Assembly: GCF_024832785.1 (NCBI RefSeq)
Contig: NZ_CP116615.1
Location: 3,286,001-3,350,000 of the forward strand
DNA: 64,000 bases
Direction: 5' to 3'
Source: Fontisphaera persica
Lineage (GTDB): Bacteria > Verrucomicrobiota > Verrucomicrobiia > Limisphaerales > Fontisphaeraceae
In this document: piece by piece, positions 1 to 64,000 of the stretch
Position numbering within the stretch: the first letter of the stretch is position 1
Layout: every line of letters begins with the position of its first letter
Made by a program: the position numbers and the translations under genes
The notes under the pieces: model-generated
Databases searched by the model: none
What the model was told of the DNA's origin: nothing
The model's input: only the letters and a program-made list of their open reading frames with translations

Positions 1-405
1 TTGCGCGGTGGCAATGGCGCGCCGCGGCCCGGTACGCACCCAGATGCGTCCCTTGAAACGGACGGGCGGCGAGTCTGACGGCAGCACGCTGACTACAGCC
101 ATCTCTGCGCCCCGCAGCACCCGTTTTTCCACGCTCAGGCTGGGAGGAGGCAGGAGGTTGCCATCGGTTTTCATGTCTGCCAGGGTGCGCAGTAATTCAT
201 CCGTGATGGGCAGGCCTGCGGGTGAGCCATCGTCCCTGGCCCCAATGAATAAAACCCCCGGCTGCCTGGTATCCTCCAGATCATTGGCGAACGCACAAAT
301 GGCCTCGCGCACCTTGTCCCCATCCGACAAGGACGCCTTGCGCTCCACCCGCTGAGATTCCAAGTCCCGGAGCAGTGCTTCCAGTTCTGCATCCGTCCAG
401 TTCAT
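1..405 (-). CDS. AlbA_2 (Schlafen-like) domain protein, partial
   Basis: The reading frame starts with ATG at 405 and stays open to base 1, so only the first 135 residues are present. They match an AlbA_2 domain. Residues 20-24 read VERKA, where the family has an E-x-K element. AICAFAND follows, corresponding to the AFAN signature, then FIGARDDGSPAGLPI, corresponding to the iGV-DDG-v-G turn. The segment ends in a beta-rich part containing RGAEMAVVSV and WVRTGPRRA. AlbA_2 domains occur in transcriptional regulators, helicase-like proteins and Schlafen-related proteins. The part that would decide the role lies outside the window. The next gene on this strand (plsC) stops at 541, leaving 135 bp between them, so cotranscription is uncertain. 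The domain call is fairly secure; the cellular role is unknown. Confidence 0.72.
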   Translation of the reverse strand, partial: MNWTDAELEALLRDLESQRVERKASLSDGDKVREAICAFANDLEDTRQPGVLFIGARDDGSPAGLPITDELLRTLADMKTDGNLLPPPSLSVEKRVLRGAEMAVVSVLPSDSPPVRFKGRIWVRTGPRRAIATAQ

Positions 406-540
406 ACCCTCAACGCCTCAACCCAGCTCGCGGGCGGTGGGCCCCTTGGCGCATCCGCCCGTCAGTGTGCTTGAGCGCATTCAATCTATCTTACCCCCTC
501 GTGAAGATACAAGCTTTGCCGGGGGATAAATTCGCCTAGC

Positions 541-1203
541 TCATGGCTCGTCGCGCTGCGGTTGGAGGGCGGCGATGGCGGCCATAATTTGATCGGCCAC
601 TTCCTGGTAGATTGCCTTCAGGCGGTCTTTCGAGGCTGTCGGCGCTTCGGCCCGCAAGGCTTCAAAATTCAAGGGCTGGCCATACTTGACTTGCAACCGC
701 CGCGGGCGGGGCAGTTTCATGTGCCGATTCCATGCCTCGTAGGAGCCAAAGATGCGCACCGGCACCACCGGCGCGCCAGACTTGATGACAATCAAGCCAA
801 TGCCGGGCCGGGCGCGCTGTAACTGCCCATCCGGGCTGCGCGTGCCTTCGGGAAAGAGGGTGATGGCATGGCCCTGGGCGAGAATGTCCATGATTTGGAG
901 CAATCCTTTCATGCCGCCGCCGTCGCGGTCCACCGGCACGGCATTGACGCGAGGCAAAAGGAAGGAGAGCGGAAAGCGGAAGGCGGACGAGCGCGCCAGA
1001 AAATACAATTCGCGGCGCACCTCGGCGCCGAGGCAAAACGGGTCAAAGTAACTGGCATGATTGGCCGCCACAATGCATGGTCCGCGGGCGGGCACACGCT
1101 CCGGGTGATAGGCGGTCAGGCCAAAATAACCGTGGCTGACCAGGCGGGTCAGGCTCCAGCCCAGCCAGTACCACGGCTTCATGGGGGCAGGCGGCTCCGG
1201 CAT
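541..1203 (-). CDS. plsC: 1-acyl-sn-glycerol-3-phosphate acyltransferase
   Basis: This 220-residue LPLAT-family enzyme transfers an acyl group to lysophosphatidic acid, giving phosphatidic acid at the inner face of the cytoplasmic membrane. The catalytic HX4D box is seen as NHASYFD (H49, D54), and the glycerol-phosphate binding block as FPEGTRS (E119). A hydrophobic stretch near residues 11-30 could anchor the protein. The length fits bacterial PlsC (about 210-250 aa). Its ATG lies 5 bp after the cmk stop, so it is the last gene of a tyrA-aroA-cmk-plsC run. Pairing of cmk with plsC is common in bacteria. The family is clear; the exact acyl donor is not visible. Confidence 0.93.
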   Translation of the reverse strand: MPEPPAPMKPWYWLGWSLTRLVSHGYFGLTAYHPERVPARGPCIVAANHASYFDPFCLGAEVRRELYFLARSSAFRFPLSFLLPRVNAVPVDRDGGGMKGLLQIMDILAQGHAITLFPEGTRSPDGQLQRARPGIGLIVIKSGAPVVPVRIFGSYEAWNRHMKLPRPRRLQVKYGQPLNFEALRAEAPTASKDRLKAIYQEVADQIMAAIAALQPQRDEP

Positions 1204-1208
1204 GGCGC

Positions 1209-1871
1209 TTACTCCCTGGCGCCGCGGCGGCGCTCGAATTCGGCGATGATGCGGGCGGAGGTTTGCTCCGGAGTTTCGCCGGAGTTGTCAATCACCACCG
1301 CGCCCAGCGGCACCATCAAAGGGGCCGCGGACCGCTGGCTGTCCCGCTGGTCGCGGGCGGCCAGATTTTCCTGCACGCCGTCGGCGTTGCGGCGGCGGGT
1401 GCGCTCGGCCAGCGAGGCGTCGAGGTAGAATTTGTAGTCGGTGTCCGGAAAAACGTTGGAGCCAATATCCCGCCCTTCCATGACCAATGGCCCGAAACGG
1501 GCGCATGACCGCTGCGTTTTTTTCATCCATTCCCGCACTTTGGGCACGGCAGCCACATGGGGCACGGCGGCGCTGGTTTCGGCAGTGCGGATTTCCCGCT
1601 CGGGGTAATACCCGTTGACCAGCAGGCGCACGGCGCGCAAGCCGTCCTGCTCCACGCATTCGAGGGTGGTTTTCCAGCGGCGGCAGGCCTCGGCCACGGC
1701 CTTGGGGTCCTGCACATCCACGCCGTGCTGCAAACAATACCAGGCCAGTGTGCGATACATGGCCCCGGTGTCCACATAAACAAAGCCCAGTTTCCGCGCC
1801 ACCAGGCGGGCATTAGTGCTCTTGCCGCTGGCGCTGGTGCCGTCAATGGCAATGACAATCGGTGTTTTCAA
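1209..1871 (-). CDS. cmk: (d)CMP kinase, TTG start
   Basis: Cytidylate kinase phosphorylates CMP and dCMP with ATP. At 220 residues it is the normal size. The P-loop GTSASGKST covers residues 11-19, followed by the DTGAMYR motif that positions the nucleotide. GRDIGSNVFPD and the basic lid segment RTRRRNAD are also present. There is no ATG at the expected N-terminus. The frame opens with TTG at 1871, preceded about 10 nt upstream by AAGGA, which supports that start. It lies 45 bp after the aroA stop in the same operon. The order aroA-cmk is a familiar bacterial arrangement. Cytoplasmic enzyme. Confidence 0.93.
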   Translation of the reverse strand: MKTPIVIAIDGTSASGKSTNARLVARKLGFVYVDTGAMYRTLAWYCLQHGVDVQDPKAVAEACRRWKTTLECVEQDGLRAVRLLVNGYYPEREIRTAETSAAVPHVAAVPKVREWMKKTQRSCARFGPLVMEGRDIGSNVFPDTDYKFYLDASLAERTRRRNADGVQENLAARDQRDSQRSAAPLMVPLGAVVIDNSGETPEQTSARIIAEFERRRGARE

Positions 1872-1916
1872 AGTTGCTTGTTCCTTGGCCGCTTTCGTTG
1901 CGGCCGTTGCGCCGGG

Positions 1917-3197
1917 CTATTCTGCCGTCAATTCTTCCGGTGGCAAGACCCGCCCGCTCCGGGCATCCCGCAGCACTGCGCCCAATCCCGCCGGCGGCGG
2001 CAGGGCCAGCTTTTGAAAAAAGTTGGGAAAGGATTTTTTCACGCAGGCCGGCTGGCGCAGGCGGATGCCCGGGACTTTCAATCCCAGCACGGCGAAGCAC
2101 ATGGCCATGCGGTGGTCCTGATACGTTTCAATTTCCGCGCCATGCAAAGGCCCGGGCACGAACTCCAGCGAATCTCCTTTCTCCCGCACCACGGCGCCGC
2201 ACTTGGTTAATTCGGTGCGCAGGGCCTGCACGCGCTCGCATTCCTGCACCCGCAGGCGGCCGAGGTCCACGAAGGCCAGCGGATGCCGGGCAAAGGGCGC
2301 CAGCACGATGGCCGTCATGATGCTGTCCCCCAGGTCCGTGGCCCGCGAAAGCGGCCGGCGCAACGGCAGCAACTCGGGAAAGCGGGCATCCACCTGCCAG
2401 CCGGAGGCGGGCCAATGCCGCACCCGCACTGGCCAGTCCGGCCCGTGCGCCTCCCAGAGCGCGTTGACCGCATAGAAATAACTGCCGCTGGAAGCATCCG
2501 GTTCAATGACAAAGTTGCCGCCCGCGCGGGGAAATATCCCGCACAAAGCGCGGGTCATTTCCACGTAGGGCGCTTCATCGGCATTGGCGCCTTCCACGCT
2601 CACCTGCCAGCCGCCCGCGCTGGCGCACAACAACAGGGCCGAGGCAAATTGGGAGCTTTCCTGGATGCTGACCCGGCACTGGCCGGGCCGCGGCCCGCCC
2701 CCTTGAATCAAGACCGGCAGGCGGTCATTGGGGGACTCGAGGCGGTAGCCCAAACTGCGCAGGGCGGTAAATAATTCGGCCTGGGGACGCTCATGCATGC
2801 GTGGCACGCCGTGCAGGCGGTACCACCCGCTGCCCAGGCACACCAGCGCGGTCAAAAACCGCGCCGCCGTGCCGGCATTGCCCGTGAATAATTCGAGAGG
2901 GTGTTGATGCGAGCCTCCCGGCGGCACTTGTCCGCCCAGGCCCTGCACGTGGATGCGGCGATTGGCCGGCTCGCTGGCATCGGCCTCTACATTCACCGTC
3001 CAGCCCAGCCGCCGCAACGCCTCCACCATCACTTGGGTATCCTCGCTCCATAAGGCGCCCTGCAGGGTGGTCTGGCCGACGCCCAGCGCGGCGAGCACCA
3101 GCGCGCGGTTGGTCAGGCTTTTGGAGCCGGGCACTGTGATTTCCGCGCGCGGCAGGGCGCGCAACGGGGTGATTTCCAGCAGGTCGGGCAATGACAT
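1917..3197 (-). CDS. aroA: 3-phosphoshikimate 1-carboxyvinyltransferase (EPSP synthase)
   Basis: AroA joins phosphoenolpyruvate to shikimate-3-phosphate, the sixth shikimate-pathway step. From ATG 3197 the protein has 426 residues, the usual length. PGSKSLTNRALVLAAL near residue 22 is the phosphate-binding start motif. GNAGTAARFLTAL is the PEP-binding loop, and TYQDHRMAM is the C-terminal active-site motif. The open frame extends upstream to 3461 inside tyrA. ATG 3197 is preferred because it has the strong site AGGAGGTGG just upstream and matches the family N-terminus. TyrA stops 17 bp before it. Class I versus II was not determined. Confidence 0.94.
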   Translation of the reverse strand: MSLPDLLEITPLRALPRAEITVPGSKSLTNRALVLAALGVGQTTLQGALWSEDTQVMVEALRRLGWTVNVEADASEPANRRIHVQGLGGQVPPGGSHQHPLELFTGNAGTAARFLTALVCLGSGWYRLHGVPRMHERPQAELFTALRSLGYRLESPNDRLPVLIQGGGPRPGQCRVSIQESSQFASALLLCASAGGWQVSVEGANADEAPYVEMTRALCGIFPRAGGNFVIEPDASSGSYFYAVNALWEAHGPDWPVRVRHWPASGWQVDARFPELLPLRRPLSRATDLGDSIMTAIVLAPFARHPLAFVDLGRLRVQECERVQALRTELTKCGAVVREKGDSLEFVPGPLHGAEIETYQDHRMAMCFAVLGLKVPGIRLRQPACVKKSFPNFFQKLALPPPAGLGAVLRDARSGRVLPPEELTAE

Positions 3198-3214
3198 GGT
3201 GAGGCCACCTCCTG

Positions 3215-4102
3215 TTACTCCGGCGAAGGCGAGACCGGCACGGCTGCCAGCCATTGGTCGCGCCGCCGTTTGGCTTCCGCAAAATACTCCTGCAAACCCT
3301 CGGCATCCTGCCGGCGCAGCAATCGCTGGAAAATACGCAACTCGCGCATGAACTCCTCCAGGGCGGCCCCCAGAGCTGCGTGATTTTCCAGGGCAATATC
3401 GCGCCACATTTCCGGGGAGCCGCTGGCCACGCGGGTGGTATCGCGAAAGCCTGTGGCGCACAGGGCGGCCTGTTGCGCCGGCGCGCCGGGCGCCAATACC
3501 AGCCGGGCCAGCGCCGCTGCGGTAACGTGCGGCAGATGGCTGGCGCGGGATACCAGTTGGTCATGCGTGTCGGGCGGCAGCAGCAGCACCTGGCACCCCA
3601 GCGCCTCCCAAAACTGGCGCACCCGCCCCAGCGCCGTCCGCGAGGAGCGCGCCGTGGGGGTCAAGACGCATTTGGCCGACTGAAATAAATCGGCCCGCGC
3701 CGCGGCCGGCCCCATTTGCTCGCCCCCGGCCATGGGGTGACTGCCAATAAAATGGGCGCGGCGGGCGCGAAAGACCTCCTCCAAATCGCTCACCAGCCGG
3801 CCTTTCACACTGCCCACGTCTGTGATGACGGCCCCGCGTCGCACATGCGGCGCCAGGCGGTGGGCCAGCTCCCGCATCTGGCGCACAGGCGTGCCCAGAA
3901 TGATGAAATCCGCCCCGCGGAGGGCCGTGGCGTCGTCCAGCGTCGCCTCGTCCACCACGCCCAGGCGGCGGCATTCGGCCACGCTGGCCTCACGGCGCAC
4001 CAATCCCATAATGCGGCCGGCCAGGCCGTGACGGCGCGCCGCCAGACCAATCGAGCCATTCAACAAGCCCACGCCCACCAACGTGATTTGTTTCCACATC
4101 AC
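3215..4102 (-). CDS. tyrA: Prephenate dehydrogenase
   Basis: A 295-residue TyrA oxidises and decarboxylates prephenate to 4-hydroxyphenylpyruvate (tyrosine branch), or uses arogenate in the arogenate subtype. The NAD(P)-binding loop VGVGLLNGSIG lies at residues 9-19. VGSVKG is the second Rossmann element. SHPMAGGEQMGP and ASHLPHV carry conserved family histidines. There is no fused chorismate mutase or ACT domain. It is the first gene of the minus-strand run tyrA-aroA-cmk-plsC, and the 141-bp divergent gap up to 4243 must hold its promoter. Cofactor and substrate preference cannot be read directly. Confidence 0.92.
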   Translation of the reverse strand: MMWKQITLVGVGLLNGSIGLAARRHGLAGRIMGLVRREASVAECRRLGVVDEATLDDATALRGADFIILGTPVRQMRELAHRLAPHVRRGAVITDVGSVKGRLVSDLEEVFRARRAHFIGSHPMAGGEQMGPAAARADLFQSAKCVLTPTARSSRTALGRVRQFWEALGCQVLLLPPDTHDQLVSRASHLPHVTAAALARLVLAPGAPAQQAALCATGFRDTTRVASGSPEMWRDIALENHAALGAALEEFMRELRIFQRLLRRQDAEGLQEYFAEAKRRRDQWLAAVPVSPSPE

Positions 4103-4243
4103 CCCCTCAACCTAGCGCATCCCCCGCAAAACTGGCCAGCGAGAAAGCAGGAGCAAAAATGACCCGGGGGAGATGGACCGCGTCTCCCTGCAATTGCTTT
4201 GCCTCCGGCTCCCCCTTTGTGATTTATTCCCCCCGTAAAGCTT

Positions 4244-6574
4244 ATGAAAACCTTCTGGGTCATCGCCGCTCTGGGCGGTTTGCTGTTAAACGCGCACGGC
4301 GCCATTATCATCACCAATGGCGGTTTTGAAGCAGGCCTCGGCGGCTGGCGCACCTGGAGCCGGGAAACCGGTGCGCTCCAGGCCAGTCCGGACACCGCTG
4401 CCCCGCATTCCGGCAAGGCCGCCCTGCGCCTGCAACACACCGGCCAACAGGATTGGTGTCTGGAGCCGCTGGTGCGCCTGAAGGTTCAGGCCGGTGATTT
4501 ATACGAGTACACCGCCTGGCTCAAGCTGCCGGAGGACGGTAACGCCGTCCTGTGTCTTTCCACCTGGGACGCCGAGGGCCGCGTGGTGGACTGGTCCTTT
4601 GCCGAGACCTCCGTCCCACATGGGGCTGCATGGAAAGAAATCCGCGCGCGCATCGTCGTGCCGGCGGGGGTCACCCAGATTCAACCGCGGCTCATTGGAC
4701 ATGGCCCCGCCCAGCTCTGGGTGGATGATGTGGCCATCGAGTATCGCACCAATCTCATGGCGCTGCGGCCGCCAGATTTGCCAGCCAGCCTGCAAATCCA
4801 AAATCGGCGGCTGACCGTGCAATTCCACACAGCCGACGCCACGTTTCACGTGCAAGACCGGCGCACGGGACAGACCTGGCAGCAAACGCCGCTCGCGCCA
4901 GGGCTCCTGGTGAAAAACGCCGTGCGCCGCGGCCAGGTTCTCGAGGTTGCCCTGCTGCACGCCGCCCTGGGGCTGGACCTCACGGCCACGCTGCGGCTGG
5001 AGGGGGATTTGCCCGAGCTGAGCGTTGAATTGGCCGCCACCGGCTCGTTGCCGCAGGCCTTGCGGTATCCCCATCCCTTCACTTCCGAGGCCGGCCAATA
5101 CCTGGTGGTGCCCATGAACGAAGGCATTTCCTACCCGGTGGAGGATGCGTCCATCGAGCTGTTCCGGCTGATTGCCTATGGCGGGCACGGCATTTGCATG
5201 GCGTTCTGGGGGGTCACCGATGGCGCGCGCGGCCACATGGCCATCATTGAAACGCCGGATGATGCCGCCATCAAACTTCACCGCGTGCAACAAAAGCTCC
5301 TCATCGCGCCTGAATGGGACCCACAGAAACGCCAGTTCGGCTACACGCGCAAATTGCGGTATGTGTTTTTTGATGCGGGCGGCCATGTGGCCATCGCCAA
5401 ACGCTACCTCGCTTATGCGCAGAAAATCGGCCGGTTCAAAACCCTGGCGGAAAAACGGCGGGAAAATCCCCATGTGGACTTGTTGATTGGCGCGGTCAAT
5501 GTGTGGTGCTGGGAGCGGGACGCGGTGGCCCTCGTCAAGGAAATGCAGGCGGCGGGCATCGAGCGCATTCTGTGGAGCAACCGCCAGACGCCCGAAAATC
5601 TGCGCGCGCTCAACGCGCTGCCCGGCGTGCTGACCAGCCGCTACGACATTTACCAGGACGTGATGAATCCCGAGCACTTTCCCCGCCTGCGCGGCGTGCA
5701 TTCGGACTGGGTCACCGCGGCGTGGCCGAAGGACATCATCGTGGGCGCCAACGGCGAGTTCATCCGCGGCTGGGGCGTGGAGGCGAAGGACGGCTCCATG
5801 ATTCATTGCGGGGTGATTTGCGACCGCCAGGCGCTGGCCTATGCCCGCGAGCGGATTCCCGCGGAGCTGACCACCCATCCCTATCGCTGCCGCTTTATTG
5901 ACACCACCACCGCCGCGCCGTGGCATGAGTGTTACAGCCCGGCCCATCCCATGACCCGCACCGAAAGCCGCCAGTTCAAAATGGAGCTGCTCCGCTACGT
6001 CTCCCAGGAGTGCAAATTGGTCACGGGCTGCGAAACCGGGCACGACGCCTCCGTCCCCTTCCTCCATTATTTCGAGGGGATGCTCAGCCTGGGGCCATAT
6101 CGCGTGCCGGATGCCGGCCGCCGCATGAGCCAGATTTGGACCAACGTGCCGGAGCGCGTTGCCAAGTTTCAAGTGGGTCATCAGTACCGGCTCCCGCTCT
6201 GGGAGCTGGTCTATCATGACTGCGTGGTGGCGCAGTGGTACTGGGGCGACTACAACAACAAATTGCCGGCCCTGTGGGACAAGCGGGATTTGTTCAACCT
6301 GCTTTACGGCACACCCCCGATGTTCATGTTCAATCGGAAATTGTGGGAGGACCACAAGGCCCGCTTCGTGCAAAGCTACCGGACGATTTGCCCCACCGTG
6401 CGCAAAGTCGGTTACCTGGAAATGGTGGACCACCGTTTCCTTACCTCAGACCGCGCCGTGCAACAAACACGGTTTGCCGACGGCACCACGGTGACGGTCA
6501 ATTTCGGCGAAACTCCCTATCGCCTGCCCAATGGCCGCATGGTTGGCGCGATGGGCTATGTCGTGGGGAGGTAA
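4244..6574 (+). CDS. Secreted glycoside hydrolase, GH129/GH101-related
   Basis: The 776-residue protein starts with a signal peptide (residues 1 to about 20). An N-terminal beta-sandwich carbohydrate-binding-like domain follows (NGGFEAGLGGW at the start, AQLWVDDVAIEYR at its end, about 20-170). Next comes a beta-rich galactose-mutarotase-like region and then a TIM-barrel-like catalytic part from about residue 400. The barrel contains acidic candidates D553 (RFIDTTTA) and E562 (WHECYSP). The layout resembles GH101-related GH129 enzymes, which release alpha-linked N-acetylgalactosamine. That family assignment is from memory of its architecture and is tentative. The gene stands alone, convergent with the sod gene 12 bp downstream. 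It probably acts in the periplasm or outside the cell. Confidence 0.6.
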   Translation: MKTFWVIAALGGLLLNAHGAIIITNGGFEAGLGGWRTWSRETGALQASPDTAAPHSGKAALRLQHTGQQDWCLEPLVRLKVQAGDLYEYTAWLKLPEDGNAVLCLSTWDAEGRVVDWSFAETSVPHGAAWKEIRARIVVPAGVTQIQPRLIGHGPAQLWVDDVAIEYRTNLMALRPPDLPASLQIQNRRLTVQFHTADATFHVQDRRTGQTWQQTPLAPGLLVKNAVRRGQVLEVALLHAALGLDLTATLRLEGDLPELSVELAATGSLPQALRYPHPFTSEAGQYLVVPMNEGISYPVEDASIELFRLIAYGGHGICMAFWGVTDGARGHMAIIETPDDAAIKLHRVQQKLLIAPEWDPQKRQFGYTRKLRYVFFDAGGHVAIAKRYLAYAQKIGRFKTLAEKRRENPHVDLLIGAVNVWCWERDAVALVKEMQAAGIERILWSNRQTPENLRALNALPGVLTSRYDIYQDVMNPEHFPRLRGVHSDWVTAAWPKDIIVGANGEFIRGWGVEAKDGSMIHCGVICDRQALAYARERIPAELTTHPYRCRFIDTTTAAPWHECYSPAHPMTRTESRQFKMELLRYVSQECKLVTGCETGHDASVPFLHYFEGMLSLGPYRVPDAGRRMSQIWTNVPERVAKFQVGHQYRLPLWELVYHDCVVAQWYWGDYNNKLPALWDKRDLFNLLYGTPPMFMFNRKLWEDHKARFVQSYRTICPTVRKVGYLEMVDHRFLTSDRAVQQTRFADGTTVTVNFGETPYRLPNGRMVGAMGYVVGR

Positions 6575-6586
6575 CGCGGCCGCCTC

Positions 6587-7309
6587 TTATCCGCGCAGGG
6601 CCTTGAGGTAACGCTCCGTTACAAAGTCCCAGTTGATGATGTTGAAAAAGGCGTTGACGTAGTCGGCGCGCCGATTCTGGTATTTCAAGTAATAGGCGTG
6701 CTCCCACACATCAATGCCCAGGAGCGGGATACGGCCCTGCATGAGCGGGCTGTCCTGATTGGGGGTCTGTTCAATTCGCAGCTCCTTGCCGTCCAGCGAA
6801 AGCCAGGCCCAGCCGCTGCCAAACAGGGTGGTGGCCGCCGTGGCCAGGGCTTCCTTGAACTTGTCGTAACTGCCAAACCGGGCGTCCAAGGCCCGGGCCA
6901 GCTCGCCCTTGGGCAGGCCGCCGTCTTTCTTCAGCGACAACCAGAAAAGGCTGTGATTGCTGTGGCCGCCGGCGTTGTTTTGGATGGTGCGGCGAATGGC
7001 CTCCGGCACGGCGTTCAAATCACGAATCAACTCGTCCACCGGCTTGGCGGCAAGTTGCGGGTAATCTGCCAGCGCCTTGTTGGCGTTGTTGACATAGGCC
7101 TGATGATGCCGCCCGTGATGAATCTGCATGGTTTGCGCATCAATATGCGGCTCCAGGGCATCCGCCGGATACGGCAGCGGCGGCAGCGTGTAAGGGCCGG
7201 CGGGCGCGGCTTGCGCCCACAAAGACGGAGCCTGGGTGGCGGCAGCCGCCAGGACACTGACTTGCAAGGTGCGTTGCAGGGCTTCGCGACGTGTCAACAT
7301 GGTTTTCAT
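6587..7309 (-). CDS. sodA: Exported Mn-type superoxide dismutase
   Basis: SOD converts superoxide to oxygen and hydrogen peroxide. The 240-residue protein carries an N-terminal export signal of about 35 residues beginning MLTRREALQ, a near-twin-arginine (Tat) pattern, which ends at an AQA-type cleavage site. The mature part begins YTLPPLPYPADALEP, as in MnSOD. Metal ligands are the first His of QIHHGRHH (H64), the His of GGHSNHSLFW, and Asp/His of DVWEHAYY. The Gly in NNAGGHSN plus Gln in NQDSPL are the MnSOD rather than FeSOD signature. A periplasmic location is inferred from the signal. It is monocistronic, sharing an intergenic region with the divergent GH2 gene. Confidence 0.9.
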   Translation of the reverse strand: MKTMLTRREALQRTLQVSVLAAAATQAPSLWAQAAPAGPYTLPPLPYPADALEPHIDAQTMQIHHGRHHQAYVNNANKALADYPQLAAKPVDELIRDLNAVPEAIRRTIQNNAGGHSNHSLFWLSLKKDGGLPKGELARALDARFGSYDKFKEALATAATTLFGSGWAWLSLDGKELRIEQTPNQDSPLMQGRIPLLGIDVWEHAYYLKYQNRRADYVNAFFNIINWDFVTERYLKALRG

Positions 7310-7422
7310 CTTGACCGAAAGTTAGCCCCGAAAGCTCCAAGCGCAAGCGGCTTGCTCCCGGGGGCGGATGAGGGTATGGTGCTGTCCGCTGCACACAACC
7401 CATGACACCCAATGGTTCATTT

Positions 7423-9675
7423 ATGACTCACCGGTCCACCGCTCAAACCTGGCGTGGTTTCGCTTGCCTGGCCATCGCTTGGCTGGCGTTCAGCCTGCAA
7501 GGGCAGGCGGCCGAGCGCCAAATCATCTCGCTGCATGGTCTCTGGCAAATCGCCGAAAGCCGCGGCGCCGATGAAATGCCCGCCCTCTTCCCGCACCGCG
7601 TGCCCGTTCCCGGCCTGGTGAATCTGGCGCGGCCGCCCTTTCCGCAGGTGGACCAGTTCATCAGCCGCGAGAATCTGGCCAACCGCATCCGGGCCGGCAC
7701 GGCGCCCGCTGACTGGCTCACCAATTATTGGGCGGGCAAGGTGGAGCAGGACCGCAACTACTTCTGGTACCGGCGCACGTTTCGCGCGCCGTCCACGCCG
7801 CGCACCGTGGCCCAGTTGAAAATCAACAAGGCCCAATTTGGAACGGCCGTTTGGTTGAACGGGCAGAAAGTCGGCGAATACCCCGGCTGTTTCACCGCCA
7901 GTTACCATGACCTGTTGCCGGCCATCCGCTGGGGCGCGGAAAACACACTCATCATCCGCATCGGCGCGCATCCCGCCGTGCTGCCGGACACCTATCCCAC
8001 CGGCTCGGACTTCGAGAAAAAGAAATGGACGCCCGGCATTTATGATGAGGTTTCGCTGATTTTCTCCGACTTGCCGGCCATTGAGCATGTACAGGTGGCG
8101 CCGCGGCTGGCGGAGCAGGCGGTGGTGGTACAGACCCGCCTGCGCAACCCCACCCGCACGCCGGTGACTTCTCCACTGCAGCACACGGTGACCACCTGGA
8201 AGGGCAACCGCCCCGTCACCACCGCGCCGGCCATGACCGTGACGTTGCTGGGCGGTGAAACGCGCGAGTTTCTCCAAACCATTCCCCTGCCCAACGCCCG
8301 GCTCTGGTCGCCGGAAGACCCCTTCTTGTACGTGCTGGAAACGCGCACCGGCGGCGACCATGTGCGCACCCGCTTTGGCATGCGCGAGTTTCGCTTTGAC
8401 GCCGCCACACGCCGGGCCTGGTTGAACGGCAAAGTTTATTTCCTCCGCGGCTCCAACATCACGCTGCACCGCTTCTTTGAAGACCCCCTGTGCGGCGATT
8501 TGCCCTGGCGCGAAACCTGGGTGCGCCGCCTGCTGAGTGAATTACCCAAGCAGATGCACTGGAATTATTTCCGGTTTTGCATCGGCCCCGTGCCGGAGCG
8601 CTGGTTTGACATCTGCGATGAAGAGGGCCTGCTTATTCAAAACGAATTTTTTGTGTGGACCGGCGGCCCCGGGTGGTACCAAGGCTATTCGCGAAAACAC
8701 GATCCCGAGGAAATGATCCGCCAGTATCGCGACTGGATGCGCGACCACTGGAATCATCCCAGTGTGGTGGTGTGGGACGCCAACAACGAAACCAAGGATG
8801 ACCTCTTCCACACACGGGTGATTCCGGCGGTGCGCCCGCTCGATTTGTCCCACCGCCCCTGGGAAAACAGTTACAACCCGCCGGTGGACCCCAATGACCC
8901 GGTGGAAGACCATCCGTATTTGATGTTCAGCGGCTTCCGCGGGAAGCTTACTTTCAAAATGAGCGATTTGGAAACACGCGACGGCACGCCGCGCAAAGGC
9001 GCTCTCCCCTCCGACACCAACCCCCCGCTTATCAACGAGTATGGCTGGCTCTGGTTGAATCGCGACGGCACCCCTACCCTGCTCACCGAAAATGTGTACG
9101 CCCAATTGTTGGGCACCAACGTCACCGGCCGGCAGCGGCTGGATTTATGGGCCTACCTGCTCGCCGGCAAGACCGAATACTGGCGCGCTCACCGCCATTA
9201 CGCCGGCATCATTCATTTTGTGTACCTCACCTGCAGCTACCCCGGCGTGTACACCTCCGACCATTTCGCCGATGTGCGCCGCTTGAAACTGGACCCGGCC
9301 TTTGCCGATTACGTGGGCGAGGCCTTCAAGCCCCTGGGGGTGTATCTCAATTTCTTTCAACCCGAATTAACCGCAGGAGAGCGGCGGGAGTTCACCCTCT
9401 ACCTCATCAATGACGAACACCGGCCCGTGAAAGGCACCCTGCACCTTTCGCTGGAGACCCGGCAGGGCAAAGAAATGGCCGCCGCCGAGCAACCCTTCGC
9501 GCTGGAGGCGTTGGGCCGCGGCATTTACCTCGTGCCCCTGGTCATACCCCCAGTCCTGGGCCCGCATACCTTGAAAGCCGCTGCGCGCGAAGACGGAGAC
9601 CGGCGCGCACGGCCCACCCTCAGCCGCCGCTGGGTCGAGGTGAAACCAGGCGGTGCCGCCCCTGCCAAACCATGA
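7423..9675 (+). CDS. Glycoside hydrolase family 2 (beta-glycosidase), secreted
   Basis: A 750-residue GH2 protein. ATG 7423 is chosen because a signal peptide (CLAIAWLAFSLQGQAAE) follows; an in-frame ATG at 7402 would add seven residues. The sugar-binding jelly-roll domain (about 60-210) and an immunoglobulin-like domain come before the TIM barrel, which begins near the FLRGSNIT strand. The acid/base is E456 in WDANNETKDD, and the likely nucleophile is E539 in PLINEYGW. The substrate class (galactoside, glucuronide, mannoside) cannot be set from motifs. Its stop codon overlaps the start of the next gene, a nucleotide cyclase, by four bases (ATGA), which is unusual company for a glycosidase. 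Confidence 0.87.
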   Translation: MTHRSTAQTWRGFACLAIAWLAFSLQGQAAERQIISLHGLWQIAESRGADEMPALFPHRVPVPGLVNLARPPFPQVDQFISRENLANRIRAGTAPADWLTNYWAGKVEQDRNYFWYRRTFRAPSTPRTVAQLKINKAQFGTAVWLNGQKVGEYPGCFTASYHDLLPAIRWGAENTLIIRIGAHPAVLPDTYPTGSDFEKKKWTPGIYDEVSLIFSDLPAIEHVQVAPRLAEQAVVVQTRLRNPTRTPVTSPLQHTVTTWKGNRPVTTAPAMTVTLLGGETREFLQTIPLPNARLWSPEDPFLYVLETRTGGDHVRTRFGMREFRFDAATRRAWLNGKVYFLRGSNITLHRFFEDPLCGDLPWRETWVRRLLSELPKQMHWNYFRFCIGPVPERWFDICDEEGLLIQNEFFVWTGGPGWYQGYSRKHDPEEMIRQYRDWMRDHWNHPSVVVWDANNETKDDLFHTRVIPAVRPLDLSHRPWENSYNPPVDPNDPVEDHPYLMFSGFRGKLTFKMSDLETRDGTPRKGALPSDTNPPLINEYGWLWLNRDGTPTLLTENVYAQLLGTNVTGRQRLDLWAYLLAGKTEYWRAHRHYAGIIHFVYLTCSYPGVYTSDHFADVRRLKLDPAFADYVGEAFKPLGVYLNFFQPELTAGERREFTLYLINDEHRPVKGTLHLSLETRQGKEMAAAEQPFALEALGRGIYLVPLVIPPVLGPHTLKAAAREDGDRRARPTLSRRWVEVKPGGAAPAKP

Positions 9676-10880
9676 ACCCATCCACTCCCCAACGCCGGCT
9701 GGCCGCCATCATGTTTGCCGATGTTTGCGGTTACTCCCGCATCATGGGCGAAAACGAGCAGCGCGCCATGCGCATCCTGGCGTGCTTTGACGATGTATTT
9801 ACGCGCCAGTTGCAGCAACACGAGGGACGGCTCATCAAGCGCCTGGGCGACGGTATCCTGGCCGAGTTTTACAGCGCCGTGGCGGCCGTCCAATGCGCCC
9901 TGAGCGTGCAGCGCGCCCTGGCCGAACACAACGCCCAGGCGCCGCCGGAAGACCAATTCCAGGTGCGCATCGGCGTGCATCTGGGCGATGTGCTGGTGTC
10001 CGGCGGCGACATCCTGGGCGACGGCGTCAACGTGGCCTCCCGCATCGAGCCGCTGGCCGAGCCGGGCGGCATTTGCATCAGCCAGGATGTCTATCACCAG
10101 GTGCACAACAAGATGGAAATCCAGGCCGTATCCCTCGGCCCCCAGCAACTGAAAAACATCCAGCGCCAAATCGAGATTTATCGCGTCCTTGTGGCCGCTG
10201 CCGAGTGCCAGAGCGCGGCAACCGTGTCCGCAGAGGAATCCCAGCCGGACAACCCGCCGGTTCCGCCATCCGTCGAGCCAGGGGAGCCTGTGGCGGCCAG
10301 ACGCCGCAAATGGCCCTGGGTGGTGGCGGCCCTCTTCGGGTTGCTGCTCCTGCTGGCGCTGGTGGCCGCCCTCCTTCAGCAGGTTCAGTCCCAGCGCGCC
10401 CAACGCGCCGAAAAAGAAGCGCGCCAACTGTTAAACCAGGGAGAAACCGAGCGCGCCCGCCGCCTGCTGGAAAACACCTTGCGCGGGCTGGGGCCGCACA
10501 CCCCGGGCCGCGGCAAACTGGCGCAAATGCTCCAGGAAATCCGGGACGAGGAGTTGAAACAACACCTGCGCCGCCGCTTCGAGGCTCTGGTGGCCACCTT
10601 CCACCAAAAAAACTGGGATGCCGCCGCCCAGTTCGCCTCGCCGGAAAGCAAAATGCGGCTGGGCATGAAAAACATTGCCGGGCGCATGGCGCTGCTGGGA
10701 GTCTTTGCGGACGTCCTGAAAATCAAGCCGGGCGATTTCCGGCTCCGTGACCTCATCTTGCGGGAGGACCGCCAGCGGGCGGTAATTGTCCCTGAAATGC
10801 GGGTCGGCAACGCCTGGAACCCCCAACAACCCATCCACTGGCAATACCTGGAAAACGAATGGTGGGTGGTGATTGAGTAA
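9672..10880 (+). CDS. Class III adenylate/guanylate cyclase with TM anchor
   Basis: The 402-residue protein has its cyclase domain at the N-terminus (about 8-175). Metal aspartates are D17 (IMFADVCGYSR) and D60 (KRLGDGILAEF). The nucleotide-binding stretch reads GDILGDGVNVASRIEPL. A proline-rich linker leads to a transmembrane helix around residues 213-235 (WVVAALFGLLLLLALVAALL). A helical segment with TPR-like character follows, then a C-terminal domain of about 100 residues that I do not recognise. By topology the cyclase faces the cytoplasm and the C-terminal domain the periplasm, the reverse of the usual order. It probably makes cAMP. It is translationally coupled to the GH2 gene by ATGA. 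Confidence 0.86.
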   Translation: MNPSTPQRRLAAIMFADVCGYSRIMGENEQRAMRILACFDDVFTRQLQQHEGRLIKRLGDGILAEFYSAVAAVQCALSVQRALAEHNAQAPPEDQFQVRIGVHLGDVLVSGGDILGDGVNVASRIEPLAEPGGICISQDVYHQVHNKMEIQAVSLGPQQLKNIQRQIEIYRVLVAAAECQSAATVSAEESQPDNPPVPPSVEPGEPVAARRRKWPWVVAALFGLLLLLALVAALLQQVQSQRAQRAEKEARQLLNQGETERARRLLENTLRGLGPHTPGRGKLAQMLQEIRDEELKQHLRRRFEALVATFHQKNWDAAAQFASPESKMRLGMKNIAGRMALLGVFADVLKIKPGDFRLRDLILREDRQRAVIVPEMRVGNAWNPQQPIHWQYLENEWWVVIE

Positions 10881-10890
10881 CTTAAACTCT

Positions 10891-11060
10891 GTAGCGCAGG
10901 CGTTGCACTCCTTGTAGCGCAGGCGTCCCCCCTGTGCTGCGACGAATGGAAGGTTGGCGTGCGGCCCTGTGCTTATAAGCGAGTCGGCATGACCTTGGCA
11001 GTTCTGCAATCACGGAGCCGGGAGGCTCCGTGAACCCGCAGGCGAGGACGCCTGCGCTAC
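10891..11060. repeat. BIME-like palindromic unit 1 (GTAG-headed hairpins)
   Basis: GTAGCGCAGGCGT occurs at 10891 and 10914 on the plus strand and faces its reverse complement ending at 11060. Read on the minus strand from 11060, GTAG is followed by hairpin 1 (11038-11055: 7-bp stem GCAGGCG, loop TCCT). A 5-nt spacer comes next, then hairpin 2 (11011-11032: 9-bp stem CACGGAGCC, loop TCCC). Both stems are perfect. The core 10997-11062 recurs at 11463-11527 and 22208-22272. A GTAG 5' to a hairpin and facing pairs are hallmarks of REP/BIME elements. No ORF in this interval looks real. Confidence 0.85.
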
Positions 11061-11070
11061 ACACCCTCAC

Positions 11071-11263
11071 CTTGGCTTTCTGCTGTGATGGGGTGGAGGG
11101 AAAAGGGGTCAGAGCGTGTGAAGGGGAAAACACCCACCACGAATGAACACGAATGGACACGAATTTTTAACAGAAGAAAACGAAGGGAACGAAGAGGGAG
11201 AAGAGGCCCCTCACCCTGACCTTCTCCCACGGGGAGAAGGGAACTGTTAATGGGCGTTGTGGG
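11071..11263. repeat. Long intergenic repeat, copy A
   Basis: About 190 bp beginning CTTGGCTTTCTGCTG and ending near GGGCGTTGTGGG is repeated at 22304-22493 with few differences. It includes the quasi-tandem stretch ACGAATGAACACGAATGGAC (from 11139) and an inverted repeat around CCTTCTCCC...GGGGAGAAGG (11220-11240). No credible coding frame is present. It lies directly beside the hairpin unit in both places, so the two behave as one composite block. Confidence 0.8.
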
Positions 11264-11352
11264 ATTTTCGCCCGCTTTGGTGGTGTGCAGGCCGAGATGA
11301 AGATGAGGGAGACGGCAGCCGCAGAAAAAAACTCATTCATCCTTTGCCCCCC

Positions 11353-11527
11353 GCCTGCAAGACGCAGGCATTATCCCGCCTTGCGGGACGAGAACATCTG
11401 CGTTGCGGCACAGAAAGGATTGGCGCACGGACTGGTGCTCCCAAGGGCGTCTGTTTGACTTCGGCAGTTCTGCAATCACGGAGCCGGGAGGCTCCGTGAA
11501 CCCGCAGGCGAGGACGCCTGCGCTACA
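11353..11527. repeat. Composite palindromic repeat next to hypE
   Basis: The left part is a second hairpin pair: GCCTGC/GCAGGC (11353-11369, loop AAGAC) and CCCGC/GCGGG (11375-11387, loop CTT). The same arrangement is seen at 22586-22620. The right part, 11402-11527, begins GTTGCGGCACAG and contains copy 2 of the double hairpin (stems 11477-11498 and 11504-11521). It ends only 14 bp from the hypE stop codon, so on the minus strand it lies in the 3' end of the hypFCDE transcript. It might serve there as a 3' structure, but no U-tract follows it. Confidence 0.8.
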
Positions 11528-11541
11528 GGGGGAGGGGTGCC

Positions 11542-12597
11542 TCAGCAAATGCGTGGCAGTTGCTCGCCGGAGAGCATGTCCACGATGCGGAGGGCGCCAA
11601 TGCGGCTGCGGAGTTTCAACAGTCCGTCGCGCGAATCGAGCACCTGGCCGATGCGGCAACTGCCCTCGCCGCCGGGCGCCCGGCGCATGATGGCCAGCGC
11701 CCGCTCCGCCTGCGCCTCCGGCACAAACACGGCCAGGCGGCCTTCGTTGGCGACGTAGAGCGGGTCAAAGCCCAGAATCTCGCAGGCGGCACGCACGTCC
11801 TCGCGCACGGGGATGGCGGCTTCTTCAATCAGCATATCCCGCCGCACGGCCTCGGCGATTTCGATGAGGGCGCTGGCCAGGCCGCCACGGGTCAAATCGC
11901 GCAGGCAATGCACGTCAATATCGGCCTCGAGCAGCGCCATGACCAGCGCGGCCAGCGGGGCGGAGTCGCTTTCAATGGCGCTTTCAAAGGATAATCCCTC
12001 GCGCACGGCCATGATGGCCATGCCATGGCGGCCAAGGTCGCCATTGAGGAGGATGGTGTCACCGGGTTGCACGCTGGCCGGAGCGATGCGCCGGCCATGT
12101 TCGAGGATGCCGATGCCGGCGGTGTTCAAGTAGATGCCGTCGCCTTTGCCGCGGTCCACCACTTTGGTGTCGCCGGTGACCAGTTGCACGCCGGCGCGGG
12201 CCGCGGCGTGTTGCATGGAGGCCACCACCCGCCGCAGGGTTTCCATGGGCACGCCTTCCTCCAGGATGGCGGCCACGCTCAGGTAAAGAGGCCGCGCTCC
12301 GCACATGGCCAAATCGTTCACCGTGCCGTGCACGGCGAGCGAGCCGATGTCGCCCCCCGGAAAAAACAGGGGCCGGACCACGTAGGAATCCGTGGAAAAG
12401 GCCAGCCGGAGGCCGCCGATTTCCACCACCGCGCCGTCGTGCCGCGCGTCGAGGGCGGGGTTTTTGAAGGCGGGCAGAAAGAGCGACTCAATGAGCTGAT
12501 GGGAGAGCCTGCCGCCGCCGCCGTGCGCCAGAAGCACCTGCGGATAATCGCGCAGGGGGACGGGGCATTGGAGGGCGAAATCCTGGGGCGCGTTCAT
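11542..12597 (-). CDS. hypE: Hydrogenase maturation protein HypE
   Basis: HypE receives a carbamoyl group from HypF on its C-terminal cysteine and dehydrates it to a thiocyanate, the source of the CN ligands of NiFe hydrogenases. From ATG 12597 the protein has 351 residues, typical of HypE. It ends exactly in PRIC, the diagnostic tail with the acceptor cysteine. The AIRS/PurM-like ATP-binding fold is visible in [33 protein letters not shown] and [12 protein letters not shown]. The frame is open upstream to 12780, but that part overlaps hypD. The 2-bp gap after the hypD stop supports ATG 12597. Last gene of hypF-C-D-E. Confidence 0.96.
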
Positions 12598-12599
12598 GG

Positions 12600-13715
12600 T
12601 CAAGGGGAGGGGCTGGGAGCGGCCGGGCGTGCGGGTCGGCGGTAGCGGTAATAGGCCGCGCAGGCGCCTTCGCTGGAAACCATGGTGGCGCCCAGCGGAT
12701 GCTCCGGTGTGCAGCGCGTGCCAAAAGCGGGACATTCGGAGGGTTTCCTGACCCCCTGCAACACCAGCCCGCTGATGCACTCGGGGGATTCCGCCGCCGC
12801 CAGGTAGGTCACGCCAAAGCGGCGCGCCGCGTCAAACTCCTGGTACTCCGCCCGCAAGCCCAGTCCGCTGCGGGGGATTTCACCGATGCCGCGCCATTGG
12901 CGGGGGACCACTTCAAACACTTCCTGCATCAACTGTTGCGCGGGGCGGTTGCCCTCGTAGCGGACAGAGCGGGCGTATTGGTTTTCCACCTCGTGGCGGC
13001 CTTCTTCAAGCTGCTTCACGCACATGAAGATGCCCTGCATGATGTCCAGCGGCTCAAAGCCGGTGACCACAATGGGCACGCGGTATTTGGCCGCCAGTGG
13101 CGGGTATTCGTGGTAGCCCATCACTGCGCACACGTGGCCGGCGGCCAGAAATCCCTGCACCCGGTTGGAGGGCGAGGATAGGATGGCCTCCATGGCGGGG
13201 GGCACCAGCACGTGCGAGACCAGCACGGAAAAGTTTTTCAACCCCAGCCGGCGCGCCCGGGCCACGGCCATGGCGTTGGCGGGGGCGGTGGTCTCGAATC
13301 CCACTGCAAAAAACACCACCTGCCGTTCGGGATGCGCGCGCGCCAGATTCACGGCGTCCAGCGGCGAGTACACCATCCGCACATCGCCACCGGCAGCCTT
13401 GACGGAGAACAAATCTTTCTGGGTGCCCGGCACGCGGAGCATGTCGCCAAAGGAGCAAAAAATGACGTGGGGCAGGGAGGCGATGGCGATGGCCTGGTCA
13501 ATGATTTCGACGGGCGTCACGCAGACGGGGCAGCCGGGGCCATGTACCAGGGTGACCTCCCTGGGCAAAAGCTCGTCCACGCCAAATTTGATGATGGCAT
13601 GGGTCTGGCCGCCGCAGACTTCCATAATCGTCCAGGGCCGGGTCACCAGGGCGGTCAGCGCGCGCGCAAATTGCTGCACGGCGGCGGCGTCGCGATATTC
13701 GTCAATGAAGCGCAT
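12600..13715 (-). CDS. hypD: Hydrogenase maturation protein HypD
   Basis: HypD, with HypC, is the scaffold on which the Fe(CN)2CO unit is assembled. It holds a [4Fe-4S] cluster. The 371-residue product shows the family hallmarks: [10 protein letters not shown] near residue 33, [11 protein letters not shown] near residue 60, [11 protein letters not shown], the GPGCPVC thiol-redox cysteines, and the C-terminal cluster-binding region with CISG, ECPAFG, CTPEHP and [11 protein letters not shown]. The start overlaps nothing: hypC ends TAG, one base, then ATG. That spacing indicates coupled translation in the hyp operon. Confidence 0.96.
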
Positions 13716-13716
13716 G

Positions 13717-13986
13717 CTAACTGCTGGCGGGGGGTGGGGACGATTCGTGCAGCTCGCTCAATTCGCCCATCTGCTTGAGATACTCGAAGACCTGGCGGGC
13801 CTCCTCCGGGTCCACCTTGCTGAGCGCAAAGCCAACATGCACGATGACGTAATCGCCCACGCCGGCCTCGGGCACAAAGTCCAGGCTGACTTCCTTGGCA
13901 ATGCCGCCAAAGTCCACCTTGCCCATGCGCGCGCCGGTATCATTTTCGGCCACGCTGACAATTTTACCTGGAACTGCCAGACACAT
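13717..13986 (-). CDS. hypC: Hydrogenase maturation chaperone HypC
   Basis: HypC is a small chaperone that binds HypD and the hydrogenase large-subunit precursor through its N-terminal cysteine. The 89-residue product begins [12 protein letters not shown], the diagnostic HypC/HupF start with Cys2, and continues through [33 protein letters not shown], here simply noted as the OB-like core at residues 27-60. The C-terminal tail ESSPPPASS is low-complexity. It follows the hypF stop by 3 bp and precedes hypD by 1 bp. Confidence 0.95.
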
Positions 13987-13989
13987 ACG

Positions 13990-16254
13990 TCATTGGTTTC
14001 CGGTTTGGGCGCCCAGCACCGCCTGCCCCAGGGCAATGCCGCCATCGTTGGGCGGCACCCGTTGATGCCACAGGGGCCGGAAGCCGGCGGACCGCAACGC
14101 CATGACGGCCCCTTCGGTCAGCCGCTGGTTCTGGAAACAACCGCCGGTGAGGGCGACATGCTCCACCCCCGCGCGCCGCGCCACACTGACGATTACTTCC
14201 ACCAGCGCCCGGTGAAATGTGCCTGCGATTTGCGCAGTTGGCAATCCCTGGCGCACATCGTGCAGGATGGCCTGCACCAGCGGCCCCCAGTCCACGCGCA
14301 GCAGGCCGTCCATTTCTTGCAGGTCAAAAGGGTAGGCTGCTTCGCCCGTCCAACTGCCGGCCGCCCATTCCAGCTCCATGGCCGCCTGTCCCTCGAAGTG
14401 GGAAACCTGTCGCAACCCGGCCAGCGCCGCCACGGCGTCAAACAACCGGCCGGCGCTGGTGGTGGTGGGACAATTCAGGCCGCGCGCCAGCATCGCGCGC
14501 AGCAATTTCCATTCGTCCCCGCGAAAAGCCGCGCGCAGCGGCAGGTCAGGGCGGTCAAAGACGGCATCGCCTTCCAGCGCGAAAAGCACGCCGAGGGCCG
14601 CGCGCCGCGGCTCGCGCACGGCCGCCTCGCCACCCGGCAGGGGAAAGGCGCGCAAATGCCCCACCCGCCGCCAGCGGCCCTGGTGCCAGTAAATGAACTC
14701 CCCGCCCCAAATGGTGTTATCAGGGCCATAGCCGGTGCCGTCCCACGAGACGCCCAGCACCGGCGCGTCCACTTCATTTTCTGCTACGCAGGCGGCCACG
14801 TGCGCCACATGATGCTGCACGGCAAGCCAGGGGAGGCCGGATTGCCGGGCCGTGTGGGTGGACACGTAATCGGGGTGCAGGTCACACACAGCCAGCCGCG
14901 GAGTTTGCCGGAGGAGCGCGGGGAGGTCCGCCAAGGCGCGTTGATAGGCGGCGCGGGCTTCGTCCGTTTCCAAATCGCCGAGATGCTGGCTGAGGAAAAC
15001 ATGCCGCCCCGCCGCCACGGCCACCGTGGTTTTCAAGTGCGCCCCATAAGCCACCAACGGGGGCAGTTCCACTGGCAACGTCACGGGTAGCGGCGCATAA
15101 CCGCGCGCCCGGCGCAAGACCAGCTCGCGCCCGAGCATGACGCGCACAATGGAATCGTCCACGTGGCGGGCGATGGGCCGGTTGTGGACCAGCCATCCAT
15201 CGGCGATGCCCGCCAGCCGGCGCAGGGCCTCGTGTTCATCGGTGCAAATCGGTTCATCGGCCAAATTGCCGCTGGTGGCCACCAACGGAAAACCCAGGTC
15301 CGTCAGGAGCAAATGATGCAGCGGGGTGTAGGGCAACATGACGCCCAGGCAGGGATTGCCAGGGGCCACGTTGTCCGCCACCTCGCCGCGCGCGCGGCGG
15401 CGCAGCAGGACGATGGGCGCTTCTGGGGATTGCAGCAGCCGCGCCTCCAGCGCGTTCACGTCGCACACCTGTTCCACCTGGGCCAGGTTGGGAAACATGA
15501 GGGCAAAGGGTTTCTCCTCGCGATGCTTGCGCTGCCGCAGCCGCGCCACGGCTTCCGGATTGCGCGCATCCACCAGCAAATGGAATCCGCCCAGGCCCTT
15601 GAGGGCGAGAATCTGGCCGGCGCGCAAGGCGGCTTCGGCCTGTTGCAGCGCCTCCTCCCTTTCTGCCCGCGCGGCACCGGAAGTGTCCCAGAAAGCCAGT
15701 TGCGGGCCGCAGCCGGGACAGGCGTTGGGCTGGGCATGGAAGCGACGGTCGGCGGGGTTGTCGTACTCCGCCTGGCAGGCCGGGCACATCGTGAAATGCC
15801 GCATCGTAGTGCGCGGGCGGTCATAGGGCATGGACTCGATGATGCTGAACCGCGGCCCGCAATGCGTGCAATTGATGAAGGGATAGCGATGGCGGCGGTT
15901 GGCCGGGTCCATCAACTCGTGCCGGCATTCGGCGCAGATGGCCAAATCGGGAAGGATGAGGGCTTCCTGCTCACCGCCGGCCTCCGAAGCGCGTATGGCG
16001 AATCCGCTGCAACCCGTCGGCGCCAGATACACCCACTCGCAACCATGAATGCGCGCGGCGGGGGGACATTCAGGTTGAAGCCGCAACATAAATTGCTGCA
16101 CGGCTGGCTCCGGTCCCTCCACTTCGGCGATGACGCCCTGCAATGAATTGCTCACCCACCCCCGGAGCCCCAGTTCCGTGGCCAGCCGGTACACGAACGG
16201 ACGAAACCCCACGCCCTGCACCGCGCCCCGCAACGTCACGCGGGCGCGCACCAT
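13990..16254 (-). CDS. hypF: Carbamoyltransferase HypF
   Basis: HypF converts carbamoyl phosphate and ATP to carbamoyl-AMP and passes the carbamoyl group to HypE. From ATG 16254 it has 754 residues, the usual length. A GTG at 16281 would add nine. Domains in order: acylphosphatase-like (about 1-90, GAVQGVGFRPFVYRLA), two C4-type zinc motifs (CAEC...CTHC and CPAC...CPGC, about 105-180), the YrdC/Sua5-like domain (about 195-370), and the Kae1-like carbamoyltransferase domain (AVQHHVAHVAACVAEN, SWDGTGYG, ALTGGCFQNQRL). It leads the operon hypF-hypC-hypD-hypE. hypA, hypB and hydrogenase structural genes are not in the window. Confidence 0.96.
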   Translation of the reverse strand: MVRARVTLRGAVQGVGFRPFVYRLATELGLRGWVSNSLQGVIAEVEGPEPAVQQFMLRLQPECPPAARIHGCEWVYLAPTGCSGFAIRASEAGGEQEALILPDLAICAECRHELMDPANRRHRYPFINCTHCGPRFSIIESMPYDRPRTTMRHFTMCPACQAEYDNPADRRFHAQPNACPGCGPQLAFWDTSGAARAEREEALQQAEAALRAGQILALKGLGGFHLLVDARNPEAVARLRQRKHREEKPFALMFPNLAQVEQVCDVNALEARLLQSPEAPIVLLRRRARGEVADNVAPGNPCLGVMLPYTPLHHLLLTDLGFPLVATSGNLADEPICTDEHEALRRLAGIADGWLVHNRPIARHVDDSIVRVMLGRELVLRRARGYAPLPVTLPVELPPLVAYGAHLKTTVAVAAGRHVFLSQHLGDLETDEARAAYQRALADLPALLRQTPRLAVCDLHPDYVSTHTARQSGLPWLAVQHHVAHVAACVAENEVDAPVLGVSWDGTGYGPDNTIWGGEFIYWHQGRWRRVGHLRAFPLPGGEAAVREPRRAALGVLFALEGDAVFDRPDLPLRAAFRGDEWKLLRAMLARGLNCPTTTSAGRLFDAVAALAGLRQVSHFEGQAAMELEWAAGSWTGEAAYPFDLQEMDGLLRVDWGPLVQAILHDVRQGLPTAQIAGTFHRALVEVIVSVARRAGVEHVALTGGCFQNQRLTEGAVMALRSAGFRPLWHQRVPPNDGGIALGQAVLGAQTGNQ

Positions 16255-16499
16255 CTCCGAGGATGCACCAGACGGCTGCACGCAGGGACATTAGCCGCCC
16301 GCCGCGCCCGCCGCAATGATGGGAACGCGGCCAGCTTGTCTCAAGTGCATGGCAGGAAGCAGAGGAATTGCCCCACGACGGCGTGAGGAAGAAAACCGGA
16401 CCCCGGGACCTGGCCTGGACGGTTGGGCGCGGGGAGTGCAGAGACGAGGGCGAGCCACTTTGCACTTTTCATTTGGGCGCGACGTGTCATCTTCAAGCT

Positions 16500-16808
16500 G
16501 TGACACGTGTGACCGTTGACCTGTTTGAGCGCGAAATTCAGGAAGCTTTGCAGGCTTATGATCGCTACATCATCTGCCTCGAAAAGCCCCCGGACGATTT
16601 TGAGGGCGCGCTGCGGCGGCTGGTGGAAAAGGCCATTCGCGCTTACGAAACACGGGCGGCGGGATTGCGCCACGGGATTGCGCTGGATCGCCAGATCACG
16701 GTGATGGTGAGCCAGACGGATACAGACCGGCCGATGTGTGGCATCTACTTCAATCTGTACTCCCCTTATTCGCGGCAACTGGGTGGCGGCAAAGGCACGG
16801 GCACTTGA
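16500..16808 (+). CDS. Small protein of unknown function
   Basis: About 102 residues if translated from GTG 16500; a second GTG at 16509 is possible. The frame is open farther upstream to 16368 but lacks any ATG there, and the upstream translation looks unlike protein. I see no clear ribosome binding site. The product is soluble and helical at first (VDLFEREIQEALQAYDRY), with a later strand-like part containing DRQITVMVSQTD and MCGIYFNLYSPY. The overall character is more protein-like than the antisense frame. I do not recognise a family. It lies between hypF (divergent) and the fucosidase gene. Confidence 0.5.
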   Translation: MTRVTVDLFEREIQEALQAYDRYIICLEKPPDDFEGALRRLVEKAIRAYETRAAGLRHGIALDRQITVMVSQTDTDRPMCGIYFNLYSPYSRQLGGGKGTGT

Positions 16809-16891
16809 AGCGGATTTCTTCACGGGGCTGCCGGCGGCGGCATTCGCTCGCGGCGGCCAACCGAGGCTGGGGCATACAAATCCTGATGCTT

Positions 16892-18388
16892 ATGAAATCT
16901 TCCCTCTCCCTTGACAGCTTGACGGGCTGGCTGGCGGCGGCGGTGTTGGCCGGTCTGGGGCACGTGGCGCCGGCCCAGACCCAATACGAACCCCGATGGG
17001 AATCGCTGGACAAGCGGCCCACGCCGGAATGGTTTCTGGATGCAAAGTTCGGCATTTTCATTCACTGGGGCGTGTATTCGGTGCCGGCGTGGGGCGCGCC
17101 GAAGCAATATGCCGAGTGGTATTGGAATCGCATTTACGACAAGAAACCCAACAATCCGTGGTGGCAGTTTCACGTGAAGAACTACGGGGCGGATTTCGAG
17201 TATCACCAGTTCGCCCCGATGTTCCGCTGCGAGCTGTTCAATCCAGAGCAGTGGGCCGATATCTTCGCGCGCTCCGGCGCGAAGTACGTGGTGCCCACCT
17301 CCAAGCATCACGAGGGTTACTGCCTTTGGCCCAGCGAACATGCCAACAAGACCTGGGGCCGCCCGTGGAACAGCGTGGAAGTGGGACCCAAACGTGACTT
17401 GCTGGGCGAGCTGGGCGAGGCGGTGCGCAAGCGGGGGCTGAAGTACGGTTTTTATTATTCGCTGTACGAATGGTACAACCCCTTGTGGCTGACCAACCGC
17501 CAGCGCTACGTGGACGAGCACATGACCCCGCAGTTCAAGGATGTGGTGACGCGCTACCGGCCGGCCATCATTTTTGCTGATGGGGAATGGGACATGCCCT
17601 CGAAGGATTGGCGAAGCGAGGAGTTGCTGGCCTGGCTGTTCAACGAATCGCCCTGCCGCGAGGAGGTGGTCATCAATGACCGGTGGGGGAAGGATTGCCG
17701 GCACAAGCACGGGGGCTACTACACCACCGAGTATGCCGCGGGCCTCAAGGATGCCAGTCACCCTTGGGAGGAAAGCCGGGGCATGGCGTACAGTTACGGG
17801 TACAACCGCGCGGAAGCGATTGATGATTACAAGACGGCCAGGGAGTTCATTTACATTCTTTGCGATTTGGTGAGCCGCGGCGGCAATTTGCTGCTCGACA
17901 TCGGCCCCACCGCCGACGGGCGCATTCCGGTCATCATGCAGCAACGGCTGCTGGAAATTGGCGACTGGCTCCGGGTCAATGGCGAGGCCATTTACGGCAC
18001 ACGGTACGCCGGGCGCTCCTGCCAGTGGAGCGAAGGCAAACGGCCGGGCCAGCAGTACGGCGAATACATGGTAAAGTTTAATTTGATGGAGCAGGTGGGG
18101 CAGCAACCGAAGGGCGAGCTGGCAGTGAAACAGATGTGGTTCACCAAAAAGGGCCGCACGGTTTATGCCATCACGCCCGGCTGGCCGGGGCGGCAACTGG
18201 TGGTGCGGGACATCAAGGTTTCACCCGGCACCCAGGTCACAATGCTGGGCCGCGCCGGGGCGCTGAGTCATCGCCTGGACAACGGGCGGCTGGTGGTGGA
18301 GACGCCGGCGTTGGGGCCGGAGGAGGCGCCCTGCCAGCACGCCTTTGCCTTCAAGATTACCGAGGCGGAGTTGATTCCGGGGGAATAA
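16892..18388 (+). CDS. Alpha-L-fucosidase, GH29
   Basis: A 498-residue secreted enzyme that removes alpha-linked L-fucose. ATG 16892 gives a signal peptide (MKSSLSL then a hydrophobic run, cleavage near residue 32). An ATG two codons upstream is the alternative. The GH29 barrel starts at PEWFLDAKFGIFIHWGVYSV and includes VVPTSKHHEGYCLWPS and YGFYYSLYEWYNP. The retaining nucleophile is probably D230 in IIFADGEWDMP. The segment GGNLLLDIGPTADGRIP near residue 330 is a strongly conserved fucosidase signature. A C-terminal beta-sandwich follows. Its last 32 bp overlap the convergent response regulator gene. Confidence 0.94.
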   Translation: MKSSLSLDSLTGWLAAAVLAGLGHVAPAQTQYEPRWESLDKRPTPEWFLDAKFGIFIHWGVYSVPAWGAPKQYAEWYWNRIYDKKPNNPWWQFHVKNYGADFEYHQFAPMFRCELFNPEQWADIFARSGAKYVVPTSKHHEGYCLWPSEHANKTWGRPWNSVEVGPKRDLLGELGEAVRKRGLKYGFYYSLYEWYNPLWLTNRQRYVDEHMTPQFKDVVTRYRPAIIFADGEWDMPSKDWRSEELLAWLFNESPCREEVVINDRWGKDCRHKHGGYYTTEYAAGLKDASHPWEESRGMAYSYGYNRAEAIDDYKTAREFIYILCDLVSRGGNLLLDIGPTADGRIPVIMQQRLLEIGDWLRVNGEAIYGTRYAGRSCQWSEGKRPGQQYGEYMVKFNLMEQVGQQPKGELAVKQMWFTKKGRTVYAITPGWPGRQLVVRDIKVSPGTQVTMLGRAGALSHRLDNGRLVVETPALGPEEAPCQHAFAFKITEAELIPGE

Positions 18389-18761
18389 GGTCCGCCGGCG
18401 GCAGATTCAGCAGGCGGTGCACTTCCTCCAAAATGCGGTGCAGGGAGACCGTTTTTTCCAGGTAACCCTCCACGCGATGGCGGATGGTTTTTTCGACAAC
18501 GTCCGGGTCAAATATCACACCGGTGAGCAGGAGCACCGGCACGCCGGGCGCAAGGGTTTTGAGCTCGCGCACCAGCTCCAGGCCGTCAGTGTCTTCCATC
18601 TGCAAATCGGTGATGACTAAGTCCGGCCGCTGCTGCAGCACGGCCCGGCGGGCTTCGTCGGCGTTGCCGGCCTCGGTCACGCGATAGGTATGGCGAGTGA
18701 GCGCCCGGCCCAGAACTTCGCGCACCGAGGCTTCGTCATCAATGATGAGGATGTGTTTCAT
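18357..18761 (-). CDS. Single-domain response regulator
   Basis: A 134-residue CheY-like receiver without an output domain. Acidic residues D8, D9 and E10 (ILIIDDE) bind Mg. D52 in VITDLQM is the phosphorylation site. T79 in LLLTG and the lysine in GYLEKT complete the switch residues. A proline-rich tail follows. The ATG overlaps the stop of the upstream PAS-protein gene (ATGA), so the two are made together. The gene's 3' end runs 32 bp into the convergent fucosidase gene. The cognate kinase is not in the immediate neighbourhood. Confidence 0.9.
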   Translation of the reverse strand: MKHILIIDDEASVREVLGRALTRHTYRVTEAGNADEARRAVLQQRPDLVITDLQMEDTDGLELVRELKTLAPGVPVLLLTGVIFDPDVVEKTIRHRVEGYLEKTVSLHRILEEVHRLLNLPPADLIPPESTPPR

Positions 18762-19474
18762 GCGCGGGAGGCGGAAACGGCGCGTGATTCAGTTTTCGGC
18801 GGCGGCTGGCGCAGCAATAAAATGCCGGCGACCACTTTTTCCTGGTCGCGCAGGGGAAACAGGCTGAAATGCATGGGGATGATGGCGCCTTGCTTGTTCA
18901 CCAGATAACCAGTGCGCTCCAGCAGCTCGCGGCCTTCTTTCAGCGCGGGGGGCAGTGGGTCTATCCTGGTTTGCATGTCCTCGAAGGCGGCCCGGAATAT
19001 TTTGTGCAACGGGCTGCTGATGAGTTCGGCCTCGGTGTAGCCGGTGGCTTTGAGGACGGCGGGGTTGACGCGGGTGATGTTGCCGGCTTTGCTGATGACC
19101 AGCAACGGCTCGCCAATCGCGTTGATGAGCGTGTTGGCGTAACGCACCTGATGCTCCAAAGTTTGACCGGCCCAGACGTGCTCCAGGGTTTCATCTTTCA
19201 AGGATTCACCCGCGGCCACGAGGCGCGCAGATTGTGTCTCGAGGGTTTCTCGCAGGCGTTCACATTCGGCTTGCAGGGATTGCCACTCCTCCGCGGCCAC
19301 GAGCCGCTGGCCGCGCAGCCACCAGAAGCCAGCGGCACTGGCGGCAAGCATCAGCGCCGCCAAAGCGCGCTCCACCGGCCCGACGCCAAGGATTAACACG
19401 GCCAAGGCCGCAGCCGCCCCGGCAGCGAGGCTCACGCGCAATTTGGAAAGCTGGCCGGTGTTCATCTGGGACAT
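18758..19474 (-). CDS. Membrane PAS-domain protein without kinase domain
   Basis: A 238-residue protein from ATG 19474; an upstream ATG at 19519 is possible and neither has a good ribosome binding site. Two hydrophobic helices lie at about 12-30 and 34-50. A coiled coil follows (EEWQSLQAECERLRETLE, up to about residue 100), then one PAS domain (NTLINAIGEPLLVISKAG, ITRVNPAVLKATGYTEAEL). The end reads VVAGILLLR, where a PAS domain would normally hand over to an effector. There is no histidine kinase, cyclase or GGDEF domain. It is translationally coupled to the single-domain receiver. It is probably a sensory input module that works through a partner. Confidence 0.78.
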   Translation of the reverse strand: MSQMNTGQLSKLRVSLAAGAAAALAVLILGVGPVERALAALMLAASAAGFWWLRGQRLVAAEEWQSLQAECERLRETLETQSARLVAAGESLKDETLEHVWAGQTLEHQVRYANTLINAIGEPLLVISKAGNITRVNPAVLKATGYTEAELISSPLHKIFRAAFEDMQTRIDPLPPALKEGRELLERTGYLVNKQGAIIPMHFSLFPLRDQEKVVAGILLLRQPPPKTESRAVSASRA

Positions 19475-19654
19475 ATTATGCGGCAAAGCGGCCAGGTTGG
19501 CCAGCCTAATTGGGGGCATTGTGGATGGAGGGATGCCTGCCACGGCATCCTTCCCACTTGCTCTGGGAGAGCCAGAAAAGCGAAGAAGGGCGGTGAGCGT
19601 CGACCCACGAATCCCAAGGTGACGGCCGCTCTGCTGCATGCTACCTTATATCGC

Positions 19655-20209
19655 ATGCTGCGGTTGATCCTGCTGTGGTGGCTGGCCGGGGCCTGGATAC
19701 TCCCGGTTCAGGCGGTGCACTTTCTGCCCTTGTCCATTGAGGAGCTGGCGGCGCAGGCCCAGTTGGTGGTGCAAGGCACGGTGTTGAGCCGCGCCTGCCA
19801 GCAGGATGAAGCCGGCCGAATTTACACCCGCGTGGAGCTGCAGGTGAAAGAGGTGTGGAAAGGCCAGCTTGCCGAAACCCGCCTCACCCTCGTGCACGGT
19901 GGCGGAGTGGTGGGTGAAAAGCGCACGGTGGTCACCGGCCAAGCTGAGTTGGCGGTGGGCGAGGAGGTGGTGGTTTTCCTGGTGTTCAACGCCCGCGGTG
20001 AAGCGGTGCTCGTCGGATTGCGCCAGGGAGCCTTTCACGTTCAAACGCCGGCCGCCGGGGGCGAAGCCCAGGCCGGCAACGGCTTCGCTCATGCGCCGCG
20101 TCTGCCCTCTGGAGCGGCGGGTTTGATGCCGCAGACTGCGCCGCCGCGGACATGGGTCCCCTTGAGTGAACTGCGCCGGCGCGTCAAGGAATTGGAGGCG
20201 CGGCCATGA
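19655..20209 (+). CDS. Small secreted protein coupled to metalloprotease
   Basis: A 184-residue protein beginning MLRLILLWWLAGAWILPVQA, a signal peptide with cleavage after QA. The mature part begins VHFLPLSIEELAAQAQLVVQ and has an alternating strand pattern: VVQGTVLSR, RVELQVKEVWKG, RLTLVHGGGVVGE, AVGEEVVVFLVF, VLVGLRQGAFHV. A proline/alanine-rich region and a charged C-terminal helix follow. No cysteine pair or catalytic motif is evident. I cannot name a family. Its stop codon overlaps the ATG of the matrixin-like gene by four bases, so an accessory role such as chaperone, inhibitor or surface partner is likely but unproven. Confidence 0.75.
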   Translation: MLRLILLWWLAGAWILPVQAVHFLPLSIEELAAQAQLVVQGTVLSRACQQDEAGRIYTRVELQVKEVWKGQLAETRLTLVHGGGVVGEKRTVVTGQAELAVGEEVVVFLVFNARGEAVLVGLRQGAFHVQTPAAGGEAQAGNGFAHAPRLPSGAAGLMPQTAPPRTWVPLSELRRRVKELEARP

Positions 20210-21963
20210 AGCGCCTTCTGCCCCTGCTCTGGATGTGCCTGGGCGCCGCTGGCGTGAGCGGGTTCGTGTTAGATTACGACGAGGAAAACCGTCCGTTGCG
20301 GTGGGATTTGCTGGAACTGCCGGACTTGGTGAAGACCAACTCTGTGAATCCCCAGACGCGGGCAATTCGTTATTTCGTGGCGGAGGATGCCTGGTCAGTG
20401 ACCAACCGCGCGGCGGAAATCCAGGCCGTGCGCGCCAGTTTCGAGCAATGGGAGGCGGTTGCCGGGACGCACTTGAAGTTTGAATTCGCCGGCCTGGCGC
20501 CGGCGGGCATGGACGTCAACACCGAAGACGGCACCAACGTCGTGTATTGGGCCAAACAAAGCCTGCTGGTCAACGGCGGACGCGACAGCATCAGCGGCAC
20601 GCTGGGGGTTTGTTTTTACACCTATTTTCCCGGCAACCTGCTGGCGGAGGCGGACATCGTGCTCAACGGCGTGCAGCGCCGGTGGTACACGGATTTTTCG
20701 GCCACCAACGGCCAGGCCTATTTTGTGGAAGGCGTAACGCTGCATGAGATTGGCCACTGGCTGGGTCTGAGTCATTCGCCCGTGGGCGGCGCCACCATGC
20801 TGGCGTACGGGGACATCGGCCAGAGCAGCCAGAGCGGATTGTCCGCTGATGAAATCGCCGCGGTGCGCACGCTCTATCCCGCCAGCGGCACCATGTCCAA
20901 TCTGGCCCATTTGCGCGGCACAGTGACCAAGGGCGGCCAGCCGGTGGTGGGCGCAGCGGTGTTTTTGGAGGATGCCAACGGCACGCTGGTGGGGGGCACA
21001 GCCACACGGGCCAATGGCCAATACCTGCTCACCGCCGTTCCACCAGGGGCCTACGCGCTGCGCGTGGCGCCGCTGGACCCGCCGGTGAATCACTGGCTGG
21101 TGGCAGGGTTTGAGTTGGGGCCCGAATATGCCGGGGCGGATGTGAATTTCCTGACCACGTCCAACCATCCTGTGACCCTCACCGCGGGCGTGACCAACGT
21201 GTTCAATGTCACCGTGACCGCCGCCGTGCCGCCATTCCGCATCACGCAAATCCGCGAGCCAACCGCCAACCCCCTTTCCTTTGTCATCAGCTCGGTGCCC
21301 ATCAAATTGCGTCCCGGCCAGAGCAATCTCACCGTGGGCGTGTTTTCCGCTGATTTGCCCACCAACGGACTGGATTTGAAAATCACCGGCCCCGGCATCA
21401 CGCATGGGGCGCTGACCGCGCACCCGCCGGGATCGCCCTTCAACGGCTTGTCCGGCCTCTCGGTGGTGGTAAGCGTGAGTTCCAACGCCACTCCCGGCAT
21501 GCGCAGCCTGGTGGTCACGCGCCCCAATGATGGCGCTCGGGCGTATGCGCCGGGTTTTGTGGAGATTCAACCGCTGGTGCCGGACTTCAATTTCGACGGA
21601 TTGGATGACCGGTTTCAGCGCCAGTATTTCGCCCGCTTCACTCTGCCGGAGGCTGCGCCCGCTGCAGACCCGGACCGGGATGGCATGCCCAACACTGCGG
21701 AGGCGGTGGCGGGCACCGTACCCACGAATGCCTTGTCCGTTCTCAAGGTGGAGCGGGTGGTGCAGGATGCTTCGGGCACCACGATTTTCTGGCGCAGCGT
21801 GCCTGGCAAGCGGTACCAGGTGTGGGCGCGCGACCAGGTGGAAAACGCTCCTTGGCAGGCGATGGGCGAGCCGGTGCAGGCGGCGGGCAGTACGGCCAGT
21901 GCCCTGGATGTCGGCGCCACCCAACGCGCCCTCCGATTTTACCGGGTGCAGGTGTTGCCCTGA
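20206..21963 (+). CDS. Secreted matrixin-like metalloprotease, multidomain
   Basis: The 585-residue protein has a signal peptide (1-19), then a metzincin protease domain (about 30-225). The zinc site is HEIGHWLGLSH with H180, E181, H184 and H190, and the Met-turn lies in ATMLAYGD. The following domains are a carboxypeptidase-regulatory-like beta-sandwich (GTVTKGGQPVVGAAVFLED, about 235-330) and an Ig/IPT-like part (about 345-455). The C-terminal module contains DFNFDGLDD and DPDRDGMPNTAEAVAGT, a calcium-binding/thrombospondin-3-like pattern frequent in Verrucomicrobiota exoproteins. The substrate is unknown. It is cotranslated with the small secreted protein just upstream. A weak inverted repeat TGAGGC/GCCTCA spans its stop codon (21961-21981). 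Confidence 0.88.
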   Translation: MKRLLPLLWMCLGAAGVSGFVLDYDEENRPLRWDLLELPDLVKTNSVNPQTRAIRYFVAEDAWSVTNRAAEIQAVRASFEQWEAVAGTHLKFEFAGLAPAGMDVNTEDGTNVVYWAKQSLLVNGGRDSISGTLGVCFYTYFPGNLLAEADIVLNGVQRRWYTDFSATNGQAYFVEGVTLHEIGHWLGLSHSPVGGATMLAYGDIGQSSQSGLSADEIAAVRTLYPASGTMSNLAHLRGTVTKGGQPVVGAAVFLEDANGTLVGGTATRANGQYLLTAVPPGAYALRVAPLDPPVNHWLVAGFELGPEYAGADVNFLTTSNHPVTLTAGVTNVFNVTVTAAVPPFRITQIREPTANPLSFVISSVPIKLRPGQSNLTVGVFSADLPTNGLDLKITGPGITHGALTAHPPGSPFNGLSGLSVVVSVSSNATPGMRSLVVTRPNDGARAYAPGFVEIQPLVPDFNFDGLDDRFQRQYFARFTLPEAAPAADPDRDGMPNTAEAVAGTVPTNALSVLKVERVVQDASGTTIFWRSVPGKRYQVWARDQVENAPWQAMGEPVQAAGSTASALDVGATQRALRFYRVQVLP

Positions 21964-22061
21964 GGCCATGAATCCGCCTCATAGCCACCCGCACAACAAA
22001 CAGAAACAGCGCGGCTCCTTATAACAAGAATCACGGCTTCCTTCCCCGGCCTCCACCCCCA

Positions 22062-22272
22062 GTAGTGCAGGCGTCCCGTCCCGCGGGGCGAGATAAAGCT
22101 TTCGTCCCACAGGCTTATTCCAACCTTACGATGCGTGCTCACCTTCGTTACGGCACAGGAAAGATTGACGCGAGGCCTAGTGCTTCCCAGCGCGTCCGCT
22201 AGACCCTGGCAATTCTGCAATCACGGAGCCGGGAGGCTCCGTGAACCCGCAGGCGAGGACGCCTGCGCTACA
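22062..22272. repeat. BIME-like palindromic unit, copy 3
   Basis: A GTAG-headed hairpin half at 22062 (plus) faces the complete double hairpin read on the minus strand from 22270: stems 22249-22266 and 22222-22243, identical to those at 11011-11055. The flank 22146-22207 (GTTACGGCACAGGAAAG...) is a diverged copy of 11402-11462. A further GTAGCGCGGGCGT ends at 22293 on the minus strand. The block lies downstream of the matrixin gene; its short open frames are repeat-encoded and not credible genes. Confidence 0.83.
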
Positions 22273-22303
22273 TGGGGCCGACGCCCGCGCTACACACCAT
22301 CAC

Positions 22304-22493
22304 CTTGGCTTTCTGCTACGATGGGGTGGAGGGAAAAGGGGGCAGAAAGGGTGAAGGGGAAACACCAACCACGAATGAACACGAATGGACACAAATTTTG
22401 AACAGAAGGAAACGAAGGGAACGAAGAGGAAGAAGAGGCCCCTCACCCTGACCCTCTCCCGCGGGGAGAGGGAAGATGTTAATGGGCGTTGGG
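22304..22493. repeat. Long intergenic repeat, copy B
   Basis: Second copy of the approximately 190-bp sequence at 11071-11263, in the same orientation relative to the palindromic unit. It contains the ACGAATGAACACGAATGGAC tract (from 22372) and the inverted repeat CCCTCTCCC/GGGGAGAGGG. The compensating change between copies (TTCTCCC/GGGAGAA versus CTCTCCC/GGGGAGAG) keeps the pairing, which hints that the fold matters. Confidence 0.78.
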
Positions 22494-22585
22494 TTAATCT
22501 GCGTCCGAGTTTACCAGACGGAAGCAAGGAGGAAGATGTAGGAGCGACAAATCCTTAAAGGAATCGTACTTGCCTATGGCCTCCG

Positions 22586-22623
22586 GCCTGCGGGACGCAG
22601 GCTCAATCCCGCTCTGCGGGACG
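22586..22623. repeat. Second palindrome family, copy 2
   Basis: Two adjacent perfect hairpins: GCCTGC/GCAGGC (22586-22602, loop GGGAC) and CCCGC/GCGGG (22608-22620, loop TCT), followed by ACG. This matches 11353-11390, with loop and spacer changes while the stems are kept. Confidence 0.72.
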
Positions 22624-22931
22624 TGTGCTGCCCGAGACCGCCAACGTGCGCCAATCCCGTTCAAAAACCTCATGAAACGGAACCCGCCCACCTCCCCCGG
22701 CACATGCCCCCAAACCATCCCCGCCAGTCATAGTATCCGCCAACTCCAGAGCCACGGACACATTATCCTGGGGCATCCCCGCATGGCTGGCTGTATTAAT
22801 GGGGCACTGGGTTGCATGAGATGGCGTTTTGGCGTTTGGCTTCTCCGCTGTCCATTCCTTGTGTTTGTGGTCAGGCGGTTACGCGGTGGTATGCCGGTAT
22901 GGTGGGAGGTGCATGTAATCCCAAGGTGGGG
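22624..22931. other. Gene-free stretch before tRNA
   Basis: About 300 bp with no convincing coding frame on either strand. I see no palindrome comparable to those to its left and no terminator with a U-tract. It holds the 3' flank of the tRNA gene. Confidence 0.5.
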
Positions 22932-23006
22932 TGGAGCCAGCGGTCGGATTTGAACCGACGACCGGCGGTTTACAAAACCGCTGCTCTGCCGCTGAGCTAC
23001 GCTGGC
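22932..23006 (-). tRNA. tRNA-Thr (anticodon UGU)
   Basis: Read on the minus strand the 75 bases fold fully. The acceptor stem is GCCAGCG/CGCTGGC (7 bp, perfect), the D stem GCTC/GAGC and the anticodon stem GCGGT/ACCGC. The anticodon loop is TTTGTAA, giving anticodon TGT (Thr, codon ACA). The variable loop is CGGTC, and the T stem GTCGG/CCGAC has loop TTCAAAT. The discriminator T and the CCA end are encoded. It lies 85 bp downstream of the HPr-kinase-like gene on the same strand. Confidence 0.97.
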
Positions 23007-23010
23007 ATGG

Positions 23011-23026
23011 CTGCCCTTGCGGGCAG
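23011..23026 (-). other. GNRA hairpin just upstream of the tRNA
   Basis: On the minus strand CTGCCC and GGGCAG form a perfect 6-bp stem closed by a GCAA tetraloop, ending 4 nt before the 5' end of the tRNA. There is no U-tract, so it is not a terminator. It would lie in the tRNA precursor leader, whether transcribed from its own promoter or by read-through from the gene at 23092. Confidence 0.5.
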
Positions 23027-23091
23027 GAGGTAATATCGCTTTTTCAAGGATAGGGGCAAGTGATTTTCGCCAGCGGGGCCTCGCCGGCGAT

Positions 23092-23874
23092 TCAGATGTG
23101 CTGGTCCACGATTTGGCGGACGCGGTCAAGGGTGGCTTCCAGGCGTCCGTGGGTGCCGAGGCGGTAGATGGGGGCCTCGACACGGATGGGGGGCAAGGCC
23201 AGGTAGGCGGCTTTGAGGCGGGGGGGAAGGTCGGCCAGCACGGTGTATTGGCGGGGGATGGTGTTGTCAATTTCCCACCATTTGCCGCCGGGCTGGGATT
23301 TGTCCAAAATCAAAACGAGGGAAAGGCGGGCTTCTTTGCGTCCGCCGGCCATGGGGTTGAGCATTTTTTTGCCGGTGAGGGGGCTGAAGTAGGTGACAAA
23401 GCCCATGCGGCCGGTGACGCGCATGGTGTCGCGTTCCACGAGCATGAGGTCGTCGTCCATGATGAAGTTGCCCAGGGCCTGGCTGAGGGTGCTTTTGCCG
23501 GCGTGGGAGGGGCCAACGAGGAGGATGCCTTCGTTTTTGCGGGAGGAGACCAGGAGGCCGGTGCCGTGGACGATGTGGGAGGTGCGGGAGTGGTAGGTGG
23601 CCAGCAGGCAAACGAGCTGGCGGATGATGTGGCTGCCAATTTGCTGGCGATAGTAAAGGATGTGGCGGAAGTCTTCGTCCACCACGGCGCGGCGGGCGCG
23701 GCCCTGACGGAGGGTGATGGTGAGGTCGGCTTCCTTGCCGGGGTCAAAGTAATCGTAGGGGCTGAGGACGTTGCGGTTGTGGGCGTCGTAAAGGCGCGGG
23801 TCGAGCATGAGGGTGACGTGCCTGCCGCAGGCGTGCACGTGAAAAACTTCCATGACGTCACCGGGGTTGGTCAT
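23092..23874 (-). CDS. HPr-kinase-like P-loop protein
   Basis: A 260-residue protein from ATG 23874, chosen because that ATG overlaps the stop of thpR as ATGA. A further ATG at 23889 and a long open frame upstream lie within thpR. The P-loop is GPSHAGKSTLSQAL (residues about 128-141), followed by DDDLMLVER, which fits the HprK/PckA-type kinase fold. The N-terminal half (MEVFHVHACGRHVTLML onward) does not match the HprK domain I know. HPr kinase/phosphorylase acts on HPr Ser46, but no PTS genes are nearby, so the substrate is unknown. Related kinases occur in other small-molecule and peptide-maturation systems. Confidence 0.68.
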   Translation of the reverse strand: MTNPGDVMEVFHVHACGRHVTLMLDPRLYDAHNRNVLSPYDYFDPGKEADLTITLRQGRARRAVVDEDFRHILYYRQQIGSHIIRQLVCLLATYHSRTSHIVHGTGLLVSSRKNEGILLVGPSHAGKSTLSQALGNFIMDDDLMLVERDTMRVTGRMGFVTYFSPLTGKKMLNPMAGGRKEARLSLVLILDKSQPGGKWWEIDNTIPRQYTVLADLPPRLKAAYLALPPIRVEAPIYRLGTHGRLEATLDRVRQIVDQHI

Positions 23875-24512
23875 AGGGGCTGAGGGCATGTTCCGTGGTT
23901 GGTTGGAGTGCCGGGCGGCGGCACAAGGTTCCAAGCGGCCAAGCACTCGTGATGCGCCCCCTCTGGGCCGAGGGTGCTGCGCATCAATTGCACGCGGTGG
24001 GCAAGCCAGCCCAGGGGTGGCGCCGGCTTCCATGCTGCGGCTGATTGCACGAGGGTCGACCGCTCCCGGGGTGATAAAAATTTGATGCGGCCCAGGGTGA
24101 TGTGGGCGGAGAATTTTTCCGGCGCAGTGTCCGGTTCGGCAAATTCCGCGGCTGCGCTGGCCACGGCCTGCTGCAAGGCGTGCAGCGTGTTGAGCTGGCC
24201 CTCCAGTCCCAGCCAAATCACGCGCGGGCGCTGGTCGTGGGGGAAAAAGCCCAGGCCTTGCAATTGCAAAGGCATGGCGGGGCAGCCCGCGCAGGCGTTT
24301 TCGAGGCGGGTTTGCAGAAGGGGCACGCGCGCGGCCGCCACCTCGCCCAGGAAACGCAAGGTCAGATGGAATTGATGGGGCGGGGTCCAACGGATTTGGG
24401 CCTGGGACACAAGGCGCTGGAGGCCGGCCTGAATTTCGGCCACTGCGGCCGTCACGCGTTGCGGCAGGGGAATGGCCACAAACAAACGCCAGGTTGCGTC
24501 CGCTTCCGGCAT
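23871..24512 (-). CDS. thpR: RNA 2',3'-cyclic phosphodiesterase (ThpR/LigT)
   Basis: A 213-residue 2H-phosphoesterase that opens 2',3'-cyclic phosphates on RNA ends; it was originally named 2'-5' RNA ligase. Both catalytic HxTx motifs are present, HLTLRFLG near residue 48 and HITLGRIK near residue 135. The N-terminus RLFVAIPLPQRV matches the family. It starts 6 bp after the aldo/keto reductase stop and its own stop overlaps the next start, so it is the middle gene of a three-gene operon. The physiological RNA substrate is unknown. Confidence 0.92.
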   Translation of the reverse strand: MPEADATWRLFVAIPLPQRVTAAVAEIQAGLQRLVSQAQIRWTPPHQFHLTLRFLGEVAAARVPLLQTRLENACAGCPAMPLQLQGLGFFPHDQRPRVIWLGLEGQLNTLHALQQAVASAAAEFAEPDTAPEKFSAHITLGRIKFLSPRERSTLVQSAAAWKPAPPLGWLAHRVQLMRSTLGPEGAHHECLAAWNLVPPPGTPTNHGTCPQPL

Positions 24513-24518
24513 GGCGGT

Positions 24519-25463
24519 TCAGGGCAGGCGCTCTTTGCGGGCGGCGGAAAACAGCCGGTACCACTCTTCGCGAGAGAGGTTTATCTGGGTGGCGCGGACG
24601 GCTTCGCGGATGCGCTCCGGGCGGATGGAGCCGATGATGGGCACAATGCCCGCCGGATGGCGCAGGAGCCAGGCCAGGGCAATGACGACGCGGCTCACGC
24701 CATGGGCGCGGGCCAATTCATCCACCACGGTGAGGATGGGCGCCGGTTGATAGGCTTGTTGGGCGGGGAGGAGACGGTGGGCACCGTCGCCCAGCAGCCC
24801 GCCCGCCAGGGGACTCCAGGCCAGGGGGGTGATGTGCTCGGCCTGGCATTGGTCGAGCGTGCCGTCCTCGAAGGGGGCCAGGCGGGCCAGACTGATTTCC
24901 ACCTGATTGACCACCAGGGGGAAGGGACAGACTTTTTGGAGGGCGGTCAGTTGGGCGGGGCTGAAGTTGCTCACGCCGAAGGCGCGCACTTTGCCCTGCT
25001 GTTTGAGTTCAGCAAAAGCGGCCGCCACTTCTTCAAAGTCGGCGAGGTAATCGGGGCGATGCAACTGGTACAGGTCAATGGTCTCGACCCCCAGGCGGCG
25101 GAGGGATTGTTCGCAGGACCAGACGATGTGCTGGCGCGAGAAATCATAGCGATAGGGGGCGGCAGCGTCAGGATCACCGGCTTTGCGAATGCCGCACTTG
25201 GAGGCGATGAGGATGCGCTCGCGCATGCCGCTGACTTCTTTAAGCACCTGGCCGAAGATGCTCTCGGCCTCCCCGTCGCAATAAATGTCGGCGTGATCAA
25301 AGAGGGTGTAGCCGGCCTCATAGGCGGCGAGCACCGCCTGGCGGCCGGCGGCACGAGCGTCGGCGGTGACCTCGGCCGAATTCCAGGTGCCTGCCAGGCG
25401 CCAGCAGCCATAGGCCAGCCGGCTGCCCAGCAACGGTGAAGTTCCCAGTTGGATGACTTGCAT
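24519..25463 (-). CDS. Aldo/keto reductase
   Basis: A 314-residue NADPH-dependent oxidoreductase of the YdhF-like AKR group. From ATG 25463 the start MQVIQLGTSPLLGSRLAYGC is typical. The catalytic tetrad is seen as D and Y in FDHADIYCDG, K in IASKCG and H in LYQLHRPD. FGVSNFSP and the cofactor segment IIGSIRPERIREAV are also present. The longer open frame to 25598 has no better start. First gene of the operon AKR-thpR-HPr-kinase-like. The carbonyl substrate is unknown. Confidence 0.92.
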   Translation of the reverse strand: MQVIQLGTSPLLGSRLAYGCWRLAGTWNSAEVTADARAAGRQAVLAAYEAGYTLFDHADIYCDGEAESIFGQVLKEVSGMRERILIASKCGIRKAGDPDAAAPYRYDFSRQHIVWSCEQSLRRLGVETIDLYQLHRPDYLADFEEVAAAFAELKQQGKVRAFGVSNFSPAQLTALQKVCPFPLVVNQVEISLARLAPFEDGTLDQCQAEHITPLAWSPLAGGLLGDGAHRLLPAQQAYQPAPILTVVDELARAHGVSRVVIALAWLLRHPAGIVPIIGSIRPERIREAVRATQINLSREEWYRLFSAARKERLP

Positions 25464-25583
25464 GGCTCGATGTTTAACGCAGAGCCACCTCCGGCGCAAT
25501 TTGGAAATCAAGGCGCGGCCGGCGCCCGCGACGCCAGGAGGCCAGGGCTTGACAGCAGCGGCAGTGTCCGCAAGGTTGACCGC

Positions 25584-26786
25584 ATGAAAAAAGCGCACGT
25601 TTTATGGGGATGGCTGCTTTCATCCGCCTGCCTTTGGGCCGCGACCAATGAACTGCATTTTGACGGGCCGATGTCCCGCGCCGTGTTGGAGCGTTATTTG
25701 TCGCGGGCCATTACGATGATGGACTACTGCACCGGCCAGGGAGACCCCGAGGACAATCTGCGCATGCTGAAAAATATCGGCGCCCGCTTTGCCGGACGCA
25801 CGCTTTACATGTGGGGCCGGGAAAACCAGTTCTCCAACCGCGTGCAACGGGCGCGCGAAATCGCCGCGCGCACTCACCAGGTGATGCCGGAGATTATCCT
25901 GCAGGGGTGTGTGTTTGAGATTGTGACGCCCCAAGTGGCGACGGTGCCCATTCCGCCGGAAGTGTTCCAGGCTTTTGGGTTGCCGGTGGAAACGCGGAAT
26001 TTCCGCTACGAGGCGATGTTGTTTGACCAGGGCGTGTTTCTCAATCACTGGGGGAAAAACACCACCGTGCCGGACATGACGAAGCTGGAAACGCGGCTGT
26101 GGTTTTACCACGTGGCCACCACGTACATCAGCGCCGGCATGGAGGCGATTCATTTCGGCCAGGTGGCGCTCATCGGGCGCCATGACAAAAATTGGGATGG
26201 CTGGTGGGACATGTTGAGCCGCGTGCGCCAATACGCTGCCCGCCATGCGCGGCGGCATTGGGTGCTGTGCGATGCCCATACTCCTGACGGCGGCCCGCGG
26301 CGCGGCGAGCAATTGCTGTTTGATTTTCACTCCTTCCCTCTACGCATCAAGGAAGTGGTGGAGCAGCCGCAGAAAGGCATCCTTGAAAAGGGTTACCTGG
26401 ACAGCATTTACGGGCGCAGCCGCGGGGGCCTGACGCCCGCTGGCTGGCGTTGCGAAAGCCTGCCGTATCTGGTGGAGCTGGACAACTGGGGCGGCAGCAG
26501 CAAACCCGGCACGCCAGGCATGCGTGGCTGGACGTGGGGTTATGATGAAATCTCGTGGTTTGCCCATCAGCCGGAGGATTATCAGAAAGAATGGCTGCGA
26601 TATGCCTGGAAGTGGGTGCGCGAGACGGATTCCAACGGCTGGCTGCAAATGCCGGGCAGCCGGGTGTTGCATACCCCGCTGGACACCCCGCAAGGCAAAC
26701 GCTATTGGTACTACGCCAACATGCAGCGGCATTTTCCTCAGGGCTTCAACCATGAAGATACCATCAAGGAAATCTGGAGCCAGTAA
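25584..26786 (+). CDS. Secreted protein of unknown function
   Basis: A 400-residue protein. ATG 25584 is chosen because a short signal peptide follows (MKKAHVLWGWLLSSACLWA). The mature part reads like an alpha/beta barrel enzyme, with strand-like ends rich in acidic and aromatic residues: MEAIHFGQVALIG, RRHWVLCDAHTPDGG, LLFDFHSFPLRI, WGYDEISWFAHQPEDYQKEW. It resembles the barrel part of glycoside hydrolases in composition, but I cannot assign a family. The next gene, for a possible lipoprotein, starts 6 bp after its stop, so the two are probably cotranscribed. Confidence 0.75.
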   Translation: MKKAHVLWGWLLSSACLWAATNELHFDGPMSRAVLERYLSRAITMMDYCTGQGDPEDNLRMLKNIGARFAGRTLYMWGRENQFSNRVQRAREIAARTHQVMPEIILQGCVFEIVTPQVATVPIPPEVFQAFGLPVETRNFRYEAMLFDQGVFLNHWGKNTTVPDMTKLETRLWFYHVATTYISAGMEAIHFGQVALIGRHDKNWDGWWDMLSRVRQYAARHARRHWVLCDAHTPDGGPRRGEQLLFDFHSFPLRIKEVVEQPQKGILEKGYLDSIYGRSRGGLTPAGWRCESLPYLVELDNWGGSSKPGTPGMRGWTWGYDEISWFAHQPEDYQKEWLRYAWKWVRETDSNGWLQMPGSRVLHTPLDTPQGKRYWYYANMQRHFPQGFNHEDTIKEIWSQ

Positions 26787-26792
26787 CAGCCC

Positions 26793-27671
26793 ATGACCCC
26801 GGGCCAGCTTCACACACGTCCCGCGCCCCCCGATGCCCCCCGCCGGGGACGGGCAGGCTTGCGGGCGCTGCTTTTGATATTGTTGCTTGGGTTGGGGTTG
26901 GGGTGTGCTCCATGGCAATTTGAGCGGCCGATGGTGGTGGGGCGGGATACGTTTGCCTTTGCCAATGAATTGAAATGGACCTACCACTATAATCCCGAAA
27001 CGGGCAAGATGGAGCACCAACGGCGGGAGCCTGCCCCTCAATTTACCCATCGCTGCGTGCCCATGGCCAAAGCGGCGCGCCAATTCCTGTTCCATGCCGG
27101 GTTTGACCCAAGGCAGCCGCCGACCACCGAGAAAGAATACCAACGTCTGGTGAAAAAAGTGCTGTCCAGCAACCCGCGCCATGGCGGCGGCGTCTCTCCC
27201 CCCGTCATCATTCCCGGGTTCACCAACCTCTATGATTTCAGTGTGGCCCATGAGGCATTGCTCAAAGAGGCCCTGGGGGGAGCGTGGCAGAGTTATGTGC
27301 ACTGTGGCAATTTCCGCATGGTCTTTCCCTTCTCGCGCAAGGGTCAGGCAAAGCTGGCAGACCGCTGGGAGAGGGATGTGCACGCCAACTATCCGCCGCT
27401 GGTGCATGTGGTCACCTTTCCGCGGCTGACCATCAATCACACAATTTTACTCATCGGATTGGCCACGCCGGAGGAAGTGCGACAGTTGGCGCCGGACATT
27501 GAAGCGGCGGGGGAGGCAGTTTATTTCAAGGCTTACGACCCCAATCAACCGGAGCGGCCGCTCATTCTTTGGTATCAAAAGCAGGAGCGGCAATTTTATT
27601 ATCCACGCACCACGTATTTTCCGGGCGGGCGGGTTAACGTGTACGAGATGCTGCGGACAGGGCGTCGTTAA
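26793..27671 (+). CDS. Secreted or lipid-anchored protein of unknown function
   Basis: A 292-residue protein with an arginine/proline-rich N-terminal stretch, then a hydrophobic core ending in LGLGLGC at residue about 38. This resembles a lipobox, though glycine at -3 is atypical. The following region (WQFERPMVVGRDTFAFANEL, HRCVPMAKAARQFLFHAGFD) and the strand-rich end (TINHTILLIGLATP, VYFKAYDPNQPE) show a soluble globular domain. Family unknown. It follows the 400-residue secreted protein by 6 bp. Its stop shares a four-base TTAA overlap with the convergent sulfatase gene. Confidence 0.72.
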   Translation: MTPGQLHTRPAPPDAPRRGRAGLRALLLILLLGLGLGCAPWQFERPMVVGRDTFAFANELKWTYHYNPETGKMEHQRREPAPQFTHRCVPMAKAARQFLFHAGFDPRQPPTTEKEYQRLVKKVLSSNPRHGGGVSPPVIIPGFTNLYDFSVAHEALLKEALGGAWQSYVHCGNFRMVFPFSRKGQAKLADRWERDVHANYPPLVHVVTFPRLTINHTILLIGLATPEEVRQLAPDIEAAGEAVYFKAYDPNQPERPLILWYQKQERQFYYPRTTYFPGGRVNVYEMLRTGRR

Positions 27672-29551
27672 GGACGCGGCGCGGCCAGGCGGTTGGTCAG
27701 CACCTCCACCAGCCGCGGCGCATATTCCATGGCCCGCGCCTCGTAGTCGGGATGCTTCCCGCCGGCGGCTTGAATGACCTCCAAACCTGCGGCGGCCGCC
27801 GGGCCCAGCTCCACCAGGGCGTTCAAGGCCTGCACGGAGACGTAGGGGCCGGTTTTGGGCTGGGGGGCCAACTCCAACAAGACAGCCAGCGCGGCCCGGC
27901 GCTCGGCTTCTGAGCCGTGCTTGCCGAGAGCTTCAGCGGCGGCGATACGCACACAGGGCGCTTCATCTTTGAGGGCGCGGTTCAAATCCTCGCGCGCTTT
28001 GGTCACCGCAGGGGCGCCGCGCATTAAAATGCCCATCACCCCCCAGTAACGCACCGCGCTGTCTTGGTCGCGCAGCGCCTGGCGCAGGGCGGGCAGGGCT
28101 TCCGGCTTCAAGCCCGAGGCCAGCTCGGCGGCGGCGAGGATTTTGCCGAGGGGATATTTGCTGTCGTCCCGCCCCATTTCGTAAGGCGTCAAACGCGCTG
28201 CGCGGGCGCGCTCGTGCAGCTCGCTTTCCGGCAGGAAACCCAGGTCCCGCGTGGCCAGCAAATGGTTGCGCAAGGCCTGGCGCAGCCGCTGCAACGTGGC
28301 GGCGTAAGCGGGCACGTTGGCAAGGTTGTTAATTTGGTGAGGGTCCGCTTCCAAGTCATAAAGCTCCTCCGGCGGTTTGGGTTGCCAAAAGCGGGATTGC
28401 ACTTCGGTGAGCTGGCCTTTTTGGAATAAATCAAACCAAACGCGAGTGGTTGGGGTTTGGAACATATAGGCCAGATACTGGCCGTAAGGTTTGTGGGGCA
28501 TGTAATTGCGAATGTACAGGTAGCGCGAGTCGCGCACACAGCGGGATAAATCCAGATTCTCATCCATCCGGCTGCGCAGCCCGAAAATATAAGGCGAAGG
28601 CGGCGTGGCATACGGCCCCAGGAAAGCCTTGCCGTGCATGTGCGGCGGGGGACGCACGCCGGCGAGGCTCAGCAGGGTGGGGGCGAAGTCCACAAAATCC
28701 ACCAGGCGCTCGGAGCGGCCGCCGGGTTGATAATCGGGCGGCGCCAGATGGCGGAACTTGGGCGGGATATAGACAATCAACGGCACGCGCAAACCGCTTT
28801 GCCAGAGCCAGCGTTTATGGCGGGGCATGCCGGAGCCATTGTCGCCATAGAAAAAGACGATGGTATCCTCGGCCAGGCCGGCCTCTTCCAATTCCGCAAG
28901 GCGCTTGCCCACCTGCGCATCCATGGTGGTGATGTTGTCGTAGTACTGCGCCCAATCCTGGCGGGTTTCGAGGACATCGGGATGATAGGGCGGGACGGGG
29001 GCGCGGGCGGGGTCATGCACCCACTCATGCGGGCGGGTGCGGATGCGGCTTTCGTGGGTGATTTCGTGATTGAACACCGCCATGAACGGCTGGCCGGGAG
29101 CGCGCTTGTTGTAATGCGCCTTGTTGGAGCTTTCATGCCACGCTTTATCCGCGCCCTTGAGGTTGTAATCGGTTTTGGCGTTGTTGCAGCAGTAATACCC
29201 GGCCTCGCGCAGGTAATCGGGATACATGCGGATGTGGGCGGGCACGGGGACGATGCTGCGCATGTGCTCCGCGCCCAAGGCGGGCGGGGACATGCCGGTG
29301 ATAAGCGCGGTGCGGGCCGGGGCGCAGACGGGCGCGGTGGACCAGGCATTCAGATACACCGTGCCTTTGGCGGCCAGCTTGTCCAGATGGGGCGTGCGGG
29401 CGTAGGTGTCGCCGTAGCAACCCAGATGGGCGTTGATGTCCTCGGCCACGAGCCAAAGAATGTTGGGTCTGGCGGCGGGGGCGGCGGCAGCCGATAAATA
29501 TGAGGAGACTGCAACGGCAAAACCAAGGGCCAGGGCGAGCAGGTGCTTCAT
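27668..29551 (-). CDS. Sulfatase (type I, formylglycine) with HEAT-type tail
   Basis: A 627-residue secreted sulfatase. ATG 29551 opens a signal peptide (MKHLLALALGFAVAV..., cleavage near 24). A TTG two codons upstream is also possible. Metal ligand D38 is in WLVAEDINAHLGC. C76 in CAPARTALITG is the Cys of the CxPxR motif that must be converted to formylglycine. FFYGDNGSGMPRHK carries the second metal-binding Asp-Asn. After about residue 450 a helical repeat tail appears (ALRQALRDQDSAVRYWGVMG and similar), as in PBS/HEAT repeats. The likely substrate is a sulfated glycan. No sulfatase-maturing enzyme is in the window. Confidence 0.93.
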   Translation of the reverse strand: MKHLLALALGFAVAVSSYLSAAAAPAARPNILWLVAEDINAHLGCYGDTYARTPHLDKLAAKGTVYLNAWSTAPVCAPARTALITGMSPPALGAEHMRSIVPVPAHIRMYPDYLREAGYYCCNNAKTDYNLKGADKAWHESSNKAHYNKRAPGQPFMAVFNHEITHESRIRTRPHEWVHDPARAPVPPYHPDVLETRQDWAQYYDNITTMDAQVGKRLAELEEAGLAEDTIVFFYGDNGSGMPRHKRWLWQSGLRVPLIVYIPPKFRHLAPPDYQPGGRSERLVDFVDFAPTLLSLAGVRPPPHMHGKAFLGPYATPPSPYIFGLRSRMDENLDLSRCVRDSRYLYIRNYMPHKPYGQYLAYMFQTPTTRVWFDLFQKGQLTEVQSRFWQPKPPEELYDLEADPHQINNLANVPAYAATLQRLRQALRNHLLATRDLGFLPESELHERARAARLTPYEMGRDDSKYPLGKILAAAELASGLKPEALPALRQALRDQDSAVRYWGVMGILMRGAPAVTKAREDLNRALKDEAPCVRIAAAEALGKHGSEAERRAALAVLLELAPQPKTGPYVSVQALNALVELGPAAAAGLEVIQAAGGKHPDYEARAMEYAPRLVEVLTNRLAAPRP

Positions 29552-29708
29552 GCCCAACCCTATAAAACTTCAGGCAGCCCCTGTCGAGCTTTTGCCGGCG
29601 GCAGACCAGGTGACAGCCGCCAATACAGGCGCGGAGGAGTGCGGCGTTTTGCTTGAAATGCAGCGGGGGGAGTGTCAGGCTCGGGGGCTGAGCCGGTGGC
29701 AGCCGTGA

Positions 29709-31070
<1,362 letters not shown>

Positions 31071-31183
31071 CCGAGGCCCCACGCGCAAAGGCCTTGGAGC
31101 AGGGCCATTACCCGCCCCGCGATTTCCCCCGGCTCTCGCAAAACAGATTTGCACAGGCGTGCGGCAGCATGGTATGAGGCTGC

Positions 31184-32962
31184 ATGCTTAAGACCCCGCG
31201 GGCGATAATGTGGTTATTCCTCTCTTTCGTTTTTCCCCTGCCGGCTCAAATGCCGGCCTGGATTTCGCTGCAAGGCCGGGTCTTGGTGGAGGGACAGCCC
31301 TTCCAAGGCTGGGGTGAGTTCAAATTTGCCCTGCTCTCCGGCGGCTCGCCGGCCGGCGTGATATGGCATCAGGATGGCACGGCGCCCGCCGAGGCCCAGC
31401 CTGAAACTGCCGTGCCTTTGTGGGTAACCAACGGTTTGTTTCAGGTTGGCCTGGGTGATACCACCCTGACCAACATGGCGGCGCTGCCGGCCTCCCTGGG
31501 CGGGCTGCCGGATTTACAGGTGCGTGTGTGGTTCAGCGATGGCGTGCATGGCTGGCAACAGTTGGCGCCGGATTTGCGCCTGGGCGCCGTGCCCTACGCG
31601 CTGAATGCTGCCCAAGTGCCAGCGCAGACGATTACCCTGAGTCATCTGGCGCCAGAGGTGCAGGCGCGGCTGGCCGCTACGAATACCACAGGAGGCTTGC
31701 CCGCAGGCGCCTTGCTCCCGGCCCCGCTGACCCAGGCCAGCAATCTGGCTCAGGCCGGTTATGCGCGTTTTCCGCTGGCGGTTGCCCAAGCCGCGTGGCA
31801 AACGGATTACCTGGACCCGCGACTTACCCCGGCCTTTTTATCCGCGCCTGGCACCAATTTATGGGACGGCCAATCACTATGGTTGTGGCGCTGGCCCGTG
31901 GCCGGGCAGGCGGGACAAGGCGCGCGTTATGAGGCGGACGCAGGACGCTGGTATTTATTGTCCCCCACCAACGCCCCAATTTTTGATCCATCACAATCCT
32001 GGGCCATGACTTGGGCTGGCGACTTGATGGTCATCGCCGCCGATGCAAATGGCTGGCAGGCCAGCCGGTACCGGCGTGCCGCGCAAGCATGGGAGGACGC
32101 CCCCATGCCGGGCTCCCTGCCCTGGCCGGCGGTGGTACGGCTGCTCGACACTCCTTTTGGCGCCGTGGTTTTGGCCGCGGCGGAATCCCGGCTGGCGGGC
32201 GCCTGGCGGGAGCCAGAGGAAGACCGCTGGCAGGCGATGGACACCAACGGCGCGCCCGCGCTGGAATGGAGCACGGTGCAGTTTGCCGGTTTGACCAACG
32301 GCTGGCTGGCCATGGGAACGATGGGTGGTGAAGTGCAGCTTTGGCGTTATCAAGTGGAGCCGCCCGGCTGGCATCGTTTGAGTGTGGCCGGTTTTTCCCT
32401 GCCCTGGAGCAGTCAGTGGCGCGCGGTCTGGACGGGCACGGAATGGTATTGGCTGGCCGTGCAGGACGGCCACTGGCGCGGTTTTCGTTACGCGCTGGCC
32501 ACCGGCCAATGGCAGCCGCTGCCGGCCCTCGATGCTCCGCTGGCGCATGAGGCCACGCAGTGCCTGTGGAATGGCCAGGAACTTTTGTTGGTTAATTTGT
32601 CGGCCGTGGCCACCGAAACGGTCCATTACTCGGCCCGCTTCAACCCCGCGCTCCATCGCTGGCAACCGATGAATCCTGCGGCGCCAATTTCGGCCTTTGG
32701 GCCGTCGCCCCACCTGTTAACCCTGCCGGACGCGCTGCTCATGGCGCGGGTCAGCGACCCCAGCCGGTACGCGCTCTATGATTATGAAGCAGACCGCTGG
32801 CGACCCCTGGAAGGCCCCAACCTGGGGTTTGAAGCGCTGGTGGTCTGGAGCGGCAAGGAAGTGCTGGCCCTACCTTACCAACCCCTGCCTGAAGAACCGC
32901 TGTTCCTGCACCGTTACACGCCGCCGCAGCGCGTGGGCTGGTTTTATCGGCCAGAGCCTTAA
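31184..32962 (+). CDS. Secreted kelch-like beta-propeller protein
   Basis: A 592-residue protein with a signal peptide (1 to about 21, ending PLPAQ). The N-terminal domain (FQGWGEFKFALLSG to LRLGAVPYALNAAQV, about 25-150) resembles the tail-fibre or autotransporter-stalk-like module often found at the start of verrucomicrobial and bacteroidetal surface proteins. From about residue 215 on, repeats of about 50 residues contain W-G and Y-R patterns (LWLWRWPVAGQ, ASRYRRAAQAWEDAPMP, ALYDYEADRWRPLEG), typical of kelch/galactose-oxidase propellers. No catalytic residues are evident. Probably a cell-surface or matrix protein. Its stop overlaps the convergent GT9 gene in TTAA. Confidence 0.72.
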   Translation: MLKTPRAIMWLFLSFVFPLPAQMPAWISLQGRVLVEGQPFQGWGEFKFALLSGGSPAGVIWHQDGTAPAEAQPETAVPLWVTNGLFQVGLGDTTLTNMAALPASLGGLPDLQVRVWFSDGVHGWQQLAPDLRLGAVPYALNAAQVPAQTITLSHLAPEVQARLAATNTTGGLPAGALLPAPLTQASNLAQAGYARFPLAVAQAAWQTDYLDPRLTPAFLSAPGTNLWDGQSLWLWRWPVAGQAGQGARYEADAGRWYLLSPTNAPIFDPSQSWAMTWAGDLMVIAADANGWQASRYRRAAQAWEDAPMPGSLPWPAVVRLLDTPFGAVVLAAAESRLAGAWREPEEDRWQAMDTNGAPALEWSTVQFAGLTNGWLAMGTMGGEVQLWRYQVEPPGWHRLSVAGFSLPWSSQWRAVWTGTEWYWLAVQDGHWRGFRYALATGQWQPLPALDAPLAHEATQCLWNGQELLLVNLSAVATETVHYSARFNPALHRWQPMNPAAPISAFGPSPHLLTLPDALLMARVSDPSRYALYDYEADRWRPLEGPNLGFEALVVWSGKEVLALPYQPLPEEPLFLHRYTPPQRVGWFYRPEP

Positions 32963-34020
32963 GTGGGCGCGCCGGACGAGGGCGCTTGCAACAAGCGCTC
33001 CACAGCAGCCAGCACGGCCTCCACCTGAATCCGTTCCATGCAGGGATAAGGCCGTGATTTGTCACACACAAACTGACGAGTGGCCTTGCAGGGGCAGTCC
33101 CCCAACACCAGCTCGTGCGGGCACTGCCACGGCCGCCAACTGGTTTCCGAGCTGGGGCCAAACAGGGCGACCACCGGGGTTTGCATGGCGGCGGCCAGAT
33201 GCATAGCCACGGTGTCCACGCCCAAAAACAGGCGCGCGCGCCCCAGCAAAAAACCCAGCTCTGCCATCCCGGTGCGGCCGGCGAGGTTGATGCCGGGCTG
33301 GCGTTGGTGCGTGAGAATCCGCTCCACCTCTTCCCTTTCCGCCGGCGCCGGTCCGGCGGTGTACACCACGCGAAAACCATAACGCGCCTGCAAGGCATCG
33401 GCCACGGCGGCCCAGCGCTCTGGCAGCCATTGTTTGAAACGCCAGCGGCTGGTGGCATGAATCACGGCCAGAGGCGGCCCCTCGAGCAAGCCGGCAAATT
33501 TTCGCGCAAAATCCCCGGGCTGAATGCAGGGAAAGAACTCCAGCGGCCCCGGTTGCGCCTGCGGGTCAAAGCAATCGGCCACGGTGCGAAAATCCTTGAG
33601 CACCTGGTGTTGCGGCGCCCAGGGAAAAGAGGAAAGTTGATGAAACAACCGCCGCCGCCAGCCCCATTCGCCGTAGGCGTCATTGGCCACCCGCACCTTG
33701 GCGCCGCTCAGCCAGGACCAGAGACAGGCCCTATCCGAAACCGACAAAGCGAAGGCGTAGTCATAGCCCTGGGCGCCAAGGGCGCGCCAGGCCTGCCGGT
33801 TTTCGGCCCAAATTTCGCCCCAGGCCCGTCGCTCCTTTCCAGTGCGTCCCAGCGCCATCAGGTGGCGAATGGCCGGATGCCCCTGCAACATGACCTCGCA
33901 GCCGCCGCGCACCAGAACATCCACCGCCGCGCCCGGGAAACGCTGCGCTAAAAACCGCAACGTGGGCGTCAACAGCAAGGTGTCGCCCAGATGGTTCAGC
34001 TTGATGAGCAGAAACTTCAC
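32959..34020 (-). CDS. LPS heptosyltransferase family glycosyltransferase (GT9)
   Basis: A 353-residue GT9 enzyme that transfers ADP-heptose (or a related sugar) to lipopolysaccharide core. It starts with GTG at 34020, giving KFLLIKLNHLGDTLLLTPTL, the conserved GT9 N-terminus with the catalytic Asp in HLGD. The C-terminal nucleotide-sugar domain has INLAGRTGMAELGFLLGRA, FLGVDTVAMHLAAAMQTPVV and ALFGPSSETSW. The closest type appears to be WaaQ/RfaQ. It complements the heptose kinase encoded at 56331. Inner-membrane-associated, cytoplasmic. Acceptor unknown. Confidence 0.9.
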   Translation of the reverse strand: MKFLLIKLNHLGDTLLLTPTLRFLAQRFPGAAVDVLVRGGCEVMLQGHPAIRHLMALGRTGKERRAWGEIWAENRQAWRALGAQGYDYAFALSVSDRACLWSWLSGAKVRVANDAYGEWGWRRRLFHQLSSFPWAPQHQVLKDFRTVADCFDPQAQPGPLEFFPCIQPGDFARKFAGLLEGPPLAVIHATSRWRFKQWLPERWAAVADALQARYGFRVVYTAGPAPAEREEVERILTHQRQPGINLAGRTGMAELGFLLGRARLFLGVDTVAMHLAAAMQTPVVALFGPSSETSWRPWQCPHELVLGDCPCKATRQFVCDKSRPYPCMERIQVEAVLAAVERLLQAPSSGAPT

Positions 34021-34113
34021 GCGGCGGCATTATCGGACGCCTCGTCCCATATTGCAAATGGCTTTGCCCGGGGAGAAAGTACCCGGCAACTCCGCGCCCC
34101 AGCTCCCGCAGGG

Positions 34114-35796
34114 TCAGGGGGCGTCATGGATACGGATGACCTTGGGATACAGCCGGGGAGCGCGTCCATCGTCCACCACCACGTCAAAAGTCCGGCCCCG
34201 GTCCCAACATTCCTGCATGGCCAGCAAGGCGCGGCGCATCAGGCGCTGATAGCGCTGGGAGGCCTCGTTTTTGCCCTCGCGGTCCAGCACCCGCACCCAC
34301 CAGAGATTATCCAGCGAGAGGAAGTAACCTTCCGGGATGGCGATGGCCACCTGGGCAGGCGGCGGGCGGTGGAAAATGCTGCCCCGCGGATGCGCTTGTT
34401 CATGGGCGCGCAGATGGCGGGCCAGGGCCAGTTGCTCCGGCCAGGGCACATGATGGTCATGGTCGGAAGACCAGAACCAGAGGTATCGGGCGCCCCGGTC
34501 GTAGGCCAGCGTCAAGGCCAGCGGCGCAATGTTAGTGTCGCATTGCCCGTAAATGGCGGTGCCCCAATGTTTGCCCAGCGGCAGGGTGCCGCCGCGCAGG
34601 AAAGCATAATGATATTCCAACAGCTCCCGTGGCGTGTGCGCACGGGGGCGTCCCGTGAACCGTTGCACTGCCCGGTCAAACTCCGGCAGTTGATACCGGC
34701 CTTCGTGCACCAGGCCGGCGCCGCCGCCGCGCATCTGGTAAAAGGTGGTCTCATGCAGGGTTTCCCAGGAGGGGTAATCCACCTGTTGCACGCGCAGGTC
34801 GCCGAGGTTGATGCCGGCATTTTCCAGGGCTTGATGCAAATGCCACGAGCCATAAGGGCCGGCGCCTTCAAACGTGGCCCGGGTGCGCTTCTCAATGAGC
34901 GCCGCGGCATCCGCAAAATAACGCAAGGTGCGATGCACATTCGTATCGCCCACCATGAGAATCGAAGGTTCATCCATGAACATGACCGGCCCCAGGTAAT
35001 TGGCGCGGTATAAATCGGTCGGAAATTGCAGCGGCGGCGAGCGATGATAAAACACCGGTTCGCCACGCACCCAGGCTTCCTGGGCCGGTTGCACGGTAAA
35101 CAGATTAAAGCCCGCGCCAATCATGGCACGGATGTCGGCTTCGGTGTAGGGGACGTAATGGTAATCCTGCCGCTGCGGCGTCTGGGGCAGGCGCCGTTCT
35201 TCCCGGTCCTTGAAGGGGCGGCTGTTGCCCACCAGCAGCTCGCGGTCGAGCACCAGCTGCCGGGCGTCGGCCCACGGCGCCCAGGGGGCATTCGTGCGGC
35301 CATAATGCATCGTCCACACCTGCCCCAGCAGCTCCACCGATTCCGGCAGGCCATGTTGAGCGCCACTGCCCGGAGAGGCATGCGGCAGAAAATGCCGCTG
35401 GAAATTTGCCCAGGCCGGCAGCAAGGCCAGGCCGCTGAAGCGCTCGGCGTACTCATAACACTCCCCCGTGGCCGGCACCCGCAATTGGTACCGCAGAATA
35501 ACGCAGGTGTTCGAGCGCGGCAGGGGCTCGCCCACCGCCAGCCAGCGCACGATGCACAGGGGCGGCTCTTCGTAACGGGCGCGGCTCCGCAATTCCATTT
35601 GCCACCAGCCGGCCGTCAGCCGGCCCACCCGCTCCACCGGGCCGCGGGTGAGACGCAGGCTTTCCAACGTAGCTGGGGTGCGATGGCGGGCGGTCAACGC
35701 CAGGTAACTCCCCTCGGTGGCCGGGTGGGCCGCCAATAAATCCGCCAGGTTCAACCAGGCAGCCAGACCGGCCATGGCCAGGATTTTTAGCTTCAT
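34114..35796 (-). CDS. Secreted protein of unknown function, barrel-like
   Basis: A 560-residue protein from ATG 35796, which opens a signal peptide (MKLKILAMAGLAAWLNLADLLAA). An N-terminal beta-rich part (about 25-150) is followed by an alpha/beta part with strand ends ADIRAMIGAGFNLFTVQ, NYLGPVMFMDEPSIL and RGARYLWFWSSDHDHHVPW, which reads like a TIM-barrel glycosidase. E/D candidates are present but no family signature is recognised. It could be a distant glycoside hydrolase. It lies upstream of, and divergent from, the REP-transposase-like gene (89 bp apart). Confidence 0.72.
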   Translation of the reverse strand: MKLKILAMAGLAAWLNLADLLAAHPATEGSYLALTARHRTPATLESLRLTRGPVERVGRLTAGWWQMELRSRARYEEPPLCIVRWLAVGEPLPRSNTCVILRYQLRVPATGECYEYAERFSGLALLPAWANFQRHFLPHASPGSGAQHGLPESVELLGQVWTMHYGRTNAPWAPWADARQLVLDRELLVGNSRPFKDREERRLPQTPQRQDYHYVPYTEADIRAMIGAGFNLFTVQPAQEAWVRGEPVFYHRSPPLQFPTDLYRANYLGPVMFMDEPSILMVGDTNVHRTLRYFADAAALIEKRTRATFEGAGPYGSWHLHQALENAGINLGDLRVQQVDYPSWETLHETTFYQMRGGGAGLVHEGRYQLPEFDRAVQRFTGRPRAHTPRELLEYHYAFLRGGTLPLGKHWGTAIYGQCDTNIAPLALTLAYDRGARYLWFWSSDHDHHVPWPEQLALARHLRAHEQAHPRGSIFHRPPPAQVAIAIPEGYFLSLDNLWWVRVLDREGKNEASQRYQRLMRRALLAMQECWDRGRTFDVVVDDGRAPRLYPKVIRIHDAP

Positions 35797-35885
35797 AGTG
35801 GATGACCCCACACCTTAAGGCCGCCGGGGGCGCAGGTAAAGGCCGGGCATTGACAGGGGATGCATCCTCCGCAACCATCCCCGGC

Positions 35886-36923
35886 ATGGCGCGGCCATTG
35901 CGGCTGGAATTTCCTGGCGCGGTGTATTATCTCGCCTCCGAGGGCAACGGCGGCGAGGTCATCTTTCACGGCGAGGAGGACCGCGCCCTGTTTCTGGAGA
36001 CGCTACAGCAGGCCTGCCAGCGATTTGGGTGGGAGGTGCTGGCCTTTCGGCTGGCGCCGCAACGCATCGAGTGGGTGGCGCGCACGCCGTCGCCCAACCT
36101 GGTGGCGGGCATGAAATGGCTCCTGGGCGCCTTCACCATCAAGTACAACCGCCGCCATGCGCGTCGCGGACATTTGCTGGCCGGGCGGTACCGCTCGGTG
36201 CTGGTGGAGCCAACGGCGCCGTTTCTGCCCGCCGCGGTGGATTATGTGCACCTGGGGAGGAGCCACGGCGGGGCGGAATTACCCCGCGAAAATGATGCAA
36301 GCTGCAGTTATCATTATTACCTGCTTCCGCCTGACCAGCGGCCGCCCTGGCTGAGAGTGGGCAGCGTCTTTGCGTCTCTACAGCTCCAGGATGACGCGGC
36401 CGGCCGCGCCCGGTTTGCCGCGCGCCTGCAAGCGGTGGCGGCCCAGCCGCCCTCCGAGGCCTGGGCCATGCTCCGCCGCGGCTGGCGCATGGGCAGCGAT
36501 GCCTTTCGCGCCGAATTACTGCAACGTTTGCGTGAGACCCGCGGCAACTCGGCGGACCCGGGGCGCATGTTGGCCCAGGAACAGGCGGACTTGATTGTGC
36601 GCGAGGAGCTGGCACGCCTGGGATGGACGGAGGCGGAGCTGGCCCGCCGGCCGAAAGGAGACCCGGAAAAAGTCCGCATCGCACGGCGGTTGCGCGCGGA
36701 GACTTCCGCCAGTTTGCGCTGGACCGCCGCCCGCCTGCACATGGGCACGTGGACCAGCGCCGCCAACAACCTTTACCGCAAGGATACCGCCGCCCCTGCG
36801 CGGCCACGCCCCGTCCGCCGCCGGCCGGTCCAAAGTCCACCTGCGGCAGCGCCTCCTGCGCCCACGCCGGCGCCTTCCCCGTCAGCCGTGCCCCCGGAAG
36901 ATTTGCCGGTGCATTGCTTGTGA
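35886..36923 (+). CDS. REP-associated tyrosine transposase homologue, degenerate active site
   Basis: The 345-residue product begins MARPLRLEFPGAVYYLASEG, colinear with Y1_Tnp/RAYT proteins (MARPLRIEYPGAVYHVTSRG type). EEDRALFLETL, TPSPNLVAGMKWLLGAFT, YNRRHARRGHLLAGRY and VEPTAPFLPAAVDYVHLG also align by eye. The catalytic HUH site, normally PNHYH, reads P58-Q-R-I-E62, so both metal-binding histidines are replaced by R60 and E62. The Tyr expected in the helix motif YTxxFN is F83. The frame is intact with normal composition, so this looks like a retained non-transposing DNA-binding protein, not debris. The C-terminus has a DnaA-like helical region and a Pro/Ala-rich tail. ATG 35886 gives the family N-terminus. 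Confidence 0.82.
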   Translation: MARPLRLEFPGAVYYLASEGNGGEVIFHGEEDRALFLETLQQACQRFGWEVLAFRLAPQRIEWVARTPSPNLVAGMKWLLGAFTIKYNRRHARRGHLLAGRYRSVLVEPTAPFLPAAVDYVHLGRSHGGAELPRENDASCSYHYYLLPPDQRPPWLRVGSVFASLQLQDDAAGRARFAARLQAVAAQPPSEAWAMLRRGWRMGSDAFRAELLQRLRETRGNSADPGRMLAQEQADLIVREELARLGWTEAELARRPKGDPEKVRIARRLRAETSASLRWTAARLHMGTWTSAANNLYRKDTAAPARPRPVRRRPVQSPPAAAPPAPTPAPSPSAVPPEDLPVHCL

Positions 36924-36945
36924 GGCCATGCGATTGGGGCCGACT

Positions 36946-38937
36946 TTATTTCGCGCTGATTTTTACCGGCACGCGCAGCACGCTCAGCGAATAGGCCGGC
37001 GCCACGTGGGCCACCGCAGGCCCCACCGGCGTGAGGGACTGGGTGAGCGGCGCCACCCGGGTGGGATGGGTCAGGGAGTTTTCTTCGGCCAAGGCGGCCG
37101 CCAGGACGGTGGCGCGGCCAGCGCGGCCGGCCGGCACGGCGCCGTTGAACTGCAGGTTGACCATGCGCGGCGCCGCGGTGGCGTTGACGATTTTGAGGAT
37201 GACCTCGCGCGTGGATTCCTCGAAGGTGGCCGAGGCATAAACCCGCTCCGGCTGGCCGATGTCACCGCTCAGGCGGGCAGGCAGGATTAAATCGCCGCGA
37301 TTGCGGGCAAAGGCCTGCTGCACGTAGTAATTGGGCGTGCCATAGACGCGGAGGTTGTCGAACCAGATGAGATTGGGCCGCCATTGCCAGGCTTCTTCAT
37401 GCGCGGACAAGGGCGCGTAGCTGCACATGCGCACCACCTCGCCATTGCGCTCCAGGCCGGTCATGAAGGCGGCCTCGGCCAGCGCGCATTCCCAGTTGTT
37501 GCGATTGTCCGGACTGACGGTGCGGACGCTCTGGGCGGCATATTCTCCGGCAAACACCCGGGGGCCATTCCGGTCGTAGCGGTCGTAACGGCGCGTATTG
37601 TCCAGAAACCATTGCGGCGGGCGGTAGTAGTGCTCATCCACGATGTCGGCGCGAAGCTGGCGGAGGCGCGGCCAGAGAAAATCAAACTTCGGACCGTCCG
37701 GGTCCGGTCCGGCGCTGGAGATGAGCCGGATTTCCGGATGCCGTTGCTGCAGCACGCGGGCGAAGCGCTCATAACGCTCGAGGTATTGCGGCCCCCATTG
37801 CTCATTGCCGATGCCCAGCATTTTCAAATGGAAGGGCCGCGGATGCCCCATGGCGGCGCGCTTGGCACCCCAGACGGTGTTGGTGGGGCCGTTGGCGAAC
37901 TCAATCAAATCCAGCGCGTCCTGAATGAAGGGGTCCAATTGCTCCAACGGCACCAGCTCGCCGGTGTTGAACTGGCAGGCCATGCCGCAATTCAGAATGG
38001 GCAGCGGCTCGGCGCCCAAATCTTCGCAGAGCAGAAAGTACTCATAAAAGCCCAGTCCGAAACTTTGGTAATAGTCGGGCGTGGGCCGGTGTTTGAACTC
38101 CATGTTCCAGCGATTGATGATGAGCTTGCGCTCTTCCGGACGGCCGATGGTGTTCTTCCACTGGTAACGGTTTTCCAAATTAAAGCCCTCCACAATGCAG
38201 CCGCCCGGAAAGCGGATGAACGCGGGCTTCAGCTCGGCCAGCATCTGGACCATGTCCGCCCGCAGCCCGCCCGGCCGGTTTTTCCAGGTCTTGCGCGGAA
38301 AGAGCGAGACCATGTCCAGGTGCAACCGTCCCTGTCCCTCGAACGTGAGGCGCAGCCGGGCCTTGGCCTCGGTGGCGCGCGCCGTCAAAGAAGCGGTGTG
38401 CCGCTGCCAGGTGGCTTGCAATCCCTTGATTTGCGCGCGGCCAATGACCAGCCCCTGCGCGTCCAGCAGCTCCAAAATCAAGGTCACCGGGCCGCCCGTG
38501 ACCTGGCGGGCAAACACTGAAAAATCATAGGTTTCCCCCTGGCGGATGCCCATGCCGCGAAATCCCTCATTGATGATTGCCACTCCTTTATCCGCCGGGC
38601 CAAGGGTCACATCAAGGTATTGCGGATTGTTGGGATGCAGCGCGTCGCGGCTGCTGATGCCCACCATGGCGGCGCTGCCGGGCGGGCGGGAAACCTGCCA
38701 GCCCATGAGCGGCTGGTTGAATTCAAAAGAGCGATTTTTGACCAGCTCGCCATAGAGGCCGCCATCCGCGCCGAAGTTGATGTCCTCAAAGAAAATGCCC
38801 CACATCACCGGGCTGACGCGGGCCACGGGACGGTGCACATCAATCTCGATTCGGCAGGCGGCTTCCTCCGCGGCTTGAGAAAAAACGCAGGGGATTGCCA
38901 GCCCGGCGACCAACAGGAGACGCGCAATTACTTTCAT
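36946..38937 (-). CDS. Alpha-L-arabinofuranosidase, GH51
   Basis: A 663-residue secreted enzyme releasing alpha-L-arabinofuranose. ATG 38937 has AAAGGT just upstream and opens a signal peptide (cleavage near residue 22). An N-terminal domain starts at ARVSPVMWGIFFEDINFGAD, with a carbohydrate-binding-like insert (about 70-210). The barrel contains FIRFPGGCIVEG, MLGIGNEQWG with acid/base E379, and VFAGEYAAQS with nucleophile E465. A C-terminal beta-sandwich follows. The overall length and the insert match the larger eukaryote/Bacteroidetes-like GH51 group. Monocistronic; convergent with the RAYT-like gene. Confidence 0.93.
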   Translation of the reverse strand: MKVIARLLLVAGLAIPCVFSQAAEEAACRIEIDVHRPVARVSPVMWGIFFEDINFGADGGLYGELVKNRSFEFNQPLMGWQVSRPPGSAAMVGISSRDALHPNNPQYLDVTLGPADKGVAIINEGFRGMGIRQGETYDFSVFARQVTGGPVTLILELLDAQGLVIGRAQIKGLQATWQRHTASLTARATEAKARLRLTFEGQGRLHLDMVSLFPRKTWKNRPGGLRADMVQMLAELKPAFIRFPGGCIVEGFNLENRYQWKNTIGRPEERKLIINRWNMEFKHRPTPDYYQSFGLGFYEYFLLCEDLGAEPLPILNCGMACQFNTGELVPLEQLDPFIQDALDLIEFANGPTNTVWGAKRAAMGHPRPFHLKMLGIGNEQWGPQYLERYERFARVLQQRHPEIRLISSAGPDPDGPKFDFLWPRLRQLRADIVDEHYYRPPQWFLDNTRRYDRYDRNGPRVFAGEYAAQSVRTVSPDNRNNWECALAEAAFMTGLERNGEVVRMCSYAPLSAHEEAWQWRPNLIWFDNLRVYGTPNYYVQQAFARNRGDLILPARLSGDIGQPERVYASATFEESTREVILKIVNATAAPRMVNLQFNGAVPAGRAGRATVLAAALAEENSLTHPTRVAPLTQSLTPVGPAVAHVAPAYSLSVLRVPVKISAK

Positions 38938-38998
38938 ACCTTTATTTATAAAGGCGGCCGCAGCGGTTGACAACCGCAGATGCAATCACCAGCGGGAT

Positions 38999-40033
38999 TC
39001 AGAGCCGGGCGGCCGCTTGCGCCAGCGCCTGCAGGTTGGCTCCGGGGGTGCCGGGGGATACGCCGCCACCGGCGGAGAGCAGCCAGCGCCGTGGGTCCGG
39101 GAGACTGGCGCGAGCGGCGGCCACCGCTTGCGCCACTTGCTCCGGCGCGCCCTGCGCCAGGACGTCCAGGGGCGGAATGTTGCCCATGAGGCAGATGTCC
39201 GGCCCGCAAAGCTCCCGCACGCGGTTCAGGGGCTGGAGGTGGGTGAAGTTGAAGATGTCCACCGGGATTTCGCGCAGGAAGGGATACGGCACCACGTTGT
39301 TGGTGTCATTATGAAATATCTTCAGGGCTTCAGGAAAGGCCCGGAAGATTTGTTGCAAATATGGCAGGGCGAACGTTTGAAAATCCCGGGGCGACAGGAA
39401 GCCGGTGATGTCGTCCAAGACCATGATGCCCTGCACGGCGGGGCCGGCGGCGGCGGCTTGCGCTTCGAGCCAGTGAATGATGAAACGCGACAAGGTTTGC
39501 AGCAGGCGGTGAGCCTTTTCGGGGTCGGTTTTGATGCCCATGAGAAACTCGCTGACGCCCACCAGATGCGTGGCGAGGGTGAGCGGACCGCGGGCCGCCA
39601 CCATCCTGACGTCATGGCCCGCCTCGGCCAGCTTGGGCCGGGCGCGGCGGTAGAGGGTTAGCAAATACGGCAAAAATCCATCCGTTTCAGGGTTCGGCTC
39701 CGCCAGTTCGGGCAAAGCCTCCCACGTCTCGGCCAGGGGCAGGACCTGGGGCGTTTTGTCCGGGTAGAACAGCGTCTTGCAGCCGAAGGCGGAAGGCTCG
39801 GCGCCCATGCCAATTTCCGCCCAGCATCCCGGCAGGAAAATGAGGTCGGGAAATTCGCGAATAACGCGCAGGTTGGCATCGAGCCAGACATCGGGCGCGA
39901 AGAGATAATCAAGCGTGGATAGTCCCAGATAACCTGGAATCCACGGGCTGTCCACAATCAGCGCCACGGGCACATGCGGAAGAACTTCACCGCGGGCGCA
40001 GCGGCAGAGGATTTCCCATTGTACAGCAGTCAT
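38999..40033 (-). CDS. URO-D superfamily protein
   Basis: A 344-residue member of the uroporphyrinogen decarboxylase-like superfamily, which also includes corrinoid methyltransferases MtaA/CmuA. Visible features are VALIVDSPWIPGYLGLS, AARGPLTLATHLVGVSEFL, GIMVLDDITGFLSPRDF and LMGNIPPLDVLAQGAPEQV. The arginine clusters of true HemE are absent near the N-terminus, so heme synthesis is unlikely. The metal-ligand H-C-C pattern of MtaA-type enzymes is not complete; FHNDTNN stands at the usual site. It starts 3 bp after the Gfo/Idh/MocA gene stop, so they form a pair. Sugar-related function is inferred from context only. Confidence 0.72.
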   Translation of the reverse strand: MTAVQWEILCRCARGEVLPHVPVALIVDSPWIPGYLGLSTLDYLFAPDVWLDANLRVIREFPDLIFLPGCWAEIGMGAEPSAFGCKTLFYPDKTPQVLPLAETWEALPELAEPNPETDGFLPYLLTLYRRARPKLAEAGHDVRMVAARGPLTLATHLVGVSEFLMGIKTDPEKAHRLLQTLSRFIIHWLEAQAAAAGPAVQGIMVLDDITGFLSPRDFQTFALPYLQQIFRAFPEALKIFHNDTNNVVPYPFLREIPVDIFNFTHLQPLNRVRELCGPDICLMGNIPPLDVLAQGAPEQVAQAVAAARASLPDPRRWLLSAGGGVSPGTPGANLQALAQAAARL

Positions 40034-40036
40034 GCG

Positions 40037-41116
40037 TTAGAGTCTGAGGGCCTGGGCTTGCGCCAACAGGCTGAGTTCAGCGGCCAAAAAAGTGTGCTCC
40101 TGGGTCATCGCGCTTTCAGTGCGGTCCAAACAATCGCGAATCAGCGCGCCAAAGTAGGGGAAACCGACCTTCCCCTGCACAGGCAGGTGATGCTCGCCCC
40201 GGGCATCCACCAGATACACATGGTCACTGGCGCGGTCACGGGCCACGTCCAGGTATTTGCGCAGCTCGATGGTGCCGGTGGTGCCGATGATGAAAGTGCG
40301 CCCATCGCCCCAGGCCCCCAGGCCGTCGGGGGTGTACCAGTCCACGCGGCAATAAAAGGTGGCGCCGTTGTCGGCCACGGCGGTGGCATCGCCAAAATCC
40401 TCAAACTCCGGGTATTGGGCGGCGTAGTAATTGGTCACGCGGCTGTGCAGGACGCGGGCGCTGCGCGCGCCGGTGAAGGCGAGGAATTGCTCGAATTGAT
40501 GACTGGCGAGGTCACAAAGGATGCCGCCGGTTTTGCTCCGCTCAAAAAACCAAGGCGGGCGGGTGGGGGCATTCATCCGGTGCGGCCCCAGACCGGCCAC
40601 GTGCAGCACGCGGCCAATACGGCCTTCCTGAATGAGCTGCCCGGCATAAATGGCGGCCTCGCAGTGCAGGCGCTCGGCGTAATACACCGCGAAAATGCGG
40701 CGGGTCTGGCGGACTTTTTCCCGGGCGGCGGCCAGTTGCTCGAGGGTGGTGAAAGCGGGTTTGTCGGCAAAATAATCCTTGCCATGCTCCATCACGCGCA
40801 GGCCCAGCGGGGTGCGCTCGCAGGGGACGGGCGCGCCCGCCACCAGATGCAGGGTGGGGTCCTCCAAAATCTCGGCTTCACTGGCGGCCGCGCGGACGCC
40901 GGGGTAAGTCTGGCAAAAACGCCGGACCTTTTCGGCATCCGGGTCATACACGGCCACGAGCTGGCCGCCAGCCTCGATAAGGCCGTTGCACATGCCGTAG
41001 ATGTGGCCGTGGTCGAGGCCCATCGCCGCGAAGCGAAATTCGCCGGGCGCGCAAACCACATTAGGCTTGCCCTTGGGGGCGTACATCATGCCGTCGGCCT
41101 TCTGAAAATCGCTCAT
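40037..41116 (-). CDS. Gfo/Idh/MocA-family oxidoreductase
   Basis: A 359-residue NAD(P)-dependent sugar or cyclitol dehydrogenase-like protein. ATG 41116 is chosen for length and family start. The Rossmann part reads FRFAAMGLDHGHIYGMCNGL, with VAVYDPDAEKVRRF and GKDYFADKPAFTTLEQL, corresponding to the conserved EKP element (here DKP). GGILCDLASHQFEQFL provides the usual D and H residues of the second domain. No signal peptide. It is the first gene of a pair with the URO-D-family gene and is divergent from the GH116 enzyme (127 bp). Substrate unknown. Confidence 0.88.
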   Translation of the reverse strand: MSDFQKADGMMYAPKGKPNVVCAPGEFRFAAMGLDHGHIYGMCNGLIEAGGQLVAVYDPDAEKVRRFCQTYPGVRAAASEAEILEDPTLHLVAGAPVPCERTPLGLRVMEHGKDYFADKPAFTTLEQLAAAREKVRQTRRIFAVYYAERLHCEAAIYAGQLIQEGRIGRVLHVAGLGPHRMNAPTRPPWFFERSKTGGILCDLASHQFEQFLAFTGARSARVLHSRVTNYYAAQYPEFEDFGDATAVADNGATFYCRVDWYTPDGLGAWGDGRTFIIGTTGTIELRKYLDVARDRASDHVYLVDARGEHHLPVQGKVGFPYFGALIRDCLDRTESAMTQEHTFLAAELSLLAQAQALRL

Positions 41117-41243
41117 GGCGGTGTAGGATAAAACGGCACGGCGCTGGAGGCAATGGCAGGTTGGAGAAGTACTGCCATTTCGAGCGGGCATGCCCCCCAG
41201 GCTTGCCGGGCGGGCGAAAAGGTGTTAAGCGTGAGGCCATCTT

Positions 41244-44200
41244 ATGTCACATACCTCCGATAGCGGGTCTTCGTTTGCTTCCTTCCCCAGCGCCTGGACG
41301 CGCCGTGAGTTCCTGCGCAGCACCTCCGTCGCGGCGGCCCTGGCCTCGCTGGCGCCCTGGGAGGCCGTGGCCGGCCCCTTCACGCGGCCGGACTTTGAAA
41401 AATTGGTGCCTGCCGACAAAAAGCTTTCCCCCGAATGGGTGCGCTCCCTCTTCGAGCGCGGCACGCGCACGGTGTACCGCGGCGCCGAGCTGGAAAAAAT
41501 CGGCATGCCGGTGGGGGGCATTTGCACGGGACAGGTGTACCTGGGCGGCGACGGACGATTGTGGCACTGGGACATTTTCAATCAGCACATCGGCACCGGC
41601 GCCGAGCACTACGCGCGCCCCCTGCAGCCGCAGTCGCCGCTCGAGCAGGGCTTTGCGTTGCAACTCACCACCGGCGGGCAGACTCAAACCCGCCGCTTTG
41701 ACCGCACCGGCTGGCGGGACATTGAGTTCACCGGGGAATATCCCATCGGTTTCGTGACCTACCGGGATGCGGAGGCCCCCGTGACCGTGCAGCTCGAGGC
41801 GTTCAGTCCGTTCATTCCGCTCAACGTGGAGGATTCCTCGCTGCCTGCCACGGTCATGCGGTTCACCGTCACCAATCACTCCCGGCAGCGGGTGGAGGTG
41901 GAATTGGCGGGCTGGCTGGAAAACGCCGTGGGGTTGCACAGTGCCCCGCGGTACCTTTTCCAACGCCGCAATCGCATTGTACGCCGCCCCGGTCTGCTGG
42001 CGCTGGTTTGCGCGGCGGAGGCGGCGCCTCCCCCCAGCACGCCGCAACGGCCGGATGTGGTGTTTGACGATTTTGAACGCCCCACGCATGAAGGGTGGAC
42101 CGTCACCGGCACCGCTTTTGGCGCCGGGCCGGTAAGTCAGGCGCAAGTGCCGGAATACCAGGGCAAGCTGGGATTTCACGGGCAACGCGGCATCAATTCT
42201 CACGCCGCCGCCCCTGCGCAGGACGTGGGCGGGCGCGACGCCCACAAGGGCACACTTACCAGCCGGCCGTTTGTGATTGAACGCAACTACATTCATTTCC
42301 TTATCGGGGGCGGGGCGCACGCCGGACGCACCTGTCTGAACCTGCTGGTGGAGGACCGCGTGGTGCTCTCGGCCACGGGCCACGCTGGCAATGACCTGCG
42401 CTTGAAATGGTGGGATGTCCGCCCCTGGCTGGGACGCTCGGCGCGCCTGCAGGTGGTGGACGAGGAATCCGGCGCCTGGGGCAACATCGGCGTGGATAAC
42501 ATTGTGTTCAGCGATGCCCCTCCCCCACCCCCCGGACCGCTGGAGGAAGCCCCGGACTTCGGGACGATGGCGCTGGTGTTATTGCCGCCAGAAGGCGCCG
42601 GCAAAATACCCAACACGGACCGCGCCAACGCCGCCCTGCCCGAGCCGGGCACACCGGCGGGACTGTTTGCACCAGCACCCGCGGCGCAGGAAGCGCTGCG
42701 GCCCGCCAGCCAGAAATTGCTGGGCGCGCTGACGCGGCGGCTGGTCCTGGCGCCGGGGGCGTCGGGCACGGCTACATTCGCGGTCTGCTGGCATTTTCCG
42801 AACCTGCGGATGGACCGTCTGCCGCCGGGACGTTACTACGGCACGCGGTTTGGCTCGGCCTTGGGGGTGGCGGAATACCTGGCGGCCCAGTTTGCCTCAC
42901 TTTATGCGCAAACCAGGTTATGGCATGACACGTGGTATGACTCCACCCTGCCTTACTGGTTTTTGGACCGCACCTTCCTGAACATCTCCACCCTGGCCAC
43001 GTCCACCTGCCATCGGCTGGGCAACGGCCGATTTTGGGGATGGGAAGGCGTGGGTTGCTGCCACGGCACCTGCACGCACGTTTGGAATTATGCGCAGGCG
43101 GTGGCCCGCCTGTTTCCCCAGTTGGAGCGCGACACACGCGAGCGGGTGGATTTTGGTCTCGCGCTGCAAAAAGACGGCGCCATTTTTTTCCGCGCCGAGC
43201 ACAACAATTATCCGGCGGTGGACGGGCAGGCGGGCACCGTGCTGCGGGCGTTGCGGGAGCATCAAATGTGCACGGACGATGCGTGGCTGCGGCGCAACTG
43301 GCCCGGCATCAAGCGTGCCACCCAATGGCTCATCCAGAAGGATGAAGACGGCGACGGCCTCATCACCTCCAACCAGCACAACACGCTGGATACGGACTGG
43401 TATGGACCGGTGGCGTGGTTGAGCGGGGTGTATCTGGCCGCGTTGCGCGCGGCCGAGGCCATGGCCAAAGAGGTGGGGGATGAAGCCTTTGGCCGGCAAT
43501 GCCGGGAAATATTCGAGCGGGGCCGGAAAAATCTGGTGAGTCGTTTGTTTGACGGGGAATACTTCATCAATCAACCGGACCCCAAGCATCTGGACGCGAT
43601 TAATTCCGGCAGCGGCTGCCACATTGACCAGGTGCTGGGCCAGAGCTGGGCCTGGCAAATGGGTTTGGGGCGGGTATTGCCGGAGGCCGAGACACTCAGC
43701 GCGCTGCGGTCCCTCTGGCGCTACAACTTCACGCCGGATGTGGGGCCTTACCGCGAAGTGTACCGTCCGGGGCGCTGGTATGCGATGCCCGGCGAGGGCG
43801 GATTGCTGATGTGCACATTTCCGCGCACGGACTGGGACTACCCCCAGGCCCGGGGCAAAGGGGCGGAGTGGGCGGCGGGATACTTCAATGAGTGCATGAA
43901 CGGCTTTGAGTACCAGGTGGCCGGCCACATGATAGCCGAAGGCATGCTCATGGAAGGCCTGGCCATCACGCGGATGATTCATGACCGCTATCACCCGCTG
44001 CGGCGCAACCCGTGGAATGAAGTGGAATGCGGCGACCACTACGCCCGCTCCATGGCCAGTTACGGCGTTTTCCTGATGGCGGCCGGTTTCGAGTATCACG
44101 GGCCCCAGGGCCTGCTGGGTTTTGCGCCACGCCTGAAGCCGGAGAATTTCCGCTGCGCCTTCACCTCCGCCGAGGGATGGGGCACTTTTGCGCAACGGCA

Positions 44201-44423
44201 GGAAGGCGGCAAAATGACCGCGGAAATCACAGTGAAATGGGGGCGCCTGCGGCTGGCCACCTGGAAATTATCGCCCACCGCCCGGCCCGCCGGAGTGCGG
44301 CTGCAGCGCGGAAAACAGGCGGTCTCCGCCGGGGTGGATTACGCCGACGGCGCGCTACTTTTACGGTTTTCCCCGCCCCTGACCCTCGGGGCGGGAGAAA
44401 CCCTGCAGGCCAGCATGGAATGA
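41244..44423 (+). CDS. Tat-exported GH116-like glucosidase with inserted domain
   Basis: A 1059-residue protein. The N-terminus contains the twin-arginine signal [20 protein letters not shown]. The N-terminal GH116 beta-domain ([29 protein letters not shown]) and the C-terminal (alpha/alpha)6 catalytic domain ([48 protein letters not shown]) fit the glucosylceramidase/bile-acid glucosidase family. The beta-domain is interrupted at about residues 270-430 by a jelly-roll-like insert running from [14 protein letters not shown] to [10 protein letters not shown], similar to the levanase-type sandwich. SD-like GTGAGG lies upstream of the ATG. Substrate not determinable; beta-glucosides or xylosides are known for the family. 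Confidence 0.87.
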   Translation: [1059 protein letters not shown]

Positions 44424-44451
44424 CGTGGTTCACGCCGGGGGGCGCCGGCCC

Positions 44452-45573
44452 TTAAAGATTGCGCTCGTACACCCGGTAAATCTTGTACACTTCACCCCCA
44501 AACAATTCGATGACGCGCTTGACGGGCTCGTTGTCCTCCAACACCCACGACGCCTCCACGTGCCGGAAACCGGCGCGAAAGCCGGTGCGCAAGCCGTGAC
44601 ACAACATGGCGGCCTCAATGCCCCGCCCGCGGTATTTCTTTTTCACGCCCAGAGTGATGACGCGCACAATGTCGGTAGGTTTCCAGTGCAACAAATAGGG
44701 CAGGGCCTGGAACAACCCCGGCGACAGCAGGCGCCCGCGCAACGGCCGGAAGGCCTCGTTGTAATCCGGCGAGGCCAGCAGGAAACCCACGGTTTCCTGC
44801 GGGGTCTCCATCACGTAAGCCAGCCCTTCATACAGCAGGGGCTTGAGGCGTTTGGCCATGAATTGGATTTCGTCCGGCGTCATGGGCACAAAGCCCCAGT
44901 TGGACTCCCAGGCTTCGTTATAGACTTCGGTAACTTTGCGGATGTCCTCGGCCAGCGTTTTTTTGCGGATGGGCCGCAGGCGCATCTCCGGCTCGCGTTT
45001 TTCAAACTTGGCGGCGATGCGCTCGAAACGCTCCATGGGGGTGTTGGCGAGGTCAAAGAAAAAGGCGAGCAAATCCTTGGCCTTGGCAAAGCCGGCCAGC
45101 TCGACCAGCCGCGGATAATACGGCGGGTTGTAGGTCATCATGAATACCGGCGGGCGCTCGAATCCCTGGACCAGCAGGCCGCACTCGTCGTTGGTGCTGG
45201 GATTCATGGGCCCCAGGAGGCGCCGGGCGCCCTGCTCTCGCGCCCAGCGCAGGGCGGCCTCGAAGAGCGCGCCGCTGACGGCCGGGTCGTCCACGCACTC
45301 GAAAAACCCCCAAAACGCCGCCGGGTCTTTCTGGAATTGCACGTAATGCTGGTCATAAATGGCGGCGATGCGGCCCACAGCGCGGCCGTCACGCTCGGCC
45401 AGCCACAACTGCATGCGGGCATGCTGAAAGAAGGGGTTGCCGTCGAGAAACACCTGCCGCTGGTCCAGCATCAGGGGCGCCACCCAATGGGGGTCACCCG
45501 CGTAGATGGGATAGGCCGCCCGCATGAAACGGTTCACGTCCCGGGCGGTTCTGGCCAGGGGGATGATATTCAT
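44452..45573 (-). CDS. GNAT-like acyltransferase
   Basis: A 373-residue protein built of two GNAT-like halves. The N-terminal half includes LAERDGRAVGRIAAIYD and FFECVDDPAVSGALFEAA, the C-terminal half VRVITLGVKKKYRGRGIEAAMLC, the acetyl-CoA-binding R/Q-x-x-G-x-G/A type signature. The VLEDNEPVKRVIELFGGEVYKIYRVYERN ending is characteristic of this widespread but uncharacterised group. The acyl acceptor is unknown. It starts only 4 bp after a strong terminator, so it probably has its own promoter overlapping that region or depends on read-through. Confidence 0.75.
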   Translation of the reverse strand: MNIIPLARTARDVNRFMRAAYPIYAGDPHWVAPLMLDQRQVFLDGNPFFQHARMQLWLAERDGRAVGRIAAIYDQHYVQFQKDPAAFWGFFECVDDPAVSGALFEAALRWAREQGARRLLGPMNPSTNDECGLLVQGFERPPVFMMTYNPPYYPRLVELAGFAKAKDLLAFFFDLANTPMERFERIAAKFEKREPEMRLRPIRKKTLAEDIRKVTEVYNEAWESNWGFVPMTPDEIQFMAKRLKPLLYEGLAYVMETPQETVGFLLASPDYNEAFRPLRGRLLSPGLFQALPYLLHWKPTDIVRVITLGVKKKYRGRGIEAAMLCHGLRTGFRAGFRHVEASWVLEDNEPVKRVIELFGGEVYKIYRVYERNL

Positions 45574-45576
45574 GGA

Positions 45577-45613
45577 AATAAAAAAACGGGCAGGCCGCCG
45601 AGACCTGCCCGTT
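45577..45613 (-). terminator. Rho-independent terminator after DUF4340 gene
   Basis: On the minus strand a perfect 10-bp stem AACGGGCAGG/CCTGCCCGTT (45585-45594 with 45604-45613) closes a 9-nt loop. A run of seven T residues follows. It lies 8 bp downstream of the DUF4340 stop codon and so ends the gldAFG operon. Confidence 0.92.
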
Positions 45614-45621
45614 CATTACAC

Positions 45622-46812
45622 TCATGGGTTGGTCGCGGCCGGAGGCGCGTTGGTGGCGCCGGCATTGGCTTCCGGCGCCTTGACCACCAGCATTTCATGG
45701 CGGGGCTTGAGGAGCGGCTCCACGGACCACTTGGAAATGAGGTAATCCCATTTCTCGAATTGTTTTTCCTTTTCGTACTTGTCCTGCAGTTTTTTCAGGT
45801 TGTCCTTGAACTCCTTGTCCAGCCGCTCCTTGTCTTCGGGCTTTTCGTCCTTGCCCGGCACGCGCTCTTTCTGGGCGGGTTGGAAGGCCACGGCAAAACT
45901 CATGGGATAGTTGTTGCCATCGGCGGAGGGCTTGCCGAATTTCAAGGTGTAGGTGAAACCATCAAAGGTCTCCAGGATGGCGGTGGACGGCTCCTTCAAG
46001 CCGGTTTCCTCCAGTTTGGCGCCCTTTTCCAGGACGTCTGAAAACGAAGGAAACGCCATAGCCGACGCGGCGCTGGAGGCCTTGACGGTGTCCAGGTTTT
46101 CGTTGGTGGACAGGTTGGACATCTTCCACTCGGCGGTCTCGTTGTCGCGCATGATTTTCCAGGAGTTGGTGGCGTTGGTGGAAACGAAGGAGATGGCCTT
46201 CACCTTTTCGATTTTGAAGAACTCGCGGTCGAGCCACGACTCCGGTTTAGGCTCCACATTGCTGAACACCTCCTTGACCAGGCACACACTGCCGAGGTCG
46301 CCGGCAATCATGAGATAACGTCCCTCCGGCCATTCGCCGCCGCCCATCGGGCCGGCGGCGGGACTTTTGCGCATGTACTTTTTGCCCAGCAACACCGTGG
46401 CGAGCACCTTGCCGTCCTTGTTTTTGAACTCGACGCGGGTGGCGGCGTTGGTGCCCTTTTCCGGGTCCAGCAATTCAAACCGCCCCAACTGGCTCTGGCC
46501 CACCTCGATGGGGTCACCGGGTTTCAAATCCGCCAGCTTGCGCAGGAAATCGGAAATTTCGGAGAAACTGGCGGGGAAGTTGGCGCGCTGGCGCACGACC
46601 CAGCGGCCTTCCGCCTTGGCCAGGACCAGCTCATTGGTGCCGGCGCGAATTCGGATTTCCGCCACGTCATTGACGGGGAAATTGGGGAGGTAGGCCTCGC
46701 GCGTGCGGGTGGAGGCCTTCCACTGGTTTTGATTCGAGCGATACAAAGCCCAGCCGGCAATCCCGAGAATCAGGCCGGCCACCACCAGAAAAACAAGTTG
46801 TTTGCGGTTCAT
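45622..46812 (-). CDS. DUF4340 domain protein of GldAFG operon
   Basis: A 396-residue membrane-anchored protein. A single N-terminal helix (LVFLVVAGLILGIAGWALY, about 6-24) is followed by a periplasmic beta-rich repeat region: WVVRQRANFPASFSEISDFL, the LKPGDPIEVGQSQLGRFEL segment, and a second similar unit near KIMRDNETAEWKMSNL. This matches DUF4340 proteins that accompany GldG-like genes. The C-terminal part is Lys/Glu-rich and predicted helical, ending in an Ala/Pro tail. Its ATG overlaps the gldG stop (ATGA), and a terminator follows. It probably forms part of the same envelope export complex. Confidence 0.87.
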   Translation of the reverse strand: MNRKQLVFLVVAGLILGIAGWALYRSNQNQWKASTRTREAYLPNFPVNDVAEIRIRAGTNELVLAKAEGRWVVRQRANFPASFSEISDFLRKLADLKPGDPIEVGQSQLGRFELLDPEKGTNAATRVEFKNKDGKVLATVLLGKKYMRKSPAAGPMGGGEWPEGRYLMIAGDLGSVCLVKEVFSNVEPKPESWLDREFFKIEKVKAISFVSTNATNSWKIMRDNETAEWKMSNLSTNENLDTVKASSAASAMAFPSFSDVLEKGAKLEETGLKEPSTAILETFDGFTYTLKFGKPSADGNNYPMSFAVAFQPAQKERVPGKDEKPEDKERLDKEFKDNLKKLQDKYEKEKQFEKWDYLISKWSVEPLLKPRHEMLVVKAPEANAGATNAPPAATNP

Positions 46813-48701
46813 TTGGCGGCAGTGCGTTTACGGTTGATTAAAGCGTATCCCAGGCCAAATAAGGTCACCACCAGCGGCATGGCGCCAATGTTGATGACCT
46901 TCAGGCGCGTCTCCAGCGATTCCTCTTCGCGGCGCAGCGCCTTGCTCAGCTCCTTGATGCGGCGGTTGGTCTCCGCCTGCGCCTTGCGGTACTTCTCCAG
47001 CTCGGCCTTCTGCTCCGGCGAGAGCACAAACCGCTGGTTGGCGTCTTTTTGCGCCTGCAATTCGTTGAGCTTGCGCTGGATTTCCTGGCGCTCCTGCTCA
47101 AATTTCTGCAACTGGTCCTGCAGGCTCCGCGCCGCGCGCGCCCGCATTTCGCGAATGACGGTGAAGTTGCGCGACTTGGTGGCGCGGCTGCGGGAGTTAA
47201 TCAGGGCGCTGTCGCCGGTGAGCAGCTCGAGCGTGTTTTGCAGGAAGGAGAGGTTGCCGCTGTAAATCATCACAATCTTCTGGTTGCCGATGGGCTGGAC
47301 CTGGGCGTAGAAGGTCTCATGGAGCAAGTCGGCGTCGGCCACCAGGATGACACTGGTGGCTTCCTTGCTTTCCTTGAGAAACTCAGCCTCTTTTTCGTCC
47401 TTCTTGTCCTTGTTTTCGTCCTTCTTGTCTTCGTCCGTGGATTCCTTGGGTTTGCCGTTGGGGAAGGCGGTCTTGAACTTGCCGCTCAAGCGGACGGCCA
47501 GGGCCATTTGTTTGTCACCCGGTTTGAATTCCTTGGCGGCCCCTTCGGGGGACATTTCCACCAGGAAACGGTCCACAAAACCGGCCTCCGGGGAGCTTTG
47601 CATGAGCACGTCCATCTTCAAGCCCTCGACCGGCGTGCCGCTGAAGGCGCCCGGCCAGCCAAACATGACATTGTCCAATTGGGCGCAGATGATTTCATCC
47701 TGTTTGATGTACTCGGGCGTGAGGGACGGCACGAACAACTGAAACTCCGGCGGCACGCCCGGATTGCGCAGGCGGCGGTCGGCGAGGACTTTGTTGTTCT
47801 CGAAGGTCAGCCCCCAGGCGGAGAGCAGCTTGTCGAGGGTGGAGCCGCCCTGGGCGCCGCCCATCATCGGGTTGCGCCGGCCTTCGGTCCAGGCATAAGG
47901 GTCCAAAAACGCGATGAGGCGCCCGCCACGCATCAGGAACTGGTCAATAGCAAACTGGGTCTTTTCGGAGATGTTCTTGGGGTGATGGACGATGAGCACT
48001 TTGATGTCGTCGTCAATCTTGTCCACGTCCATCTGGACCTGCTTGAGGTTGAAGTCCCGTTGCAGTTCGGTGACAAACAGCCACGGTTCCTGGCCGCGCT
48101 GGCCCATTTGCATCATGAAGGGATTCATCTGCATCCCGAACACCGGCAGGCTGCTCATCAAACCGATGGTGGGACGCTGCGGATTGATCACCTGCGCAAT
48201 GGCCCGTGAAATGTCGTACTCCAGAAACTTTTCCCGCTCGATGGGCAGGAAGGGAATGGAAGTTTTGGCATCCAGGTAGGTGAAGGACAGGCCCATGTAC
48301 ACCGAGTTGGCCAAGTCAATCTGGCGTGGGGTCACGTTGTCCATCGCCGCAAAATCCTCGGCGTCGGTGTCGGGCTGGGGATTGAGCTTTTCGATTTCGA
48401 TTTTGCCGCCGCTGACCTTGCGGTACTCGGCCAGGAGGTCCTCCACGCGGCGGGCGTAATTGGCCCACGACACCGGCATGGCCGGGTCATCCTGGGTGCA
48501 GTAGAAACGGATTTTCAATTTGCCGTCCAGCTTGGACAGGATGGAAAGGGTGCCGTCGGAAAGCGTGTAGAGCTTTTCGGCGGTCAAATCCACGCGCGTG
48601 CGGGGCAGGCCGGCGATGAGGTTCACCGCCACCACGATGCCGAACATGATGAGCACCCCGAGGGTGCTGTACAAAAAGGTCTCCAGATTCCGGTTTTTCA
48701 T
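46809..48701 (-). CDS. gldG: GldG-like ABC transporter-associated protein
   Basis: A 630-residue protein with one N-terminal TM helix (TLGVLIMFGIVVAVNLIAGL), a large periplasmic GldG/ABC_transp_aux domain (RVDLTAEKLYTLSDGTLSIL, VLIVHHPKNISEKTQFAIDQFLMRGG region, FLDPYAW), and a C-terminal coiled coil (about 505-595) before a final TM helix. ATG 48701 has GGAG about 11 nt upstream; the GTG at 48713 overlaps that site and is less likely. A highly charged Lys/Asp/Glu insert lies at about 425-445. In Bacteroidetes GldA/F/G drive gliding; elsewhere similar operons have no known cargo. Confidence 0.87.
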   Translation of the reverse strand: MKNRNLETFLYSTLGVLIMFGIVVAVNLIAGLPRTRVDLTAEKLYTLSDGTLSILSKLDGKLKIRFYCTQDDPAMPVSWANYARRVEDLLAEYRKVSGGKIEIEKLNPQPDTDAEDFAAMDNVTPRQIDLANSVYMGLSFTYLDAKTSIPFLPIEREKFLEYDISRAIAQVINPQRPTIGLMSSLPVFGMQMNPFMMQMGQRGQEPWLFVTELQRDFNLKQVQMDVDKIDDDIKVLIVHHPKNISEKTQFAIDQFLMRGGRLIAFLDPYAWTEGRRNPMMGGAQGGSTLDKLLSAWGLTFENNKVLADRRLRNPGVPPEFQLFVPSLTPEYIKQDEIICAQLDNVMFGWPGAFSGTPVEGLKMDVLMQSSPEAGFVDRFLVEMSPEGAAKEFKPGDKQMALAVRLSGKFKTAFPNGKPKESTDEDKKDENKDKKDEKEAEFLKESKEATSVILVADADLLHETFYAQVQPIGNQKIVMIYSGNLSFLQNTLELLTGDSALINSRSRATKSRNFTVIREMRARAARSLQDQLQKFEQERQEIQRKLNELQAQKDANQRFVLSPEQKAELEKYRKAQAETNRRIKELSKALRREEESLETRLKVINIGAMPLVVTLFGLGYALINRKRTAAK

Positions 48702-48720
48702 GAGCGAATCCACTCCAGAG

Positions 48721-49479
48721 TTAATGACCTGAACGCAGGCTCCGAATAATCACCCCCGTGGTGAAGAGGCAGAAGCCCATCACCGACAGGAAATACACCA
48801 CGTCCCGCAAATCCAGCACGCCTTTTTGGAACCCCTCAAAGTGGGTCATGATGCTGGTGGAGGCGATGAGGGAAATCAGCCCGGCCGGGACATCCCAGGA
48901 TTTGAGCAGCTCGGTGACCGGCGGGAAGCCGGCCAGGATGAGCAGCAAAATGATGACGATGGAAATGATGAAGCTGACCACCTGGTTGCGGGTCAAAGCG
49001 GAGGTCATGGTGCTGATGGACAGGCAGGCGCCGGCCATCAGCAGGCTGCCAATGTAGCTGCACACAATGACCCCGTTGTCCGGCTCGCCCAGGTAGTTCA
49101 CCGTAATCCAGACGGGGAAGGTCAGCGCGAGCGTCACCGCCAGAAAGACCCAGGCCGCCAGGAACTTGCCCACAATGGCCTGCCAGGCCGTCACCGGCAT
49201 GGTCAGCAGCAGCTCCATGGTGCCCAGGCGTCGCTCCTCGGCCCACAGGCCCATGCCCACCGCGGGCACCAGCACCAGGAACAGCCACGGGTGCCACATG
49301 AAAAACGCCACCAGGGAGGCCTGGTCCCGCTGGAAGAATCCGCCCACCATGAAGGTGAAGAATCCCGCCAGCAGCAGGAAAATGACGATGAACACATACG
49401 CCACCGGCGAGTTGAAATAACTGCCCAACTGGCGCCGGCCAATGCACTGAATGTTATGCAATGCTTCCGCGAGATTCAT
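48721..49479 (-). CDS. gldF: ABC-2 type permease, GldF-like
   Basis: A 252-residue integral membrane protein with six predicted helices: VAYVFIVIFLLLAGFFTFMV, LFLVLVPAVGMGLW, FLAAWVFLAVTLALTFPVW, GSLLMAGACLSIST, FIISIVIILLLILAGF and FLSVMGFCLFTTGVII. The segment WAEERRLGTMELLLTMPVT between the second and third helices is the ABC-2 permease signature. It pairs with the ATPase 21 bp upstream and the GldG-like subunit 19 bp downstream. Confidence 0.92.
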   Translation of the reverse strand: MNLAEALHNIQCIGRRQLGSYFNSPVAYVFIVIFLLLAGFFTFMVGGFFQRDQASLVAFFMWHPWLFLVLVPAVGMGLWAEERRLGTMELLLTMPVTAWQAIVGKFLAAWVFLAVTLALTFPVWITVNYLGEPDNGVIVCSYIGSLLMAGACLSISTMTSALTRNQVVSFIISIVIILLLILAGFPPVTELLKSWDVPAGLISLIASTSIMTHFEGFQKGVLDLRDVVYFLSVMGFCLFTTGVIIRSLRSGH

Positions 49480-49500
49480 AGTGCCCTTTCTCCCTCCTGC

Positions 49501-50478
49501 TCAAGATTTGACGGGTTGCGCCGCCGGAGCCGTGTCCGGCATGGTGATGCTGCGGAACACCTCGTCGAGCCGTCCTTCCTCGGTGTGCAGCTCGTCAAAT
49601 TTCCAGTGTTGTCCGGTCAGGATTTCCGCCACCTGGCGGGCCAGCTCGCCGTTCCGGGCGGCCGGGTCGCGGGGATAGACCCGCATCAACGCGCAGCCGT
49701 TTTCCTCCTTCACCACGGACGCCCGCCGGGCGAGCGCCGCCTGCCCCAGCACACTGGAAGCCTGGGCGGCGGGCACGCCGTAAATCCGCACCGTCACCGC
49801 GCCGGCCAGTTCGGACCTGGCCTTCAGTTCGGCGGGCGTGCCGTTGGCCACAATCTGGCCGCGGTCAATGATGATGGCCCGCGTGCAGGCGGCCTCCACT
49901 TCCTCCAAAATGTGGGTGGAAAACACGATGGCCTTGGTCTCGCCCATGCGCCGGATGAGCGTGCGCACCTCGTGTTTCTGGTTGGGGTCCAGGCCGTCGG
50001 TGGGCTCGTCCAGAATCAACACCGGCGGATTGTGGATGATGGATTGCGCAAAACAGGTGCGGTGCCGGTAGCCTTTGGAGAGTGTGTCCACGCTCTGGTG
50101 CAGCACGGATTCCAGGAAGCACATCTCCACCACCTTGTGAATCGCCTGGCGCAGGCTGTCGCCCGAAAAACCGCGCAGCTCCGCCGCAAATTTCAGGAAA
50201 CTGTACACCGTCATGTCGGTGTAGGCGGGGGCGTTTTCCGGCAGATAGCCCATGAGCTTCTTGGCGGCGATGGGGTCATTCACAATATCATGCCCCCCAA
50301 TGGACACCGTCCCCTCGGTGGGCGGAATGAAGCCCGTAATCATGCGCATGGTGGTGGACTTGCCTGCGCCGTTGGGGCCCAGAAAACCCAGCACCTCGCC
50401 TTTTTCCACCGTGAACGAGACCCCGTTCACGGCGCGTTTGGCGCCAAACGTTTTGACCAAATTGTTGACTGTTATCAT
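49501..50478 (-). CDS. gldA: ABC transporter ATPase, GldA-like
   Basis: A 325-residue ATP-binding subunit. Walker A GPNGAGKSTTMRM is at about residues 34-46. The Q-loop position holds GYLPENAPAY, the signature is LSKGYRHRTCFAQ, Walker B is VLILDEPTDGLDP and the switch histidine is in FSTHILEEVE. The signature reads LSKGYRHR where GldA/CcmA relatives usually have LSKGYRQR. A C-terminal extension of about 95 residues carries the regulatory region. It is the first gene of gldA-gldF-gldG-DUF4340. The 268-bp gap upstream is shared with the divergent antiporter gene. Confidence 0.93.
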   Translation of the reverse strand: MITVNNLVKTFGAKRAVNGVSFTVEKGEVLGFLGPNGAGKSTTMRMITGFIPPTEGTVSIGGHDIVNDPIAAKKLMGYLPENAPAYTDMTVYSFLKFAAELRGFSGDSLRQAIHKVVEMCFLESVLHQSVDTLSKGYRHRTCFAQSIIHNPPVLILDEPTDGLDPNQKHEVRTLIRRMGETKAIVFSTHILEEVEAACTRAIIIDRGQIVANGTPAELKARSELAGAVTVRIYGVPAAQASSVLGQAALARRASVVKEENGCALMRVYPRDPAARNGELARQVAEILTGQHWKFDELHTEEGRLDEVFRSITMPDTAPAAQPVKS

Positions 50479-50746
50479 GTTCGCCTTGGTTCGGCCGGCG
50501 GGTCCGCCGGCGCTCAGTTGATACCCCGCAGGGTGTGGACCCAGAAGTCCCTCAGACCACTGACTGGCATAATGTTATACACAGCCTGTCAAGGCCTTCG
50601 CTGCATTAGACACGCAAATGAACGTTTGTTCAAAAAATTTTTTCAACCGGCAGGGACGGGGGCTGGCCTTCCCCCGGCTGGTGCGGGCGGCCCGCGCCGG
50701 CACAAACGCATTGACCCGCGTCCGCAAACCCGTTTAGGTAACGCGC

Positions 50747-52186
50747 ATGTTGTTTGCGGCAACGTACGATCCCAACCCGTGGATGATCCTGCCGTTTGTG
50801 GTGTTGCTGGCCACCATTGCGCTGGCGCCCCTGGCCTGTCCCCACTGGTGGCTGCGGCATTATCCCAAGGTGGCCATTTCCCTCGGGGCCGTCACCCTGA
50901 TTTATTACTGGTGGGGATTGGGCGGCGATGCCCGGCACACGGTGGCGCACACCGCGCATGAGTATCTCAGCTTCATCGCGCTCATCGGCAGCTTGTTTGT
51001 CGTCTCTGGCGGCATCCACATCCATGTCAAAGGCGAGAGCACGCCGCTGGCCAACACGGTCTTTCTGGCCGTGGGCGCCGTGCTGGCCAATTTTCTGGGC
51101 ACCACCGGCGCCTCCATGCTGCTCATCCGCCCCTGGTTGCGCATGAACAAATACCGCATCACCAAGCATCATGTGGTGTTTTTCATTTTCATCGTCTCCA
51201 ATGTGGGCGGCTGCCTGACGCCCATTGGCGACCCCCCGCTGTTCCTGGGCTATCTCAAGGGCATTCCGTTCTGGTGGGTGTTGCAACATTGCTGGCTCAT
51301 CTGGCTTACAGGGGTGGGGTTGTTGCTGTGTATTTTTTATTGGTTGGACCGCCATAATTACCGCCGCGCCCCGCAGGCGGTGCGCCAGCAACTGGCCGAG
51401 CCTGCCGACCAATGGCGCTTTGAGGGACTGGGCAACCTGGGGTTTCTGGCGGTCATTCTGGGAGCGGTGTTCATCAATAAGCCCGCCTTCCTGCGCGAGG
51501 CCTTGATGGTGGGCGCGGCGCTGGGTTCTTATTTCACGACGCGCCGCTCGATTCATGAAGCCAATCATTTCAATTTTCATCCCATTCAGGAGGTGGCCAT
51601 TTTGTTTATTGGCATTTTCTCGACCATGATGCCCGCGCTGGACTACCTCCAAAACCATGCCGCCCGTCTGGGCACGCCCACCCCTACTTTGTACTACTGG
51701 GGCTGCGGCGCCCTCTCCAGCGTGCTGGACAACGCGCCCACTTATTTGAATTTCCTCAGCGCCTGCCAGGGAAGTTTTGGCTCGCCGGAAATTGTGCAGG
51801 CCGCCCGTGACGCGCTGGCCGCCGGTCCGGCCCTGGACCCGCAGTCCTTGACGGGTCCCCACGCCGCGAGCGTCCGCCATATCCTTGCCGGATTGGAGAT
51901 CATGGATGTTCCAGCCATCGCCCGCCACGGACTGAGCCGCGAGCATCTGCAAATTGCCCTGCTCCTGGGCAATCCGGCGCTGGTCAAGCTGCTGGTGGCC
52001 ATCAGTGTGGGCGCGGTGTTTTTTGGCGCCTGTACGTACATCGGCAATGGTCCCAATTTCATGGTCAAATCCATTGCCGAGCATCAAAAGGTCCACGTGC
52101 CCACGTTTATTGAGTACGTGTACCGCTTCACCCTGCCGTTTTTGCTGCCGGTGCTGGCGGTGGTGTGGCTAATCTTCTTCCGCTGA
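50747..52186 (+). CDS. Na+/H+ antiporter, NhaD/arsenite-permease-like
   Basis: A 479-residue membrane protein of the ion-transporter superfamily that includes NhaD. About eleven hydrophobic segments are seen. Conserved blocks are FLGTTGASMLLIRPWLR, SNVGGCLTPIGDPPLFLGYL and FGACTYIGNGPNFMVKSIAE, the paired re-entrant-loop motifs of the IT superfamily. An insert of about 60 residues (about 355-415) is cytoplasmic or periplasmic and Ala-rich. The probable role is sodium extrusion and pH homeostasis. The leader from 50640 to 50746 is GC-rich with several self-complementary segments, including GGGGG...CCCCC. Confidence 0.88.
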   Translation: MLFAATYDPNPWMILPFVVLLATIALAPLACPHWWLRHYPKVAISLGAVTLIYYWWGLGGDARHTVAHTAHEYLSFIALIGSLFVVSGGIHIHVKGESTPLANTVFLAVGAVLANFLGTTGASMLLIRPWLRMNKYRITKHHVVFFIFIVSNVGGCLTPIGDPPLFLGYLKGIPFWWVLQHCWLIWLTGVGLLLCIFYWLDRHNYRRAPQAVRQQLAEPADQWRFEGLGNLGFLAVILGAVFINKPAFLREALMVGAALGSYFTTRRSIHEANHFNFHPIQEVAILFIGIFSTMMPALDYLQNHAARLGTPTPTLYYWGCGALSSVLDNAPTYLNFLSACQGSFGSPEIVQAARDALAAGPALDPQSLTGPHAASVRHILAGLEIMDVPAIARHGLSREHLQIALLLGNPALVKLLVAISVGAVFFGACTYIGNGPNFMVKSIAEHQKVHVPTFIEYVYRFTLPFLLPVLAVVWLIFFR

Positions 52187-52245
52187 ACCCACGCAACCCC
52201 TCTTCCACCCGCTCGTCCACCCAATGCGCTGATTGGTTGGCCTCC

Positions 52246-52288
52246 TAAAAAAGGCAAACCTCTGAACGCTGGCCGTTCAGAGGCTTGC
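52246..52288 (-). terminator. Rho-independent terminator after HMA gene
   Basis: On the minus strand a perfect 10-bp stem CCTCTGAACG/CGTTCAGAGG (52259-52268 with 52274-52283) has a 5-nt loop. It extends by four further pairs across one mismatch (52254-52257 with 52285-52288). A T-rich tract reading TTTGCCTTTTTT follows. It is 21 bp beyond the HMA stop codon and also lies near the end of the convergent antiporter gene. Confidence 0.88.
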
Positions 52289-52309
52289 GGCTGGCCAATC
52301 TGGAAATGT

Positions 52310-52585
52310 TTAGTTCACTACTTTGAAGCCGGCTTTCTTGATGGCGGCGACAATTTCCCGCTGATTGGTTTTCTTTTCGTCGAAGGTCACTTCGGCCTTG
52401 CCCAATTCCACCTTTTTGGCGGTGACACCTTTCACCTTGGCCAGGGCGGCGTCCACCTTGGCCACGCATCCGTGCGGGCAGGACATGCCTTCAATTTTCA
52501 GATTCACCGTTTCAGCCTGGGCAGCCACGGCCGCCAGGACCAACACCGAGGCGAGAGCGAACCATTTGCGCATATTTTGCATCAT
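52310..52585 (-). CDS. Secreted heavy-metal-associated (HMA) domain protein
   Basis: A 91-residue protein with a signal peptide (about 1-24, RKWFALASVLVLAAVAAQA) and one HMA domain: VNLKIEGMSCPHGCVAKVDA, VKGVTAKKVELGKAEVTF, REIVAAIKKAGFKVV. This is the MerP/CopZ ferredoxin-like fold in a periplasmic form. The metal loop reads C-P-H-G-C, three residues between the cysteines, with a histidine, instead of CxxC. The ATG may be 52585 or 52582 (adjacent). No copper ATPase or mer gene is nearby. Probable periplasmic metal binding; metal unknown. Confidence 0.88.
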   Translation of the reverse strand: MMQNMRKWFALASVLVLAAVAAQAETVNLKIEGMSCPHGCVAKVDAALAKVKGVTAKKVELGKAEVTFDEKKTNQREIVAAIKKAGFKVVN

Positions 52586-52783
52586 TTTAAGAGTTAATAC
52601 TGTGCATTAGTCTGACAACACGCGAAAAGTGGCACAGCTTTGCCTTTCCGCAAGGGCGGGGGAAAAATTTTTTCCGCGGCCTCCGCCCCCTTGACGAAAC
52701 GCGGCAAACCAGCGGCGCCACCCCCGGGTAATGGCAGCGGGCGGCAGGCGTTTTCAGCAACTTTTCACCTGCCCGGCGGATTC

Positions 52784-54013
52784 TCAACTCTGCAGGACGG
52801 CCTCATACATGGCCACGATGTTTTGCGGGGGCACATCCGCGAGAATGTTGTGGACCTGCTGGAAGACGTAGCCACCGCCGGGCCGCCAAATGTCCAGGAG
52901 CCGGCGCACGTGGTCTTTGACCTGGGCGGGCGAGCCGTGGGCCATGATTTCGCGGGTGTCGCAGCCGCCGCCCCAGAAGGTCAGGCGCGGGCCGAAGTCG
53001 CGTTTTAATTCGGCGGGGTCCATGCCGCGGCAGGAGATTTGGACGGGGTTGATGGCCTCCATGCCGGCCTCAATAAGGCCCGGGAGCAGCTCGCGCACGC
53101 CGCCGCAGCAGTGGAGCATGATGCGCACGTGGGGTGCCAGCTCTTTCACGCGCCGCCACATCAACCGCTGCCGGGGCTGGAAAAATTCGCGGTACATGGC
53201 GGGGGAGATTTGGGGGCCGCGCTGCATGCCGAGGTCATCGCCAAATAAAATTATGTCAATGCACTCTCCCACCGCCCCGAGGAAACGTTCGAGATTGGCC
53301 AGGTGCAGGGCCACCAGGCGGTCCAAAAACTCATGCGCCCGCTGCGGCTGGCCGGCCAGGAGCAGGAAGAAAATATCATTACGGTAGAGAAACTGGCCTG
53401 TCTCGAGCAGGTTGCCGCCAAAGAGTCCGATGATGGCGCGGTCGGTTTGCTGGCGCAGCCGGCGTGCGCCTTCGGCCAGGATTTGAGGGCCATCCGGCCC
53501 GGCCACCAGGGGGCCGGGGGGAGATTTCATGGCCATCCACATGCTTTCCTCGAAAGCCTCCGGCAGGTGGTCCAGGTCATCCGCCTCCGCAAAGGGGTAG
53601 TGAACCTGCTCGAAATAGAGGCAGCCTTCGGGCATGCGGGCCAGCAGGTTGCCGCGAGCGGAGCGCACCACCCATTCGCCATTTTCCTTTTGGGGCTGGA
53701 CCCAGATTGGAATCAGGCACGGCGTGCCGTCTGGCAAAGTCCACTCGTGCCAGTGCCGGTCTTCCAGGGCAAAGGCGCGGCCTAGTTCGATGGTGTCCAC
53801 ATGGAATAGTTGCAGCACGTCTTCGTCCACAATGGCAAGCTGTTGCACCGCGTCATACACGCGAATGGGACGCCGGGGCAGGCCGAGGTATTGACGTAGT
53901 TGCGCGTAAGCTATGGCCGCAATGCCCGAGGACCGATGGCCGGACAGGTCTATGGGGACACGGTCCGTCTCCTGATGATGCAAGGCGGCCAGAACACGTT
54001 CACGTGAGGTCAT
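52784..54013 (-). CDS. URO-D superfamily protein with H-C-C site
   Basis: A 409-residue protein of the uroporphyrinogen decarboxylase-like superfamily. ATG 54013 opens MTSRERVLAALHHQETDRVP, the common start of the MtaA/CmuA-like group. Candidate metal ligands are in MLHCCGGVRELLPG and WGGGCDTREIM, the usual H-x-C...C arrangement. GHRSSGIAAIAYAQLRQYLG and the final YVFQQVHNILADVPPQNIVAMYEA also match that group. Zinc-dependent methyl transfer to or from a corrinoid is the known chemistry of the best-studied relatives. Here no corrinoid protein is adjacent, so function is open. Confidence 0.8.
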   Translation of the reverse strand: MTSRERVLAALHHQETDRVPIDLSGHRSSGIAAIAYAQLRQYLGLPRRPIRVYDAVQQLAIVDEDVLQLFHVDTIELGRAFALEDRHWHEWTLPDGTPCLIPIWVQPQKENGEWVVRSARGNLLARMPEGCLYFEQVHYPFAEADDLDHLPEAFEESMWMAMKSPPGPLVAGPDGPQILAEGARRLRQQTDRAIIGLFGGNLLETGQFLYRNDIFFLLLAGQPQRAHEFLDRLVALHLANLERFLGAVGECIDIILFGDDLGMQRGPQISPAMYREFFQPRQRLMWRRVKELAPHVRIMLHCCGGVRELLPGLIEAGMEAINPVQISCRGMDPAELKRDFGPRLTFWGGGCDTREIMAHGSPAQVKDHVRRLLDIWRPGGGYVFQQVHNILADVPPQNIVAMYEAVLQS

Positions 54014-54166
54014 AAGACGATGACAATGCACTGGGGCAACACGGTCAAGCCGGTTTCCTCGATTATCCCTCAATCGCCGCGCGGGAATACGCCGCGCGGG
54101 CTGGGTTCATCCGTCCCTGTGGCCGTCACAAAACCGGCCGGGCCGCGCGGAACAGGTATTTGTTGC

Positions 54167-55501
54167 TTATTGGACCCGTGGTTTGGGCTGGGCGGCCTGC
54201 CATTCGGCGGCCGAGACTTTACGGACTTGGTGAAGGAAAACAAAGGTGCCCTTCTTGTTGCCCACCACCACATCCGGCCAGCCGTCCTTGTTCAGGTCAC
54301 CAAAGGTGACTTGCGTGCCCACGCCAGAGTCGTTGTCAATGAGATAAGGCACAAAGTCCACCGTTTTATCTTTGTTCCGCACCGTTTTGAACCAATACAG
54401 CACGGCGGGGGCGTTGGGATCGGTGTCGCCGGTGGGGCCATGAGCCCAGAAGCGTTTGCCGGTGAGCACATCCAGCACGCCGTCGCGGTCCATGTCCACC
54501 AATTCGATGGCGTGGGGCTGGGTGAAGTGGACGCCATATTTGTTGTCGGCCGGCTTTTTGTTCATGATGAGATGTTGCTTGAACTTGAGGGCGCCGTTTT
54601 CACGATATTGCTCGTACCACGCCAGGCCGTGATTGTGCGGGTCCAGGCAGGTGAACACATCGTTGAGGCCGTCCCCGTTGAAATCATAAACCCACATTTG
54701 CGCGGCGCCCGGGCCGGGGGCAAAGGGCACGGGATGAAAAGTCCACAAGGGGTCGCCTTCGCGGGAGGCGGGTTGCTCCCACCAGCCGTTTTGCTCGAGC
54801 AAATCCTTGCGGCCGTCACCGTTGACATCGCCGAAGCCGATGCCGTGCGTGTACCGGTGCCAGCGTTTGTCTGGCGGGGAAACCGGGTGAAAAGTGGCCG
54901 GCTGTTTGGGGTCGGCCCAATTGAGGGTGGCGTAGCCAAGCTGGCCGGGCTGGCCGGGTTTGCTGGAGTTGCAGATGATTTCGGGTTTGCCGTCGCCGGT
55001 CAGGTCGCCAAACATGGGCGATTCATTGTCCAGCACCTCGAGCAGCTTGTACCTGGCCCAAGGGCCCTGACCCTGGTTGCGTGGATTTTCGTACCAGTAC
55101 ACTTCCTTGCCCGGATGGCCGTAGATGATGATGTCCATCCATCCGTCACCGTTCAAATCGTAGGTGTAGGTGAGAAAATTGTCGGAGTAATCATTTTCAT
55201 TGCCGAGCGCCCCCTTGTAACCGGCGATGGTCACCTCGGTCCCATCGGGCTTTTTGATTTTCGAGGTTTTGTCCGCCGGCCGGTAGGCGGTGCGGGTTTT
55301 GAAATCCGGGCCGGCGTACCAAAATGGCCCCGACACCACATCCATGTGGCCGTCGTGGTTGAAATCCCCAAAATGCGCGCCCTCGGACCAAAACTCATCC
55401 GTGAGGCGAATTTTTTGGAAAGCGTGCAGGGTGTAATCAGCGGCGCCGGCGGGAAGGGCAAGCGCGCCGGCGGCCAGTAAAGCAAAGGCGGTGTATTGCA
55501 T
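54167..55501 (-). CDS. Secreted FG-GAP/VCBS repeat protein
   Basis: A 444-residue protein with a signal peptide (MQYTAFALLAAGALALPAGA). It carries about six calcium-binding FG-GAP-type repeats: DFNHDGHMDVVSG, DLNGDGWMDIIIYG, DLTGDGKPEIIC, DVNGDGRKDLLEQ, DFNGDGLNDVFTC, DMDRDGVLDVLTG and DLNKDGWPDVVVG. These build an integrin-alpha-like beta-propeller. No enzyme motif is visible. Such proteins are numerous in Planctomycetota and Verrucomicrobiota exoproteomes. It lies alone, with 153 bp before the URO-D gene. Confidence 0.88.
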   Translation of the reverse strand: MQYTAFALLAAGALALPAGAADYTLHAFQKIRLTDEFWSEGAHFGDFNHDGHMDVVSGPFWYAGPDFKTRTAYRPADKTSKIKKPDGTEVTIAGYKGALGNENDYSDNFLTYTYDLNGDGWMDIIIYGHPGKEVYWYENPRNQGQGPWARYKLLEVLDNESPMFGDLTGDGKPEIICNSSKPGQPGQLGYATLNWADPKQPATFHPVSPPDKRWHRYTHGIGFGDVNGDGRKDLLEQNGWWEQPASREGDPLWTFHPVPFAPGPGAAQMWVYDFNGDGLNDVFTCLDPHNHGLAWYEQYRENGALKFKQHLIMNKKPADNKYGVHFTQPHAIELVDMDRDGVLDVLTGKRFWAHGPTGDTDPNAPAVLYWFKTVRNKDKTVDFVPYLIDNDSGVGTQVTFGDLNKDGWPDVVVGNKKGTFVFLHQVRKVSAAEWQAAQPKPRVQ

Positions 55502-55554
55502 GACCTATTAGTGGCCCGGAATGGCCCGCCGGTCAAGCGTGCCCTGCCGCCCTG

Positions 55555-56334
55555 CTAGGCGGCGGGCTTGCCTGGCAGGGACTGCATCCATGCCTGCGCC
55601 GCCTGGCGGATGGCCGCCCCGCATTGGGCCTGGGGTTTGACAAAGCGCGGCGTGAACCACGGAAACAGCCCCACCAAATCATGAATCACCAGAATCTGTC
55701 CGTCGCAATCCGGGCCGCTGCCAATGCCAATGGTGGGAATGGCCAGGGCGCGGGTGATTTCCGCCGCCACGGGTGGCGTGACCAGCTCCAGCACCACCGC
55801 AAAGGCTCCGGCCTCTTGCAACGCCCGGGCATCCGCCACCAAGGCGGCGGCCTCTTCCGGCCGCCTGCCTTTGACGTGGTAGCCCCCTTCTTCCCGCACA
55901 TGCTGGGGCAACATGCCCAAATGACCCAGGAAAGGGATGCCGGCAGCCACAATCGCGCGGACTTGCGGCAGGATGGCGCGCCCGCCCTCCGCCTTGACGT
56001 ATTCCGCCCCGGCGGCCTGCAAACGCCGGGCGCTGGCCACGGCCTGCTCCGGCGTGGTGTACGTGCCAATGGGCAGGTCCGCGCCCAGGAGGGCCCGCGG
56101 CCGGGCGCGCGCACAGGCGCGCACGTGATGCTCCATGTCATCCAGCGTGACCTGGGTGGTATCCGGATAACCCAGCACCACCATGCCCAGGGAATCGCCC
56201 ACCAATAAAAATGGGACGCCGGCTTCGTCCAGGAGCCGGGTCATGGGATAATCATAAGTGGTCAGGAACGGGATGGAGTGCCGGCCTTTGCGCGCCTGGC
56301 AATCGGCCACCGTAAATTTGGCGACAGCGTTCAT
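55555..56334 (-). CDS. panB: 3-methyl-2-oxobutanoate hydroxymethyltransferase
   Basis: PanB adds a hydroxymethyl group from 5,10-methylene-tetrahydrofolate to alpha-ketoisovalerate, giving ketopantoate, the first pantothenate step. From ATG 56334 the protein has 259 residues, the usual length. FLTTYDYPMTRLLDEAGVPF, LVGDSLGMVVLGYPDTTQV, the metal-binding Asp of ADLPIG, KAEGG and GHLGMLPQ are family motifs. Its ATG overlaps the stop of the preceding kinase gene (ATGA). panC and panD are not in the window. Confidence 0.95.
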   Translation of the reverse strand: MNAVAKFTVADCQARKGRHSIPFLTTYDYPMTRLLDEAGVPFLLVGDSLGMVVLGYPDTTQVTLDDMEHHVRACARARPRALLGADLPIGTYTTPEQAVASARRLQAAGAEYVKAEGGRAILPQVRAIVAAGIPFLGHLGMLPQHVREEGGYHVKGRRPEEAAALVADARALQEAGAFAVVLELVTPPVAAEITRALAIPTIGIGSGPDCDGQILVIHDLVGLFPWFTPRFVKPQAQCGAAIRQAAQAWMQSLPGKPAA

Positions 56335-57386
56335 GCGCGGGGCGGGGCAAAACTGGCCAGCATTTCCTCGGGCGTGACGGCCGCCGTCCCCACCTTGCCC
56401 ACCACCACGCCGGCGGCGTGATTGGAGAAAATGGCCGCTTCCACCGGCGAAGCGCCCAGGGCAATGGCCAGCGTAAAGGAGGCAATGACCGTATCGCCCG
56501 CACCCGAGACATCGAACACCTCGCGGGCCACGGTGGGGATGTGCAGCGGCGGCTGGTCCCGCCGGCACAAGAGCATGCCCTGCTCGCCGAGGGTTACCAG
56601 CAACAGGGCGGGTTGCAATCGTTGCAACAGCTCCCGCGCCGCCTGCAGCAGCGGGGCATCCTGCATTGGCGGCAGGCCCCGGGCGCCGTCCGACATCCCG
56701 GCCAGCTCAAAAGTTTCCTTGCGGTTGGGAGTGATGAGCGAAAGCCGGCTCAAATCCAGCCGGTGGACGGGCTTGGGATCGAGGCTCAGCCACAGGCCGC
56801 GCTCCCGGCACCAGCGTTTCAGTTCATCGAGCAGCGGCTGGGTGACCACGCCCTTGCCATAATCACCCACGATGACGGCGTCCACCCGGTCCAAATGGCG
56901 GCGCAGGGCCTCCAGCAGCCGGCGGGTGGCCGAGGCGCTCAAATCGCCGCGGGTTTCGCGGTCCAGGCGGACGACTTGTTGCTGGTGGGCGATGATGCGG
57001 GTTTTGATGCTGGTGTGCCGGTCATAGAGGGTGAGCAGGCCGCTGGTGTCCACCTTCTCGGCGGCGAGCAAATCTTTCAACTGCCGGCCGGCGGCATCGT
57101 TGCCCACCACGCCCACCACGGTGGCGCGCGCGCCCAGGGCGGTCAGATTGCGCGCCACGTTGGCGGCGCCGCCCGGCATGAAACTCTCGCGCACAAACTC
57201 CAGCACGGGCACGGGCGCCTCCGGGGAGATGCGATGAACATGGCCCCAGACGAACTGGTCGAGCATCAAATCGCCCACCACCAGCAGGCGCGCCCGGCCG
57301 GCGCGCTGCAACCATTGGCGCACGCGCTGGCGGGAAAGGCAAAGAGCCGTTGTGTTCATGGAACGAAAACCCAGGTCACCGTGCAT
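56331..57386 (-). CDS. rfaE1: D-glycero-beta-D-manno-heptose-7-phosphate kinase (RfaE1/HldE kinase-like)
   Basis: A 351-residue PfkB-family sugar kinase from ATG 57386, which overlaps the thiG stop as TGATG; ATG 57359 would give 342 residues and is also reasonable. LLVVGDLMLDQFVWGHVHRI, SPEAPVPVLEF and PGGAANVARNLTALGA are the RfaE domain I signature, and DVSGAGDTVIASFTLA carries the catalytic Asp of the PfkB GAGD box. There is no fused nucleotidyltransferase domain, so this is the monofunctional form. It supplies ADP-heptose for LPS core, in keeping with the GT9 gene at 32959. Confidence 0.9.
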   Translation of the reverse strand: MHGDLGFRSMNTTALCLSRQRVRQWLQRAGRARLLVVGDLMLDQFVWGHVHRISPEAPVPVLEFVRESFMPGGAANVARNLTALGARATVVGVVGNDAAGRQLKDLLAAEKVDTSGLLTLYDRHTSIKTRIIAHQQQVVRLDRETRGDLSASATRRLLEALRRHLDRVDAVIVGDYGKGVVTQPLLDELKRWCRERGLWLSLDPKPVHRLDLSRLSLITPNRKETFELAGMSDGARGLPPMQDAPLLQAARELLQRLQPALLLVTLGEQGMLLCRRDQPPLHIPTVAREVFDVSGAGDTVIASFTLAIALGASPVEAAIFSNHAAGVVVGKVGTAAVTPEEMLASFAPPRA

Positions 57387-58174
57387 CAACCCAGAAAACC
57401 GGTCAAGGGACTGGTGGCGCTGGCCACGGGCTGGCGCTCGGCCAGTCCCACCTCATAAGCGGCGCGGCCGGCCTCGACGGCCACGCGGAAAGCCTGCGCC
57501 ATGCGCACCGGATCACTGGCAATGGCAATGGCGGTGTTGACCAAAACGGCATCCGCCCCCAATTCCATCGCCTCCGCCGCGTGGCTGGGCGCCCCCAGGC
57601 CGGCATCCACCACCACGGGCACGGTGGCCTGCTCGATGATGATGCGGACCTGGTCGCGGGTGAGCACGCCTTGATTGGAGCCGATGGGTGAACCCAGCGG
57701 CATCACCGTGGCCGCACCCGCCTCCTGCAGCCGCTTGGCCAGCACGGGGTCCGCGTTGATATAGGGCAAAACCGTGAATCCCTCCTTCACCAACTGCTCG
57801 GTGGCCGCCAGCGTCTCAATGGGGTCCGGCAACAGATAGCGGGGGTCCGGGTGAATCTCCAGTTTGACCCATTTGGGGAGGCCGGCGGCGGCGGCCAAAC
57901 GGGCCAGCCGGACGGCTTCGGCGGCGTTCAACGCGCCGCTGGTATTGGGCAGGATCAAATAACGCTGCGGATCAATGAAATCCAAAATGTTGGCAAAGGG
58001 ATCATGCCGCCCGCTCAAATCCGCGCGGCGCAGCGCCACCGTGACAATCTCCGCCCCGCTGGCTTCCAACGCGGCGCGCATCAGCTCCGGCGAAGCAAAC
58101 TTGCCGGTGCCCAGCAGCAGCCGCGAGCGGAAAGTCCGCCCCGCCACCACCCATGGACGATTTTCCAACATCAT
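57386..58174 (-). CDS. thiG: Thiazole synthase ThiG
   Basis: ThiG forms the thiazole phosphate moiety of thiamin from deoxyxylulose phosphate, dehydroglycine or its precursor, and ThiS thiocarboxylate. From ATG 58174 the protein has 262 residues. [37 protein letters not shown], and the Schiff-base lysine in [16 protein letters not shown] are visible. [14 protein letters not shown] and [20 protein letters not shown] follow. No TPP riboswitch consensus (CTGAGA...) is seen in the 126 bp upstream, and thiS, thiE and thiH are not adjacent. Confidence 0.94.
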
Positions 58175-58300
58175 CAGCCCTGAACCTACCCCCTTCCCGC
58201 CGCCACGTCCAGCCACAGAATGGCATGGCAAAACCGATTGCGCGCCGAAATTGGTTTGAATTCACGGCGGCAAACTTATTGAATCCCCTTCCGGCACTGC

Positions 58301-59164
58301 ATGGCCTACCTGGACTTATTGCTGAACCTGATTGCCTGGCTGCTGTGGGCAAGCTGGCGGACCGCCCGGCTGGCTGCCGCGCCCGCGCCGCTGACGCTCG
58401 CCTCCACGGTGCGCCCCGCCGATCAAAACCAGCGGCGGCGCTGGCGGTACCTGGCGCTGCTGATGGGGCTGCTTCTCCTCCGGGGCTTGTTCTACTGGCA
58501 ACTGGGCGGGCCGCTGGATTGGACGCCCAAAATTTCCCTGGGTCTGCTGGTGGTGAGCTTCAAGTGCGAAACGGTGGGGCGTTATCTGTTGTTTTCCCTG
58601 GTCAGCTTCCTGCACTTCTTTGTGGTGGTTTATTTTGGCCTGTTGCTGCTGTCGGCACTGCAAGGACGGCCGGTGGAGATTTCCCCGCCTGTCCGGTTCA
58701 TCCGCCATCTGGTGGGCCGGCCGGCGCGCTGGCCGGCCGGAGTGCAGGCGCTGCTGCCCTTTCTCCTGGCCATCGCAGGCTGGCCGCTGCTCCAATTTTT
58801 CCTGCAAGCGCTGGGTTATCTTCCAGCAGTCTCGTGGGCGGAAGCATGGCAACAAGCCCTGGGTTTTGGCGTGGTGGTGTTGCTGGCCTGGAAATACCTG
58901 CTGCTGGGATTGTTTTTTTTGCACCTGGTTAATCTCTACGTCTATCTGGGGCCGGGAAGTTTCTGGCCGTTTGTGTCGCACAGCGCCCGGGTGCTGCTGC
59001 GTCCCTTGCGCTGGTTGCGGCTGGGCAAACTGGATGTGTCCCCCATCGCCGGCATGGCGCTGGTGTTGGCCGTGTGCTGGCCCATTGAACGCTGGCCGGA
59101 ATGGTGGAAGGTGGCACCCGCCCCGCCGCCGGCGCCAACCCGTCCCGCCCGGCCGCCCGCTTAA
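58301..59164 (+). CDS. Polytopic membrane protein of unknown function (YggT-like)
   Basis: A 287-residue protein with about five hydrophobic segments: LLLNLIAWLLWASW, YLALLMGLLLLRGLF, LLFSLVSFLHFFVVVYFGLLL, LLPFLLAIAGWPLLQFFLQAL and LGFGVVVLLAWKYLLLGLFFL. The pattern around FVSHSARVLLRPLRWL resembles the amphipathic end of YggT repeats, but the match is weak. The C-terminus is Pro/Ala-rich. No conserved catalytic residues are visible. Its stop overlaps the convergent cNMP-binding gene in the four bases TTAA. Confidence 0.72.
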   Translation: MAYLDLLLNLIAWLLWASWRTARLAAAPAPLTLASTVRPADQNQRRRWRYLALLMGLLLLRGLFYWQLGGPLDWTPKISLGLLVVSFKCETVGRYLLFSLVSFLHFFVVVYFGLLLLSALQGRPVEISPPVRFIRHLVGRPARWPAGVQALLPFLLAIAGWPLLQFFLQALGYLPAVSWAEAWQQALGFGVVVLLAWKYLLLGLFFLHLVNLYVYLGPGSFWPFVSHSARVLLRPLRWLRLGKLDVSPIAGMALVLAVCWPIERWPEWWKVAPAPPPAPTRPARPPA

Positions 59165-59595
59165 AAAGGCGGCCCGCCGCTCTGGAGGGACTCAGCCTGG
59201 ATGCGCGCCACCTGTTCCTTGAGTTCCGCAAAGCGCGCATCCAGCAGGGCCAGCCGCCGCGCCAGCAGCCGGGCCAGTTCCAGCGCCAGCTCCGGCCGCT
59301 GAGTCAGGGCTTGCTCCACGTCATCCACGCGCAACAAAGTGCAGGCCTCCACGGCGCGGACAGTGGCGTTTTGGTAGCAGTGCAAGAGGAGGGACAGCTC
59401 GCCGAAGACCGCCCCGCGGTCTGCCACCACGCACAGGGAAGCGCCGTTTTTCACGATTTCCACCCGCCCGCTCACCAGCACAAACAACACGCCCAGGCGC
59501 TCGCCCTGCCGTAACAGTTCCGTGCCGGGCGGCACCCGGATTTCCGTTGGCGCCGGGGTCAGGCCGCGCAACATGCTTTCCAAGGTTAAGGACAT
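59161..59595 (-). CDS. Stand-alone cyclic-nucleotide-binding domain protein
   Basis: A 144-residue protein made of one cNMP-binding domain. The barrel runs IRVPPGTELLRQGERLGVLF, LVSGRVEIVKNGASL, then the phosphate-binding cassette RGAVFGELSLLL (GEL) and NATVRAVEACTLLRVD. The cassette has FGELSLLLHCYQNATV where high-affinity cAMP binders have a GEx4-6 RxA arginine. That Arg position reads Asn here, so nucleotide binding may be lost or altered. The C-terminal half (about 105-140) is helical with no DNA-binding motif. It lies downstream of the histidine kinase on the same strand (168 bp). Confidence 0.85.
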   Translation of the reverse strand: MSLTLESMLRGLTPAPTEIRVPPGTELLRQGERLGVLFVLVSGRVEIVKNGASLCVVADRGAVFGELSLLLHCYQNATVRAVEACTLLRVDDVEQALTQRPELALELARLLARRLALLDARFAELKEQVARIQAESLQSGGPPF

Positions 59596-59763
59596 GATAA
59601 ACTCCAGGGATTGGGCGTCTAATTCGGGTCTGGTTCCAGTTCAATATAGCATGTCTCACGGCAGCCGCAGCCGGGAGTTCACGAGTTTGAGCGGGGCTTA
59701 CGGAGGGGAAGGGTGGCGGCGGGCAAGGCCAATCCGCCGCCGGCGGCACCTCATGGCTCGGGG

Positions 59764-61977
59764 TCAAGCCGGCGCCGGCGGATGCTGGCCCACGATTTCC
59801 AGAATGGCGCGGCGGAGCGCCTCCAATTGGAACGGCTTGCCCAGATGGTGATTGCCCACGGACTTCAGGAAAGCGCGCGTCTCCTCATTCACCGTGTCGC
59901 CGGTTAAAAAGAGGATGCGGCCGGCCAGGCTGGGATGTTCCTGCCGGACGGCGGCGTAAAACTGGCGTCCGTCCATTTCCGGCATGCGAATATCTGAAAG
60001 GATCAGATCAAAGTGCTGCTTGCGCAACAGTTCCAGGGCGTGCGCCGGCACGGTGCATCCCACCGTGCGGCAACCCAGCAGCGAGAGCATTTCCGAGACC
60101 ATCTCGGTAATGGTAGGCTCATCATCCAGCACGAGGATTTTCAGATTGAGATCGGCCGCCGCCGGCGCCGCGGCTGGAGGGGTGGGCGGGGGTTTGGGCG
60201 CTTCACTGACGGGCGCGGTTTTAACCGGCAGCTCCACGACGAAGCGCGCCCCTTCCGGCCCGGGCCGGGCGTGGTAAAGGCGGCCATTGTGCTCGGAGAC
60301 GATGCTCAGGGCAATGGACAGCCCGAGGCCGGTGCCCGCGCCCACCTGTTTGGTGGTGAAAAACGGCTCGAAGATTCTGGTTTCCAGATGGGGCGGCACA
60401 CCGGGGCCGTTGTCCTCCACCTCCACCAGCACTTTACCCTCCGCGTGCCGCGTGGCCACTTTCAGCAAGCCGGGGCGGTCGCGTCCGCTCATGGCCTGCA
60501 CGGCGTTGTTGATGAGAATCACCAGCACCTGTTGAATCTGGTCGGCATCCGCCAGCGTGACGGGCAGGTCGGGGTCCAGCCGGGTTTGCACCTGCACCCC
60601 TGCCACCCGCACCGCAAACTTGCGCAACTCGAGCACCCGCTGGGCCACTTCATTCAGGTTGACCAGCTCGCGTTGCGGCGGACGCTCGCGGGCAAACGCC
60701 AGAAAGTTTTGCACGAGCTTGGCGGCGCGGTTGCTTTCCTGGGCCACCTTCTCCAAATCCGCCCGCACATCGGGCGCCAGCTCGCGGTGTTGCAGCACCA
60801 GCTCCAGATAGCCTTTGACCACCGCCAGCGGATTGTTCAGCTCGTGGGCGATGCCGGAAATCATCTGGCCCAGGGCGGCCAGTTTTTCGGTCTGCCGCAA
60901 TTGCTGCTCGAGCTGGGCGCGCTCGGTCAGTTCATGCAAAAACAACTGCACCGCCGGGTGTCCATCGTACTCCACCGGCGTGGCGCTGACCTCCACCGGC
61001 GCCAGTTCCTGATTCAGCCGCCGCAGTTGCAGCGGGTGCAGCGTGCACAACCACTCCGCGGCCGTCATGCCGGGAGGCGGCTGGCCCGGACAGAAATGCA
61101 GCAGGGAGCGCCCGCACAATTCTTGCGGAGCGCCCGCTCCCAGCAGCCGCGCCGCCGCCTGGTTCACCTCCTGGATGGTCAAATCATCCGGCCGGGCGAT
61201 GATGATGGGTTGGCCGGCATTCTCGAACAACTTGCGGTACCGCTCCTCCGTGGCCGAGACCTTGCTGCGCAGCTCCTGCGCTTCCTCCGCCTGTTTGGAC
61301 AGGTTCAAGAAAGCCAGGTGGTGGGTATGCCGCGCCTCCTCCAACACCAGGACAATCATGCTGACGGCAATAAACAATTGCAGCACGGTGGCAATCAGGA
61401 AGGCCGCCCCAAAAAGCTCGGGCTGATAGTACAGGAAGGGAAACCCCACGTGGTATAGCCCCCACAACCCAAAGCCCACCGCCAGCAAACCCGCCCCCAC
61501 GTAGGGCCGCCGCCGCCGGTAGGCCAGAAAGCAATAACCCACGCGCAAGCTGGCCACGGCGATGAGCCCAAAGATGGGCAGCCGGATTTGCAGCGCGTTC
61601 TCCAACTGGTAGGCGCCGTAATAACTCCAGACAAACAGAAAACCAAAAAACAACGCCGCCAGCGATTGGCGCACCCGCTGCCCCAGAAACCGCAGGCCGC
61701 CCCAGAATAAAAACAAGGCGGTGGCGCTGATGCACCATTGCTTGACCATGGTCATCCACGGCGCGGCATCCTCATGGCCCAGCGCCAGATTCAGCGTGAG
61801 CCACAAGGCATAAAACATCCACGCCGCCGCCCAGATGGTGAAATAACGCCGCCGCGTGTAGTGATTCAAATAGAAGAACAGTCCTACGAGCACCCAGACG
61901 CTCAGCAGGGACACGGCCAGCGCCTGTTTGATGTATTGACCGGGGATGAGCAGGTCAAAACCAATCTCGTACGACAT
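59764..61977 (-). CDS. Hybrid histidine kinase
   Basis: A 737-residue membrane sensor. The N-terminus has about seven or eight helices (VSLLSVWVLVGLFFYLNHYT to LQLFIAVSMIVLVLEEA, residues 15-225). A PAS domain (about 250-365), a HisKA domain with H378 in GIAHELNNPLAVVKGY, and an HATPase domain (INNAVQAM, DNGPGVPP, GTGLGLSIALSIV) follow. A Pro/Ala-rich linker leads to a C-terminal receiver with D662 in LILSDIRMPEMDG. The output partner is not identified. Inner-membrane protein; the intramembrane sensing part is not a recognised family by eye. Confidence 0.92.
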   Translation of the reverse strand: MSYEIGFDLLIPGQYIKQALAVSLLSVWVLVGLFFYLNHYTRRRYFTIWAAAWMFYALWLTLNLALGHEDAAPWMTMVKQWCISATALFLFWGGLRFLGQRVRQSLAALFFGFLFVWSYYGAYQLENALQIRLPIFGLIAVASLRVGYCFLAYRRRRPYVGAGLLAVGFGLWGLYHVGFPFLYYQPELFGAAFLIATVLQLFIAVSMIVLVLEEARHTHHLAFLNLSKQAEEAQELRSKVSATEERYRKLFENAGQPIIIARPDDLTIQEVNQAAARLLGAGAPQELCGRSLLHFCPGQPPPGMTAAEWLCTLHPLQLRRLNQELAPVEVSATPVEYDGHPAVQLFLHELTERAQLEQQLRQTEKLAALGQMISGIAHELNNPLAVVKGYLELVLQHRELAPDVRADLEKVAQESNRAAKLVQNFLAFARERPPQRELVNLNEVAQRVLELRKFAVRVAGVQVQTRLDPDLPVTLADADQIQQVLVILINNAVQAMSGRDRPGLLKVATRHAEGKVLVEVEDNGPGVPPHLETRIFEPFFTTKQVGAGTGLGLSIALSIVSEHNGRLYHARPGPEGARFVVELPVKTAPVSEAPKPPPTPPAAAPAAADLNLKILVLDDEPTITEMVSEMLSLLGCRTVGCTVPAHALELLRKQHFDLILSDIRMPEMDGRQFYAAVRQEHPSLAGRILFLTGDTVNEETRAFLKSVGNHHLGKPFQLEALRRAILEIVGQHPPAPA

Positions 61978-62151
61978 AGGGCGGGCCAGATACTACGGAG
62001 GAATCCCAGCCTCCCGCCAGCCCAAAAATACGGGGAATGTTCCCCCTCGGCCGGCACAAGCGCCATTTTCGGACCAGCCAGGCTTGCCAGCACCTCCCGG
62101 CCAGCGCTTGCTCGTCATCGCGCCTTTCCCACCCGGCTGGCGCCGCCCTGT

Positions 62152-64000
62152 TCATTTTTCGTGCAGGATAATCTGGCCGCGCCAGTCCGGCGGCAGAGGT
62201 TGGGCGCGCAATTCTTGGATGCGCTCCAGATAATAATGGCAGGGGCCGTCCTCGGGTTTGAGAGCCAGCACATGGCGAAAGGCTTTTTCGGCGGCGTCCC
62301 ATTGCCGGGTGGCAAACAACTCCCAGGCCTCCGCAAAAGCCTCCCGCCAGGCCCGCGAGGCTTCGGCCTGCTCGGGAAGCCCCACCACCTCATAGACAAA
62401 TTGAAACTGCGTGACGCCTTTGAAACGAAACAGGCCCACCGGCCGGAAGACAATCTGGTCCCCCACCGCCCGGCGGATGGCCTCGGTGGCCAGCACGCCG
62501 GTGCCCACCATTTTGTTCATGCCTTCCAGGCGGGAGGCAATGTTCACACAATCGCCCACCGCGGTGTAATCAAAGCGTTGCGAACTGCCGATGTTGCCTA
62601 CGCTGGCTTCGCCGAGGTTCAACCCCACCCGCGTCCGCATCACCGGCCCGGCGCGCTGCTGGTCATGCGCCGCCAGCCGGCCCCGGAGCAACAAGGCCGA
62701 CACACACGCCCGCCGTGCATGGTCTTCCTGCGAAAAGGGCGCGTTCCAAATCGCAAAAATCGCGTCGCCAATCAGCTTCACCACCGTGCCCTCCGTTTCG
62801 TGCACGCAACCCAGGGTCAGCTCATAATAGGCGTTCAACTGCTCCGCCAGCTCATCGGGGGACAGATTCTCCGAGAGTTTGGAGTAAGCCTCAATGTCAC
62901 TGAACATGATGCTGATGATTTGCCTGCGCGTGCCGGGTTTGAGCAGCTCCGGATTCTTGAGGATTTGCTCCACGCGCCCCGGCGAAAGCTGTTTCACCAG
63001 GGTCTCGCGCAACAAGGCGCGCTCCTGCTCCAATAATTTCTGCTCCGCCTCCAACCGCTGCTTTTCGGCCTTTTCCGTGCGCGCCTCCGCCTCGGCGAGC
63101 ATTTTCTCAAAATAGAGCCGGACCGAATTGAACAACACCGACCACAGGGTGGCCGCGCCGATTTGCACTGGCGGGATGAGCCACGCGAACCACACCGCCG
63201 CCTTCCAATGCAGCGCAATGGCCGCCGCCGCCTCGCCCACCACCAGGACCACGGCCACCGGCACCGCCCAGGTGGGGCGCAGCATGGCCAGGCCGAAACC
63301 CACCCCCGCGCCCAGCAATATGAGCAAACCCAATTGCAGCGAATCGGGAATGGCCACCATCCAATTCTTCCGCATCAAATTGCAAAAGGCGGTGGCCTGG
63401 ATTTCCGTCCCCGGCGAAAAGGAGCGAATCTGCACCTCCGCGTCATGCTCGCCGGCCGCGGCCTCCAGATACCGCGGCCAGGGATTGCGGAATTCGTCCT
63501 TGCCCTCGCCGGTCATGCCGGTGCTCTGGCGTGCCCCAATGAACACCACCTTGTCCTTGAACAAGTCGGGCGGCGTATCGCCGCGGTACACGGTGAAATA
63601 ACTCTCCGAGCGCAGCGTTAATGGCGGCCCAAAGTAATTGATATACCGGGTGCCATGGGGCGGGTCCACGTAGCCCAAAACCTGCGCCGCCGCCTCGCAC
63701 AGCGAGGGAAAAGGCTCGCCGCCATAATCCACAGCTTCGGGAAACAGCCGGATGGTGTAATCCGAGGAAACCGTAGTGTAAGAGTGGCCCACGGCGGCCA
63801 CCGCCTTTTCCACGCGTTCATAGATGGGCAGGATGCGCCAAGCCACCGCCCCTTCCATCTCCAGCCGCCCGTACTCCGCCGCCACCACCACCTTGCCGTG
63901 GCGGCGCATGGCTTCCGTCAGGCGCGCGTCCCACTCCTCAGCCATCTGCGGGTCGGCCAGAAAATTGGAGGCGGGGCTGCTGAAGACCACGTCAAACACA
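62152..64000 (-). CDS. CHASE2-type class III nucleotide cyclase, 5'-truncated
   Basis: The frame is open across the right end of the window, so the true start lies outside. About 615 C-terminal residues are present. The first part (FDVVFSSPASNFLADPQMAE to KDKVVFIGARQSTGMTGEGKDEF) is the extracytoplasmic CHASE2 sensor, whose beginning is missing. Three hydrophobic segments follow, then a coiled coil (EARTEKAEKQRLEAEQKLLE). The catalytic domain has metal Asp in IMFSDIEAYSKLSENL and KLIGDAIFAIW and nucleotide contact in YTAVGDCVNIASRLEGM. A short TPR-like end follows. cAMP production is likely. Confidence 0.92.
   Translation of the reverse strand, partial: VFDVVFSSPASNFLADPQMAEEWDARLTEAMRRHGKVVVAAEYGRLEMEGAVAWRILPIYERVEKAVAAVGHSYTTVSSDYTIRLFPEAVDYGGEPFPSLCEAAAQVLGYVDPPHGTRYINYFGPPLTLRSESYFTVYRGDTPPDLFKDKVVFIGARQSTGMTGEGKDEFRNPWPRYLEAAAGEHDAEVQIRSFSPGTEIQATAFCNLMRKNWMVAIPDSLQLGLLILLGAGVGFGLAMLRPTWAVPVAVVLVVGEAAAAIALHWKAAVWFAWLIPPVQIGAATLWSVLFNSVRLYFEKMLAEAEARTEKAEKQRLEAEQKLLEQERALLRETLVKQLSPGRVEQILKNPELLKPGTRRQIISIMFSDIEAYSKLSENLSPDELAEQLNAYYELTLGCVHETEGTVVKLIGDAIFAIWNAPFSQEDHARRACVSALLLRGRLAAHDQQRAGPVMRTRVGLNLGEASVGNIGSSQRFDYTAVGDCVNIASRLEGMNKMVGTGVLATEAIRRAVGDQIVFRPVGLFRFKGVTQFQFVYEVVGLPEQAEASRAWREAFAEAWELFATRQWDAAEKAFRHVLALKPEDGPCHYYLERIQELRAQPLPPDWRGQIILHEK

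Follow-up and report, generated by a model that had tools for sequence, protein, structure and literature searches.

In a gap between two convergent genes, the stretch of DNA analysed here (the window: 64,000 nucleotides, bases 3286001-3350000 of a 4.73-Mb single-contig genome) carries GTAG-headed hairpin repeats, which raise the question of what kind of element they are and what has spread them. An earlier note had read them as REP/BIME elements associated with a RAYT, a REP-associated tyrosine transposase. The sequence, positions and orientations of the repeats were borne out; the whereabouts of the enzyme and its relation to the dispersed copies proved less simple.

A half-unit with two hairpins

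A scan blind to stem sequence, requiring only GTAG followed by two perfect hairpins of any sequence, revealed three identical minus-strand units in the window, at 11010-11060, 11476-11526 and 22221-22271. Each consists of GTAG, hairpin 1 (CGCAGGCG, 8 bp, loop TCCT), the 3 nt GGT and hairpin 2 (TCACGGAGCC, 10 bp, loop TCCC); the two hairpins described earlier are therefore present, while the lengths given for them (7 bp and 9 bp around a 5-nt spacer) fell slightly short. When the 11010-11060 unit was folded as single-stranded DNA, within a stretch of 63 nt that includes a third small stem, both hairpins formed with a z of −6.9, as low a value being reached by none of 200 shuffles; the complementary strand folds with a z of −6.3. 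Sites with at most two mismatches to GTAGCGCAGGCG number 24 in the window, against a mean of 11.55 in shuffled sequences, none of 100 reaching 24. The plus-strand heads placed at 10891 and 10914 exist, but the perfect hairpins expected after them were not among the scan matches. The features are as follows.

10881..11541, no strand: intergenic array between convergent genes, head order ++--
10891..10902, plus strand: half-unit with GTAG head alone, exact match to GTAGCGCAGGCG
10914..10929, plus strand: second GTAG head (GTAGCGCAGGCGTCCC, exact match), facing 11060
11010..11060, minus strand: complete double-hairpin REP half-unit (GTAG, hairpin 1, GGT, hairpin 2), from the sequence-blind scan and the DNA fold
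11047..11259, no strand: additional repeat modules of the composite array (families D2 and D3), repeated at 22280-22491 with 90-91% identity
11476..11526, minus strand: complete double-hairpin REP half-unit, 466 bp from the 11010..11060 unit, from repeat comparison and the sequence-blind scan
22062..22073, plus strand: degenerate head (GTAGTGCAGGCG, 1 mismatch), facing 22271; cluster order +--
22221..22271, minus strand: complete double-hairpin REP half-unit, from the sequence-blind scan
22282..22293, minus strand: degenerate head (GTAGCGCGGGCG, 1 mismatch)

Both window gaps that hold the units lie between convergent genes, the 10881..11541 array being flanked by a cyclase-domain gene (9672-10880, plus strand) and an AIRS-domain gene from 11542. 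Its composite unit of about 470 bp carries other repeat modules, D2 and D3, besides the REPs, and CACGAATGGACACGAAT-like and CCTTCTCCC-like tracts recur alongside the REPs at 11120-11240 and 22350-22480. In an Rfam search over the window a tRNA at 22935-23006 alone reached the gathering score, with no structured-RNA family at the repeats, which speaks against the rRNA-type structure that had been named as an outcome refuting the REP reading.

A family of only three copies had been named as another such outcome, and this was excluded. With at most one mismatch, the 16-mer head TGTAGCGCAGGCGTCC occurs at 134 sites in the genome (68 on the plus and 66 on the minus strand) and the pattern read backwards at none; at the same tolerance GTAGCGCAGGCGTC occurs at 185 sites, and once backwards. 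BLAST with the 66-bp core gave at least 53 matches, with 40 of 101 candidates scored. Sixty stretches of 20 kb were examined together with the window, making 61 sources, in which the main type is complete in 75 copies (37 plus, 38 minus). The stem-blind scan covered 41 of these sources (864 kb), 24 of them picked because of known sites, 16 as controls and 1 for the second Y1_Tnp match; it found 109 matches against 1 in reversed sequence, and ten other tetramers in place of GTAG gave 0-29 matches, CATG being highest with 29. Removal of 6 mirror readings of the same elements left 103 double hairpins. According to a simple gene caller made for the analysis, a single one of these is contained entirely within a gene; convergent gaps account for 32, unidirectional gaps for 37 and divergent gaps for 22, and 11 are close to the ends of the stretches. 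Heads with at most one mismatch fall in called genes in 13 of 198 cases, some of which are probably chance matches. Perfect pairing is the selection rule in the stem-blind scans and in alignments drawn from them, and paired percentages there carry no weight.

Among the dispersed copies hairpin 2 takes several unrelated sequences (TCACGGAGCC, GCCTGCG and ATCGGCG), with little change in the tag or in the type of loop. CT, the cleavage dinucleotide known from E. coli (PMC8266576), does not predominate immediately before GTAG, where it stands in 32 of 171 cases against 50 for AT, a point against the RAYT reading. With GTAG at the hairpin foot, more than 100 copies, a mainly extragenic location, inverted pairs in which GTAG faces outward and a RAYT bordered by similarly built elements, the repeats are GTAG REP elements, in agreement with the earlier REP/BIME reading. 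Other features were noted near such copies. Coding density is low at L043 and L044 (2.07-2.12 Mb), where RHS-core-like tips, recognised by eye, repeat at intervals of about 2 kb and enclose REP elements; tips of this kind occur also in the same-genus genome G001. At about 8500-9710 of L045 an array module contains what looks by eye like an insertion sequence, with inverted ends.

A RAYT outside the window and its relatives

Contrary to the earlier note, there is no RAYT relative in the window. A Y1_Tnp profile search of the genome gave 2 matches at E<=0.001 and 3 at E<=10, all outside 3286001-3350000. The first is a solo RAYT at 2809100-2809753, 0.48 Mb outside the window, whose 219-aa protein scores 100.5 bits against the cut-off of 80 of the NCBIfam model REP_Tyr_transpos (REP-associated tyrosine transposase) and in which the motifs MPNHVH (HUH) and YTVMNP (Tyr) were read, identifying it as a Y1 HUH transposase. 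Two REPINs lie upstream of it and one downstream. All three start with GTAG and finish with CTAC and have a pair of hairpins on the left; two of them have a pair on the right as well. The stop codon of the gene is the TAG of the downstream GTAG. The hairpin-2 sequences at this locus (GGCGCACCG and GGCGGCG) are absent among the other stem-blind scan matches, so that a partnership between the solo RAYT and the dispersed copies, whose hairpin 2 differs, rests on tag, hairpin 1 and layout. This difference weakens the link without removing it. The host of the repeats appears to be verrucomicrobial, as had been supposed, and among 65 loci compared by title and identity the two closest RAYTs in named genomes belong to records titled Verrucomicrobia bacterium (60 and 56% identity).

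RAYTs like the solo RAYT (E<=1e-10) occur in 141 of 293 genomes of the order, this one included. At 31 RAYT loci of other genomes, 66 GTAG double hairpins with other stem sequences were detected at 23 loci, with none in the reversed control; ten other tetramers gave 0-14 double hairpins at these loci, GTGG being highest with 14. In a test that made no use of hairpins, the RAYT stop codon was found within GTAG at 14 of 32 loci, the present one included. Alignment of 44 half-units (42 distinct) revealed 4 of the 8 pairs of hairpin 1 changed on both sides, in 25 cells against a shuffled mean of 3.0, a comparison in which only the variety of pair types counts, the half-units having been chosen for perfect pairing. 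Hairpin 2 loops are of 3 or 4 nt, and MAFFT sets them out of register. A RAYT is present in 21 of the 24 genomes that contain 20 heads or more, against 120 of the 269 others (p 5.6e-5, from a hand tally that ignores kinship); in the remaining copy-rich genomes, G011, G019 and G169, none was detected at E<=1e-10. G001, of the same genus, lacks a RAYT match and has 1 head against a control of 3, and the same-family genome G002 has 2 RAYT matches and 2 heads (control 7).

The two hairpins of a half-unit tend to match at the apex. When 58 distinct double hairpins, from 24 of 32 loci, were compared, hairpins 1 and 2 had the same closing base in 0.76 of within-locus comparisons against 0.36 with shuffled loci (p<=0.0002, ignoring kinship); in the main type of the window the closing bases are unlike, G and C. 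Four loci, L115, L118, L119 and L121, carry a GTAG at the second hairpin too. These patterns suggest that the half-unit originated from a tandem pair of REPs, the inner tag having presumably decayed in most lineages, and that one protein may read both hairpins. Particular loop bases are known to be important for group 3 enzymes (PMC8266576).

Much of this has precedent. Within Verrucomicrobia, Opitutus terrae has GTAG REPs, and REPtrons, REPINs, tandem arrays, intragenic REPs and repeat deserts have likewise been described (PMC3733652, PMC6006769, PMC3116915, PMC2718517). With GTAG REPs, those of O. terrae included, the present family has in common the GTAG tag, a short perfect hairpin, intergenic location, dimers and REPtrons (PMC3733652), and flanks overlapping the RAYT 3' end and spacers with small stem-loops are mentioned for such families in the same source. 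It differs in that a second hairpin is constant in the half-unit here and occurs at RAYT loci across an order, a feature that the account of O. terrae in PMC3733652, as far as it goes, does not describe. In the double inverted repeats of P. putida 607 and P. fluorescens 4255, a GTAG-like unit joined to a second stem-loop likewise flanks a RAYT and occurs in hundreds of copies, but with a degenerate GTAG part and an unrelated second stem-loop (PMC3733652), whereas here the outer tag is intact and the hairpins tend to share apex type. The solo RAYT and its repeats resemble TnpAREP subclass 2.4 (group 4 of Bertels) in NHVH, a WQ motif and long perfect REPs, and also in "double foot" REPs (GTAG...CTAC), found here at L051 9201 and L062 7790; of the subclass motifs NH[IFV]H, WQ and YIxNNP (PMC6006769), the solo RAYT has the first two, its Tyr motif being YTVMNP. 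No report of a double-hairpin REP half-unit was found in the literature, a weak negative given mostly open-access coverage.

Cluster order, distribution and the spread of the copies

Joining heads outside genes at distances of at most 1.5 kb yielded 44 clusters, 22 of them with both orientations. In 21 of these 22, all plus heads precede all minus heads, and none has the reverse order; the one cluster that departs from this pattern is that of the RAYT locus, which contains three REPINs. Treated as 21 coin tosses, the 21 clusters have a chance of 5e-7 by simple arithmetic, and joining at 2.5 kb leaves 18 of 21 mixed clusters in this order. Accordingly, 23 of the 25 orientation changes in the 1.5-kb clusters run from plus to minus, the other two separating REPINs at the RAYT, and the arrangement is that of a REPIN or BIME, two REPs inverted with GTAG outward. 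Spacings of about 20, 72, 119, 191-198, 205, 350 and 470 bp recur. Clusters hold up to 9 heads with mostly unequal numbers of plus and minus, because of which nested REPIN insertion was set aside as their sole cause. Over the 68 nt that follow the unit, same-strand neighbours are 0.78 alike, compared with 0.70 for other clusters, 0.69 for opposite strands within a cluster and 0.57 for random sequence. We infer that a REPIN acts as the seed of a cluster and that tandem duplication then extends its arms. The REPINs of P. fluorescens SBW25 are likewise inverted REP pairs, found in ordered tandem arrays with conserved flanks, as distinct from the n plus then m minus units, n and m often unequal, seen here (PMC3116915). 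A search of G001 for an empty counterpart of the window array found none; what follows the cyclase gene there looks by eye like a different gene.

The clusters are unevenly placed on the chromosome. A set of 102 sites (100 among the 16-mer matches listed, in which one-mismatch sites extend up to 3.1 Mb and cover the whole arc described here, and 2 more from the core BLAST) forms 33 clusters, none of which lies between 0.224 and 2.080 Mb, an arc of 1.86 Mb or 39% of the genome; no such gap arose in 200,000 random sets (bound 4e-6). The 16 control stretches within the arc hold 3 heads with at most one mismatch, 1 of them perfect. The sign of third-position GC skew changes near 3.70 Mb, from minus to plus, and, with many local exceptions, changes back somewhere near 1.4-1.6 Mb, so that the arc may surround the terminus; this reading is tentative because dnaA, at 3.145 Mb, disagrees with the skew switch near 3.70 Mb. 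P. fluorescens SBW25 similarly has about 40% of its genome free of repeats, distributed there over 60 deserts of at most 176 kb each rather than one arc (PMC2718517). Giant open frames were also noted in this region, one gene call spanning all of L071 (0.96-0.98 Mb) and two spanning 99% of L078 (1.73-1.75 Mb).

Given the observed architecture, copy number, intergenic bias, RAYT linkage, retention of the design with changed stems in relatives and cluster order, we consider it very probable that the repeats are a GTAG-type REP family, with two hairpins per half-unit, REPINs with GTAG outward and locally amplified arrays. In the proposed mechanism, the HUH tyrosine transposase encoded at 2809100-2809753 would recognise GTAG and hairpin 1 on single-stranded DNA, with hairpin 2 as a second contact site, would cleave next to the tag and would copy or move the REPIN to intergenic sites. 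Once in a gene gap, the left or right arm of the REPIN would be duplicated with adjacent filler by unequal recombination or slippage, which is how we picture the arms growing into clusters of n plus then m minus units. The dispersed copies would have been moved by the solo RAYT or by a close former relative. RAYTs of E. coli and other bacteria bind and cleave single-stranded REP at the tag; PMC8266576, which reports this, also states that there is no evidence of tnpAREP mobility.

The chief alternative is a family born of a RAYT long ago and spread today by recombination and tandem duplication only, which would account for a dispersed hairpin 2 unlike that at the RAYT and for the greater likeness of same-strand neighbours. 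Nearly full-length core matches at far-apart sites are, however, 95-100% identical by BLAST, and the same-genus genome has no excess of heads; spread therefore looks recent on the scale of the genus, and we regard a dead family as unlikely, though it deserves to be kept in mind. Transcription terminators or 3' mRNA-stabilising structures, spread by selection for that role and not by mobility, would suit strong hairpins of which 32 and 37 of 103 stand in convergent and unidirectional gaps, but not the 22 in divergent gaps or clusters with as many as 9 heads, and they leave unexplained the linkage to RAYTs and the lack of both in G001; as a primary explanation this is improbable, a secondary terminator or stabilising role being possible. 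A MITE derived from a conventional DDE transposon or from an insertion sequence, which the inverted layout and high copy number might suggest, is highly improbable, since GTAG with hairpins and presence at the RAYT loci of many genomes point to an HUH system and the apparent insertion sequence in the L045 array has, by eye, unrelated ends.

RAYT domains in frame inside host proteins

A REP family with a RAYT in the genome is less surprising than a by-product of the analysis, RAYTs in frame within other genes. The only alaS match of the genome (L081 7822-11352; genome 2494821-2498351) contains, in frame, the second Y1_Tnp match, and Pfam places AlaRS domains around this embedded RAYT. The insert is bounded by inverted double hairpins (48 nt aligned, score 56, reached by 0 of 1000 random pairs), with GGAG/GGAC as tag in place of GTAG, and alaS of the same-genus genome has no such insert at that site. 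A different insert occupies the same AlaRS position in L257, the alaS of G002, and in G004, G012, G015, G052, G053 and G063 the alaS match is split in a way that suggests a short insert, close to residue 145 of the C-terminal query.

From at least about 40 RAYT matches in frames of at least 550 aa, counted stop-to-stop, 20 loci (L235-L254) were taken. That such long frames are all alaS was rejected, none of the 20 matching either half of the AlaRS of the present genome at E<=1e-8. Pfam identified the hosts as DnaE (2), DinG-type helicase (6), PriA (3), ClpB (2), SNF2 (2), a UDPGP-domain protein (4) and HsdR (1). Host domains lie on both sides of the RAYT in DnaE, DinG-type, PriA, ClpB and SNF2 proteins, as in AlaRS, and on the C-terminal side only in the UDPGP and HsdR cases; the HsdR case could for this reason be a terminal fusion, while the UDPGP-domain protein is probably a true RAYT host. 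In L236, L246 and L081 Y1_Tnp fell below the thresholds of the domain scan, and the RAYT was assigned by other RAYT searches. The Tyr pattern is present in 20 of 21 embedded RAYTs (L241 lacks it), frames that had been picked for the HUH motif. In a tree the embedded RAYTs tend to cluster by host gene, with 9 label changes against 20.5 when shuffled: those of PriA, ClpB and DnaE each fall into a single group, 2 changes are required for DinG and SNF2 and 3 for UDPGP, and the AlaRS-embedded RAYT sits on a very long branch. Left and right flanks are inverted copies at a rank p<=0.05 in 17 of 20 loci, L235, L237 and L238 being weaker; the interval used in this test missed the ends of L081.

The DinG-type helicases provide alleles with and without the insert. 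Matches were found in 134 of 146 genomes, most full frames being about 700-850 aa and nine 945-1040 aa; a RAYT was present in all seven of these nine that were checked. Within one genus, G099 and G139 have the RAYT and G070, G015 and G120 do not. At the DinG site of G070 stands one in-frame, translated REPIN (GTAG...CTAC), while filled alleles read REPIN-RAYT-REPIN with partly degenerate tags.

L278, L240, L276: DinG alleles of one genus with a single REPIN or REPIN-RAYT-REPIN

These alleles are compatible both with loss of the RAYT by REPIN-REPIN recombination and with RAYT insertion. On sequence grounds we advance, tentatively and at somewhat less than an even chance, the joint reading that the RAYT-REPIN system of the order has moved into coding sequence, that REPINs may themselves be translated as linkers in host proteins, and that in-frame RAYTs may be a long-lived source of non-autonomous REPINs like those of the window. 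No report of RAYTs inside host genes was found in the literature, again a weak negative from mostly open-access coverage.

REP elements are widespread in bacterial genomes. The distinctive features of the present family are two hairpins per half-unit with matching apices, plus-then-minus clusters and a repeat-free arc of 1.86 Mb. Two apex-matched hairpins, kept across an order despite change in their stems, constitute a natural experiment on what the enzyme reads. In-frame RAYTs in housekeeping genes, of which one genus has alleles both carrying and lacking the insert, bring mobility and domestication within reach of direct tests; if the joint reading is true, a transposase whose disruption would damage the host gene would persist as an intein does, without known splicing.
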